Below, in pieces: positions 1 to 64,000 of a stretch of 64,000 nt of DNA. The stretch is from Sinohyriopsis cumingii (lineage: Eukaryota; Mollusca; Bivalvia; Unionida; Unionidae). The stretch is taken from NCBI GenBank assembly GCA_028554795.2, contig CM068829.1, positions 136,903,579 to 136,967,578 of the forward strand. Reading direction: 5' to 3'. Positions within the stretch are counted from its first letter, which is position 1. Each line of letters begins with the position of its first letter. The position numbers and the translations under genes are program-made. Below the pieces are notes generated by a model that was not told where the DNA came from, did no database searches, and saw nothing but the letters and a program-made list of their open reading frames with translations.

Positions 1-651
1 TAATCAGAACGAATAGTATCGCAAAATGGAAGTATGTGCTGTAATAGTTTATGTTCAGTTACGCAAGCTACGTCAACATTATATTTATCCAGCATTGCAC
101 TAAAGCTAAGAGCAGAGGACATAATTCCTATAACATTCCAGGTCAGTATATTAAGATTCATATTAACTTGCAATATAGGCATATTAATACTTATGCATCG
201 TGAAAGCAGGACTAAAATGACAAAGATGACAAAACACATTAACTTACGACAGAACATAATGGCAAATTTATGAACAATTAACTGTCACCCTAGTCACAGA
301 ATATCGCATCCTGCACCTTCATTTGCCTCCTGATCGCGATTGCTAAACCTGTCTCGCCAAGATTGATTCCCATACCACCTTCTTACATAAACACCTTTTG
401 GCCATGTTACATCATTTTCAACAGTGTCGCAGTCTGAATTATATACAGTCAGCTTGGCCGATAGACAATTACGTCTACTGTGGATAAACTTTATGGATAA
501 CGGATCTATATCGTATTCTTTCAAGAATTTACCGAGGCCTTCAGCAGTAGATTTGACGCCAATGCCACCCACATAAAAGCGCCTTGTTCTACGTCTAACT
601 ACACCTTCAAATACAACATTCTCATTTTTGTCATCAACATCCTCATGTCCA
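1..651 (-). mobile_element. CR1/L2-like non-LTR retrotransposon, ORF1 C-terminus and ORF2 start, cut by window edge
   Basis: Read on the minus strand, positions about 650 down to 294 encode the C-terminal part of an ORF1 protein with an RRM-like fold signature: RRRTRRFYVGGIG, then a stretch ending near WPKGVYVRRWYG. This layout is usual for ORF1p of CR1/Jockey-group LINEs. The ORF1 stop is at 294-296. A second minus-strand frame, with ATGs near 181 and 160, then begins an apurinic-endonuclease domain (ILTWNVIGIMSS, then VDVACVTEHKL) and runs off the left edge. The order ORF1-ORF2 and the endonuclease start are what the family predicts. The 5' side stops at about 651, where an unrelated repeat begins, so the copy is 5'-truncated or interrupted there. 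Clade assignment is by motif memory only. Confidence 0.72.
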
Positions 652-1090
652 AATTTTATGCTTGAAATCAGTAGTATTAGCATCGAAGTATGTTGTAACC
701 CCCCTCCCCTTAGTACGCTACTGCAAGCAGACTTTGTCAAATGCTAAGAGACACTAACTTGCTGGAAAATTATAATTTTAATAATTTTGTGGACTCGTAT
801 ATTATAACCTTATAATGCGCCTTCATTTTCCATCAGGTAGGTCTCCAGGTCGAGTTGTCATGAAAAACAGGAACCAGTATCGTACATTCTTTTCTAAGCG
901 ACTTCTCCGATGGTGCAATGTGTCTATAGAGCGTCCGCCTCGGATGCGAGTGGTCGCGTATTCAAACCCCGCCCGAATCATACTAAAGACATAAAAAATG
1001 GTACTAGCAGCTGCCACTTTTGGTGCCGATCATTAAGAGGTTAGTGTTCGGATTAGCCGGCCTGTTGTCAGGATAGTGTGACTGGGTGGG
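652..1090 (+). repeat. 430-bp dispersed repeat with SINE-like tRNA-promoter segment, copy 1
   Basis: This segment matches 13,428-13,865 over its whole length with scattered differences. It starts with a piece resembling the tandem monomers at 10.5-13.4 kb (tagtattagcatcgaagtat). It then passes through a unique-looking middle and ends with a tRNA-like module carrying a degraded B box (gtattcaaacccc near 958-970). The 3' part also matches the SINE at 47.0 kb (attaagaggttagtgtt...). It is probably a composite non-autonomous element. No coding function is claimed. Confidence 0.7.
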
Positions 1091-4075
1091 ACAAGTTTGT
1101 CTTGTGTCCGCTAAAATGCAAAAGCCTACTGAACCAAGTCGAACAGGATACGTATTATACAACTTATTTTCGACGTTTCAGCGCCCCCCCCCCCCCCCTT
1201 AAATGCGTACATTTATTATCAGCATACCTCCATACGCAAGCCTATGCATTTGGGTTACCCCCCTCCCCCCTCTATGCGTACATACTAAATGGACGGCCCC
1301 TAACCATTCATGAGATGGTATTGATTCAAATTTATGAGTGCGATTGTGATGTACGCATTGTCCTACACAAACACGGGATGGTATTATTCAACCGTACATG
1401 TCCACAAAACTATATATATTTATAGATATATGTATACAACCATGGTACAACAATTAGGTATCTAATTACATAATGACAGTGTAGTGGTTAGCAAATTTGA
1501 GAAATATACTTTTTTATTCAGACACCATGCCAAAAGGAAAGAACTAACTTACAGTTTACTCTAAACTAAATTAAATTTACTATTTTTGTTTCCAGCATGG
1601 TCGGAATATGTTTAAATGTTTCATATTATGAAACAATTTGCATTATGGCTAAGTATATCTTAGAAGGAAATAAGATGTTCTTACGAACTCTTATTTTGTT
1701 GGTGTATTGGTTACCTCTCAACATATGAACCATTCTTTGCCATCTCACGATTATAATCCGTATGTACTTATGTGTTGTCTCATTTGTAGTATTAATTTTT
1801 AAATGTATACTTTGCTTGTAAAATGATCCCACTTTATATAAATGTACAAACACCGCAATCGTGATGTGCTTACAGGAATACATTCTTCTGAGTTCTACTG
1901 AAGTCAATTATTCAGTATAATTTGTAAAACGATATGGACTGATTGATAAAAGTGACTGTTTTCTTTACTTTGGTTTGTCGCAATATTTTTCTAACACAAT
2001 ACTAATATACACTGGTCACACATGACGCCCCAAAGAAGCAGTTGTAGTTAATTCTTTTTTCCCTGTAGTAATGGGATTTTTACAATATATGGCAGTGGCA
2101 GATGTACGTCGATTATCAGACAATGGTCGGCTTTTGCATTATTCACTTATTTCCCTACTGCGAGTGCGGACTGATTGACCGTTAAGCAAAATCTCAGTTA
2201 ATCTCTGCGATTTATGTGTTATCATTTTGATGCAACGTACGATATTGTCCCCAGTGTTTATTTAATTCCATCATCGTTTAACAAGACTTCTTTTCTTATC
2301 CACTCTAAATCAACTTTTGTTGACCAAAGACAATACATTTTATAAGCAAGGCAGAACGCAAAATCACATTGCCCATTCACGAGTACAATGAAAATATATA
2401 AACAAAAATAGTTAATAAAATTCCAAAGTATGTATAATATTGTAATATATTTTGGAGTATGCGCATTTGTTTACAGCTCTCCATTTTAAGGATTCATTAT
2501 ATACTTGCTTGAATATGGGAAGTCGGTGCTGGGATTATAGTCTTTAGACCGAAATAATTAGCCAGTTACTAGGGGCAAACGTTACGGAGTGAAGTGTAAG
2601 TGAGTTTCAAGATGACATGGTTTACTTTTGGTGAATTCAGGTCAGAGCCTCATGAGTGTCCCTGTCACTCAGTAGTCCCTATTCAAATCTAGTTGCGTGA
2701 ATTGATCGTGTGACTCCAGGTGCAGTATTTATGACTGGAGATTGGTAAATTATACAATGGAATCAACAGGAAAGGACTGTTCCGCCGTCGGCAGGCGCCA
2801 TTTATTGTTGCTATGGTGGTAAATATATTACAAAGTTACAGGCGTAATTAAGCAAAAAAATCATGATTTAAATGGCCTAAGGTGGCGTAGTAAAAACGGT
2901 TCCCTGTATTAGGTTGTTGAGTTGTATAGTTTCACGGCGTGAAATACTGGTGGTAAGTTACGGAAAGTTAACGAAGAGAAGCTTTGCAGTTGTGACCTTG
3001 ACATTCAATTGGGAAATTGGGATTTGTGGTCATGTATTAATTAGAGTAACATTATTGATAGAATGGACGCGTTGGACTTTCCAGTTTGCAGAAGTAGTTG
3101 TACAGGATTCCTTTGAATCAGGGGAAACTTATGACTCGTAGCGGGATTCGCGCAAGGGCTTGACATCGCTCGGTCAAGAAACCCCTTTGGTTGATACAAT
3201 ATTTCTTGCGTGAGCATAATGCAAATATGTATACTGGCTTGCACTGTTTTCAGCTATGATGTACGATGTTGAGATCTCAGTCGGTCAGAATATTCTTTAA
3301 CAATGGTATCTTTTATCCTAACACGTCTTTCAATACGGTTCCATTTCAATAGGGTACCATTTACCCCTTGCAATAAAGTATATCAGTTGGAGGTTGAGGA
3401 TGAACTAATCGATATTGAATTTCTCTAAGTACTGTTTGGTCAATGTTCGGATCTCATTATCTTGTTATTGCAAAAAATATATATTGGTTATAATCAATTA
3501 CACCTTTAGTTTTATGATCATTTAGACATTCTATTTAAATCCAGCATGGTATTAGTTAATATTTCGACGATATTATTATATGTGACCAGTACATTTCAAC
3601 AGGTATGATTATAAACAGTAAATATAGGCATTTAAACTGTAGGATAAAAAATTCTACTGAAAAATGTTTCATCAGCATAAAAAAATAAGGATTGTCAAAT
3701 CCGAGACTAGACAACATTTTATAGTACCTATATTTGCTCTTTTCAGGCCAAGTTCTCACATAATGGCTTGTTTTAGTAGATGTTTGCATTCGCTTGCTTG
3801 TTTTTGTGTGGGGTTTTTTGTGCTCCCACACAAAATGCGCATGCGCGGAATTTAATTTCCGTTGCCATGACGAATAAAAGTTACCGGCCATGCACCAACA
3901 TTTTTCTTTTTGCATCAGATTTGCATAACATGTTTAAAAGTAGTTATACTTGAACAAAAAGAACCAAAAAGAAAACTATCAAGTGTACAGAAAAAATAAT
4001 TTAATTTCTCGAAATAAAAGTATACATCACTGTTACTTAGCTACGATTTTCCACCTATAGAGGACGCCAGCAGGA
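1091..4075. other. No gene recognised; AT-rich intergenic or intronic sequence
   Basis: I see no convincing coding region. There is a C run near 1,183-1,198, and a small hairpin around 3,808-3,835 where ttttgtgtggg faces cccacacaaaa. Open frames here are short and lack recognisable motifs or codon bias. Confidence 0.5.
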
Positions 4076-4079
4076 AATG

Positions 4080-5965
4080 ACGTACATTTATCCCCACAAG
4101 ACGAAGTACTGGGGTGGGTGGGGGGTGAGGGGCACCAGACAGATCCCCCCCACTTTTCCAAAAAATTATGGTGTTTTATGTGTATTTATTCCCCCCCCCC
4201 CCATGTGTTGTATGTTTTATATTATGCAAAAGAATTTAGGTAAAAAACATTTAATTCTAATTTTTAACGGGGTATTTTTTTTTAAACTTAGTTTTATCTA
4301 TAGGGTTGTTTTTCCGAGTAGGTTTCCATCTTTCCATCACCTGACTTGAAATCCCTTCCCTATACTCTTGGTTGACCTTGGCTAGAGGTCGCCTATATCC
4401 CGTGTGTGCTATATGTATATATGCTATAGTTTGTGTATGCTATATTTTGCTTCCATGTTGGGATATCCTATATTTTTTTTTCCCCAAATCTCCCCAGTAA
4501 TCTTAGGACCTTATAATCGGATCAAGAAAAGGTTTATTTTTATTTATTTAATATATTTTGGAATTTTGGCGAAGTAACGGTGTATTATAATTTAATTAAG
4601 AAAAAAAAACCTTAATGTGTTCTGTGTGCAAATATATTGTGTCATTATTCACATATTGAATTTGTAAATTGAAATCCGCTGTACTCGAGTTGGAGTCCAT
4701 ACACGTTTTTATTTGCTTGTATTTCTCCCACCTAGAGTTAGGCCGTCTCAAATTATTCATTGGATTTCTGCCAAAATCTCTAAAAATGGTTGTTCTTCCC
4801 CCCCCCCCCACCCACACACACACAGTGGGGATTTACCGTGCAGTGCGAGAGCTGCACATTTAGAGCGAATAGAATTAGAAGAGAGACTTATTAGATCCTT
4901 TGTTTTCGTGTTTGTATGTAAAGTTTCCTATGTGGGGTGTTTTCCCCGACTCTTTCATAGCCCATGACGTCATTATCTCGTACTTTTCCCATATAGTTTC
5001 TCTGTCCCGATAATTAAGATTTGTGATAGGTTGCGTAATATAATTAAAGTCTATTTAATTATTTAATTTTAATTTTAATGGATAATAAAAAGAAACTGAA
5101 GCTTTTTAGGAAAATTTATAAGAAATTAAAAGGGTGGCGGCTACAGCAGATTCCAATCCGGGGTGGGGGTATGGGGGCAAGGGTTCACTTTGTGGTGGTC
5201 CCCTTTAAGGGGAGACTATCCATTGCCCCATCTCCCTCCCCTTCTTTTCACCCTTTGCAGCCCCGTCCCTCCCATTCACAAATCTTCCTAGAAGGTCTTT
5301 TTTCTAATTAATTTGAAAGGATTACAAAAAAATTGGCCTATTCATTTTTTTATGTTTATGACTTGGTCACATGCCATCATGGTTTTAGTTATGTAATCTG
5401 TTATTTTTCCTATTAAATTTTTGTTAAAGTTGCCATCTTGATATAAAATTTGGTTTCTTCTGTATTCTTATTTCTTGGATATCTCCATAATAATTGTATC
5501 CTGTCTTGTTTCCTAAACTCGCACTGTGCTATCGCATGATATTTTGTGGAGTTAGCACATTTGCACATGAGATATTTTACATGTATGCGTATCATTCTCC
5601 TTCGGAGTGCCACTTTACCAGTCAGCCATATGTCGTGTAGATATTTGAATATCAAGCTTTGTATTTTTGGAAAGCCGATGTTGGTCCAGTACCTCCAAGG
5701 TCTGTCCCAATTAACCGAGATATTTCCTCCTCTACTTTATTTTTAATTTTAGAGGTTAAGTTTTCCCTTATCCAATTATATGTTTCCTTAGTTTCAATTC
5801 CCCAAAGTTCCTCATTTTCCCTATATTTACATAAAAGTTCCTTTATACTTCTAAAGGTCCTTGGTTTTTCTAGTCTTTTTACCAGTTTATTATTTTTGTA
5901 GATGTCACTTACGTTTTTCATGCTAAAACCAAACCCGTAAATGTATAAAGCTTCCTAAGGGGTTT
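4080..5965 (-). mobile_element. L1/Tx1-like LINE, 3' part (copy B)
   Basis: On the minus strand this carries the end of an ORF2 protein and a long 3' untranslated region. The frame at 5,921-5,652 (IYKNNKLVKRLEKPRTF..., YNWIRENLTSKIKN) is homologous to the plus-strand LINE at 17,640-17,850. The frame at 5,655-5,413 (FKYLHDIWLTGKVALRRRM) matches 17,888-18,050 (FKYLHNTWLTDEEAIKRRM by translation). It is separated from the first frame by an indel. Below 5,400 the 3' UTR aligns with 18,550-19,600 on the opposite strand, including a shared stretch near 4,850 and 18,785 and a terminal G-rich tract. The 5' end is truncated near 5,965. Confidence 0.75.
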
Positions 5966-5979
5966 TGGGTTGGATATTT

Positions 5980-6660
5980 ACTTCTTTTACATTATAAATG
6001 AAATACTAGAGAGGAGGCCTAACTCGAATTGGGAGAAACACAAATAATTAAAGAAAGTGCGGACCCTGACTCGAATACAACCTGCCTCATTTTGAAAATA
6101 GACTTTAATGTGAGAAACGCCACACCATAGTCACTCACATAAAACAATAGGTTTTATTTTAATTTCAACTGGTAGTATACCGTTCATCTCGCCGGAATTC
6201 TAAATTGAAATTAATTCAAAAGCAACTAAATTTATACCAGGACAAACAAATAAATTTGAAAAGTCCATAGAAAAATATATATTAAGACAACAGGGACAAA
6301 TTTGACATAGTATTGCTGTCCCTATACACAGACTATGTAGCATACACACACCATAGCATTGATACACATGACATACACGGAACATAGGAAATCCTTGGCA
6401 AAGATCACTAAAAATCAAGGATATGAAATCTGAAAATGGGAATAAGACCCATGTTTCAGACTACTACCCTTTAGAAAACACTGGGACTAATTATAAACTA
6501 AACGTTTGATCAAAATTCCTTTTTTAAAACTTTAAACAAGCACACACATCTTGGGGTATACAAGAGTACATGAAAACACTTTATTTTTTGTGGTGGCGGG
6601 TGCATCTGTCTGGTGCGTCCCCCCCCCCAAAAAAAATAAATAAATAAATAATAATACTTT
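5980..6660 (+). mobile_element. L1/Tx1-like LINE, 3' UTR fragment (copy C)
   Basis: This is non-coding but aligns in order with 18,880-19,500 of the long copy. Shared pieces are gggagaaacacaaa.aa, gcatacacacaccatagca and the block ending in a C run followed by an A-rich tail (aataaataaataaataata at 6,637-6,655). It lies back to back with copy B on the other strand, the 5' truncation points almost touching. Two insertions or an inverted duplication would both explain this. Confidence 0.6.
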
Positions 6661-9125
6661 CGTAACCCATACTAGCGAAAGATTATCATTTGCAGTCACA
6701 TTGTATGTTCTTTAAAATAATGATTTTTTTTTTTATTTGCGAGATATCGTCGTATAGTTAACCTGGATACAATACAATCTTGGTCCGTTTGCACCTTGTA
6801 ACTTATCATGCGTGAATGGCAGGCGCCTTCAAGCAATCTGGTGATATTTTCGTTTCTTTTGCGATATTTTTTTTTTATTTGACATTAGCGATACACACAC
6901 AGTAAGGATGCATACGCATGCCGGCATCCGCTACATTTACGGAGTTCGTTGATATATTTTGTTCTCTAAATTTCGCATGATGAAAAAAGAAGGAATACAT
7001 TATAACAATGCAAGGTTAGTTTCTTTTATTTTATTTTCAATCAAGTGTTTGTTTATTGTACCGTGCCGGGGTGGGGTGGGGGGTGGGGGCACAAATTCAA
7101 CACAAAATTAGTTCCTTTCTTATCTGCATGGAATAATGGAGCAAATATGATTGACGATATTGACTAGTAATAACAAGCTTTCAATTTACACACACGAAGA
7201 CAACTTGAAAAATAGAAACAAACAATAAAATTAACTGGTAACTTCGCACTTGTTCAAGGTTTTGTAGTTACAATGGGGGGGGGGGGATTTTCTTTGCTAT
7301 TCTTTGGTTAGGCATGACTATTTCGCAGAAATACAAACAAATCTTTTGAGATGAGCATAAAAGACAATTTCTTTTCCTCCATACATTTACGATGCTCTCA
7401 AAGGACCCACATATTTAGGTAAAATTATGACCGTTACCAGGCGTTACTGAGTTGAAAAGATGCCGAGTAAACTTACGAATTACGCCACGTACAATGTATA
7501 AACAACACTTGGCAACTTTTAATGATAAAAGTTTGTGTTTTTATTTATCTACTTTTTTATTTAGTTATCAGAACTCTTTCAGAATAACAATGTAATTGCC
7601 GATTATACAGCTCGCCTCTAAGAAGATTTTCGTAGTTTCCAACTGCCATGCATAAAATAAGTTTATGCCAAAGTGATCGTGACCTGCATAATGTTGGCCA
7701 TTGTCACAGGGCATAACATTCATAAAACAATAAAGAGCATTCCTTTTTGTTCTATCAAAGCAGCGGAACCATAATGAGTTGATAAAACACAAGGATATTT
7801 GTTGTTGTTTTGCAAACCATTGCTAATAAAATCAGCTTCAGAAACTATTATTATTGTCCGCCCTAGAGGAAAGATTTTACAAGGTGGAAATCACTGACTG
7901 TCAGTATCCCTGGAATGACAACCAGTATGACAACTCTAACTAGTTTGTGCATCAGTAAATAATCTTGAGTAGCCACTGCACCTGAAATGCATGCAGTCCA
8001 TTCATCGAATACCTCCTATTCATTTATTGTATAATACACATTTTACTTACTAAGAATACCCTATCACAGTATAAATGTTTAGTCATAAATCGGGAAAGTT
8101 TACAACTGGATATGCATATTTATTTCTATTTTAACCGTACTGTCATAAAAGTACTTCTGTGGAGGCTAGTGTGTATATGTCATGATGAAAGGTTATGTCA
8201 TCAATAGTTTTCTTTCTTTGCTCTTTACAAAAAATCAAAATAATAAGACTTTCGTTCATCTTTTGTTAGATTTCATATTTTCTTGAGAAATTTTTTTAAA
8301 ATGTATCTGGAAAGTAAACATAAAAAAATACGATAATTTAAAAAATGAAATTTGGGTCTCCATCTAAAGAATTGATATATTCTTAGTTACTACTCAGTAA
8401 TTTTTAATTATTCATAAATGATTGTAAGAGAAATTAGTTTTACAATGTAAAAGTGCGAGTTTGCTCCGTTTACAGAAGGGTTTACTTGCTTTTCTCTTTG
8501 TATAATGCTCCCAGCTTTAAACTGCAGAGACAGAACATTACATAAGACAACGAATTTCAGTCTTAACCTAAAGCTCGATGCTGGAGAAGAGGTCACTAAA
8601 TTACCGTTTCCATAGTTACACACTGATCAGATAGAGCAGTCTCCCGCAGGTATCATTCCCTATAGATGAATTAGAGGCCAAGTAAACTGCCTTCATTTCA
8701 TGAGCTATACTAGTGTAGTATAGATGAAATAAGTTTTAAATTGCAAAAGTTGTCTCTTTTGTAACAAAGTTGTCTCTTTTGTATAACCAAAGTGCAAATC
8801 AATAAAGGAATATAATGACATGTAAAATTACATGAACAACAATGAAGGATCTTTTACGAGAGTCGCAAAAGATTGAAACTATTTAATGAATTTCATAAAT
8901 TTCATTTTAAATAATCTTAAATGTAAGATTATGTTATGTGTATCACATGACAGAAATGATATTCAATAAAAAGCATAAAAATAGGTTACATAATTGACTT
9001 TAAATTACATTCGTCATTACACCTTCAATTCATATGTCGTCATGCCGGCATTTGCTGAGTTATTGGGTGTTATTAAACGTATCATATAGTTACGTATGAT
9101 ACTGGAAAATATCATATGGGTATAT
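6661..9125. other. No gene recognised; non-coding
   Basis: I see no supported coding sequence. Notable local items are a G-rich tract at 7,068-7,089 with four or more G runs on the plus strand, a G run at 7,276-7,287 and a short tandem duplication (aaagttgtctcttttgta, 8,746-8,783). Confidence 0.5.
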
Positions 9126-9129
9126 TAAT

Positions 9130-9225
9130 CTTAAGAGGAGCCACATTGGCTCAGTGGTTAGCGTCTCAGACCTGCGACCGAAAGGATGCAGGTTCAACCC
9201 CTGCCATCGGATCAAATCCTCGACC
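9130..9225 (+). repeat. tRNA-derived SINE head
   Basis: A tRNA-like pol III promoter is visible: an A-box-like tggctcagtggttag (9,148-9,162) and a B-box-like ggttcaacccc (9,191-9,201). The sequence cannot be folded into a full tRNA with a clean acceptor stem as far as I can tell, so I call it a SINE rather than a tRNA gene. It resembles the SINE at 26.43 kb in its gctcagtggttagc core. Confidence 0.55.
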
Positions 9226-9439
9226 TTATTGGAAAATAATGAGATAACAAGTACATTCTACAAAGACATGGAACCTATTACTTCCACTGAAACGTACGAA
9301 ATGATCATCTAAATTTGCAAAAAGTGATCAGGAGAAGTGCGATCTGTTGAACTCGCAAGTTTGATATGTTACACGTTTAAAAAATTATGATAAACAGTTA
9401 CCGCATTTTGAAGTTAGAAATCAAACTTTTATTTCTGCC

Positions 9440-10525
9440 ATCATTATATATAAACAAGAAATTATTGATGTAATAACTAGTCTTGACCTAAACAAAACCG
9501 CTGGAACCAATCCAATAAGTAATAAACTTGTACAAGTATAGTTGAAGAAATGTATGTTCCATTGCAAATACTTTTAAATAAATCACTCCCAGCCAGCGTG
9601 TTCCTAACATAGTGCAAGCTAGCGTATGACATACCGATGTATAAGAAAGGAGATAAAACACTACCGTCTAAATACAGACTAATTGTTGACTTCGGCTAAA
9701 TTATATACACTATTCATAAGTCCAACCTTAGAATATACTTCTGGAGTCTGGGATAATTGCTCTATTGAAGATTCGGAAAGATCAGAATAAAGGGGGGAAA
9801 ATCAGATGGAAGATGCACGGATCGTTCCAGATCTATACCCATTAATTCTTCTAGATAGTCTCTTTATGCGGAAACTCTTTGGTTTGCACAACGAAGGAAA
9901 AGGAAGAGATTATGCATTATGTATTCGATTATAAATACTCAAGTACCTAACTATTTAAGCGAACTTCTTCCACAAAGGAGATATGAGGCATCTAATTATC
10001 GTCTACGTTACTCTCAAAGTATCACACCAATCTCTACCAAACTTTATATTTTCACACGACCTTTTACCATATACGATTCGTCTTTAGAACTCTCTCCCTG
10101 ATGCTATCCGAAATCCTCCAAATCTTTCTATTTTTAAGAAACGTTTCTCTAATTTAACTAACGGATCATCACACAAGCAGAAAGACATCTTATTGTAGCT
10201 GGGTAGTCACGTCACTTTTCAATGATAAATCTAGACTTAACCAAGAAGTGTGTTGAAAGGTAGAGCGAAAGAGCTGGGATCTTTGGCATTAGGTAAGGGG
10301 CAATAGACAAAGTGCTCAACTTCTTCATTATCATAAGCACATGCACACGTGAAAGAGTTAACTAAATTCACCATGTAAAGGTCGGAATTCAGGAGACTAC
10401 CTGCTTATCTAAGTTTAGTATGTAGGATATTAAGATGACATTTGTCAGTAGCATAATTTTAGCGTGATGACCCGTTAGTTGAATTAGAAAAACGTTTCTT
10501 AAAAACAGAAAGATTTGGAGGATGA
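9440..10525. mobile_element. Decayed CR1/L2-like LINE relic in foldback arrangement
   Basis: Plus strand 9,470-9,690 encodes a broken reverse transcriptase segment (SLDLNKTAGTNPISNKL, then YKKGDKTLPSKYRLI). Positions 9,919-10,190 encode the typical LINE C-terminal region (YLSELLPQRRYEASNYRLR, then PDAIRNPPNLSIFKKRFSNL across frames). From 10,255 to 10,520 the minus strand carries what should follow: a zinc-finger-like CACAYDNEEVEHFVYC. The segment 10,105-10,175 is repeated inverted at 10,465-10,520, so the relic is folded on itself. It has stops and internal deletions and cannot be active. Confidence 0.6.
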
Positions 10526-13430
10526 GAAACCTATAAATTGATATCAAATGTGTTAACATCGGTGGTTCTTTACAATTGGCATGACTTATTTGATTATATA
10601 CAAACCATCAAAAAACGGCAAGGGTAGAAGAGAGTGGCAAAGATATGAAGATCGGTAAGTCTCAAGCAATACCGAGACAAAAAAGGCAACTTTCAAGGTA
10701 GCATTTTCACACATTTATATTGACACGGGTCGTTTTAGACTAATGAGAAACCAATAAATGGATATCAAATATGTCCAAATCTTTGGGTTTTTTTTACGAT
10801 TAACATGACATATTTAGCCTTATAGAAAACGATCATGTTGCAAGGATATAGGCGCACGGACAGAGAAATGAAGATGTACTTAAGATACATACACATAACT
10901 TTTACTGTTTTATTGCTTAAGTATATGCTTCATATCATTAGTATCAGCATCGAGATATGTGATACCATCGCAAAACATCAATGGTAGAGGCACGTAACAA
11001 GAATATAAGATTGGCAATAGTAAAGTCGCAAAGGATAATGGGTAAAATATATTAACTTTTCTAGGTTGCATTTTCACACATTTCTGTAGGCATATATCAA
11101 TTTAGACTGATGAGAAACCTATCAAATAATACCAGATTTGTCAAAATCTTTGTGTGCTTACGATTGGTATGACTTATTCGACTCTAAGATAAACGTTCGT
11201 GTTGTAAAGATCTAGGAGCACTAACATTCAAATGATTATCATCGAACTATATGGTACCATCTCAAAGCGGCAAGGGTAGAGGCACGTAGGTAGAATATGA
11301 TGATCCGTTGATGATCCGTAATATCGCAAGCGACACCGAGTAAAAAATATCAACTTTTTTACTTGCATTTTCACACATTTATATATTTCACAGATCAATT
11401 TAGATTGATGAGAAACTTATCAATTGATATCAAATTCTTCTAAATCGCGTTTTTAAAAAAATTACTAATGTTGTAACTTATTTGCTTATATGGACAACGC
11501 ACATTGAGAAAGACATTGAGCTGACATACAGACACATAAAGATGTACTTTATAAGATGCATACACATATTATATACTGTTGTATAGCTTTCCCTATATGC
11601 TTCAAATCTATACTATTAACATTGAAGTAGGTGGTACCGTGGCAAACGGCAATGGTTGATGGACGTATCAAGGATATGAAGATGGTTAAAGTCGCAACCG
11701 ATACCGAGCCAAAAATATAAACTTTTTTATTTTGCATTTTCGCACATTTATGTTGGCACAAATCGATTTAGACTGATGAGAAAATATCAACTGATATCAG
11801 ATTTGTCTAAATCCGGGTTTATTTACTATTGTTATGACTTATTCACCTATATGGAAAACGATCGTATAGGAAGAGAGGGCGAAAGGACAGACAAATGAAG
11901 ACGTACTTAATAAGATACATGCACATATTATTTACTGTTGTACAGCTGTAATTACATGCTTCAAATATATAGTATTAGCAACGAAATATGTGGTACGATC
12001 GCAAAACGGCAATGGTAGATTCACGTACCAAGGATATGAAGATCGGTAATGTCGCATCCAATATTCAGTAAAAAGAACAAAACGATTGATTTTGCATTTT
12101 CACACATGTCTATTGGCAGATCGACTTAGTCTCATGAGAAACCTATCAATTGATATCAAACTTGTCAACATCGCTGGTTGTTTGCGATTGGTATGACTTA
12201 TTCACCTATATGGAAAATATTTGGTTAGGAAGGCACTAAACGCAAGGACGTACAAATCAAGACGTACTTCATAAGATGCATACACACATATTATTTACCG
12301 TTGTGCAGCTTTTATTATATGTTTCAGATTTATAGAATTAGCATCGTAAAAATGTGATACGATCGCAAAACGGGAATGGCAGATGGACGTAGCAAGGAAT
12401 CGATGATCGGTAACGTTGCAAGCGATACTGAGTGAAAAATATTAACTTTTCTATTTTGCATTTTCACCCATTTATATTGGCACAGATCTATTTAGACTCA
12501 TGAAAAACTTGTCAACTGATATCAAACGTATTAAAATCGTTCTTTGTTTGCGATTGGTATGACTTATTCGCCCATATGGAAAACGTTCGTATAGATCAGA
12601 TGTAGGCACACGGAAAGGCAGATAAAGACGTGCTTAATAAGATACATACACATATTTTATAATTATGTACAGCTTTAATTCTATGCTTCAGATCTATAGT
12701 ATTAGCATGGAAGTATGTGCGACCATCGCAGAACGGGAACGCTGTATGAACGTAGCAAGGATATGAAGATCAGTAAAGTCGAACCCAATATTCAGTAAAA
12801 AGTACACTTTTTTGTATTTTGCATGTTAACACATGTCTATTGGCACAGATAGAGTTAGACTGATGAGAAACCTATATAATAATATGAAATTTGTCAAAAT
12901 TGGTATTTGTTTACTATTGGTATAACTTATTCGTTTATATCGAAACCGTTCGTATAGGAAGGCATTGGGCGCACGAACATATATATGAAGACTTACTTAA
13001 TAAGATACATACACATATTATTTACTGTTATACAGCTTTAATTATATGCTTCAAATCTATAGTATTAGCATCCAATTATGTGCTACCATCCTAAACGGCA
13101 AGGATGGAAGCATCAAGGATACGAAGATCGGTAAAGTCGCAAGCGACAATGAGTCACAAATAGCAACTTTTTATTATTCATTTTCGCCATATTTTTTTAT
13201 TGTGTGTGTGTGTGTGTGTGTGTGTGGCATAGATCGATTTAAACTGATGAGAAACCTAAAAATTGATATCAAATATGTCGAAATCGGTGGTCGTTTACGA
13301 TTGGTACAACTTATTTACCTATGTGGAACATGTTCGTGTAGGAAGGCATTTGGCGCACGGTAAGACAAATGAAGACGTACTTAATAAAATATATTAACAT
13401 GTTATGCTGTTGTTTAGCTTTAATTTTATG
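10526..13430 (+). repeat. Tandem array, unit about 364 bp, about eight degenerate copies
   Basis: The phrase gatgagaaacctatcaattg recurs in variant form near 10,526, 10,740, 11,106, 11,407, 11,770, 12,134, 12,495, 12,861 and 13,246. Most spacings fall at 361-385 bases. Each unit also carries tttgcattttcacacattta, a block like attggtatgacttattcgcc, and ttagcatcgaagtatgtg. Units are diverged by many substitutions and short indels. No open frame is conserved between units, so the array is non-coding. The last unit runs into the repeat at 13,428, and a partial unit heads the repeat at 652, so the array and that repeat are probably parts of one element family. Confidence 0.8.
13200..13227 (+). repeat. 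(TG)n microsatellite
   Basis: A run of TG dinucleotides interrupts one array unit. Confidence 0.9.
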
Positions 13431-13996
13431 CTTGAAATCAGTAGTGTCAGCATCGAAGTATGTTGTAAACTCCCCCTCCCCTTAGTACGCTACTGCAAGC
13501 ACACTTTGTCAAATTCTAACAGGCACTAACTTTCTTGAAAATTATAATTATCAAAAAAATTCTGGATTCGTATATTATAACCTTATAATGCGCCTTCATT
13601 TTCCCTCAGGTAGGTCTCCAGGTCGAGTTGTCAAGAACAACAGGAACCAATATCGTACATTCTTTGTTAAGCGATCGCTCCGGTGGTGCAGTGTCTCTAC
13701 AGAGCGTCCGCCTTGGATGCGAGAGGTCGCGGATTTAAACCCCGGCCGAATCATACTAAAGACTTGTAAAAATGGCACTAGCAGCTGCCTCTTTTGGCGC
13801 CCATCATTAAGAGGTTAGTGTTCGGATTGGTCGGACAGGTGTCAGGATAATGGGATTGGGTGGGACAAAATGCTGTATGTTTGTGGCATGATGCCACATT
13901 GCTGCACATCATTATAAACTGTCACAATGCAGACATGGTAGCGATATGATTGCATTTTTTTAAAGCTACGTAAAAAATTACACACACACACACACT
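13428..13996 (+). repeat. 430-bp dispersed repeat with SINE-like segment, copy 2
   Basis: This is homologous to 652-1,090 and extends further 3' to a CA-repeat tail at 13,979-13,995, as seen in the 47.0 kb SINE. The tRNA-like part is near 13,690-13,745 (gagcgtccgcc, then a degraded B box atttaaaccccgg). The 3' body (agaggttagtgttcggattgg) matches the 47.0 kb SINE. Confidence 0.7.
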
Positions 13997-14332
13997 TTAC
14001 TAGGGTATTTGCTATTTAAAGAGATGGAATCTTGTTCATATTTCAACCGCTTTTTATTAATGATCATAGCTGTGACCAACATATACGATAATAATAATCC
14101 CGATGATGATGATGATGGTTGCTGTTCATGATTTGTTTTATTACTACTGCTCCATGGTTTTATTATATATCGAACTTGAAAACAGAAGCACTGCCAGCAA
14201 TAAAGTAACTTTGAAAACAAATCGCACTTAGTCGATATAAATAATATTGACATCAAAATGAACGTCAAATGCTCTTGTGCAAATGTATCGAAATGAACTA
14301 TCACAAGCCGGGTTTTTATTTTATTTTTATAA

Positions 14333-14363
<31 letters not shown>

Positions 14364-14690
14364 CATTTCTAAACCGAAATAAGTAGTACTTCAAGGCTCT
14401 GTCTATGGTATAAATATGTTCATGTACACTTTTCCATTGTAACTTTAAGTGTATAGACTGCAAATACGATGAAGCACAAATCGAGGACGTCGAGTGGTAA
14501 CATTGGAACAATATTACTACTTCGGTCCAGAAGGATAGCGACCTATATATATATTCCTGCCCACTACCATGTAGGATGTATCAAACTGTATATTACTCAA
14601 GCGCTCTTTGTCGAGCGTGCTGGTGTGTGTGTAAATATAATAACTTTAACTGAAATATATACAATTAAATTATATTTAAAAGTGATGCGG
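13997..14690. other. No gene recognised; microsatellites
   Basis: This holds a short GAT repeat at 14,103-14,116, a T run at 14,333-14,356 and AT-rich sequence leading into the LINE at 14.7 kb. It may include the 5' untranslated part of that LINE. Confidence 0.45.
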
Positions 14691-14699
14691 CACCTGGGA

Positions 14700-17600
14700 G
14701 TAAAGCAAAAATGGAAGAAACAAACTTCCGGATCGCTACTATCAACAGCAAGGGGATATACAAAGCGAAAGCAGACAAAATAGCCAAAGAAACAAACTTT
14801 GAGATAATAATGATACAAGAAACACACTATGGAATTAAGCCAGAATTCAAAATTTTAGTAGAAGACAAACTTAACGCAATAAAGATATGCAACAATTTTA
14901 CAAACAATGATATTAGAGTGGGTTGCAACAATAATATTTTTTAATAAAACAGGCAGTAAGCTAGTAAAGGTTTGAGGTGGGGGAATTTTTTTAAGGGACG
15001 GTTGCTACATGTTAAAATGTTGAATTGCCATATTATAAATGTGTACATGCCAGCTAATAAAAATAAGAAACTAATTTTAAAGAAAACTTACATACCTACC
15101 TACAACAATATTCGATGGAAAATCTAATCATAGGGGAAGATTTCAACTGGGTAGGGGACGAAATTGACAGAACGGCTGACCTAACAAGTAACAAAATATA
15201 CCGAACTGAAATGGTAAATTTATTAAATAAACACAATTTACATGACATTCATAGAAAACTGAACATTTTAAGAAGAGAATTTACCTTTAACTATAAATAA
15301 AACCAGTCTAGCAGGTTTTATAAATTTTACGGGAATTTTTATGATCCATTAATATATATTAATGCTGCAATAACCAACCAAAAACTATCAGACCATTTCA
15401 TGTTCACTATTGACCTAAAAATGAAAAAAAAAATAATAGAAAAATATGGGCCAAATAATAAAATAAAAAAAGAAATTGAAACCTTCAAAAATGAAGAAAA
15501 TATTAATATAATAATTGATTGGGATGTTTTTGAAAAACATAATGAAAAGAATATATATTCAGTACTCAAATAGAGGGCGGAAAAACAGAAAAAAGACAAA
15601 CACGAACTCAAATTTGAACTAAGCAAAACAACAAACGACGATGGAGAAAAAAAACGATTGACAGACAAAATTATAATCGTTGAAGAAGACGAAAATCAGG
15701 GGGGAATAATAAGGGCGGGAAAATTTATAGAGATCTACAACAAGGCAAAAAACTTATATAAACGAGAAGAATTTAGAAAAGGGGGTGATACAATTTTAAA
15801 CAAAATCAAAATAAACAATGTAACCCATACTGTAAAAGAAGATATCCTAAATAATATTTCCCAATATTATAAAGAACTATACACCACACAGAACATATAC
15901 TTCAGCACAATCGACAGCTACTTAAAAAATGTCGACTGTGAGATGACATCAACAGAACATAGAGACCAATGTGATGACGTCATCTCAGATCAAGAAATCA
16001 CAAAAAGTATATCTACACTCACAACAATCGCCAGGGAACGATGGACTCACCGTGGAATTCTATCAAAAGTTCCACGGTGAACTGACCCCGATCTTAAACG
16101 CTTTGTATAACAATATATTTTTAAGTAAAAATAAAATGACTAAATCTATGAGGGAGGGAGTTATCACACTTATATACAAAGGGAAAGGGGATAGAGACGA
16201 GATTAAAAACTGGAGGCCCATATCACTTTTAAACACGGACTATAAGATTTTAAGTAGTATTTTAACAAATAGAGTAACGGGTAGGATAAACAAAATAATT
16301 ATTGTAAATCAAACTTGTGGGGGAGGGATATACAAAACAAAATTTTAAACATTAAAACTATAATTAACTACATAAATGAAACATGTATGATGAGTGTTAT
16401 GGTACTCTTCGACCAGGAGAAAGCTTTCGACCGATTTGAACAAAACTATATAAAGAATGTTTTTAAAAAATTTGGTTTCAGACCCAGTTTCTGAAATGGA
16501 CCAAAATCCTACAAACTGGGATAATTTCATGTGTACAATTAAACGAGAAATGCACGAAATAATTTGAAATAAAACGATCAGTGAGACAAGGATGTCCACT
16601 ATCAATGCTACAATACGTAATGGCAATAGAAATCCTAAGTCACACGATAAGAAACAACCCAGAAATACAAGCAGGGGCGTATTAACCATTAGGCAGACTA
16701 AGCACTTGCTTAGGGCACCAGGGCCAAAGGAGGCACCACAAAGTTGAGAAAAGGGTGAAAAGAAAAAAAAAAGCGAATGAAGATTTGTAAAAACAAATTG
16801 ATAAAACTAGTGCCAATTGATCATAATGTTCTGTTTCTTGATCATGGTACACCCTAGGGTTATCTTCCCAGGTGTACGTTGAAAGGAGGGGGTCACCAAG
16901 ATTTGTCAGTGCTTAGGGCACCAGTGAGCCTTAATCCGCCCCTGAATGCAAGGCATACAAATACCAAACCTAAAAAAGAATAAAAAATGCTCTAACATGC
17001 ATATGATTGCACCAACTTTATAAGAGAGGGGAAATGCTATATGCATCTAGTAGAAGAATCTGAAAAATTTGGTAAAGCGTCGGGTTCCAGAATAAACCAC
17101 AACAAGCACGAAATCTTAAAAATAGTTAACTGGAGGGGCAACCACCCTGGATTGCCCCCCCCCCAACACACACACACACACCTACTGAGAGACACGGTAA
17201 AGGCTCTAAGGGTTTACTTTGGTAAAAAAGAAAAGAAGCTGTAGAAAACTATGAACATATTATCAACAAAATAAGAGAAAATATGAAAATCTGGCCATGG
17301 CGCCATTACGTATCATGGAGCGGGCCCAAGTGGCCAAGACTTATTTATACTCAAATATTAACTACATAATTAAATCCATATATACGGATAATACTATTTT
17401 AAACAAAACAGACAAGGAAATAATAGATTATATATGGAATCATAAAATGCATTATGTAAAAAAAGAGACATTATATAGGGCCAAAAGTAAAGGGGGCTTG
17501 GGGTTGCCGAGCCCCCTACTACTATAATTAACTAACATAATCAATAGATTAAAAAATTGCAATCAGACCCGGCTACAGCGTGGGAAGCACTGTACATCTA

Positions 17601-19605
17601 CTGGTTCGGCTTCACCTTGAGAAACCGACCAGAGATATACAAAAATAACAAATTAATATAAAAAATTGAAGTGCCACGCAAATTTAAATATATAAGAGAA
17701 CTAATTTTAAAATATAGAGACAAAACAGATTTATGGAAAATAGAAATAAGTAAAAGTGACGCTTGGATTAGAGAGGAGGTAACCAAAAATATAAAATGTA
17801 GATTAGAGCAGGACAACTGGGGGGTAAATTGGACAAACACTTGGAAAAATTGGTGAAAATAAGATCTGTCAAACACAAAGTATAATTTTTTAAATACCTG
17901 CACAACACCTGGCTAACAGACGAAGAAGCAATCAAACGTCGTATGCTCAGGATAATGCCGAAATGCCCTTTATGTAAAACAGCGAACTTCACCAAACTAC
18001 ATACGATTGCCCAATGTAAAAAAACTAAACATAATAGGATAAAGTTAATAATGGAAATTTGCAAAAAAAATATAAGTATAACAAAAATAACATTTTATTC
18101 ATAGATGTAGACTACGAAAACAAAATCGTTCTAAAAATGTATAGACTATATAGTAACTACGATGATATCCTGTGAACAGGTGATAAAGGTTTTTAAATAG
18201 GATACGCCGTAAAAATAAGAATATTAACCACAATACGAACTCAGTACGTCTTACGACGAACAGATACTTACCGTCAGGCTGATATAACGCAATTTATGTT
18301 GGAATTGGGGGAGAGAGGAATAGGTATGACAGACCGAAGGGTCGCGTAGCGCAATTGCGAGCTGATGCCATACCCATACCCCCTCCTCGCACCCCACAAC
18401 AGCCATATTTTAAAGAAAATTTCAAATTATATTTCAAATATTTCAAAGAAACCCATATAACTTTTTTTTTAAAAGAGAAAAGGGAAGAAAGGAAGAAAGA
18501 AAACAATAAAAGAATTTTGTAATTTATTTTTTTTTTTCTTTCTATGAAAAAAAAATTCTAAAGACATATATAGTAAGGGATACAGGGAAAATATAAGGGG
18601 GAAGTAAATAGCGATGACATCATGGGGCTAAGTCACATGGCGCTAAGCGAAGTGGACAGGCCCATCAAAAGTCTTTGAAAACACGCCATGTAGAACATAA
18701 ACAGACAAAACAGAGACACAAATACATACTGTATAACACTTAGTTTAAAACCCTACTAACTTCTATATCTTAAAATCCATACAGCTCCCGCACTGCATGG
18801 TTGACCACTGCACAATAATGTGGTCTCATACATACGTTTGGATCTTTCAATAAAGCATAATCAGATAAACTAAATGAAGGAAGCCTAATGCGACCCAGGA
18901 GAAACACATAAAGAATAAAGAAGCGTGAACCTTGGATCGAGCGTAACCTACCTATCAACATCTTTAAAACCTATTATGAGGAACGATCATATTATCACTC
19001 GAATAATAAAATGAGAAATTATTTTTTTTTTAAACAAAATCTAAATAGTACACCATTCCATCGTCAAAATTAGAAAACCATAAAACAAATTAAAAGATAC
19101 AATATAACATCATAAAGGAAGAAATACAACTGGGAAAGATAGTTGATCTATACTTGCTGTCTCAAACATAAAGAAAATATAGCATACATACAATATAGCA
19201 CCATTACATATAGCAAACACTGAGACCTAGGCGACATATAGCAAAGGTCACAAAATATTTCAAGGGAAGGAACTTCGAGCAAGGTGAGGGAAACCAGACT
19301 CGGACGAACAACCCTTTAGATAACACTATGGAAACATAAATACCCCATCAAAATATCTACAAACTAAATTTTTTTATATAAAATTTTGTTTTAAATAAAA
19401 CATACAACACATCTGAGGGGGAAAGACACAAACATAAAATACTTTTTAATTTTTTGGAAATGGGGGGGGGGCATATTTCCGGCGCCCCCCCCCAAAAAAA
19501 AGTGTGTTTGTGTGTGCGTGTGTGTGTTACTATACCCATTACATTACTTGCAAAATATATATGGTGCTGACATTTTCGGCAAGAGGGAGACATACCGATA
19601 TTCTG
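14700..19605 (+). mobile_element. L1/Tx1-like LINE, near full-length ORF2, broken (copy A)
   Basis: The endonuclease starts at 14,711 (FRIATINSKGIYKAK, then IMIQETHYG) and resumes in another frame at 15,115 with ENLIIGEDFNWVGDEIDR. The reverse transcriptase region covers about 15,970-17,230. It shows SPGNDGLTVEFYQKF, VITLIYKGKGDRDEIKNWRPISLL, LFDQEKAFDR (about 16,405-16,434) and FGKASGSRINHNKHE. The C-terminal part with GGLGLP and a Cys-rich segment runs to about 18,060. The 3' UTR of about 1.5 kb reaches a G-run/C-run and GT-rich end near 19,500-19,525. Many frameshifts and stops make it inactive. A hAT-type MITE sits inside it at 16,672-16,944. Copies B, C and D in this window belong to the same family. 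Confidence 0.8.
16672..16944. mobile_element. hAT-type MITE nested in the LINE
   Basis: The ends are inverted copies: caggggcgtattaa on the left and ttaatccgcccctg on the right. The flanks aatacaag (16,664-16,671) and aatgcaag (16,945-16,952) match at seven of eight bases, as expected for an old 8-bp hAT target duplication. Removing the element rejoins the LINE reading frame around the RT domain. A second internal pair (cttgcttagggcaccag, gtgcttagggcaccagtg) lies near both ends. No transposase is encoded. Confidence 0.8.
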
Positions 19606-21691
19606 CATATAATTATTTTAATGTTTGTCAGAGCGAGAGTATTGGGGCCTGATCAGTTCAATATATTTCTCAACTGATATAGCGGGTATAATAGAGCCCC
19701 CCCCCCCCCCCCCCCGCCGAGTTCGCCACAGAGCGCTCGTGTAATATACGGTTTAATACAAAATACATGATCGTGGGCAGGAATATACAAATTTTGGTCG
19801 ATATACATGATCGTTGTTATCTATTCAAACGAGGGCCATGAAATACATTAGCAAATCCCTACATTATTTAAGGCAGGCGATTACGAATTATTTAAACCAC
19901 ATTCTTCATCTGTCACAGATTTTATAATCATTTTGAAGTGGCTGCTTTATCTCGAGGAAAACGAGCGGTAAGTGTTATATAAAACAAAATCTTAATAGCA
20001 ATTTGATCACTTTTGCGTCATTTTACAGTAAGAATAGTAACAAATAGAGGATAATTTCTTTTCCTACGTTAGGCCTAATACCTGGTATGTTTCTTAGTGT
20101 GATACACACACACAAAAACCAAAACAACACCAACAACATTTTAAAAAACCCACAAAAACGAGTGGCGCGCCGAAGCCACGGGCTAAAATGTTTTTTTAAA
20201 TATTTATTTATAGTATCAATCACAAATTGAAATATATCCAGTATTAGCGTTGGAAAAGAAAGTTTTATTTTTGATATATTTTTTTTAAAATTATCTCATC
20301 CTAGCGAAACACTTTCTGCAAATGACCTTAATAAAGGAAAATAATAAATTAACCTAAACCACTTTGAATGTCGACCGTAACTTGTATTTACACGGCATCA
20401 TGCGCGGAAGAAAATACCAACTGAACCGGGATTTCAGACAGCAGATGAACTTGATTCATTGAACTTCATGAGCACAATCAAACAAATGCAACAGTGAAAA
20501 AGTGGAACTATGAAAAATCGAGAATGTTAGATTTGCGGAGGGTTTATTCCGAATTATTGTCTGCTAATAAAGGATTCATGTCAGTTGCTGTGTCAGGGAT
20601 GCCCACACAGCACGCCGTCCAAATGTGAAGTTGCGTCGTGCTGAAAGACATAACACTGTGCCATAATTTATCTTATGTCATGTAAAGAAGCTGCTTAAAT
20701 TATAGTATTTAAAATTTTCTTCATTTTGTAAGAGCTCAAGAAATTAATTCTGGTTTGAAAGACAAGATGACGGTAAAACTCAGAAGACGTAGCTGTACAG
20801 TACCGTTGGTGTTTGAGACATCATAAAAAAGGTAACTGCGTTAACTTCGCTTTTTGTTTGGTAATATGTTGGAGATCATCTTTTGCAGATCTTCTTTGAG
20901 CTTGGAGTAGCTTTTACATTCTAAACATTTTTATTTGCACTTATCTGCTTAACATGTATTGCTGGGATATCATATAGAATATGAAGTCAGTATAATGGTA
21001 CTATATTTTAAATATTTGAATGATAAATTACTGATAAATGATATAATGATAAACTACAAAATAAATAATTTGCCCATTATCCAAAATATGTTAATTAAAA
21101 CAAACATTGAATGTAAATTCAGATATAATGAGCAGTTGTAAGAAGTCAGAAATAACATTTTATCAATTGAACCAGTTATGTGTTATCATCATCAATTGTA
21201 AAATAAACACATGGAGACAAGTATGCTTAAATTCTAAAATGAACACACACACACACACATATGGTATTTTAATTTAATACAGAAAAGGTGACATTGATAT
21301 ATGCAGACCAATAATTTTTTTCTTTTTCAGATACAAATTAAAAAGCCTAATTCTGAGAGTTTCACCTACAACATTCATGATGGAAAAGGGCCACTAATTA
21401 AGAGCTGACATATGTGGAAGAAAAATACCATCCATGTTGAAAAGGGCTAGAGGTAATGTGAGAAAACATAATTTATCAATCTGAATTAACATTATTGTTG
21501 CTATTTTATCTCAACTGGTCAAAAGGCTAAGTGGGTTTATGTAATGGTCCAGAGTGTGTTATTTATTTCACATCCCTTCTGTCTTTCAACAGTAAGAAAT
21601 TAGCTACTTTGGAGTCCATAGTTCTGATCAATTTGTTTATATAAAACTTGGTTTTGGGCTTAAATCAACATCTTGGATAAATCTAATAATG
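19606..21691. other. No gene recognised; non-coding
   Basis: This holds a C run at about 19,698-19,715 and a short AC microsatellite at 21,243-21,260. The rest is AT-rich sequence without convincing coding signal. Confidence 0.5.
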
Positions 21692-21702
21692 AGCAAAATC
21701 CA

Positions 21703-21737
<35 letters not shown>

Positions 21738-22686
21738 TAACCCCGTAATAGGTTGACCACTGGGTCGGGGAACCATCCCAGGATCACCTTACAATCAAAC
21801 ATTTCTGGTTATCAGATAATCTAGGGATAATAAATATAATCTACAGAGAAAGTAAAAAAGAAAAACACACACACACACACACGCATATACACATGCATAT
21901 GGCCAAAATCTAGGTGACATGGCTTTTGTGATATTACAGTATTTTGTTCCTGTTTACCCTCAAGTCAGAGACAAGTTAAATGTTCATTGTTGAGGTCCAT
22001 TTTTGAAGAAATTGGTCCTCTTTTTTATTTACCTTGGCAGTGTAATTTTCAATGTTCTTATGCATTGCAACTATTTGCTTAAAAGCAAAAATAGAAGGAT
22101 TTTTCATATTGAATCTGCAAGTATAAATATAATATTTTGCCAAAATAAGCAGAAAATTATCCAAACTGTCCAGTTGTTCACTTCCTAAAAATGTTTCTTT
22201 TTTGGACAGATGTACAATATTTGGGCAAAAAGGTGCAAAAACTTCATTAAAACGGTACCAAAACTGTGAAGTAATACTGCAGTCATAAAAGAGATGCTCA
22301 ATACTTTCAGTTTCACTCTTACAGAAAGTACATTTGTTGTCATCAAATATGTTAATTCTTTTAAGAATATCATTAGTAGCGATTATTCTATGGATTAATT
22401 TAAAGTTAAAAGAGATCAACTTGGTATCCTTGGTACAGCATTTTGCCCGGCTATATATATCAGACCACTCCTCACTACTTATATTTTTATTTAATACTTG
22501 CATCCAAGTTTCTTGCTTCGCAGTGTGTTGCCTTTTAGCTTCCTGTCAAAGATCTTTGTAAATAAACTTGAGTGAATCTTGTTTTCGCAAGTTCGTTATT
22601 TTATCATCCTGCTTATCAAAATTATTATGTACTAGGTGGTTTTTTATGGCATCTTTCCATGCTTTAGGAATTCAGCAAAATCCAAG
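21692..22686 (-). mobile_element. 5'-truncated LINE with poly(A) tail and 13-bp target duplication
   Basis: The direct repeat agcaaaatccaag flanks the element at 21,692-21,704 and 22,674-22,686. A run of about 31 T at the left end is the poly(A) tail of a minus-strand insertion, so this is a textbook target-primed reverse-transcription product. The minus-strand frame 22,503-21,976 encodes the C-terminal region of a LINE ORF2, including the Cys/His cluster CTFCKSETESIEHLFYDC. The frame continues upstream to the insertion edge (NHLVHNNFDKQDDKITNL) with one stop near 22,545. Only the last 970 or so bases of the element were copied. Confidence 0.88.
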
Positions 22687-25600
22687 TATATACACGAGGT
22701 GATCATGTATAAGATTAGTTGAGTTCTTTTAACCAACCTAAAAGCCATACTTCCACAATATAGACTAAAATCATTAAGTTGTCCTCGAAGTTTGATGAGT
22801 GTTAACCATTAATAATAATAAAGTGATCTTTCACCTGACTGAGCATGTTACCACTGCATGCAGTATTTATGCATATAGTGCAGTTTTTACTAAATTTAGA
22901 ATACATGCTTATATAAATGAGATCTAGATTGAAGAAGTGAAGATGCATACAAATACACGAGGTTATAACCACTACTGCTGATTCAAGTTTGATCATACTT
23001 GGCCATTGGGCTTCTATATAGTCAAGCTTCACAGTGATGCTTATTATGAGTGTGATAAAGGTATGTTAATGAAGTGACATTGCATCTGATTGGCAGAGTT
23101 TCTTACGACTTGCACAACAGTGTTTATGGTCAAATTTAGATCTGACTTGTTTAATTATTTGCTTGTATGTCTGAGGCTGTAAGCAAATTCTATGCAAATA
23201 ATGTGGTGGTTCTACATCTCACTCGCCATTCTTGCTACTGCTCTTAAAACTATTTCTCATTAATTTTATCAGATTTGGTAAATAGATTTATCTCATCAAG
23301 ATATAGCAAAGGAGCAATTTTGTAAAAAAAATATTCATTCATATTAAACTCAAATTCTGCATCTGATTGGTTGACCTTGCAAATACTATAAGGGCTCTAT
23401 TTCTGACAAAAAGATTATTTTGATCTAATGTAGCAGAAATGCTTATATGATCAAAACATCTAACATATTTGATAACAAATAAGAAATAGTTTTTCATGTA
23501 AATTTGATAAACATTGATAAATCGGTTCATATCATTAAAAGCTTGGAAGAGTTTGATTACATGCGAGACCTTCACATATTAATCATGCTTTATTTAGAGA
23601 ATTATTTTTGTCAGGATTTAGTAAAATAGGTAAAATCGATATGGACTGGTTTTGTTATGTACAGCAACACTAGTTGTTTACTGAGTACTGAGGGAATTGG
23701 AGTAAGGCAAGGGTACATTGTAGTAGGTAACCTGGTTGACTTGATAACAGGATTGTAACACAAACATTTTTATCAGGAGTCTATCATACATACCATTGAT
23801 TCACTGCAGATCCTGCCCCCATTAGTTACCTTTTAATACATAAAGCATTTGGGTTTTTTATGTCACAAATCCCATAGGGATTAAAATTAACATCATAGGT
23901 CTCACTGGATAATTTTGTATTTTGACATACACCTAATTTTTAAGGTAGAAGGCATGAACCTAATTATCACAAGCCTAGCATTTCTAAATTCACACATAAG
24001 CTAAATCTATAATGTGGTTTAGATTTACTTTGAGTTAGGCATGGAAATAGGTTGGCTTGTTAGTGACTGCCTGTCACAGTTAGATGAGCATTGGAGATCA
24101 AATGCTTGATCTGCAAATGAGCTGCTGACCTTGATGTGTGTCTGCTACAGAGGCAAATATAAAAAAATCTAGATGGTTGAGGGTTGATGAAAAAAGTATG
24201 CTAATTTGTTATAGTACTAGTGAACTTTATTCATGCATAAGCCACATACTGATTCTTTTAGCTGCCTTGTCACAGAAAAATATTGAAAATAGCTATTTCT
24301 TGTCAAAAATGAATGTAAAATTTAGGAGATGGTGGCAGTGATGGTTCAGTATAGAAATCAATAGCTGCATCAGGAATTAACCTGATTACTGCAGTCAAAA
24401 TCTCACATGTATGCTTTCTACAAAAATCATTAGTTTGTTTTTGTTAGTATCTTCAGTGTAAAAGTATTCTCATTTTTCTGTAATTGGTCATTGTCGGATG
24501 AAAATTCACCAGATAAACTGTCCAGTGAGACCATAAAATACACAATTAGAAAATAAAATAAATTTATTCTAGAAAGAAATATTGCATGCAACTCTGTGAC
24601 ACAAATGAAATTAATGAGAAAACACTTAAACAAATGGCTAACATTACTCATCTGGCTTATATAACTTAACAGTTGGCCATTTCACTGTGGAGTAGTCAGG
24701 TATATCTAGTATTGTAAGAACAGAGCCTAAACAGTAATCTCAAAACTTTTATCAGATCAATTGCATACTTAGGTTTGGAAAGTATTACATGGGAATTATG
24801 TTAATTTTTAAAGATCAAAATGTACCTGCATGTTTTGACCCTACCAGAACCAAACTAAAAGCTCAAATGTGTGCAGTGCTTTTTGCTCGTCACAACATAA
24901 TTGGGATTATAACTGCTAACCCTACCCTCTAGCACACATTTAAGATCTTTAGAGTTTTTAAATACAGCCTTCTAATTATATAAGTTTCATTACATTGGTT
25001 AATAATTAGTCACATGTGATGATACTTGTAACTAATCAAACCACAGCCACTGAGAGCAGACTAAGCACTGATATTTATGTGGTACAGTGGCAATATACAG
25101 TCCGTCTGCTGCACATTTAGTTACCTGCCCATTAAACTGACAACACATGAAACAAACTGGACAATTCTGAAAGCCTTGAATTTGACTTTATTTATCTGTA
25201 TGGTAGAACAGAACATGAGTTGAAAAGCTTTTAATGAAAGACCTTGATATCAAACCTAATAATAACTGCAGGAGTTATATTATGGATAATTAACCATTCT
25301 CTCAGTTTCAAACTGGGCATTCCATCCCATGGGGTTCTAAATGTAAACCAAGTGTAACTGATATCCTAATGAACTGTAAAGACCATAGCAGCACAACAGC
25401 AGGGGGCCAGATATGTTCAGATCCAGGAATCATAGACCAGTTTCAAACTGATAATGAGCCACATAAAAATGACACATCTGCTAGAACTTATGTGATGAAG
25501 ATAACTTAAACTGCATTATTATTAATCCTCCTCCTCCACATCATCATAATTGAGATGCATCATATATGTTTTATTGTAAAATAGTTTATGCAACATAATT

Positions 25601-26425
25601 CAGTGAAGACCTTTACTGCCAATTTACCAGTGAACCATTTGTTTCAATGAACATATTTTATGTTGTAACAAGGAGCATCATTTAAACATTATGATACACT
25701 TATCATACCTGTATATGAAATCTTAATACTAACACTTATACTTGCAATACTACTACTAATAAAAACACTTGCACTGATAATTTGATTATGTTCAATTGGA
25801 CTTGTATCTAAATGATCACCAGCTGTATGAAAAGACATATTTTAATATATAGATATTGGATGGAATACTAGTTACCACAATTGAATAGTCATATGATAAA
25901 TGATATATTATTATTTTAAACAATTTATATTTGCAGTGAAACATACTTTTACATTATCTTCCCATAAATTTCATTTATAGAGCAGTATACTCTGCATTCA
26001 TTAAATTACTGAAATGGTTAATAATACAACAACAAATACTGCAACTTCCAGAACCACAAAAATCAAAAGATATAAACAAAAACTTCCCTACATGTATCAA
26101 CAGTTGTCACTTTATAGACAGAACCATGAAGATTTAGGACAGGATGTTAACAAATTAGGTATTCAAGTTAAAAAGAAAAAAATACCAAGTAAGCTTACTA
26201 CCAAAAAAATCAAACATTAACAGTGAATTTTAGTACATTCCCAGGAAACAGAATATATAATTTTTCTTAACTTGATCTGATACATCTTAAATCTATAGAA
26301 AATGATTCATATTGTATGACTAAAATATTATGTAAACAAAAATTCCATCACTTTTTTCAGATGCAACATGCATACCCCAACCCATCCTTCTTGATCATAA
26401 AGTATACCAGCATTCCACTATAAGA
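22687..26425. other. No gene recognised; AT-rich, possibly intronic
   Basis: I found no motif-bearing frame. A 68-codon frame at 26,014-26,220 with a Lys-rich end has no recognisable family and is not called as a gene. Confidence 0.45.
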
Positions 26426-26585
26426 TGAGGAGCTGTAGTTGCTCAGTGGTTAGCTTTCTGGACCTGTGAAATAAGGTAGGTTCAAATTCTACCATCGGAC
26501 CAACCTGGGTTAGCTACCATGGTGCGTCCTTGGGCAAGGCACTATACTTAAAGTGCCTTGGCACTAAATAACTTACTTGTGTTGC
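26426..26585 (+). repeat. tRNA-derived SINE
   Basis: A-box-like gctcagtggttagc (26,440-26,453) and B-box-like ggttcaaattct (26,479-26,490) mark a tRNA-derived head. It is followed by a central block ccttgggcaaggcac (26,527-26,541), a phrase common in invertebrate and fish SINE bodies, and an A-rich region with caaacac repeats near 26,600. Confidence 0.6.
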
Positions 26586-27432
26586 TTTACCATAAAAAGC
26601 CAAACCAAACACAAAACAACAACTTTAAAATATGAGTTGTGTCACTACTAAGTAAAGGAAAATCATACTGAAGAAATGTTTTTGTTAATACAATTTAATG
26701 GATCTAAAAATCTCTTTCTTCTGCAGGAGTTTAAAATGTTAAATTAAAAAGGTCATGGTACACATTGCTTTGTTCGTACACATCAGGCTCCGTATCCCAT
26801 ATCCAGCTAAAATTTTCAGTAGAGTCTGAATAAAAAATATTTTAATCTGGATGATAATATTCTTTCTCCATTCATATATTACATCAGCAAGATTGATCCA
26901 GATAAGATTACATTTTACTATAACACTGATGATGAGTATGCCTCATAACAACTGACAAATGTGGAGAGAATGGAGTTAAAATGAACTCTGATTTCTTTTC
27001 AGCCATAACACAAGATGATCATTTATTATGAAAAAACCTGAATAAAGTTGGAGTTCATAACCATGACAGTCTTGATATAATATAAATTCAATATATTATT
27101 GTTGTCTTGAGGTATAGTTCTGTATATTACAATCTCACACAAGATCAGCGTATATTTTAGTACCATACAGTTAGTTCAGGATTGTATTAATACCTATTCT
27201 GGTGAATGAAAACTGAATAAGTTTTACTATTTTGGAACCAGTTGCAATAAAGTTCACTACACAAGAGAAAATATGACTTTACTGTAATATCTAAAATGTA
27301 AAATCTGCAAACAGAATACTCGCTTGACTTTACACTTCAACTATATCATAATATTTATTTGAAATGAATTTATACAAATGGCATTAAATTGGGTTTCAGG
27401 CTGGTAATGACAATGGTCACACTGACTTAGAC

Positions 27433-27575
27433 CCAGGGTGGGCAACCTTGTGACCAATTGCCACAAGTGGCAAATTGGCCATGTAAGTTTGGCTCAGTTG
27501 TGGCATCGTATGATGTTTTTCACTTCTCATTCGCCACACCTGTGGCTACATTGAAAAATAGTTTGCCCACCTCAG
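27433..27575. mobile_element. 143-bp hAT-type MITE
   Basis: The 8-bp direct repeat acttagac is perfect on both sides (27,425-27,432 and 27,576-27,583). The termini ccagggtgggcaac and gtttgcccacctcag are imperfect inverted repeats of the kind seen in hAT elements. The interior has further inverted pairing (ccacaagtgg). It has no coding capacity. Confidence 0.75.
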
Positions 27576-27589
27576 ACTTAGACAACTAG

Positions 27590-29330
27590 TAAATTATGAA
27601 AGAAAAATGTCATTAAATTATGCTTTTCTGGATTGCTAGATTAATAAGTTATTGTTGACTTGAAGTTAGAATATTATGTCAGTGAAGATAACACTCACAG
27701 TGACTTTGACATTTTGAGCTTTTTGTGAAGACATTGGAATTATGTGTGTGAAGTGCTAGATTAAGTGTGTGTGTGTGATTTGGATTTGTTACATTACAAA
27801 AAAATGTAATGTAATTTAAAAAATTACTAGTTTAAAAAAACCTCAATCATATCATGGATTAAGTAATGATTAAATTGTATTGCAAAGATCAAATCAGCAA
27901 GGATAACACTCACAATGACTTGGGTATTCTATATCCCTAAGAACATTTTTGGACCTATACTGTATAAGAAATTGAATCATGTATTGCAGCATAAGAAAAA
28001 TTTCTCAGGCATGGAATTAGAGTCTTAAATACAGAAAATCAGTACATACACGTGTTGGTATGTGAAGATAACACTCACTTGACAATATAGCCAAGTTCTT
28101 ATAACAAATGATATAACTATATGTAGTTTGCTTGTAAAATAAGTTAGGAATGAATATTAATTATATAATTTAGAATAGAGAAAAGCACATTAAATTCCAT
28201 CAATAAATATTTTGTGCTTAAATAAAATCTTAAACAAAAATGTACAAGTCCAAAATATTTTGTTTTAGTGCTATGTCTTACTACCCAAATAACGGCCATG
28301 TATATGTGTTCCAATGTCAATTGTCATCGGAATGAGTAGTCCAAGTTTCAGGAATAGCTCACACACTTGGCAGCCTATATCGACACTCTTCCACTAATTT
28401 ATGTGTAATTAATATACTTACAGTGCTGTCTTTATCCTGGTGGAGTGAAAATATGACACTAGCAAATGGACACATTTTCATGTTCCATTGACATACATTT
28501 GAATTTGTTGCAATGCAATGGTAGTCGAGGTACGCCAAAGTTTGTTTAAGTAGGTTCATGTGGGGAATATGTTTCTTGAATGAAACAAAACATTGCTTAC
28601 AGTTCCAATAGGCAAAACATATTTTTATTTGTTTCCTTAAAGAATAATGTTTCAGCTTAACCCGATTTTGGCATTCCTGACTTTCATCGCTTTCCAGCCA
28701 ACTGAAATGTGGGCCAACAAAACTTGAAAACAGGTCCGGTTCTTTTGTGAGAATTTGAATTTATTAGAGAAAAGACATCAGGATAAGTGAAGTCTGACAA
28801 AAAAATTATAACTTTACTTTGTAGAAATGCATTGTTATTGGTTACCAGTTGTGTGTGATATTTCAGAAAATTTGACTTTCATTACACTGTTAGTCGACAT
28901 CAAAACGCTCCACACAGCACCCTTCGTTAGGCAGTAAGACCCATCAGCCCCCCAACAAATATATTGGGTGATGTGTCTTATGTTATCGGACTAGTCCAAA
29001 ATATTGCTTAAAGTTTCTAAACTATATACAGAACAGTAAGAAACAACTTAAAAAAAAATAAATAACTTTTAAAAAAGCTCATAGTAATTGCAATATTAGT
29101 TAGAAAGCTGCTGAGCTGTCTTCATACATGCAGCCCACAACACCTTATATACTTATGACATATTGCATAAAAACCCCAGCTTGTTAGAACCTTTAAACAA
29201 ACATGGGACTTAGTATCGCAAAAGTACATTTAGTAAATCTGCACAATAATTATATTTAAAAAATTACCAACTTAATAGTTTACACATTAGTACCTAATGA
29301 TTTTATAGCCAAGAAGAAAAAAAGTTGATT
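27590..29330. other. No gene recognised; contains a scattered short repeat
   Basis: The phrase gataacactcac occurs three times (about 27,690, 27,902 and 28,067), each preceded by a variant of agtgaa/agcaag. Otherwise the sequence is AT-rich and non-coding by eye. Confidence 0.4.
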
Positions 29331-29335
29331 TCTAG

Positions 29336-29536
29336 TGGTACATGCCATGTTTACTGCTGCTGCTCATAGCAAGAGTTCGAAACCTGTGTTAAGCTATGCA
29401 CTTTTACAGTATGATCGAGATACACCACATGACAAGATTAGTCAGCATGTGTTTGTATCAAGTGAAATAAAACAGAGAAAATCAAAACTTAAACACAGTG
29501 ACATACAGAAACTTAATATTGGTATAAACACATTGA
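29336..29536 (+). CDS. Putative host exon, interrupted at its splice donor by the Polinton
   Basis: An acceptor-like ttgatttctag precedes an open frame containing VLSYALLQYDRDTPHDKISQ and SSEIKQRKSKLKHSD. That pattern recalls the N-terminal segment of proteins with a C-terminal DUF4806 domain (a hydrophobic VxYxxD strand followed by xSSxIKxR). At the 3' end the pre-insertion sequence would read attga|gtatat, a plausible donor that leaves one base of a split codon. The exon beginning near 43,255 needs exactly that phase. The Polinton target duplication (attgag) covers the exon end, so the left copy has lost its donor and the right copy (39,316-39,322) keeps it. The link to the 43-46 kb exons is inference from phase and family resemblance; the exon itself is moderately supported. 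Confidence 0.45.
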
Positions 29537-29537
29537 G

Positions 29538-29993
29538 AGTAGTGAAGTGGGACGATATAGCGTCAATGGGACTTACCATTAAAAACCACCCTGGGACGAT
29601 ATAGCGTCAATGGGAAATTTAACATTGTGGAAACCCCTGGGATGATATAGCATCAAGGGGAATTTAACATGGGAATATGGGACTGTTTAGCGTCAAGGGG
29701 AATTGAACAGGGTGGGACTGTATAGCGTCAAGGGGAATTTAACATGGGCAAAAAAAAAAAAAAATCTTGGGCCTGTTGAGCGTCAAGGGGAAATGGAGCA
29801 GGGTCGGGACCCTATTTTAATAAGGTCCCGACCTGATGGGTCTATGGAAATGGAACAGGCGAAAATTGAAACAGGGAGGGGTCTCTATTTTTTATTTTTT
29901 TTAAAACAAAAAAAAAAATAAAAAAAGGGTAGGCAGTGAAAGTCAAGATCTTTTCGAGACCTATGAGTGGCCCTGAAAAGGGCCTTTGGGTTT
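29538..29993 (+). repeat. Polinton left terminal inverted repeat
   Basis: It is inverted relative to 38,851-39,315 with few differences by eye. It contains six copies of a motif like gggacgatatagcgtcaa (starts 29,549, 29,593, 29,639, 29,679, 29,714 and 29,769), a perfect 10-bp palindromic stem (29,802-29,811 against 29,824-29,833), an A/T-homopolymer zone, and at the inner end a histone-type stem-loop on the minus strand (29,969-29,984). Confidence 0.95.
29969..29984 (-). terminator. Histone-mRNA-type 3' stem-loop, left TIR
   Basis: On the minus strand this reads ggcccttttcagggcc: a 6-bp stem with a TTTC loop, 5' flank cccaaa and 3' flank actca, followed about 12 bases on by gaaaaga. It lies 23 bases after the stop of the minus-strand gene at 30,008. 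In animals this exact architecture is the replication-dependent histone mRNA 3'-end signal, bound by SLBP and cut with the U7 snRNP. Confidence 0.8.
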
Positions 29994-30007
29994 ATGTTAA
30001 TATGCCC

Positions 30008-30238
30008 TTAACATAAAGGGCATCTGTGACTTCTTCTTGTCCTTAGGCTTCGCCTGACTGCAGGACCATAGACTAAAACTCTTTTGAGACATCCTTGCCT
30101 CTCCACATAGATCCTACGTATCCATAGGCTGGTATCTGTCCTATGGACAACTGTCCACTTGGATCGGACGTACATCGGTATGTCTGTCCTGAACATCATC
30201 GAAGACACAAGCATAGAAGATTGAACGTTGGTCCACAT
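30008..30238 (-). CDS. Small Arg-rich protein of unknown function, leftmost Polinton gene
   Basis: I do not recognise this 76-residue protein. It starts MWTNVQSSMLVSSMMF, is rich in Arg (RSLRTRRSHR near the end) and finishes CPLC. I chose the ATG at 30,238 over the longer upstream frame. A TATA box (TATAAATA on the minus strand, 30,290-30,283) lies about 45 bases before it, a spacing shared with other genes of the element. The stop falls 23 bases before the histone-type stem-loop in the left TIR. It shares a divergent promoter region with the plus-strand gene at 30,435. A basic nucleic-acid-binding role is possible but is only a guess. Reality of the gene rests on promoter and 3'-signal context. 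Confidence 0.5.
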   Translation of the reverse strand: MWTNVQSSMLVSSMMFRTDIPMYVRSKWTVVHRTDTSLWIRRIYVERQGCLKRVLVYGPAVRRSLRTRRSHRCPLC

Positions 30239-30282
30239 GTTGAGGCGCCGAGAACAGGTGAAGGAATGCAGTGAACTACACT

Positions 30283-30387
30283 TATTTATAGGGAGAGGAA
30301 GGATTGAAACGGAGTTCACTGACCAATCCAAACACGCCCACATCCAATCCGAAGAGAGCAGTCTGTGACGTCATGTGGTCTATATAG
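30283..30387. promoter_or_regulatory. Divergent promoter pair with CRE-like site
   Basis: A minus-strand TATAAATA (30,290-30,283) serves the leftward gene. A perfect cAMP-response-type palindrome tgacgtca (30,366-30,373) and a plus-strand tatatag (30,381-30,387) precede the rightward gene whose ATG is at 30,435. The sites are seen directly; their use is inferred from spacing. Confidence 0.6.
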
Positions 30388-30434
30388 ATTTGCTAGCACC
30401 TGTGTGCAGTCAATTCATGCGACAGTTTTTCAAC

Positions 30435-31008
30435 ATGACGGAAACTCAGAAAACGATAAATTGGGGTGCACCAGCTGTGGAGACTACCCAAGGGAAACCG
30501 GACTTACTTTCAGAAGAGGTGAATTGGGATTTTGTGGATTTTCTTACCTCGCAAGAATTTGTTCCGGAACCTTCGTCACCTTCTCCTTCATTACCACACG
30601 TGGAGAAATTTAGACAGAGACAGAAAGAAGAATTGGAGAAATTTATACAACAGCAAAAGGAAGCGGAACAAGCTTTTCTCCTACAGCAACAGCAGCAAAA
30701 AGAAGAGGTAAGAAAAAAACAAGAAGAAGAAGAAGCAGCAGCAAAGAAACAAGGGTGTGAAAATCAAATGGTCACGGTACTGTTAGACATTTTAGCGGAG
30801 TTAAGAAGTCTGAAACAAATGTTATCAGACTTCTTTATTACGACCAAAGAGAATACGACCTTCCCGAGCTAAACACTCCAACCCTGTGACTAAGCCTCCC
30901 GTGCCACCCTTAGTGATTTCAACCAAATCATCATCATCAACACTACGCAGTCCAGAAGTAGGCCTTGGCCGTGGCAAAGGCTTAAGGCAGTTAAAGTTGA
31001 TTGCTTAA
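30435..31008 (+). pseudogene. Gln/Glu-rich coiled-coil protein with basic tail, frameshifted
   Basis: I do not recognise the family. The frame from the ATG at 30,435 begins MTETQKTINWGAP. Residues about 55-105 are a charged Gln/Glu/Lys-rich stretch (KQKEAEQAFLLQQQQQKEEV) likely to form a coiled coil, followed by a Leu-rich heptad-like segment (ILAELRSLKQMLSDFF). That frame stops at 30,872. The +1 frame then stays open to 31,008 with clear compositional bias: Pro-rich KPPVPPLV, then basic GLGRGKGLRQLK. A single indel at about 30,800-30,860 would join them at roughly 190 residues. The later stop leaves 21 bases before a histone-type stem-loop, which supports 31,008 as the true end. A TATA box and CRE-like site lie upstream. 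It could be a DNA-binding or scaffold protein; unknown. Confidence 0.6.
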
Positions 31009-31029
31009 ACTCACCCCTACACCAAAAAA

Positions 31030-31045
31030 GGCCCTTTTCAGGGCC
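31030..31045 (+). terminator. Histone-mRNA-type 3' stem-loop, internal
   Basis: This is the same 16-mer ggcccttttcagggcc as in both TIRs, here with the canonical flank accca. It is followed by cgtctgtcgaaaagagatag, a purine-rich block at the distance of a histone downstream element. The downstream similarity to the TIR sequence (tctgtcgaaaagagatagactttcaattgcc against tctcgaaaagatcttgactttcattgcc) shows that the whole 3'-end module was duplicated inside the element. Confidence 0.82.
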
Positions 31046-31204
31046 ACCCACGTCTGTCGAAAAGAGATAGACTTTCAATTGCCAACATCCATTCAAACTA
31101 TAAAAAAAAAACATTTTACCTCTGTAGTACGTGTGTATGAGTGTGTGAGTGTAGGTTCTTATTTTAAAATCAAAACCCAAAGACACTTACCTTTTAATAC
31201 ATAA

Positions 31205-31210
31205 TTTATT
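31205..31210 (-). terminator. Poly(A) signal for the CCHC gene
   Basis: A minus-strand AATAAA lies about 130 bases beyond the CCHC gene stop. This gene therefore appears to use ordinary polyadenylation, unlike its neighbours with stem-loops. A single hexamer is weak evidence. Confidence 0.35.
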
Positions 31211-31339
31211 CTTTTATAAATATTTACAATCCAATTCACAATTCACAACAGAGCACTTTAAAAAATTCATAAACTTCTTCTGTCTCATTGTTCACTCTCT
31301 GAGTTTTTTGAATTTCTTCACCACCACAGTCTTTTCCTC

Positions 31340-31720
31340 CTATTCCTCCTCACTTTCTTCTCTTCTTCTTTTCTTCTCCTGTTTCTTTTTCTTCACCTGT
31401 TTTCTTCTTCTTCTTCCTCTGAAGAATCCCTCTCTTCTTCTGACTCCTTGTTTCTTTTTTGGGCAATCTGGAGACCAGTGTCCTTTTTCTTGACAATAAT
31501 AACAGGTATCTTGACTTTTGTCTTTTCTAGCCCCTTTTTTTCTTTTTTGACGGTCTGGACACTCTGAAGACCAATGCCCTTTCTTCTGACAGATATAGCA
31601 AGTATCTTGACTTTTATCTTGAAAGGAAGGAGAGTAGTCCCTCGGCTGGTCTGAAGAGAATTTTTGGATGACCCCTCGCAAAGCTCTGATGAAACGTTCG
31701 ATCTGGGTAGTCTCTTCCAT
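31340..31720 (-). CDS. Two-knuckle CCHC zinc-finger protein
   Basis: This 126-residue protein carries two C-x2-C-x4-H-x4-C zinc knuckles, CYICQKKGHWSSEC and CYYCQEKGHWSPDC, each preceded by the repeated SQDT. A very basic and then Glu/Arg-rich tail follows (RRKQVKKKKQEKKRRREE). Knuckles of this type bind single-stranded nucleic acid, as in retroviral nucleocapsid and CNBP-like proteins. I took the ATG at 31,720 because a TATA box (TATATAAAA, 31,783-31,775 on this strand) lies about 55 bases upstream. The gene is divergent from PolB and shares its promoter region. It is intact. In the element it could coat DNA or RNA intermediates; that is inference. CCHC proteins are not standard Polinton core genes. 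Confidence 0.75.
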   Translation of the reverse strand: MEETTQIERFIRALRGVIQKFSSDQPRDYSPSFQDKSQDTCYICQKKGHWSSECPDRQKRKKGARKDKSQDTCYYCQEKGHWSPDCPKKKQGVRRREGFFRGRRRRKQVKKKKQEKKRRREESEEE

Positions 31721-31774
31721 CGTTGTGCTCGGTTTGAGAGTGAAATGAATAGTGAAAGGACAAGACACATACCC

Positions 31775-31807
31775 TTTTATATACGCTGGTCTGCTATGAC
31801 TATAAAT
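31775..31807. promoter_or_regulatory. Divergent TATA boxes between CCHC gene and PolB
   Basis: The minus-strand TATATAAAA (31,783-31,775) faces the CCHC start at 31,720, and the plus-strand tataaat (31,801-31,807) precedes the PolB ATG at 31,855. Both TATA-ATG spacings are close to 50-55 bases. Confidence 0.65.
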
Positions 31808-31854
31808 TAGTCCATGGTGTTTAAACTTTAGTCATTTGACTTTTTGCTATCAAG

Positions 31855-34800
31855 ATGAAACGATCCAATTCATTTGAGAAGAAGGAAGAAGAAAGTAAGA
31901 GGCAGAAACGTGCTTTATCGCCTCGTACCAGGGCTGAAGTCTTGGCACAAATTCATGCCAGTGATTTTGAAGAGGACATGAGTGAACCAGAATCCAAACC
32001 CTCTAAACAAAGTTCACCACCCTTAGTCAACCGTGAAAAGTACTATTCCATTCAAGAGACGGAAGAGCATCCCTCTAGAAAATTTAGAACTACAGCTTAC
32101 AAATACACGGTGAAGTTTAAAGATTTCAAGTCCGAAGTACTGTTAGAGAAAGCAGAAGGGTTCATCACCGAGATGTGGATTGAAATGCTCAGCATGTTTG
32201 GCCTCTCCACCCTGTCTGAGCGAAGGACAAGAACGAGTGCATTGTTCAACTGGTCTGCGCACGTTTGTCAGCCCTGCCTGTTACCAACAACATTTGAAGA
32301 TGCAAGGTTCACAGAAGAAATGTGCTTGTCAGCTGCTGAGATTGTGCCCTACCTGTGGACAAGGCATACTTACCAATAATGCCAAGGCACACCTGTGTCG
32401 AGGAAAGAAAAAATGTCACATTTGCTGCCACATCGTGGACTTGGAACACGAATGCTATGTGCAAAAATACCAACCCCAACCAGAGAAAGAGATCGGTCAC
32501 AAGAAGAAAGGCAATTTCATCTTTTTCGATTTTGAATGCATGCAAGAGACTGGTATTCACATTCCTAATTTCTGCGTGGCTCATCGAGCGTGCGAGAAGT
32601 GCATTCAAGAACCTATTTTCAGTCATTGCCTTCACTGCAGCAAGATTTCTGGAGGACGTGAAAAAATCTTTCGAGGACCGAACACGCTAGCTGATTTCGC
32701 TCGATGGGTCTTACACCCCATCGACAAGACGTGGATCCAAGAGGACATCGAACGTTACGGAGATTGTCATCGTCATGCCACAGTGATGGCTCACAATTTC
32801 TCCGGATACGATGGACAGTTTCTTCACAGATACTATACAGAACATGGCATCGAACGTCCTAAAGTCACTTTGAATGGAGCCAAAATCATTTTCATGCAAG
32901 TGGGACAAGTACAGTTTAAAGATTCGATGAGTTACTTAGCCATGCCTTTGAGTCGAATGCCTAAAACGTTTGGAATGACAGAAATGGCTAAAGGGTGCTT
33001 TCCACACTTTTTCAATACGGAAGCCAATCAACACACCGTTCTACCCCATTTGCCTGAGGCTCAGTATTACGACCCTGACAACATGCGTACCGAACAACGA
33101 GAAGCTTTCTACGCTTGGTACCAGGCTCACGCCTCTGACCCTTTCGACTTTCAGGAAGAAATGCTAAAGTATTGTCGTTCCGACGTGGACATTTTACCGT
33201 GTTGCTGTGGAAAATTTCGAGAACTGTTCATGGAACACGGAGGGGTCGATCCTTTCAAAGAAGCTTGCACCATTGCCAAAGCATGTTCCTTAGTGTACCG
33301 GCAATGATTCATGCCTGAAAACACCGTGGCTGTCATCATTCCTCAAATGACCAACTATGTCAAACGTCAATACTCGGTCAAAGCCCTACGCTGGTTACAT
33401 TACTTGTGTGACAAGGAAGACAAATGGATTCAGCATGCCCGCAACGGAGGGGGTGAAAAGACCATCAGAATGCATTCGGTCGATGGTTGGGACTTAGAAA
33501 ACCCCAAGATTGTGTACGAGTTTAAAGGTTGCTTATTTCACGGATGCCCCGTCTGTTACCCTGACCGTGGCACTAAAAATCAGTTTTTACAATGAACCAT
33601 GGAAGACTTGTACCAGGCCACATGTCAGCAACGCCTAAAGTTAGAACAGGAAGGATACTAAGTGGTGGAAATGTGGGAACACGAGTACCATCACCGTTTG
33701 AAAACCGATCCAGAGTTTAAACACCTCGTGGAAAGTTACCAGTTCATGGACCCCCTGAACACGAGGGATAGTTTGTACGGAGGAAGGACCAATGCCACCA
33801 ATTTGCTGTACCAAGCCGACGAAGAGAAAGGAGAAGAAATCAAATACTTGGACGTGTGTTCACTGTATCCCTACGTGTGCAAATATTGTCGCTTTCCTGC
33901 AGGGCACCCACAATTGTTGACGGAACACATCGATTTGAAAAACATTCGACAATATGAAGGCTTGATCAAATGTAAAGTTTTGGCTCCCACTGACTTGTAC
34001 CATCCCGTTCTACCTCACCATTGTCAAGACAAACTGATGTTTCCTTTGTGCCGTACTTGTGCTGAAACGTGCAACCAAGACCAGCCTTGTCAGCACACCC
34101 ATGAAGAACGGGCCTTGACGGGGACGTGGGTCAGCGTAGAATTGTTCAAAGCTATGGACATGGGATACCAACTGTTAGAAGTGTATGAAATTTATCACTT
34201 TCCCAAGACAGAACAATACAACAAGGGTGACCCCACTCAGAAAGGCATTTTGGCAGACTACGTGGATGCCTTTTTGAAACTAAAGCAAGAAGCCAGTGGT
34301 TATCCGTCCTGGTATCACACTCCCGAAGACCAAAAGACATTCAAAGAGAAATACTGGGCACAAGAAGGCATTACTTTAGATCACATCGAGAAAAACAAAG
34401 GCAGGCGATCGTTTGCCAAAGTGATGTTAAATTGCTTGTGGGGTAAAATGGCACAACGACCGTGTTTACCCAAGAATATTTGACAGAACCTTCCTGCTAC
34501 TTCCAGATGATTCACAACAAAACTAAATTCATCAAACACGTGGACGTCGTTCGCGAAGATTTGATCTTAGTCAATTACGAAGAAGATCTGGACTTTGTAG
34601 AAGCCGATCCTTTTGGAAATGTCATCATTGCAGCTTACGTGACAGCTCATGCTCGCTTAAAACTGTACGAAGCTTTAGAACTGTTAGGGGAACGCGTCCT
34701 GTGCTTTGACACGGATAGTTGCATCTACATCGATCACCCGAGTCAACAGCACTCTAACATCGAAGGAGACCGTTTAGGAGCCTGGACAGACGAGCATTCT

Positions 34801-35151
34801 GACGACAAGATTCTAAGTTTCGCCAGTGGCGGTCTTAAAAATTACGGCTACGAATACTGGGACAAACAAGGAGAAGTGCACACGAAGTGTAAAGTGAAAG
34901 GATTGACTCTGAATTATCGTACCAGTCGAGTGGTGAACTTTGGCGTATTGAAAGAAGCTTTGCAGTCTAGAGAAGATGAACACTTTAAAGTGACCACCTA
35001 TCAACCGAACAAGATTGTACGTTTACCCACTCACCACATCGTCAGTCGACCCTTGGAAAAAGTCTGTCAAATCGTGTATCAGAAGCGAGTGCGGCTTCCC
35101 AATCACTTTATATTGCCATATGGACATGTCGGTATAAAACATTGGTTGTAA
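31855..35151 (+). pseudogene. Protein-primed family B DNA polymerase (Polinton PolB), broken
   Basis: This is the replication polymerase of the element, with a 3'-5' exonuclease domain and then the polymerase domain. A Cys-rich, zinc-finger-like N-terminal segment spans about 32,180-32,460. Exo I is FFDFEC (FDFEC at 32,525), Exo II AHNFSGYDGQF (32,789) and Exo III YCRSDVDIL (33,170). Polymerase motif A is DVCSLYP (33,851), motif [12 protein letters not shown] (34,415) and motif C DTDS (34,708). All catalytic Asp/Glu residues of these motifs are present, and the length of about 1,100 codons fits Polinton PolB. Breaks seen: a frame change near 32,200, in-frame stops TGA at 33,305, TGA at 33,593 and TAA at 33,659, and a one-base shift near 34,460. 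The start at 31,855 follows a TATA box by about 50 bases. The gene is inactive as it stands. Confidence 0.9.
35133..35139 (+). promoter_or_regulatory. TATA box of BIR gene 1
   Basis: The site tataaaa lies inside the last codons of PolB, 36 bases before the ATG at 35,175. Confidence 0.6.
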
Positions 35152-35174
35152 GTGGATAGCCACTCACCAGAAGC

Positions 35175-35614
35175 ATGACTTCGCCACAGCAAGAATCAAG
35201 TGAGAAACCTGATGAGAACTCCAAGTTCAAACCCTACCATTTTCCAGTCTTCTTACCTGACTATTGTGATTGTGCCCGTCGATTGGACACATTTCAGAAA
35301 AGTTTACGGATAGGGAAGGATTACCTTCTTCGCATGTTTTAGCTAGAACAGGATTTGTCTACTTGGGACCTGAGTCAGGATTGGGATACGAAGTACAGTG
35401 TTTCGCTTGTGGACTGAAGTTACGAATGGATCTATGTATCTATAAAGGTTCAGCTATTCTGGAACACACTCGATGGTCTTTGCACTGCCCTTACCTTTCT
35501 ATGGCCTTTCCACCCATTACACTACGGTACAATTATGACGGTACCTTAGAGACAGTACCTTCAAAAACTAGATATAAAAAAGGAACGATGTACAAGCTTG
35601 AGACTGCATTGTGA
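35175..35614 (+). pseudogene. BIR-domain (IAP-like) protein 1, frameshifted and divergent
   Basis: From the ATG at 35,175 the first frame gives a short N-terminal region ending in CARRLDTFQK, which corresponds to the start of a BIR fold. The rest of the domain lies in another frame from about 35,305: HVLARTGFVYLG, then CFACGLKLR...LEHTRWSLHC. One small indel near 35,300 separates the two. Compared with the canonical BIR zinc site C-x2-C-x16-H-x6-C, this copy has 18 residues before the His and lacks the usual Trp, so it is divergent even apart from the frameshift. BIR proteins bind caspases or other death-pathway partners and are often captured by large DNA viruses. It is a paralogue of the next gene. 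Confidence 0.75.
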
Positions 35615-35618
35615 CTAG

Positions 35619-35628
35619 TATAAAAAGG
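35619..35628 (+). promoter_or_regulatory. TATA box of BIR gene 2
   Basis: The site tataaaaagg starts five bases after the BIR gene 1 stop and 63 bases before the ATG at 35,682. Confidence 0.7.
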
Positions 35629-35681
35629 GGCTATGGTCAAGATCGATAGTTCATTGTGACTACCAAGACCAAGCGAACAAG

Positions 35682-36317
35682 ATGAATCCTTTCAGAGAAA
35701 CACAAAACAAGTTCAGAAAGGCACAATTCAAGTTTGGGGCTTCTGAAGTGGAATGTGATTGTGAGCCTTGCGATGGGAACGATGCTGTACGCTGTGACCT
35801 TAGCGATGCCGTAAAGCATCATGACAACTTTGTTCTCACTACCCCTCTCATGGAAAGTGATGCTGTGCGTGTCAAACCTGAGGGATGCGAAAGCGATGCT
35901 GCTCGTCCTCTTGGACACTTTACTGGGTTTCATTTTAAATGTGGATGTTCACCTTCACGTCTACCCCCCTACGGATGTCATCCAGACTTGAGCAAACTCC
36001 TGTCCATGTCACCCAGCCCTCATCGAAACGAACCTGTGAAAGACGAATATTCGTTCCCTGTGTGTTTGTCGGAATACTGCGACTTTGAAAATCGTCTTCA
36101 ATCATTCAAAGGAAAATGGCCTAAGTATCTGGGAGGACCGATCCCCAAAGAATTAGCCAGAGCCAGATTTTTCTACTTGCACGAAGGGGATAAAGTCAAG
36201 TGCTTCAGTTGCGGTGTGTCACTTCACCACTGGGAACCACAAGATTCGGCCTATCTAGAACATGCTCGTTGGTCACCAAATTGTCATTACTTACCCTTAG
36301 TGGGACCGAGAAATTGA
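35682..36317 (+). CDS. BIR-domain (IAP-like) protein 2
   Basis: This intact frame of 211 residues has one C-terminal BIR domain at about residues 130-206. It runs YCDFENRLQSFKGKWP, LARARFFYL and CFSC (residues 174-177), then 16 residues, His, six residues and Cys (EHARWSPNC). The zinc ligands and Trp match the canonical BIR pattern. The N-terminal half has no known domain. It is Cys-rich (CDCEPCD, KCGCSP) and holds four NDAV/SDAV-type repeats at about residues 33-75. No RING finger follows, so it is a BIR-only protein and not an E3 ligase. Inhibition of apoptosis in the host cell is the likely role by family, unproven here. It follows its own TATA box and ends 11 bases before the next ATG. 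Confidence 0.85.
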   Translation: MNPFRETQNKFRKAQFKFGASEVECDCEPCDGNDAVRCDLSDAVKHHDNFVLTTPLMESDAVRVKPEGCESDAARPLGHFTGFHFKCGCSPSRLPPYGCHPDLSKLLSMSPSPHRNEPVKDEYSFPVCLSEYCDFENRLQSFKGKWPKYLGGPIPKELARARFFYLHEGDKVKCFSCGVSLHHWEPQDSAYLEHARWSPNCHYLPLVGPRN

Positions 36318-36328
36318 AGTAACTTACC

Positions 36329-36718
36329 ATGTCGTTAAAGAAGAAACCAGATTGGTTAGGAGTCAAATGTTGGACATCATCGAGACCAGTATTTAAACTT
36401 CATTTCAAAAACGATATTGAATCATTACCTAAAGAACTGCAAGAGAAGATTTACAAGGAAGTTTGGCAGGGGCTTGCCAGAGTGAAATCTCAATGGATAA
36501 CTGTAGAACTTTTATTCCGAGAAATTCACAAGAGATAAGTGAAAAAAGTCAACCAGTGTGTTAGATTTCTCTGGGTCAAGGGTGCATTCATACTATTATA
36601 TCGCTTTAGACCGTTTACATCAAAAGAGTTCAATGAGATTCTTGAACGTTACCCTGAATGGCAGTGGTCTGAAATTACTTACTATGTCGATTACTTTTGC
36701 TCTAGGAGAAGATTGTGA
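36329..36718 (+). pseudogene. Unrecognised protein of about 129 codons with one in-frame stop
   Basis: I do not recognise the family. The frame starts MSLKKKPDWLGVKCW and stops at TAA 36,536. The same frame then continues open with coding-like composition (CVRFLWVKGAFILLYRF, then ERYPEWQWSEITYYVDYF) to a TGA at 36,716. The continuity of aromatic- and charge-rich sequence across the stop suggests one gene interrupted by a nonsense mutation, though programmed readthrough cannot be excluded. The ATG is 11 bases after the BIR gene 2 stop and I see no TATA box of its own, so it may be translated from the BIR 2 transcript. Confidence 0.5.
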
Positions 36719-36799
36719 ATTGTACGTTTTAAGTGATGATCTTGGTAATATAAGATTTTAGTCTTAGGGGGATGTTTTCCTTCAGGTCTGCGCTTTAAC

Positions 36800-36806
36800 T
36801 ATAAGA
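36800..36806 (+). promoter_or_regulatory. TATA box now separated from the last gene
   Basis: The site tataaga lies 25 bases before the nested insertion junction. Removing the insertion (36,832-38,213 plus one 8-bp duplicate) puts it about 55 bases before the ATG at 38,245, the same spacing as other genes of this element. Confidence 0.5.
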
Positions 36807-36831
36807 ACCTACAGTATTCGTCATTCAGACC

Positions 36832-38213
36832 GTGTGATCGACGAGAGAATCTAATCCGAAACCGGCTAAGCAATGAAATTATCTAAATTACACTAATAAA
36901 TACTTACATAAAATATATATATATCAAATTTGGACCAATGGCGAAGACAAGGATTCGGTCTCCCCGAACTCTCCATTTATGAGAGGCGAGTGTGATCGAC
37001 GAGGGAATCTAATCCGAATCTAGCCAAAAGTATTACAAAATAAATACACTCACAAAACAAGTACCAAATTCTGAACAATAGAAAAACTCATTTTATCAAA
37101 ACTAGCCCACTGACTGATAAAACTCTACAAACAAATATCATTAAATTAAAAAACACCTAGTTCAAATACCAGGAAGAAATATACAGGGGGTGGGTGGTGG
37201 GAAAAACAAAACAAACCTTCTCCACTTCTCCTAACTTAATACTCACCTAACACCCTAACTAACAGCTCCAAAAGTCTATCTTCTACATAGGTGACAGCTA
37301 AGACAAAAACTAGGTATAACCATATAGTCCCAAAATAGAACGTAAAAGGTGGTCGCAAGAATAGACCATCAGGGATCCCCCGTATTAAGACCCTAAACTT
37401 ACACATATAAGGTAGTCAAAAAAACCCAACGACTATCGGGCCCTGCGGCACAATGCTGCAAATATAACAAATATATAGAATACCACCCCAAAAATTACTT
37501 GTATAAGGTAGTCAAAAAAAACCAGTGACTATAGGGCCAGCAGCACAAGGCTGCAACCAAAATTTACAACTAGATAATTAGGACCCAAAAACAATTACTC
37601 AGTAAGATGGAAAAAACACCAACTCCATCCAGGGCCAGCAGCACAAGGCTGCAAAACCAATCGACAAATACTGTCACCTAAAAGCTAACATCGACCTCAA
37701 TAGACTCTATCTCTCTTAAAAACAGCACAGAGTTTTTATGATTCAAAATTCCAAAGACGGAAATTTAGAACAAAAATACCCTGGATCGGAAAAACCCTGC
37801 TAACCTGTGGCAAGACAACTCCGCCCGAGCCTGACCACTTTCGCCCTTTGCGACGGACAGACATCAAAACACATACGTGCAGTGCACGCATCATAAATTA
37901 AAAATACGGACTAGATCGGGTCCAATCCCACTAGTCGCTAATCAATGCAAATGAATGACAGAGTGTGTGCTGGGTCCAATCCCACTCAAACAAAACATAG
38001 GCCTTACAATCAGATCGATGTGTACACAAAAGTACCTTGACCTGACGGCCCAATCAATTAGTGTTCTGTGAACACAGATATGCCTGGAGGAAGTGGCTCC
38101 ATTCCTTCCTCCAAGGAGTAATCAGTTAGGTGCCTGTGGCATCATAAACCAGTGGTACATGCTCAATGCGAAGCGCACGCCACTATAATTCAACTCAACA
38201 ACAACAACAATCG
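36832..38213. mobile_element. Nested 1.38-kb non-coding insertion with 8-bp duplication
   Basis: The direct repeat ttcagacc flanks it (36,824-36,831 and 38,214-38,221). The left part contains a tandem pair headed by gtgtgatcgacgag.gaatct (36,832 and 36,989). The middle has three units of about 97 bp sharing cagcacaaggctgcaa (about 37,445, 37,545 and 37,640). The right end is a CAA repeat (38,195-38,210). No frame above 60 codons was seen. The CAA tail and tandem 5' units suggest a retroposed non-coding element of unknown family, but the 8-bp duplication would also suit a hAT-like element. It differs in texture from the surrounding Polinton and splits a promoter from its gene. Confidence 0.55.
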
Positions 38214-38244
38214 TTCAGACCATTCCACGGAATAAACAAAGAAG

Positions 38245-38841
38245 ATGGAGGTGACAAAATTATTCAATCTATTAAGAGATATCTATTTTTGGATAATGGA
38301 TGTTGAATATGTTGTAGGAAGAATAGAAAAGGAATGGAGTGATGGAAATAGGCAAGACTTGTTAACTATTCAAGTCAAAGGACTAAAGGTGGCCGGAGAT
38401 CTCATCGCAGGGATGATAGAAGAAGAAGTCAACAAGTCAAGCGGATTTACTGACCCACCTTATGTCAGAGTGGGAAGTTTGAAGGAAGCACTGGACCATG
38501 TCATCCAAGTCGGGTGCTTCCTGGAAAAAGTATTGTATTGGATGGAGTGGTGATACGTAAAATGGGGGTTCGACCAGTTGACAAAAATGGAAGAAGTAAT
38601 GAGGAAAGTGCTGACGGAAGAGGTAAAGAACATCAAAGAAAAGTGGTCTAAGGAAAGAAAAGAAGAAGAAAATAGAAAGAGAAAAAAAAGCTTTGAGAAA
38701 CTCAACAATAACTGGATAAGAATACAGGAGAAATTCCGAGTGATAGGTCATCCTGACTGGATGCCTGAGTCAGAAATAAAGAAGAAGATGACAGGAATAT
38801 TGGTAAAAGTTAGAAGTTGGTTGAAGAAGTGGAAGAGTTAG
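38245..38841 (+). pseudogene. Unrecognised rightmost Polinton gene, one in-frame stop
   Basis: I do not recognise the family. The frame begins MEVTKLFNLLRDIYFW and reaches a TGA at 38,551 after 102 codons. It then stays open in the same phase to 38,841, giving about 198 residues overall. The first half is helical-looking with hydrophobic repeats (LIAGMIEEEVN, LKEALDHVIQVGCFLEKV). The second half is strongly basic and charged (KEKWSKERKEEENRKRKK), likely coiled-coil, ending in VRSWLKKWKS. The end of the gene lies 18 bases before the histone-type stem-loop at the inner edge of the right TIR. Its own TATA box seems to lie beyond the nested insertion at 36,800. It might be nucleic-acid binding; unknown. 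Confidence 0.55.
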
Positions 38842-38850
38842 AAGAAGAAG

Positions 38851-39315
38851 AAACCCAAAGGCCCTTTTCAGGGCCACTCATAGGTCTCGAAAAGATCTTG
38901 ACTTTCATTGCCTACCCTTTTTTTTTTCTTTTTTTTTTTGTTTTAAAAAAAATAAAAAATAGAGACCCCTCCCTGTTTCAATATTCGCCTGTTCCATTTC
39001 CATAGACCCATCAGGTCGGGACCTTATTAAAATAGGGTCCTGACCCTGTTCCATTTCCCCTTGATGCTCAACAGGCCCAAGATTTTTTTTTTTTTTTTTT
39101 TTTGCCCATGTTAAATTCCCCTTGACGCTGTACAGTCCCACCCTGTTCAATTCCCCTTGACGCTAAACAGTCCCATATTCCCATGTTAAATTCCCCTTGA
39201 CGCTATATCGTCCCAAGGGTTTCCATAATGTTAAATTTCCCATTGACGCTATATCGTCCCAGGGTGGTTTTTAATGGTAAGTCCCATTGATGCTATATCA
39301 TCCCACTTCACTACT
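38851..39315 (-). repeat. Polinton right terminal inverted repeat
   Basis: This is the inverted copy of 29,538-29,993, with the same motif array, T-rich zone, imperfect palindrome (39,014-39,046, one mismatch) and stem-loop module at the inner end. Confidence 0.95.
38860..38875 (+). terminator. Histone-mRNA-type 3' stem-loop, right TIR
   Basis: This reads ggcccttttcagggcc with 5' flank cccaaa and 3' flank actca, and gaaaagatcttg about 12 bases on. It sits 18 bases after the stop of the rightmost gene and in the same orientation. Confidence 0.82.
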
Positions 39316-39321
39316 ATTGAG

Positions 39322-39885
39322 TATATATTTATAAATCTGAAATGGTTAATTAAAAATAGTTATTAGTCAAATTAACAAGGATGCCAGTTACTAGCTTTGA
39401 TACTCTGTTTTTGTTAACTGAAAACATGTAGACTCAAGCCACATCTATAATGATAATTTCTGGCACTTTCAAGGCTGATATAGCCCTTTCATTAAAACCT
39501 GCAAACATTTTTGACAATTTTATCTGCACACATTGCTGTACATTTTATACACATCTGACTTGCCAGTATTTCTCCCAGCCATTGAGCTACCATTGGCAGA
39601 AGAGATCTTTTTGCGAAAAATATTTCCAAATCAAATCCTGTTTGGTTACTTGTAAATCGACATGGAATAGCACAACCCTAGCACAAATATTACTATCCCT
39701 ACTTCGTGGAGACATTGAGGCTATGACATTGTAGCTACTCAACCTTCTGTCCTATGACCATTTTGAATTTTGCGCTAGATATGGCTGTTACCAAATACCG
39801 GTGTCTAAACAGTACATAGGTGCTTTCTGGAAAGATTTGCATGCAGTAAGATTGCACATCAGATCCACAATATTTCCATCAATAT
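39322..39885. other. No gene recognised; flank of Polinton insertion
   Basis: The first bases (gtatat from 39,321) are the putative retained splice donor of the interrupted host exon. The rest shows no motif-bearing frame. Confidence 0.4.
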
Positions 39886-40303
39886 CAACACAGATTGGAG
39901 GGGGCCTTTGAAATTGTTTCTACATATTTAAACAGGTTTTCAATGAATTGTTGCTTTTTGTTTTTATTAGCAGGTATTTATACATTTATAAAATGAGTGT
40001 CCTGTATCACAATATGTATCAATCTTCCTGCAAAAAAGTTTCCCTTGTTTTTTTGCTCCCAAGTTACTCCCATTTTATTCTTGATAAAAGTAGCTACCCC
40101 TCCCCTTACATCTCCTTATAATCATTCACAATTATAACCCCATTTAATTTTTCCTCATATGAAGTTATTAGTTCTTTAGTCAACTTATTATGTGTTTCTT
40201 GTATGAAAATCATATCATAATTTGTCTTGTTTAGTTTAATTATTTTTTCCCTATTTATTCAGTTTAAATTTGCTGAGGCTATATGGAAGTTTTTTATATC
40301 CAT
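39886..40303 (-). mobile_element. L1/Tx1-like LINE, endonuclease fragment (copy D)
   Basis: On the minus strand an ATG at 40,303 starts a broken frame equivalent to the ORF2 start at 14,711: FHIASANLN, then YDMIFIQETHNKL. Further on, INVLIPANKNKKQ corresponds to INVYMPANKNKKL at about 15,040-15,075. There are several stops. This is a 5' fragment lacking the RT, opposite to the usual 5' truncation, so it was probably cut by later deletion. Confidence 0.65.
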
Positions 40304-41290
40304 TTTCGCCTCTCCACCAGGTTGTCGCATTTTTGGTTATACATTAAGTATTATTAGTTTTAATTTAGAATTGAAATATCACCTAGGGGATCAAATAGTA
40401 ATTTATTAGTCAACATGTAGACCCACTCCATGACCTTCTTGAATCTGTAACCCAGAAATTCCGATTAACTATGCATCTTTTAGAATCATACAATACATTA
40501 TATAAAATATGGTAATGTATACCTTAAAACAATACTGCATTTTAATCCAAGTTTCCAATTTTGCAAGAAGTTGTCCCGCACATGCAAAATCATCTGCTAC
40601 CCAATATGTAAACTTGTCGCCAGAACATAAATTCTCAAAAAATTCCCCAGCGTATAGTCTGTTTCTAAATTCTTTAGTAATTTTCCCCCATCAACAAGAC
40701 GCAAACACATTGCATCCTATTTCATTGTTGTTTCTCTTCCACATAATAGCTTATTTTTTATAAAATGTTAAACTTTACTAATCTTTTTTCAAGATCACTT
40801 TAGTTTGCAAAAATATATCTTGTCATTTATTGGCATTCTACATTGAATTTTGTAAACTAGCTATAAACCTGACCTAATTACTCAACTTAACTGCTGACAG
40901 AAACAGTCTACAGTAAATGTATTTCATTTCTATAGCTCGATGGATAAACATTACATCTTTTAAAGCTGTGCACAGAATAGGCCGACATATCACGAGTCAG
41001 GAAAACATGGGGGTGGTATCCCCTGTGTCCAAAATTAATATCATTTTGAATAGAATATTCTAGTGACAATTGCCTCTTTTCAAATGGTAAGCATTGCTTT
41101 TTTTTTATTTTCGTCAATCTGTCAAATTTGGTATGCATTTTGCTTTAATATTTGAGATGGAAACCTTAGGTGCATAGAAATGTCAGACAGCATTGTACAT
41201 CATGGATGGTGTCCAACATACTTTTATGATCATAAAACAAAATCCCATTGTTTTAGTTATGGCCACTGATTTAAAAAATATTCATCCAAG
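40304..41290. other. No gene recognised; non-coding
   Basis: AT-rich sequence without supported coding or repeat structure by eye. Confidence 0.4.
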
Positions 41291-41294
41291 CTAA

Positions 41295-42880
41295 ATATAA
41301 TAATAATAATAATGAGGACTTTGTATAGCGCCTAATCTTTAGAAGCTCTAAGCGCTTTGCAACATTAGACAACATAAAAACATACACAATGATATGATTA
41401 CAAAAACAAACACCATGAAATTAGAAAACATAAAAAACATGCTGAGAATATTTAAGGTAGTTAACATTATTAAGTCATTAAGTTTGTTTTTGCAGTCAGA
41501 ATAAGTAGTTTTGAGAGCACTCTTGAATGGGATCACTGCGTCTGTGTGTCTAAGTTCAGTGGGCAATTCATTCCATGTTGCTGGGCCCTGGTATGCAAAA
41601 GAATGCTGTCCATGTGACTCTGTTTTCATAGTGAGAATAATGAGTATATGATTGTCGGAAGAGGAGTGTAAGTATCTTGCTTGTGTGTACACATAGGTGA
41701 GGTCGGATAGGTATGTTGGACTAGAGTCTGTCAGTGAAACATAGCACAGAGAACTAATGTTGTGTTTGATTCTGGATCGAATGGATAGCCAGTGTTGGGT
41801 ACAGAGCAGCGGGGAGGTGTGCTCTGATTGTGGTACTCTGAGTATGATCCAAGCAGCTATGTTTTGAACTTTTTGAAGTCTCTGCAGTAGATATTAAGAT
41901 GAACCAGACAGAATTGAGTTACCATAGTCCAGTCTTGAAAGTAGTAATGAACACACAAGTGTTTTAGTGGCATCAACTGAAAGATATCTGAGAATGGAGC
42001 TGATGCGTCTCAGCTCAAGATATGCAGCCTTGCATATGTTCATGACATGTTGGTGCAATGTGAGAGTACTGTCCAGAGTAACACCTAGGTTTTGTACTGA
42101 TTGTGTGAATTTAATGTTGGTGTTGCTGATATTTATTGTGTGAGGTAAAGGACGTGAATGAGAAAGTCTTTGTGTTGTAATCAGAATGGCCTCAGTTTTA
42201 TCATCATTCATCTGCAGCTTGTTACAAGTCATCCATGATTTCACATCAGAAATGCACATCTCTACACCTTGGATGGTAGCATCAACTTCAGTTGGGTGGC
42301 TAGATTTGTATATTTGGGTGTCATCAGTGTACAACTGGTGAGACACTGGATGATGATCTATGACACTTGAGAGCAGCTGAGTGTATAGAGTGTAGAGAAC
42401 AGGTCCAAGAACAGACCCCTGTGCAACACCACAACATAGATCAACTGGGCTGGAGTGTAATCTATTTGCAGACACAATTTGTGTCCTGTGGCAAGGGCGA
42501 TATGCAGATTGTACATTGCTAAAAAGACTGTTTGAATTCAGACAAGATGCAAGCTGGGATTGAACAACCTTTTGTAAGATTTTTTATATGAATTGGAGAT
42601 TAGAAACCGGGCAGTAGTTCTTTAAATCCTTATGGTGTAGTGTTAGTTTCTTCAGCAGAGGTTTTACAATGGGAGTTTTGAAAAATGATGGAAATTATGC
42701 AGATGAGAGAGAGGTATCAATAACATCAGTTAGTGAAGGCAATACTGGATCTAAGCACTCAAGCAGCAGTAATGTTGGAATTGGATCAAGTTCACATGAC
42801 TTTGGTGCACTCTAGGATGATTACTTAAAAATGCATTTATTGGTGGTGAGAGACTAAATACATGACTTGATACTTGTGTT
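41295..42880 (-). mobile_element. CR1/L2-like LINE, reverse transcriptase and 3' end
   Basis: The minus-strand translation begins near 42,800 with DPIPTLLLLECLDPVLPSL. It passes through a fingers region with two stops and then an intact frame (42,475-41,894) holding GSVLGPVLYTLYT and the catalytic box YTDDTQIY, in which the usual YADD Ala is Thr. RLDYGNSILSGS follows, and at 41,600-41,490 the C-terminal signature GPATWNELPTELRHTD. The 3' end carries a hairpin-like gcgcttagagcttctaaag segment and a TAATAA-type repeat tail (41,299-41,314), as in L2/CR1 elements. The 5' end is truncated near 42,880. Confidence 0.85.
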
Positions 42881-43254
42881 TAGCATTAATTGGAAAGCTG
42901 AAGATTAGTAATCTTTTGACATACATATCTTAATTGTACCATTTAATTTACAAAATTCAATGTAATTTGCATTGGTAAAATGTGTAGCACAAGAAAAGTC
43001 ATTATGAATCAGAGATAAATCATATCTTTGTTTTGTCTGGAGCTTGACTAATTTATTGCACATTTCTGTACACTATTTTGTCTTTAATCCAGGATTATTC
43101 ACTGCATTCGGATGCATTTCATGGTGAAAATTCACCAGCTGGATTTAAAAGTGGTGAATATTGCTAGCGATTGTTCTGCAAACCCTGTATGTCACAAGGA
43201 GTCAGTGTATTCAAGGACTCATACAGTATTTACAAGTTCTCATTGACATTTCAG

Positions 43255-46200
43255 ATGAAAATGAAGAACTGAAAAAAGATGAAAATCTCAAGTGGAAACC
43301 TTTCTGGTCAGCCATCTCATCCAAAACCTCCTGAAATGGAGAGTATTTTGCAGACTCCAAGATTTCCTCTTATCCTGCTGGTATGTTCTATTTAGTTTAT
43401 CTGGTCTCTTTTTATTTTTTATCAATTGCTTTTATACCATGCCACAATTGGAAATTCTTTATCAAAAGTATGTATAAATTTCATCATTTTTCTGTCTGTT
43501 TAATAAGATGTGTTTAAGAGTACTTACTTACTCATGATGCTGTATATATGAGATTAGATGTTTTGTTAAAAAAGAATGCATTTTGTGATATATTGTATCA
43601 CTGCTTTATATACAGTGGTCATTGCAACCAGTATGCATTTTGTTTACATGCCAAAAAATCCAGTCTGATTTCTTTGTTTCTTTTTTACTGCAATTAAGGA
43701 GTAGTGATAATCTTTATACTCTTAGCTGCATCCAGAAGGACAACACCATCACCATCCCCATCCACTCTGGAGTGGAGAATATAAAGATTTCTCTCTGCCA
43801 GTTCCTCTGCAAGTAGTAGGCATTGAGGATGGAAAAAAAATGTACATTATAGAATAATGAAACAAATACTACAGGTGTTGACTTTTATATAATCTCTTAT
43901 TTCATTTACAGCTCTCTAAATACGAGTAGGTCAATTATACACTGTATTTATGAATTTAATTCTCATCTAAGGTAGTAGAACTGTTTTATGTTTGACAAAA
44001 TGTTGGGTAATTTGTGGCCATACACTAAAAACACATTTTATAGCATTTAAAAATGCTTATGTTCAATGCACGTAAAACTCATTGGTTTGTTGTCACTTCA
44101 GTTGATAATAGTCTTGTCATCTTGTAGACATTTTGAATGTTAGTGTTCAATGCTAAGGTCATATACATTGATTCAACATCAAAATTTGTTTGCAAAATGG
44201 AAGATTATGACATGAAAGCACAAGCTCTTGTAGCTTAGATACTGTTATTTCAGAACATTGTGAGATGTTAATTAATTAAATTATAGGTCATAAAACATAC
44301 TGTTCAAGACTTATTTGTGCAAATAAACAATGAATTGTTTTTCATTGATGTGTCAACTGTTCATCATTCCATTGGTTTTTTTTATTTTTCTTTCTGATGT
44401 ATACCATTGTCTTGTGTAAGTCAGACGCCTAAACCATCTACATTGAATGCAGACTTTACAGACACCAGCAGTGAAACAACATATCCAGGGAATAAAAAAA
44501 TAAAGGATTATGGAAAAAGTTTTCATATAAACTGTACAAAAACCATGTATTTCATTCCATAAATATATTTCATTGTTAAACCCATGTTCACTGTACAGAT
44601 CTTTTTAAGGAGTTTATAATAATGATCTTGATCTTTCAAAACTAATTTCATCACAAATCTGTTACAGATTTCCAGTTCAATGTACTTATGAAACTGGACA
44701 CAAATATTGAGAATTTGTTGGAGCAGCTGGCCCTCCAAGTTCATACACAAGGCCCAGACACAGAATATAGAGAAGAAATTCTTGCAATGCCATGTGATTC
44801 AGTGGAGGAACTAGAGGGCCTTTGCCAGAGGTTGGAGGAGAATCCCAAACTCTCCAAGAAGATGGTAAATTGGGGCTTTATTTTCTATTTAAAAAAACTG
44901 TTATAACCTTTATTTGCTGTTGTGAACCTCAAAATAATTTATGCAAGTTCTGCAGTGCCTGTATAATTATTTTTGGGGGTGGGGTGAACATGTAGTGGTC
45001 GGCTGTTTTGTCTTACGGATGTAGGCCAAAACATGTTTAGAGATGAACATGTAACAGGTATTTTACTACATATACACTATTACATATGATGTGGCTACTT
45101 TAATTCAATCCTTGAGTGAATGTCATTTATGAAGTTAATAGATTCACGGTGGTTAATTTGGTTTATAATTGCTATTAGTACATTGTGTTGCATAGTTAAT
45201 GTTATCAAATTTTTTTCAAGTTAGAGAAATTAAATTTGCTTGCAAAACCATGGCAAAAAATAACTATATACAAGCATATTTTGTCACATCGATCATGAAA
45301 TACTACTACTAATAATAATATCAAAATCAAAAAATAGTAATATTATTATTATTATTTTCAGATATGCTACTTGAGCTCCCTTGGCAGGTTTACAATTGGG
45401 GATAGTGTCTGCAGGATGATGAAAAAGCTTAAAACAAAAAGACTGGCCAGAGTATAGTCCAAAGGGACGTAAAGGGAAAAAAGCATTTCAAGAGCTTGTG
45501 ATATGTCAGGTTTTGATAAGTAAGTATGGCTTGATTTAAATTGTGTTTTTCATGTGACTTGCCAGAGATTTTTAAATGAATTGATAAAGTAACTTGAGAC
45601 CACATTTCAAAGTACATGTTTTAAAAATATTCCATTGATTATTGCTGGCATTTAGAAAAATGCAATGCATCCTTTGTTGTGAAACTTTTTTAAAACATTG
45701 TATTACTCTTGCAGAAGCCTGCTTGAAAACTAATGGCAAAGCAAAGGCAAATGGAATGGAAGAGACCATATCAGAGACCCTCAAATATGCACCCAACCAA
45801 CGCAGAATGATAAAAAACAAGGTAATCCAAATGACTCTTATTTCATCAATATTGGATTCAGTTTCGTCTTTTAAAGCATAGTATTTGCAAAGCGGATGCA
45901 TTTCTAAACTGATAACACAATCAGCTTATCCTATTGCCCAGGACTATCAAAGCTAGAGTCCAGCTAACTACAATATGCATATATCTTGTCTGATCGGACA
46001 AGTGCCTCCATTTGGAATTTTTATTCACATGAAATATTTGGATGAAATAAATTCATCTTTGTGCAAATTGATTGCACCATCCACTTGCCAGAAATGATAA
46101 GAAAGTGCAAAGTTATCTTGTATCATGGCTTAACGATAGTAAGGGAAGCACAAGTGCAGTGAAGAAAATTTCATACATTTTTATAATGCTGATTAACATG

Positions 46201-46294
46201 ACTTCTGCATATGTAACTAGTGCTGAGATGATATGACTTTATTTAAGCATTACAATTTTGTTTTAATTTGCAGGTGCCTGAGCAGAAGAAGTAA
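43255..46294 (+). pseudogene. Spliced host gene for a DUF4806-like protein, with frame breaks
   Basis: A chain of exons with matching phases can be traced: 43,255-43,380, 43,726-43,812, 44,425-44,518, 44,668-44,864, 45,362-45,519, 45,715-45,821 and 46,274-46,294. The last ends VPEQKK and stop, with AATAAA at 46,358. AG acceptors and GT donors (strong GTAAGT at 45,520) are present throughout. The late exons give VEELEGLCQRLEENPKLSKK, then YLSSLGRFTIGD, MMKKLKTKRLA and YSPKGRKGKKAF, the pattern of DUF4806 domains. A one-base shift near 45,450 breaks exon 5, and another seems to lie in the first exon near 43,300. So it is a young pseudogene, a variant allele or contains sequence errors. The function of DUF4806 proteins is unknown to me. 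The first exons may lie upstream of the Polinton. Confidence 0.6.
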
Positions 46295-46357
46295 TAGATA
46301 AACTTTACAGTGGAGTTGGAGACTGATTCTGATTCATAATCTTAATTAAATCTAGAA

Positions 46358-46363
46358 AATAAA
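46358..46363 (+). terminator. Poly(A) signal of the DUF4806-like gene
   Basis: AATAAA lies 64 bases after the predicted stop codon. Confidence 0.5.
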
Positions 46364-46379
46364 CATTAAAGTCATATTA

Positions 46380-46985
46380 AAATATCTGTTGTATTGTTTC
46401 CTTCTTTCATTTTTCTCTTAAAAACAAATGTCTGAACCTTTAGTCTGTAAATTCAGTGGATTCCTTATCAGCCCATCTACTTTTACTTTACACCATGCTA
46501 CTTTAAAAAAAAAATGAATTATCCCCATTGGGGTAGGTCCCCCCAACCCCCCACCCTACTTTGTCAACTTACCTGCCACATTTAAATCTAATGGAAGGCC
46601 CTGCTGTAAAGCCTGTTAGTAAAACTACCCAACAAGAGGATTTCATACATTTGCAACTCCTAGGTGGATGGTAATGTTTTCATTTTTGTAATGTAGATTT
46701 GGACATTCTTGCCACCAGTATGGAATATGTGTTTCAGAAACACAAGCAGCTTTCATCAGATTTGCATAAAGGTTTTATATGTTGTGAGTATGTTGTAGGA
46801 AGTTTTTTTAAATAACATCATATGAGATGATGCCAGTGGAAATGGCAGAAAAGTGTCTGTATTGTTCACCAACTACACCTTGTTCTTACAAAATGTGGCT
46901 GTTACACATTCCCATGATGATGTCACTGACAGCCATCAGTGAGGAATGCCCCAAGAAGCATAATACAAATTGCTTCCATTGTAAT
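46380..46985. other. No gene recognised
   Basis: Sequence between the DUF4806-like gene and a SINE, without supported features. Confidence 0.4.
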
Positions 46986-47002
46986 TGTTACAATTCCATT
47001 CT

Positions 47003-47319
47003 GACCACTCCAGTGTCCTAGTGGTTAGAGTGTCCGCCTCAGAAGCGGGAGGTCATGGGTTCAAACCCCAGCCAAGTCATACCAAAGACTTACAAAAATG
47101 GTATTAACAGCTACCTCGCTAGACGCTCAGCATTAAGAGGTTAGTGTTAGGACTGATCGGCCTGGTGTCAGGATAATGTGACTGGGTGCAACATCATACT
47201 ACATGTTTGCAGCATGATGCCCCAGTGCTATACATCACTATAAACTGCCACACTGCAGACATCGTAGCAATATGACTGAAAAATTATTCAAGCTACGTTA
47301 AAAATCCAATCACACACAC
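47003..47319 (+). mobile_element. tRNA-derived SINE with 13-bp target duplications
   Basis: The perfect direct repeat acaattccattct flanks it (46,990-47,002 and 47,320-47,332). A box tagtggttagag is at 47,019-47,030 and B box ggttcaaaccc at 47,058-47,068. The body (attaagaggttagtgtt...) and the CA-repeat tail match the 3' parts of the repeats at 652 and 13,428. This copy defines the real limits of the SINE at about 317 bp. Confidence 0.9.
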
Positions 47320-47332
47320 ACAATTCCATTCT

Positions 47333-48600
47333 ACGATCCAGAACCAACACTAATTCCGTAGTACAGTTCTTGCATTTCAATCCAATTTTGCTTTTGAAAT
47401 GTAGTGCCACTCAATTCATAATGAACCCATTCATTTCAAACACTCGCAAATACATATTATTCCTGTCTACAACTGAAAAATATCTATATAAAAAAATGTG
47501 TAACTGTGTTTTATGCAAGGGCATGGAGATGCACAAAAACTTGCACCTGAAGCTTGAATAAATCCCCGACTGTGGATAAGACTTTACCCATCGATTACCC
47601 CAGCTTGGGGATAAATTCCGACCGTGGCGATTTATTATATATCCTATGACTGCTCCAGCTTGAGGGCAAAATCCAAGCACATCCCTAAAAAGATAACAAG
47701 TATAGCGGCTCTTTACCTTCTGTAAATGCCACTTGAGCTTCCTGATGCTGTTGTATCTGCCATTTGACAGAATCACGAATGTGGATATATTTCTTAATTG
47801 CCTCTAGTTGTTGAGTTAGTTTAGCTGTATGAAATTCCTTTGTGCAGACTCGCTCATTATTAATATTACAACAGTGATTTAATTACACATTACCTGTCAG
47901 CACACCGATGATAAGTCAGTTATTTTATAACACACCAACAAGCTTGCCCCTTGCACCCCCCTCCCCCCTTTTTTTTTATTTGGGCACCTGTGGACATGAA
48001 TCTGCAAGGCTCAAATTGTCATTTTTAATATAAGATCTCAACATTTTTAAGGCCTTAATTTTAAAGACATCCTTAAAACCCCCAAAAAGTTATCAACTGG
48101 ATCACCAGCCTTCGTTTAGAGTAACAGCAAGTATATATATATATTTAGGTCTAAGGAAACACAATAAAAATGTTTGATTTAACAATGACATATTTGCCTC
48201 AGGTCTGTGATCCTGAAGTGAATATTAACTGTCCATTTATTTTCTTGGCTTTTCTTTACTAGGAAATTGATTATAGAGATTTCTGCGATGGTGAAGGCAA
48301 TGTAAAACTTAGTTACTATAACATACTTTTTACGCCATGTTTGAAAAAATAAATCCAATGGAAAGGTTATAGTCTGAACATCTTCATTAAATTAAGTTAA
48401 TATAGGGGAAAAAACTTTAAGAGTTCATAAATATTTTTCAGTGCTGAATAAAGATATAACACTTTCTGCTGTGATTTTAATAGTTTCTGAGAGCATGAAA
48501 AATTTCTAGAACTATAATGTATAAATGTTTTCAAAAGATTATATTAATATGAGGGAAAAATCTGTTATGAAATAAACCGACAAGATCTTGTATGAATTCA
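47333..48600. other. No gene recognised; non-coding
   Basis: A weak internal repetition (cccagcttggggataaa, gctccagcttgagggcaaa) lies near 47,600-47,670. Nothing else is supported. Confidence 0.4.
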
Positions 48601-48609
48601 TGTTATCTT

Positions 48610-49115
48610 TAAATATGATATTTGTGTGAAAATATCTGGAAGAAAAAACAAGATGGTGCCACTCACACATACAATGTGGTTGCCACAGTAGCCATATTAA
48701 GAAACTTTTTATCGCTACTTCTGAATGGATAATTGTGTCAGCGTGTCAACATGTGTACAAAATACTTATGTTGATGTCTAGCAGGTCCTGAATGAGAATT
48801 ATGGTGCTGTACAGACATCCTATAAGGCCACCAATGTGGCCATCCTGAAAATCCTGTTATAACTACTTCTCCTGAATGAATCGTCATATCAGTGAAAGAC
48901 TTCTTATGTCTAGTTGGACGTAAATGAAAATAGTGCCAATCTAACCTCCAATATGGCTGTTTTAATGGGCATCTGGAAAACCCCTTCCTTGCTACTTCTC
49001 CTAGATGGCTGGTCATTTTGACATTGTACTTTCACTAGATGACCTATTTGATGTCTGGTTGGCCGTAAATGGAACTATGCATATGGTTTTGATGTCTAGT
49101 TGGTCCTAAATGTGG
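48610..49115. repeat. Degenerate tandem repeat, unit about 130 bp
   Basis: The phrase ctacttctcctgaatgg recurs in variant form near 48,715, 48,862 and 48,995, and gatgtctagttggtcctaaatg near 48,773, 48,905, 49,050 and 49,100. This indicates about four diverged units. Confidence 0.6.
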
Positions 49116-51210
49116 TTTTTGCTGCTCATAAACTTCTAATGGTATTATAGTTGGTTCCTTAATGAAACTGCTGTACAAAATTAAAAGGCCTTCTGACTTT
49201 CTATCAAGTTGGATACAATTATCTTTACTAGCTAGGATTTCTTGATCCTCTTTTTTATACATCAACCCTTCGCATATGTAGTTAGCTAAAACAGTATTTT
49301 GAACAATTAATTGCCCTCTTGCAAATAAAATCCCAACTGCATGCTTTTACCAGTGTGAGAGCTCCTTATATAAGTAGCTAAGTATTCAGTAACTGAATTT
49401 CCACATCCACATGCATCAACTCAGAATTAAAAGTTGCAAAACATATACAAATTTGAAAATCTTGAGACGTGTCACTTTGCATGGTGGGTGTTATGATTTA
49501 AATGCAACAAGGAAATTGAATTAGGGTTAATTTCTTTAAGCTGTATTCAATCATGGGGCCCTGGATTATAGAATGGTCTAGGCATACACATCACTAATCA
49601 ACTCTCTCTAGTCCAACCAATGTGTGTATATGGGAAAGTTTGCCAGTAGCGTTATGTGTGTTGATTTCTTCCAATAAATATGTTGGCTGCCATGTAAAGT
49701 CTATGATGTCCTGAAAAATGGTGTTAAGCTCCATACAAGCAAGCTAAACAATCAATGATATAATGGAACAGTAGACACCATTTTAGCTAAATATGCCAAG
49801 AATTGATTTAGAGACTTGGTTAGTGATGATGACTTAAAATTGGCAAGGGATTAAAAAGATAAAAGAAATGACCTTTCATGGCACTGTAATATAACAAATG
49901 AGGAAAAACAAAAGTTTATTGCATTTGAACCTTTTGTTTTTTCACAGTTTCAATTTAAGTCATAAGGCCCCTTATTTTGCCTTACCAAACATATAGCAAG
50001 TTATTACCTCAAACCCTAGCACTAATAATGCCTCACAAGTAAGCAGTCTTTTATGAAGTCTCGGGTCTGAGTATATGTCTAGCAATACTTATGTCCAGTT
50101 TCTTTATAAAATTCTTTCTCACATGGTACAGTTTTCAGAGAGACACGATAAATTCAACAAGTGTGGTAATGAAGGAACAGGCATTCTTTATTTATGCACA
50201 CATCCCAAAGGGACATTGCTATGTTTGAATCAACACTGAACTGAAGAATGGAGCATCAGTTGCATCAATTAAAATATTGTGGCCCATACAAAATACTGCA
50301 AGGACTATAATCAATTTATGAGTGCAATGGGCATGAATTACTGTAGCAGACTGGAGGAAGTAATCCGAATTTATTAATATCTTGAAGCTAAATATAGTAA
50401 AGTTTTCATCTATAATCTGTGGAATCGTTTTTGCACACAGTTTGCAGGATTTGTCTTTGGGTCATCGTTTTTCTTTTTCTTCATCTTTCTAGCTTATGGT
50501 ATCTTGATAAGTCTTATGGTGCCGTGCAACTGCACTTGATGATTACCACAACCAGTGACATTGTATCAGATCTTCTGGGATCAGATGATTCAATGCAAAT
50601 TCCACATAACCTATCACCATCCTCATGTTTGCCATCTGACTTACTAAGTTATTTTGCCTAAATAATAATAAAAACAATCTGGTCTGATGTATTGATAGCG
50701 TTCTGAATGACCATAATATATTCTCTGTATCTACCCTAGAAAATCCTGAGTGGATCGCTGTTTGGTTTTAATAAACCAAAGTAATCCAATGAAAGGCATT
50801 TTACAGACACAAGTGTCTGTTTCCTGTATGCAGTGATTAAATGATAGTATTATGTCTTTATTTTTTTAAAACTGATGATACATATGATCACCTTCAATGT
50901 GCAATATTAGTTATGTTAATTAACGAGTGGGCAATATTTGAATTTCAAAGATAAAAGTGTATGCCATGATCACTTTAGTAGGATGATTTGTCAAGTGAGG
51001 TTATCTTTTCTGTTTGAATAAATATTGTTAACTAAACTATTTTCGCAAGTTACGACATAAGAATGATTCAAAGAAAGAAAATTCATTAAATTGAACATAT
51101 AAAATGTAATACTGCAACAGAGTCTAGATGAACTATTTCTTCAGAGACACAATCCAGACTCTGTGGCAGCAAAATTATCAAATAGGACACAACTAAGAGA
51201 CAATCACATT
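49116..51210. other. No gene recognised; possibly intronic
   Basis: A possible exon after tttgcag at 50,433-50,446 could not be assigned to a family. No other supported feature was seen. Confidence 0.35.
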
Positions 51211-51215
51211 TTCAG

Positions 51216-51336
51216 TCACAATGGTTTGACAATTATCAATGGCTTGAATTCATTGACTGTGAAGGCAAAGTGATTTGCAGTTACTGCAAAAAAAGTTCCC
51301 AAACTGTCACAGATTTTAAATTCTACCAGTGGACTT
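51216..51336 (+). CDS. Putative host exon with TTF-type zinc-finger segment
   Basis: The exon has a pyrimidine-rich acceptor (cacattttcag) and a consensus donor (gtaagtg at 51,337). Its translation reads QWFDNYQWLEFIDCEGKVIC and then SYCKK. The W-x5-WL and CxxC spacing with a preceding acidic patch is typical of the TTF-type zinc finger at the N-terminus of hAT-derived proteins such as ZNF862-like factors. Partner exons were not found with confidence; an open frame at 52,153-52,319 ending at a GT may belong to the same gene. It could also be a fragment of a hAT transposase. Confidence 0.45.
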
Positions 51337-51344
51337 GTAAGTGT

Positions 51345-53740
51345 AACTGACAAATTCAGGATTTAATCAAGCAAGTCTCATGATAGTATTATACCTAATA
51401 AAGCAAAATGTAGCACAGTATATTCATGACATTTAGGCCAGCATGTACAAAATATTCCTCAAGTTACAGTTGCTAGCACTCCACTAAGAAATGTCATTTT
51501 ATAATAAATAAAAATGTAATGGAAAAAAAAAATTGATAAAGTGATTGCACTCTTTAACATAGCCTACTACCTAACTCAATAATGAAAATGATTTGGTTCA
51601 TTATATCTTTGTGTTTTATGGAATAAATGCATACATCTGATTGAATTTTAGGCAAGAGACTGAACTTTTGGGTTAAGTTAAAATGTATGTGGAACAAATG
51701 CATTTTCTAAAACTACTTGTATCAGTGTGCATTGTGACTTTTCTTTAAGATAACTCTAAATGGTACTGGGTATATATCATTTTCTTCAACTGCACACTGT
51801 TGTCTTCCATTTGATTTGATGACTTACAGCTATACTGTCTACACAGTAGGCCTCAGTATCAGGAAAAATTCTGTATACTTCAGTTACAGCTGAAATAAGT
51901 TTTGCATTAGTACCTGAATCAGACAAAAAAGGTTGTGTTCTGGTGTGTGAATAGAAATGGCTAAAAGTAATATAGACAAAAGCCATAAGAGTACACAAGT
52001 TACATATGAAAACCACCAATTCACTTGCATGTGTGGCATACAAGTTCAAAGATTTGCTTTATGTTTATTTGTGTACACACATTGTTCAACTCCTAAGATA
52101 TTTTAAGAGCTATTTCTCTATTGTATGCATAATTCATTTACAAATGTGATTAGTGGGCCACACCGAAGGCCATACTATTAGTTCACTTGGCAATATGGTA
52201 ACGTCAGCTGAAAAGCATAATCATCCATTAAAAGAGCATTATGATATGAACATTAGGTATTTAGAACATATAGATTTTTCTTTTCCAAATGGAGTCCAAG
52301 TAATTATTGCCCAATCCAGGTATAATTTTGTACACAAGTAAAGAATAAGATAAATCTTCATTTATTTGCAATTGACAATACACTTCTTAATGAATATACA
52401 CTTTTACATTTATTTTGTATCACTTGAATAAACAATATTTCTTTCAGTTCATTTTAAACTTTTATTTTATATCACTTGAGTAAACAATATCTCTTTCATT
52501 TCATTTAACACTTAGAAACAGGTTCTTCAAGTTACAATAATCAACTCTGGAAACAATAAACAAACTGGAACTTTTGACCTAATTATATTACATTTACTAG
52601 GGTTAAAACAATAAATTCCTTAACATAATAAATTAACAGTTCCAGTTAATCAAACACAAAATCATCTTTTATACAGGGTGTGAACTGTTAATATTTACAG
52701 GATAAAGCTTATAGTTTCCAAATTGATTGAAGCTTACATGTTGCAGTTGCTGGCACATATCTATTTCCAGCATGGTTTGCATACATTCCACCTTTAATAA
52801 TTTTGTTACTTCCCTACCCCACCCCATTCAGTAACAAGTATCAAAAATCAGGCTCATTCTAAGGCAAAGTCTGTAACTTGTGTACCACAGTCATCAGAGT
52901 GACAAAGATGCAAAACTTTATGATGCCTGTCAAAGGAAGAAAACAGTTTGTTGTTTACCCAAGTTTTGAACCAGTTAACTTGAATTCTCAGACCATCAAT
53001 TGCTACAGCCCCACTAATTACAATTGTTAGGGAATAATGAGAACTCACCTTCAGTTATCTGTGTATATATATAATTTTAATAACCAAGAATACCGGATGT
53101 CTGGGAACATTATAGCATTCAATGGTAACGTCAGAACTGAGATGAGAGAATTAAACAAGCATAGTACATGACATAATATATCCATAAACTATTGACTGGG
53201 AAAAATACTACAGAACACCATTTCTGCTGGCAGTAAGATGTTGAACCTATATGTCATAAATATCAGGTTGGACATCTAGGACCAGTAATATTCATAATGG
53301 GCAGTACCCACCCCCACCCCCCAAGTGAGAAGGGCCTGATTTGTAATCTAAGCCACCCAACCTATCACAGCCTTTATAGTACTTGAAACAAATATTGATT
53401 AATAGTAAAACAAACTCTGAAAGTTATTAAAACCAATTTGTTATATTTCCATAACTCTGCATAGTTAACTGTGCAAGCAGACTTAAACATATCAGTGTAT
53501 GACAGTTAAATTGAGCTATAACATCGATTAACAGAAGCTACGAATTCATCAACAAGCAGTGAACAATCATCTTCACAATAAATGTCAAACATTAGCATCC
53601 ATAAGCTGTCAAGACAAGTTGTTACACTGGATATATAATCATCCATTTATTTCAAACAAGCTGTGAAAAACGAACCTCACGTCCGCTATATGTACGCTGG
53701 CCATTGCAAAGGATGCTTTAATAGATTAATGTTTATCGTC
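51345..53740. other. No gene recognised; one short tandem duplication
   Basis: A 2-copy repeat of about 65 bp (tatcacttgaataaacaatat...) occupies about 52,406-52,520. Otherwise there are no supported features, apart from a candidate exon near 52,153-52,319 with weak support. Confidence 0.35.
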
Positions 53741-53754
53741 GTGTCTTGACAACC

Positions 53755-53965
53755 ATTTTGCGCGCGCACACCGGAAAGTCATGCTATATATTTGTTACTT
53801 GTGAACGTATTCGTGGGCAGTACGCTATATATTGTTCCCGGGGCCGTATTCGCGGGCAGAATGCTATATGTTTGTTCTTCGTGAACGTATTTTTGGGCAG
53901 TTACTTTGTCATCTTCAACCTAAAGGTCAAAACTGCCCATGAAATTTATATATCTGCCCACGAAC
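53755..53965 (+). repeat. Three to four copies of a repeat of about 58 bp
   Basis: Units share gaacgtattcgtgggcagta followed by cgctatatattgtt (near 53,802, 53,848 and 53,883). A related gcccacgaacc lies inverted at 53,956-53,966. Confidence 0.6.
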
Positions 53966-54138
53966 CGAAAACATGAATAGGACTATAACATAAGTGTATA
54001 TACTTATTTTCAACATATACATAATTACTATGTAAGAAATACAACCTATGTATATGTATTTTGATTTGAAATGTAAACTATATCATGTCCTTCCCGTAAA
54101 CCCACTTTCGGGATGACTGCCCACAACGCACCTAAAAC

Positions 54139-54206
<68 letters not shown>
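54139..54206. repeat. (TA)n microsatellite
   Basis: An uninterrupted TA run. Long frames across it are artefacts. Confidence 0.95.
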
Positions 54207-54208
<2 letters not shown>

Positions 54209-54359
54209 ATGACCCAGTAAAGGCTGCCTGCTTCCGCTTATGGATTCTAGCATGTAGAAAAGGTTTCAGGGTTCTGACATCACTGCGTTTCTCTGAAAGC
54301 ACAATATTACAGCAAGCAATGGTAATTCTGATCATTAACTACATGGCATCATGTACGTG

Positions 54360-56390
54360 ATTGCTAGATAAATGCTGCCCAAATCTAGTGCTGACAGTGA
54401 TTTCTGTTTAAACGGGACCGCTGCTTAATATAGTAAAACGATGTTTCAATAACTATATCATCATCAACGTTATCATCATCATCATCATCATCAGTAGTAG
54501 CAGTAGTAGTAGTAGGACTTGTTGTAGTTTACGTATCATATTCAAATTGCTCAACACATATTAATTAAAAACTTAAATCGGGTACGGAATTATCCTAGCT
54601 GAAAGTGTAGCAAAGCAGATTTGCCTGTTACTTGAGTCAGTTTCACCTATTGTTACAAAGTATATGGTCAAAAAACAAGTGACAAAAAAGAGCGAAAGCC
54701 AACAACATAAAATTAAAGTAAAGCAAAATTCAACAAATTATTTTTCCCTAGAATTCAAAGCTAAAATTTGAAAAGAACTTACTGCATTGTGAATCAAATC
54801 TGAAATAGTACTAAATGTTCTTTCACAAGTCCAAATGTATGAAGTTCCATTTGAATTCCAGCGGCATTCCAAATAAATTCTGGTATTCAATGAGCTGGTG
54901 TGCCTGAATTCACTAATATTTAAAATTAATGATTTTATCAAAGAATATTTTTGAGCACTTTGTAATTTCAGTGAATAACATTTTGAATAAATAAAGGCAC
55001 CCAAAAAAAAACTGAACTCAGCAATAGGACTGATTCTGCTTTGGATGTTAGGGAAAGAATGAAGTAATAGCTGTAGTAAACAAGATTATATAAGACAATG
55101 ATACAGCCACTATGTCGGCCAGCCTACTCTATAAAACATTCAAAACTGTCAACAAGTTTAGGAATTTCCAAATTAAAAACTTAATGTCCAAGAATCAGAT
55201 TCAAATAAACAAACCTGACTCCACTGATAATGATCTCAATATATAATCAACATTTAGATAAATATTAACAATGCAGTATGTTGATTACAAACTAAATATT
55301 ACTTGTCAGGCACAACATAAACTTGATTTTGGACAAGGTCAGTTACAAAATACAGATGTACATAACATATATTCATTAAGAAAAGTCAACAAATAATACA
55401 AATTAAACATACATAACTCTATTGTCAGTGGACAATGCAATTACTCATGAATGCCTTTGTAATTTGAACATGATTACAGTTCGTAAGACATGCTGAAGTT
55501 TCATTTAAATATAAATTATATGTACGTCAAACGGAAACATAAAACCACTTGATTTAAGAGTCTGTATTTTCTTTATTTAAATAATATATCTGATTGACCC
55601 AAACACATAGAAAACAATCGTAGAGATCTCAAAAAGGAAAACAATTCCTGAGAATTCTGTACTAAAATGCTACCCTCAAACGAGGCTGAACTAGATCAAT
55701 TCCTGATTTGCTGTCAGATTTAATCATTCTGAAATTAGAAATAAAATTGCTGAGTATTTTGTGTTTGATATTTGGAATGAAATTTCACCCTTTTCTGAAC
55801 TAAACACATATATCATAGAGGATCAATTATTTAAAGTTATAAATCCTCCGTAGACGATGAATGATCGAGGAACGACACATTCCGCAATACTTGTTACATA
55901 TTGTATGAATTTATTAAACAGATGCAGAAATATTACGGAAAATTGAGAAGCATGTTTTATAATATAAAATGGCTGTTTTTCGTGTCGAATCATCCATTCA
56001 TTTCATAGCAAGATTACTGCAGTCAGAGTTGTTCTTACCTGTTCGTTTTTCATTAGTAATCGAAAACCTAAATTTGAATTGCAATCTATTAATCATATAT
56101 AGTGGTATTTATAATTATCAGCACGGTTTGTTTTTAAAAATTATTTGAGGATGATTTAGTTACGTAACGACTCTAATTCGGACGGTACAAATTAGTCAAA
56201 TTATCTTTGTGTTTCATTATACCTGAATATACACCTTTTGAAAAGGTGATAAAAGCACTAAGATTAGTGACGGAAGATGGAAGCACACTTCATTTGATCC
56301 ATATATATCTTTGGAAAAATTTATATTGAAACCTACTTTTTGCTTTTTGGCGTAGACCTGATATGTATTAATGTACTAAATTTATCAATG
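54360..56390. other. No gene recognised; microsatellite and AT-rich sequence
   Basis: An ATC repeat followed by AGT repeats lies at 54,464-54,515. No coding sequence was recognised. Confidence 0.4.

Positions 56391-56392
<2 letters not shown>

Positions 56393-56471
<79 letters not shown>
56393..56471. repeat. (TA)n microsatellite
   Basis: A TA run of nearly 80 bases abuts the 3' end of the minus-strand LINE fragment at 56,480, so it may derive from that element's tail. Confidence 0.95.
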
Positions 56472-56479
<8 letters not shown>

Positions 56480-57765
56480 CTTTGTAGTCTTTCGGGCCGA
56501 GGAAGACAAGTCGTGCGATCTCATCGACGGTAACCGCGCATGTTGCTCCGGAGTGCTAATTCCGATGCACACAGGCGGTTGCAGTTGGGGCATGGGACAC
56601 TGGTGGCTGGGATACAGCTCTGTGACATCTCTCACGAGCTGCAGCAAGACGGTGGCGATGGTCAGCCTCGGAGGTGGAACTTGATTTTCTGGTCAGGGCT
56701 CGCCAGTGAATTGTCTCTGATGCAGCAAGCTCGAGCTGGCGGGGTTGAAGGTCTGGAATTTGATGTGCGTCTTGAGATTGTCTTTGTACCTCTTGCGAAG
56801 GCGGCCTCGGTTTCAGTTTCCCTGGGCTAGCTCGCTAAAGAACAGCTGCTTTGGAATTCTGTTTTGATGCATGCGGATGACATTGCCAGTCCAACGAAGC
56901 TGGGCCCGGATTAGTTTGGCTTCGATGCTTGTTGTGTTGGCTCTATCGAGGACTTCATGCTTGATGATTCTGTGATGCCACTTGATCCGCATAATGGATC
57001 TCAGGGAGCGCTGGTGGGATTGTTCCAACTGACTGATATGCCTTCGGTAGACAGTCCACATTGCACAGCCATACAAGAAAAACGTGAAGACAACTGCGTT
57101 GTACACCTTCATCTTTGTTGACAGGCGTATGTCCTTGTGCTGCAATACCTTGGTTCGGAGTCGTCTGAGTGTTTGACTGGCTTTTTAGATCATCGCAGTG
57201 AGCTCTTTGTCCAGGGAGCCGTCACTGGATATTGTTCTGCCAAGGTATTTGAAACTGTCCACATTCTTCAGCTGCGTGTCGTCAATGGTGATGCAGGGTT
57301 GTGAAGGGACATTGTTTGGGGTGGACTCGAAGAGGACTTTTGTATTTCTTTGGCTAATTGTGAATCCAAAGAGATTTTGTAGGCTTCATATAACCTGTGC
57401 ACGATTGCCTGTAGGTTAGTCTCTTCATGGGCCATGAGGACACAGTCATATGCAAAGAGTGCTTCAGTGATGAGTCTTTCTAGCGTCTTGGTTTTTGCAG
57501 CTGGGCCATGGAGATCAAACGCTGATCCATCCAGGCGATATATAATGTAGATACCAAGGTCAAGGTCGCGTATGACATGGATCAGTATGTGTGAGAAGAC
57601 GAGATTGTAGAGTACCGGAGCAAGTACACAACCTTGTATGACACCGTTCGATAAGGGGAATTTCTCAGAGAGTTCATGAACGTCCTCGGTCTTTTTTTTA
57701 AAAAAAAGTCTCTTCTCTTTGCATGACATATTGTTTTCTGACTCACTAACATTATCCAACATACT
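56480..57765 (-). mobile_element. Non-LTR retrotransposon fragment, RT to C-terminus
   Basis: The minus-strand frame 57,762-57,268 contains the RT region NGVIQGCVLAPVLYNLVF and LFAYDCVLMAH, where the usual FADD box reads FAYD, a disabling change. A frameshift follows. The frame 57,145-56,813 has the downstream region KVYNAVVFTFFLYGCAMWT, RRHISQLEQSHQRSLRSI and AQLRWTGNVIRM. These phrases are typical of a widespread animal LINE group with this thumb/C-terminal signature; I leave the clade open. The 3' end borders the TA run. Confidence 0.85.
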
Positions 57766-57769
57766 AATT

Positions 57770-58365
57770 GTAGAATGCTTTGATAGTTTTCAATATAATA
57801 ACAGTTTAAATTACTGGAAGCAGCTAGACCTTAATGAGTGAGCTACCAAGCCGGAAGCATCAAGCCCCACTTGCTTTGCAAGTCTTAGGTAATGTTAACG
57901 CGAACATTCACGAGTTCAGTGATGATACTTGAACGTTATTTAATCACCTCGGATTCAAGTCCAGGATCGCATTGCAGGATGTCGGACGGAACGGGATAGC
58001 ATACGTGTAAATGCTTAACAACAGTAATGCATGTTCAAGTTCATCTGTTTGTCTTCTATTTCAGTATATCGCATACAGTGATGATTTAAGTGATATATGC
58101 AGTCATCCATATCCTATGAATGTGCGTATTGGTTATGCATACTTGACCATATTTATTTCCATTCTTCACTGTAAGTCTGGCAGAACATATTTCTAGATCT
58201 AATTTCTCGTCTCTGCCATTTCTATCCGCAATTTTCACTGCCTCTGCAATGAACGGGACACGTTTCAGAAAGTGAAGATCGTGTTGCAATTATGTCCTGC
58301 AATTCTTTTTGATAGCACTCATTATTGTGTTATCTGTAGAGATAGCAATACATCCTGCAATTCCA
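57770..58365. other. No gene recognised
   Basis: Sequence between the LINE fragment and a minisatellite, without supported features. Confidence 0.4.
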
Positions 58366-58368
58366 TTT

Positions 58369-58603
58369 GCAGTGTATTCTATGAGGAGACAGCAACGCAA
58401 AGTTCAATTTTGGTATTGTTTAGCAGTGTATTCTATGAGGAGACAGCAACACAGTTCAATTTTGGTATCGCTTAGCAGTGTATTCGACGAGGAGACAGCA
58501 ACACAAAGTTCAATTTTGGTATTGTTTAGCAGTGTATTCTATGAGGAGACAGCAACACAGTTCAATTTTGGTATCGCTTAGCAGTGTATTCGAAGAGGAG
58601 ACA
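58369..58603 (+). repeat. Minisatellite with alternating 54- and 52-bp units
   Basis: Unit starts gcagtgtattc fall at 58,369, 58,423, 58,475, 58,529 and 58,581, spacings 54, 52, 54, 52. The long type has cgcaaagttcaa or cacaaagttcaa, ending gtattgttta. The short type has cacagttcaa, ending gtatcgctta. The array is therefore a 106-bp dimer repeated twice. Confidence 0.9.
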
Positions 58604-58719
58604 TAAACTCTCCATTAGTGGGGTTACATTTGCATTTGCATTATAAGTTTCATTTATCATTCCGAATATTACCTGATTGGTTTGTAGCTTAGGGGAGGCT
58701 CTAATTAAGTCTGCGATAT

Positions 58720-59115
58720 ATGGAGAATAGGGGTTTCGTTAGGCTTGAATGAAATTTCAGCAGGGATTACTGTTTATATTAGGTTTGAATGATATTCCAG
58801 GAGGGACTACGGTTTCTATCAATCTTGAATGAGATTCGAACGGAGACTACAATTTTTTGTAAAGCTTCGAATGATATTCCAACAGAGACTACGGTTTTTG
58901 TTTGGCTTGAATGGGATTCTAGCCGGGACTACGGTGTTTCTCAGGTTTGAATGAGATTTCATCGGAGAAAACGGTTTTGTTAGGCTTGAATCAGATTGTA
59001 GCAGGGGCTACAGCTATTTTTATGCATGAATGAGATTTTAGTAGTGACTGCGGTTTTCGCTAATCTTGAGTCCGATTCTATCAAGGCTAGGGTTTTGTCA
59101 TGCTTGAATGACATT
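58720..59115 (+). repeat. Degenerate minisatellite, unit about 42-46 bp
   Basis: About nine copies of a phrase like aggcttgaatgagattc, then agc..ggactacggttt, recur with heavy substitution. Confidence 0.75.
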
Positions 59116-59769
59116 CCAGACTTATGATTAGAGTTTTTAATAATCATTGCCTTTTCATTGGATTCGTTAGACTAGAAAACGTTAACGATTATAATCATAA
59201 AGCTATAACGAGAAAATAATCATTACCATTTCAAGGAGCATTGGTTACAAAAATGGTGAACTTATTACTTATTGGGATAATTCTCTTTAGAACAGTGCCA
59301 GCAGTGACCTAATTATGATCCGACTGGCAATGATTATGTACTTAGTGCCATTTTAAATAGATATATGCGATTACACTTCCAAACCGCAACTTTGTTGATT
59401 TATTAACTTATAATGGAATATAACATAATATGTTCCATAATCCATATGGTCCCTATAAACTAAGCATAGATAAAATATACACTTATTGTAAAACAAAATA
59501 GTTCACAATAACAAATTGATAAATACATATGATGATATAGATAGATTTTAAAAACATTCCTTTTCAAGATATGAACTCTATTTGCATTTAGTCGATTGCC
59601 CATCAGCACGTATGTACATATACATTAAAAACAATTATAAGCATTGATGATGGCACGTTTGATGCGTACAGGAAAACAAATATAATTCACATGAAAAAAA
59701 CATGTAATAAATAATGAATATTTATACTTATGTAATTTATATATTTTATTTCTATACACATCTATACAC

Positions 59770-59825
59770 AAACATATGCATGCATTACACACACATATAT
59801 ACAGACACACACACACACAAACACG
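59770..59825 (+). repeat. AC-rich microsatellite
   Basis: Interrupted CA runs (cacacacacacaaacac) around 59,790-59,824. Confidence 0.8.
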
Positions 59826-60107
59826 TCGTGAATTTTTTATTTGCCAATGAATTATTTTCTATTTACTTCCCCGCTGATAATCCGTTGAAAATAGAAATCA
59901 TTAATTAATTGAGAATTAAGATAATTGACCGGACTCTAACCTAGGTTAAGAAGACAGATACAGTGTCATCAATATATACGAATATTCCAGATGATTTTCT
60001 CAATAATAACATGAGAACATTCAACATTAAATATGAGAGTAAGTAATGCACGTAGTAAACAATGAAATGGGGATGGGATGGAAAAAAGCCCAATAAATTG
60101 AAGAGCT

Positions 60108-60206
60108 GCTACTACTACTACTACTACTACTAATAATAATAATAATAATTATAATAATAATAATAATAATAATAATACAAGTAATAATATCAATAATAAT
60201 AATAAT
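60108..60206 (+). repeat. (CTA)n/(AAT)n microsatellite
   Basis: A CTA/ACT repeat passes into an AAT repeat of some 70 bases. Confidence 0.9.
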
Positions 60207-60739
60207 TATAAACGAATTATTTAAATCAAGTACTTTTAATTTCCCGGATTTATCAATTTGATCGGTTTCATGGAATTAAGTAATTTAATCATTTATAACT
60301 CACTTGGGCCTTTCCAAAAAAGTAGTTTATATACTTCTGTCTTAGCGGTAAATAACATTGGCTAATGAAAGTGATATTCATCTACCAGCCCGTTGCAAAA
60401 AATACAATCATTTGATCCACAAGGGGGCAATGTGGTTTATCCCTTCTCCCTGATTCAATATGTAAAGCATAGGCAGACACCCTTGTTATTGAAAGGGCTT
60501 TTCTAAATACTGTCACTGTTACTATATCCAGTATTCCTTGCAGTCAACATGTCAAGAAAAATTCTGTATAATATAGCTCTTGAAGATTCTCTGATTCTTG
60601 AATGCCAAATTTGGATAAACTGGTCAGAGACTTTTATGTTCCCAAGAGCTTGAATTTTCCACACTTACCACAGACCGCGACTATGTATTAAATATGCGAT
60701 GCCCAGATTGTTTTGTTCAAGACGGGTTTCTATTTCAGT

Positions 60740-61335
60740 AAGAATTATATTACAAGTTATCCATTACAAATGTATCACATAACTTAAGTAATTCGTACTA
60801 TAAGATATCCCTTACAATATAATCTCCTGACTTAAGTAATTTGTACTATAAGTTATCCCTTACAATATAATCTACTAACTTAAGTAATTTGTAATATAAG
60901 ATATCCCTTACAACTGTATCTCCTAACTTAAGTAATTTGTACTATAAGATATCCCTTATAAAATAATCTCATAACTTAAGCAATTTGTAATATAAGATAT
61001 CCCTTACAACTGTATCTCATAAATTAAGTAATTTGTAATATAAGATATCCCTTACAACTGTATCACATAACTTAAGTAATTTGTAATATTAGATATCCCT
61101 TACAACTGTATCTCCTAACTTAAGTAATTTGTAATATAAGATATCCCTTACAACTGCATCTCATAACTTAAGTAATTTGTAATATAAGATATCCCTTACA
61201 ACTGTATCTCATAAATTAAGTAATTTGTAATATAAGATATCCCTTACAACTGTATCTCGTAACTTAAGTAATTTGTACTATAAGATATCCCTTACAACAT
61301 AATCTCCTAACTTATGTAATTTATACAATAAGATA
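60740..61335 (+). repeat. 48-bp minisatellite, about 12 copies
   Basis: The unit contains aagatatcccttacaactgt, then atctc.taacttaagtaatt, then tgtaatat. It includes the palindromes acttaagt and gatatc. The copies are closely similar, so the array is recent or homogenised. Confidence 0.95.
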
Positions 61336-61339
61336 CACC

Positions 61340-62940
61340 CGATAACAGAATCAAACTCTTAAACAAAATCAACGAAAACACAAAACAATTTATTTTACCT
61401 GAATTAATATAATGAGTTATCAAGCCATGTAATAAAATCTTATCACCCGCGGACATAATTTTCATAAAATTAGCGTGAGCTTCTATAATTACCTTATGAT
61501 CCTTTTCCAAATTAATAAACATGTTATTTAAAATCCTAGTAAACAACACTTCAAATATTTCGTCAGTACACAATATTAATGGTGGTTAACAACATAAAAC
61601 TTTACGAATGTATGAAATTAGAGCTCCTGTTGGTCCAAATTTTGTTCGTTTCATGTAATATTTAGCATTAAGTCTTGGAGACTGAAAATCGGCTGCACAC
61701 TGAGCATGAGTGGTCTTCGCTGCTGTACGACCTTTCATGCAGTGTGTACTATATTTTTAATCTTTACGACATTATTAATCCTACAAAATACAATGTTCCA
61801 TATTTATGTTTTCCAATAACTGCTATCAAGGTAATATTTCAGGATTTTATTTATATGATGGAATTGTGGAATTTGGACTTGTGAGGGGGCTGTTGTTATT
61901 ATATCCCTGGGGCAACTTCGTCGTTTAATTGGTCCATTTAAATTTTCGATTTCTTTTTTCTACTTTGATAAAAAAAAATTTGTTTAAATTTTATATGGTA
62001 TCGCTAAATTCCTTCTATTTGACCGCCTTAATTTCAAAGTTTGATCACCACGTCAAATGGATTGCTTAAACAAAATGCTCATTTAGTGGTGACCATCAAA
62101 CTCGTTGTGCCCATAGTGTATCCCAAAAGCGCAATCCTTTCTTTTTGCATAAAGTTTCCGAATTTAAAGCCCTTACTTAAACAAAGGACTTGGGGTGTAA
62201 AGATAGTTATGCCATGATTACCATTGATTTGCAACAAGACCACATTTTACAAACTCTGATCCTAGCTGCTTAAAATTTGCAATGTGATCCATTCACGTAT
62301 GTTACAAATGAACCCTTTCCTTCTCATCCGGGCGTTTATTGCATACTCATCTGCCCATGATATGCATTAATGACCTGTGATGGAAAAAATATAGTACCTC
62401 TGGTAGCGGATGATCTAATACCTGGTAACCAGCCATGACACTAACTTAGCACGCTCCAAGCCATCAAAGCTGAGAACAAAATCCAAAACACCATCTGGAC
62501 TATAAAATTCCTCACTAGTGCGCTTTAATTGTGCCCAGAGACAGATTTTCTGTGTAACGAAGCACAAATTCACTCAGTGATGGTTGCTTTAACGTCGTGT
62601 GTATTTGATACAACAAGCATTAACTGCAAGATCTGTTAAAACGCCAGAAGCCAGAATATTCAAATGGCCTGATTATAAAAGTATTCTACGAAAATACATG
62701 CATGCATATGATGAACTGAAACCGTTAAAATATCAAATAGCGAAATTTACTGATGCATCGGCGTACTGGAATTGTTAACGGATATATTTAATTTACTGAT
62801 GCATCGTTGTACTGGAAGTTTTAATGGATTTGAAAAAGATTTTAAAGCTCTAAGCAATTGTAATTATGCGTATTATACCAATGGAAAGTGTTTGACGCTG
62901 GTAAAAAAAGAGAGTTTAATGTCGTGTTAATGAACTAAAT
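61340..62940. other. No gene recognised between two minisatellites
   Basis: Short frames only. A duplicated phrase (tttactgatgcatcg.cgtactgg) occurs near 62,745-62,770 and 62,793-62,818. Confidence 0.4.
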
Positions 62941-62944
62941 ATAT

Positions 62945-63645
62945 ACATTTCCCTTCAAGATGATCACTATAAACATCGATTTCTCTACAGGATGATCACT
63001 ACATACAGCTGTATCCCTTCCAGATGATCACTAAATATATACATTTCCCTTCAGGATGATCACTAAATAGAGCTATTTCTTTTGAAGATGATCACTAAAT
63101 GTATACATTTATCTTCCAGTTGATCACTAAATACAGCTATTTCCCTTCAAGATGATCACTAATAACAACTATGTCCCTTCCACACTAAATACATATATTT
63201 CTCTTCAAGATGATCACTCAATACAGCTATTTTCCTTCAAGATGATCACCCACTACAACTATTTCCCTTCCAGATAATCACTCAATACAGCTATTTCCCT
63301 TCCAGATAATCACTCAATACAGCTATTTTCCTTCAAGATGATCACTCAATACAGCTATTTCCCTTCCAGATGATCACTCAACTACAACTATTTCCATTCC
63401 AGATAATCACTCAATACAGCTATCTCCTTTCATGATGATCACTCAGTAAAGCTATTTCGCTTCAAGATGATCACTAAATATAAATAGTTCCCTTCAAGAT
63501 GATCACTCAATACAACTATTTCTCTTCAAGATGATCACTAAATACTAAATGATCACTAAATGATCACTAAATACAACTACTTCCCTTCCAGATGATCACT
63601 CAGTACAGCTATTTCCCTTCAAGATGATCACTCAGTACTTCAAGA
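62945..63645 (+). repeat. Minisatellite, unit about 32 bp, about 20 copies
   Basis: The unit reads close to gatgatcactcaatacagct followed by atttcccttcca, with length variants of 27-40 bases. Each unit has a TGATCA palindrome. Confidence 0.93.
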
Positions 63646-63954
63646 GATAGAAAAGGCTCTTCATACAAAAAATGTAGGTTGCAGATATGATGATTAATGT
63701 GTTTCTTTTCTATGGTAAACATTCAGTATTAAAAATGTGTCACTGTCAATAAATGTGGATTGATGATGTCAATAATTGTAGAGGTACTACGATTCCGAGG
63801 CGTGTAGGCAAATTATTCCGAAGTATACATAATCAATGGTCATGTCTGTATCGAAGCACAAGCATAATTTAAAACTAAATATAAATACAGTGGGCAATAT
63901 TTTTATTTTACATTTGTTTATCTAACACATTATTAATCAAGGTGAGTTGTTGTT

Positions 63955-64000
63955 TCGCGTGTTTGCTGATTTTGCCAAAACGTTTGATTGCTTAGTAAGG
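63955..64000 (+). mobile_element. Possible reverse transcriptase fragment at window edge
   Basis: The last 46 bases translate in one frame to VFADFAKTFDCLVR, close to the RT motif A phrase of CR1/Jockey-type LINEs (xxDFxKAFDxV). It is too short for certainty and continues outside the window. Confidence 0.4.

Follow-up and report, generated by a model that had tools for sequence, protein, structure and literature searches.

The closest described counterpart of the signals analysed here is the 3′ end of replication-dependent histone mRNAs, which is represented in Rfam by RF00032 and served by SLBP and U7. The stem sequence, the CCAAA and AC flanks and the purine block are common to both, with the difference that the signals reported here follow the non-histone genes of a mobile element. 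As a rule, the SLBP/U7 pathway is regarded as exclusive to replication-dependent histone genes. A further parallel is provided by the dual 3′-end processing of H2A.X, as set out in the account given in PMC7807067: there, as in the element, a possible poly(A) signal comes after a stem-loop and purine element, although H2A.X is a cellular histone gene. The exact 16-mer found in the element, GGCCCTTTTCAGGGCC, is given in the same source among the sequences used for locating human histone stem-loops.

The element lies within a stretch of 64,000 nucleotides from the genome of the bivalve Sinohyriopsis cumingii (the window). A family-B DNA polymerase, protein-primed in the Polinton/Maverick family of mobile elements, is present there and, as a type, also in this one. 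The terminal inverted repeats of Mavericks carry an (AG)3 or (AGT)2 end motif, and vertebrate Mavericks have in common with the element a 6-bp target-site duplication and inverted repeats ending (AGT)2//(ACT)2 (PMC8097293). The words stem-loop and polyadenylation are absent from the main text of that article, and among the open-access literature matches listed there was no description of histone-type 3′ ends in Polintons or viruses.

A Polinton-related element in Sinohyriopsis cumingii

The element occupies positions 29,538–39,315 of the window (9.8 kb) and is flanked by a perfect 6-bp target-site duplication, ATTGAG (29532–29537 and 39316–39321). Its left terminal inverted repeat (29538–29993) begins AGTAGTGAAG and its right one (38851–39315) terminates in CTTCACTACT; the two are 95.3% identical over 465 columns, and their tips carry the Maverick end motif AGTAGT//ACTACT. 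The content comprises a broken family-B DNA polymerase, BIR ORFs and a zinc-knuckle ORF. The polymerase region (31855–35151, plus strand) contains in-frame stops and a frame change, with DNA_pol_B_2 matched in two pieces and phrog_1907 in three ordered pieces. Beyond it lie two BIR-domain (IAP-like) ORFs (35160–36317, plus strand), with TATAAAAA at 35573 and 35619, and a two-CCHC zinc-knuckle protein is encoded on the minus strand at 31340–31720, with TATA words at 31774–31783 and no stem-loop.

Among 47 of the 48 ORFs of at least 60 aa, which were scanned in the window copy, there was no match to a retrovirus-like integrase (RVE) and no Pfam match to a capsid, protease or packaging ATPase; an integrase gene may have decayed, been split or lie elsewhere in the family. 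The original prediction described the element as Polinton-type, and its ends, 6-bp duplication and polymerase agree with this, while no integrase or capsid gene was found in the 9.8-kb copy scanned. We class it as related to Polintons and not as a complete one. The lack of such matches in the copy and a length of only 9.8 kb distinguish it from Mavericks, as do its BIR and CCHC genes and its histone-type 3′ ends.

The leftmost gene is present in at least 150 copies in the 2.9-Gb genome, and the element is one member of a family of virus-like, multicopy DNA elements of Polinton/Maverick type that is large and has recently been active. No relatives in viral contigs were confirmed with two pieces of the polymerase and one of the BIR region as queries, one polymerase piece had no match in a phage collection, and the terminal-repeat pattern occurred in a single viral-contig stretch (L008). 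Among solved structures, one polymerase piece had a single weak, unrelated match (E 0.023), which was set aside.

Histone-type signals and the genes they follow

The 16-mer occurs at exactly the three places and on the strands that had been predicted, all inside the single element, against an expectation of zero from 100 shuffles: at 29969–29984 (minus strand) after the left gene, at 31030–31045 (plus strand) after gene 2, and at 38860–38875 (plus strand) after the right gene. Each copy has the 6-bp stem and 4-nt loop of RF00032, and each is followed, 13 nt past the stem, by a GAAAAGA purine block (29949–29955 on the minus strand, 31059–31065 and 38889–38895 on the plus strand). The proposed likeness to the histone 3′-end arrangement is supported by scores with the RF00032 Histone3 model of 37.1 bits (29944–29989), 36.0 bits (31025–31070) and 37.1 bits (38855–38900), all above the curated gathering score of 34 bits, and these are the sole gathering-level Rfam matches within the 64 kb. 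Perfect hairpins with a 6-bp stem and 4-nt loop number 318 in the window, counting both strands, and only these three have a TTTC-type loop together with a preceding AAA, a following AC and, no more than 24 nt away, a purine block. A candidate second hairpin around the purine block was rejected: equally stable structures arose in 24 of 2000 flank shuffles for one window copy and 236 of 2000 for the other, and across 13 other element rows the hairpin was not kept (mean z −0.67).

Two of the signals stand in the terminal repeats, as had been claimed, each repeat ending, on its inner side, a few bases 5′ of the stem. This pair represents a single sequence that the inverted repeats have duplicated, so that the independent sites number two, not three. 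The internal and the terminal site are identical at 42 of 51 bases, so that one may have been duplicated from the other; internal and terminal copies agree at all 28 signal columns and at 14 of the 23 others (p = 2.7e-4). Protein-primed elements need end signals, and the position of two copies right by the internal boundaries of the terminal repeats would suit a hairpin that acts as DNA in replication, integrase binding or packaging, its likeness to histone signals being coincidental. We consider such a role very improbable: the loop, the CCAAA and AC flanks, the purine block and the 13-nt spacing would be irrelevant to it, yet they match histone signals, and one copy is internal, with each of the three oriented with a gene and placed just past its stop.

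The distance from stop to stem is 23 nt (left), 21 nt (middle) and 18 nt (right), each in the orientation of its gene, which reproduces the range of 18–23 nt given originally. A stop within 25 nt of a random position is common by itself; the open frames that close before the stems span 120, 64 and 95 codons (left, middle and right), and ORFs of at least 64, 95 or 120 codons close that near to 2.5%, 0.6% and 0.25%, respectively, of random positions in the left flank of the window.

The left gene (30008–30238, minus strand; TATA word at 30283–30290) encodes a 76-aa arginine-rich protein (13 R). Gene 2 (30417–31008, plus strand; TATATA at 30381) consists of a main ORF (30,417–30,872) and a tail in another frame (30,814–31,008), and it is this tail that precedes the middle stem-loop; in copy L020 both parts are fused in a single 192-codon ORF that ends 24 nt before the stem. 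The right gene (38245–38841, plus strand) is interrupted, with ORFs at 38245–38553 and 38587–38841, and in copy L021 it is a single ORF of 196 codons. Codon usage gave no support for the left ORF, the C part of the right gene or the gene-2 tail as coding, and it was replaced by dN/dS against copies because it is too weak for short genes. Against three diverged copies, dN/dS is 0.07–0.08 for the left gene, and it is likewise low for the right gene in comparison with diverged copies. Silent divergence from the same three copies is very uneven, at 1.16–1.43 in the left gene and 0.08–0.19 in gene 2, so that mosaic copies are possible and silent divergence serves only as an approximate standard. 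For two close copies (L051 and L031), with 4 and 7 differences, left-gene dN/dS is near 1, as drift after insertion predicts. Single-sequence structure models are beta-rich and of low confidence for the left protein (pLDDT 63) and helical for the C part of the right one (pLDDT 82, pTM 0.42). In agreement with the statement that no histone gene is encoded, a histone match was absent from 47 of the 48 ORFs of at least 60 aa, which were scanned in the element.

Conservation among copies and likeness to host histone genes

The original prediction looked to related copies for the stem-loop at equivalent positions, and the site is kept in all 60 copies read, which were obtained with a protein query blind to the stem-loop. 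It lies 22–32 nt past the last sense codon and is exact in 47 copies, with 18 mismatches in 960 stem-loop positions compared with a median silent difference of 0.35. The commonest letter has a frequency of 0.981 across the stem-loop, 0.957 across CCAAA and 0.907 across the purine block; for comparison, the spacer gives 0.733, the bases immediately upstream 0.870, those immediately downstream 0.788, and third codon positions 0.815. In another subfamily, reached with a coding-only DNA query, the site is kept in 20 of 20 copies (17 exact). Thirty loci were found with a query that did not cover the left stem-loop, and all 30 have it (26 exact); the window itself (L044) is one of them. Signs of decay are also found, with changes to the stem-loop in 13 of 60, 3 of 20 and 4 of 30 copies, some of which break pairs, and with the exact GAAAAGA missing from 10 of the 60. 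Of the eight loci L018–L025, only six showed a second match (E 0.01), one that had not been selected for.

Chance resemblance has a negligible probability, and no point in its support was found: none of these sites is expected in shuffles, all three reach RF00032 gathering scores, they are 3 of 318 hairpins, and the site persists in 60 of 60 copies. Stem-loop patterns were found in 0, 0, 7 and 9 stretches of viral contigs, and none of these 16 loci, all with a canonical core, reaches gathering level with RF00032, which also counts against chance.

Ordinary histone arrays in the host genome carry a signal of the same type, also with a 13-nt spacing. At all five array loci read (30 were fetched), GGCCCTTTTTAGGGCC is followed after 13 nt by GAAAAGA, and the signal lies 27–28 nt past the stop of two histone-fold ORFs, Pfam-checked at one locus (L056). 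The element is thus close to host histone-type genes in spacing and stop-to-stem distance, and differs in its loop (TTTC, as against TTTT in the two host genes read) and its flanks (CCAAA, as against TAAAC and AAAAC). None of the 75 scored matches in a host stem-loop scan fell at the listed histone-array places; stem-loop scans of such genomes can fill up with element copies. An Rfam search for U7 (RF00066) gave no match in the host or in any control and is uninformative, since no control matched.

Elements of this kind often capture genes, and histone arrays are at hand in the same genome, so a histone 3′ end might once have been acquired and then copied along without function. The differences in loop and flanks indicate that the signal was not recently copied from either host gene read. 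Capture without function is itself very improbable, given that the stem-loops show 18 mismatches over 960 positions, whereas the median silent difference is 0.35, and that the spacer is variable. In addition, the stem of a further gene, AGCCCT-TTTC-AGGGCT at three loci, has changed on both sides with its outer pair preserved.

Predicted 3′-end processing and its significance

By anatomy, conservation and match to the host, the outermost genes and gene 2 carry true replication-dependent histone 3′ signals. It is highly probable that genes of the element use histone-type 3′ processing at all, a claim that overlaps with the possibility of dual ends considered below. Processing by SLBP and U7 is the best reading of the sequence; it suggests that the element exploits the host's machinery for histone mRNAs, probably as a way of coupling its expression to DNA replication.

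From these signals we infer SLBP/U7 binding, cleavage, S-phase timing and a benefit to the element. Pol II transcription would probably start at the TATA boxes ahead of the genes, host SLBP would bind the stem-loop, the host U7 snRNP would pair with the GAAAAGA block, and CPSF73 would cleave a few bases, about 5, past the stem. The products would be short mRNAs without poly(A) tails, predicted to accumulate in S phase, when SLBP is abundant and the DNA of the element would replicate. The zinc-knuckle gene, and probably also the polymerase and BIR genes, would use AATAAA instead; the AATAAA of the zinc-knuckle gene, at 31205–31210 and with no stem-loop, is possibly an ordinary poly(A) signal. 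Stem-loop genes and AATAAA genes in one element would thus form two expression classes.

AATAAA also occurs downstream of the two terminal stem-loops, at distances of 72 and 75 nt (29891–29896, minus strand; 38951–38956, plus strand), so dual processing is possible. Since the word follows both terminal signals, the original wording, in which processing by SLBP and U7 takes the place of polyadenylation, may be too strong. A real SLBP-binding stem-loop would then be accompanied by polyadenylation of many transcripts downstream, as is known for H2A.X (PMC7807067), and would mainly add an S-phase isoform or raise translation. This possibility, which overlaps with the best explanation, deserves serious consideration, although we lean against it: the gene-2 stem is followed by no AATAAA or ATTAAA on the plus strand before 36,895, and the terminal AATAAA words lie within A/T-rich tracts, where such words easily arise.

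An extension of the preferred reading of histone-type processing, tentative and rather doubtful, would place a set of genes (left, gene 2 and right, with the further gene in other subfamilies) under the histone regulon. The small, conserved arginine-rich protein could then package the DNA of the element, being made, as histones are, only during replication, and the many genomic copies could bring element transcripts and host histone mRNAs into competition for SLBP and U7.

If histone-type processing holds, a mobile element family that uses the SLBP/U7 pathway on several unrelated genes would represent a clear takeover of that pathway by a parasite, and would explain how such elements could couple their expression to S phase. 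Whether non-histone genes can live on histone 3′ processing would then be a question directly testable by existing RNA methods.

A histone-type signal in a Polinton-related element

The mobile element at 29,538-39,315 is flanked by a perfect 6-bp duplication (ATTGAG), and its inverted repeats, with ends reading AGTAGT...ACTACT, are 95.3% alike across 465 columns. It has end motif and duplication length in common with vertebrate Mavericks, for which (AGT)2//(ACT)2 ends and 6-bp duplications are cited in an excerpt of PMC8097293. Its ORFs comprise the left gene for an arginine-rich protein of 76 aa (30008-30238, minus strand), gene 2 (30417-31008, plus), a CCHC protein (minus), a broken DNA_pol_B_2 polymerase (plus), two BIR ORFs (plus), and a small ORF listed between these and the right gene (38245-38841, plus). 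The ends, duplication and polymerase agree with the original description as Polinton-type; integrase and capsid matches were absent from 47 of the 48 element ORFs of at least 60 aa, some scanned from the first ATG only (the omitted ORF straddles the element's left edge), and for this reason the element is described as related to Polintons and not as a complete one.

The three identical 16-mers originally noted are present at 29,969-29,984 (minus), 31,030-31,045 (plus) and 38,860-38,875 (plus). In a cmscan of the whole window these sites gave exactly three gathering-level matches to the histone stem-loop family RF00032, and no others; a permissive scan of the element found no more. Counting both strands, the window holds 318 perfect hairpins with a 6-bp stem and 4-nt loop, and only in these three is a histone-type loop found together with the matching flanks and the purine block (GAAAAGA). 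The inverted repeats, which end on the inner side immediately 5' of the stem, make the two terminal copies duplicates of each other. Aligned with a terminal copy, the internal one is identical in 42 of 51 columns: all 28 signal columns and 14 of the other 23.

TATA words occur 5' of the left, gene 2, CCHC, polymerase and BIR genes; none of that form was seen directly before the right gene. AATAAA follows the CCHC gene, occurs again beyond the BIR region, and lies 72 and 75 nt past the terminal stems; 3' of the gene 2 stem, none appears on the same strand until 36,895. The two BIR (IAP-like) ORFs carried by this mobile element (35160-36317) are possibly anti-apoptotic. Within each terminal repeat, a unit with GGGACGATATAGCGTCAA recurs in tandem as five to six degenerate copies (29548-29803 and 39052-39305), possibly replication- or protein-binding sites. 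The stretch at 36780-38050, without a recognised gene, includes a ~97-bp repeat (37391-37654) and a 38-bp repeat (36832, 36990), and its left-edge bases also match host-genome loci L018, L021, L022, L023 and L025. Long tandem arrays lie in the host flanks (10604-13467, 60745-61353 and 62934-63639).

Histone genes of the host

The 2.90 Gb host assembly, which includes the window, contains ordinary tandem histone arrays with a unit of ~8.3 kb, and five array loci were read among 30 fetched. RF00032 matched twice in every one of the five, at 35.9 and 37.7 bits; both stems are GGCCCTTTTTAGGGCC in 5/5 loci, with GAAAAGA beginning 13 nt after each and stop codons 28 and 27 nt before. In one array locus (L056) PF00125 identifies the first ORF as a core histone (165 bits); the second is a histone-fold protein with CENP-T_C and TAF above cut-off and PF00125 slightly under, and our guess is H4. 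The host thus employs a signal of this type with the element's 13-nt spacing. The loop differs, being TTTC in the element and TTTT in the host genes, and the 5' flanks are also unlike.

Conservation among related copies

A genome search scored 75 RF00032 matches among 589,472 first-look candidates, a very incomplete list, as the absence of the array stem-loops shows. Of these, 28 were examined: the eight with the highest scores (L018-L025, 44.1-45.6 bits) plus twenty others, among them the six lowest-scoring (34.5-36.5 bits). In every one of the 28 loci, sequence beyond the stem-loop also matches the element family. Stem-loops of L018-L025 score above the host stem-loops read, to which the window's three are comparable, and six of these eight loci have a second, non-selected match at E 0.01. 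In L018, L022, L023 and L025 the second site belongs to a further gene (L025:104-535), unrecognised in the window copy, whose 117-codon ORF in L025 ends 36 nt before its histone-type stem-loop. Its stem is AGCCCT/AGGGCT in L022, L023 and L025, with the outer pair changed on both sides; L018 has an A-C mismatch. One same-strand pair of matches (G000:C8:1900525 and 1910263) is separated by 9,738 bp, roughly the length of the element, and perhaps marks adjoining copies. L020 is rearranged, with window regions 30005-31443 and 31027-32178 oppositely oriented around the stem-loop.

The original prediction would have been refuted by a lack of stem-loops at equivalent positions in related copies; these were kept in 60/60, 20/20 and 30/30 copies found by three queries made without regard to the tested site. 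The 76-aa left protein scored 150 of 18,149 candidates (87-100% identical), of which the 60 lowest-scoring were read. Their site lies 22-32 nt past the last sense codon. It is exact in 47, and the remaining 13 account for all 18 mismatches among 960 positions (counted without gaps). The purine block reads GAAAAGA exactly in 50 of the 60 copies, and in 45 it lies at 13 nt. Across the 54 equal-length copies, median silent and replacement differences from the window copy were 0.35 and 0.05. A coding-only query from the left gene of L019, a locus itself chosen by stem-loop score, scored 40 of 1,710 candidates (99-100% identical); in the next 110 bases at 20 of these 40 places, 17 sites were exact and every purine block was kept. 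A 151-base query spanning the end of gene 2 scored 40 of 955 candidates, all at least 99% identical and 22 (window included) at 100%, indicative of recent amplification. The left stem-loop, outside that query, was present in every fetched locus, 29 besides the window, and exact in 26.

Among the 60 copies, mean commonest-letter frequency was 0.981 for the stem-loop, 0.957 for CCAAA, 0.907 for the purine block and 0.892 for AC, against 0.870 for the five bases upstream, 0.733 for the spacer and 0.788 for the ten bases downstream; the signal is thus under stronger constraint than its surroundings. Left-gene codon positions 1/2/3 gave 0.931/0.975/0.815 (54 copies). Decay of the signal in single copies is as expected for dead insertions.

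Coding status and proposed RNA processing

Compared with L019, L020 and L024 across window 30011-31005, the left gene has a dN/dS of 0.07-0.08 at dS 1.16-1.43, and neighbouring gene 2 a dN/dS of 0.23-0.50 (N part) and 0.49-0.64 (tail) at a dS of just 0.08-0.19. Such uneven silent divergence inside the same copies suggests mosaic histories, perhaps through recombination between subfamilies. Against L021 and L025, the right gene gives 0.08-0.11 in its C part (dS 1.8-2.6, saturated) and 0.31-0.34 in its N part (dS 0.32-0.48). Left-gene dN/dS is ~1 against two close copies with only 4 and 7 differences. Codon-usage scores gave no coding support to the left ORF, right C part or gene 2 tail; in our judgement the copy comparison outweighs them on coding status.

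No paper in the open-access library searched (subscription papers and preprints being outside its scope) combined 'histone stem-loop' with 'polinton', and none among the papers listed by further searches described viral or transposon use of the signal. An uninformative search for U7 did not reveal the host gene. As described in an excerpt of PMC7807067, the stem-loop is bound by S-phase-specific SLBP, the purine-rich element is paired by U7 snRNA, and CPSF-73 cuts. By position, the element RNAs contain both cis-parts of this reaction; they would be cleaved through SLBP and U7, and may share its timing and draw a benefit from it.
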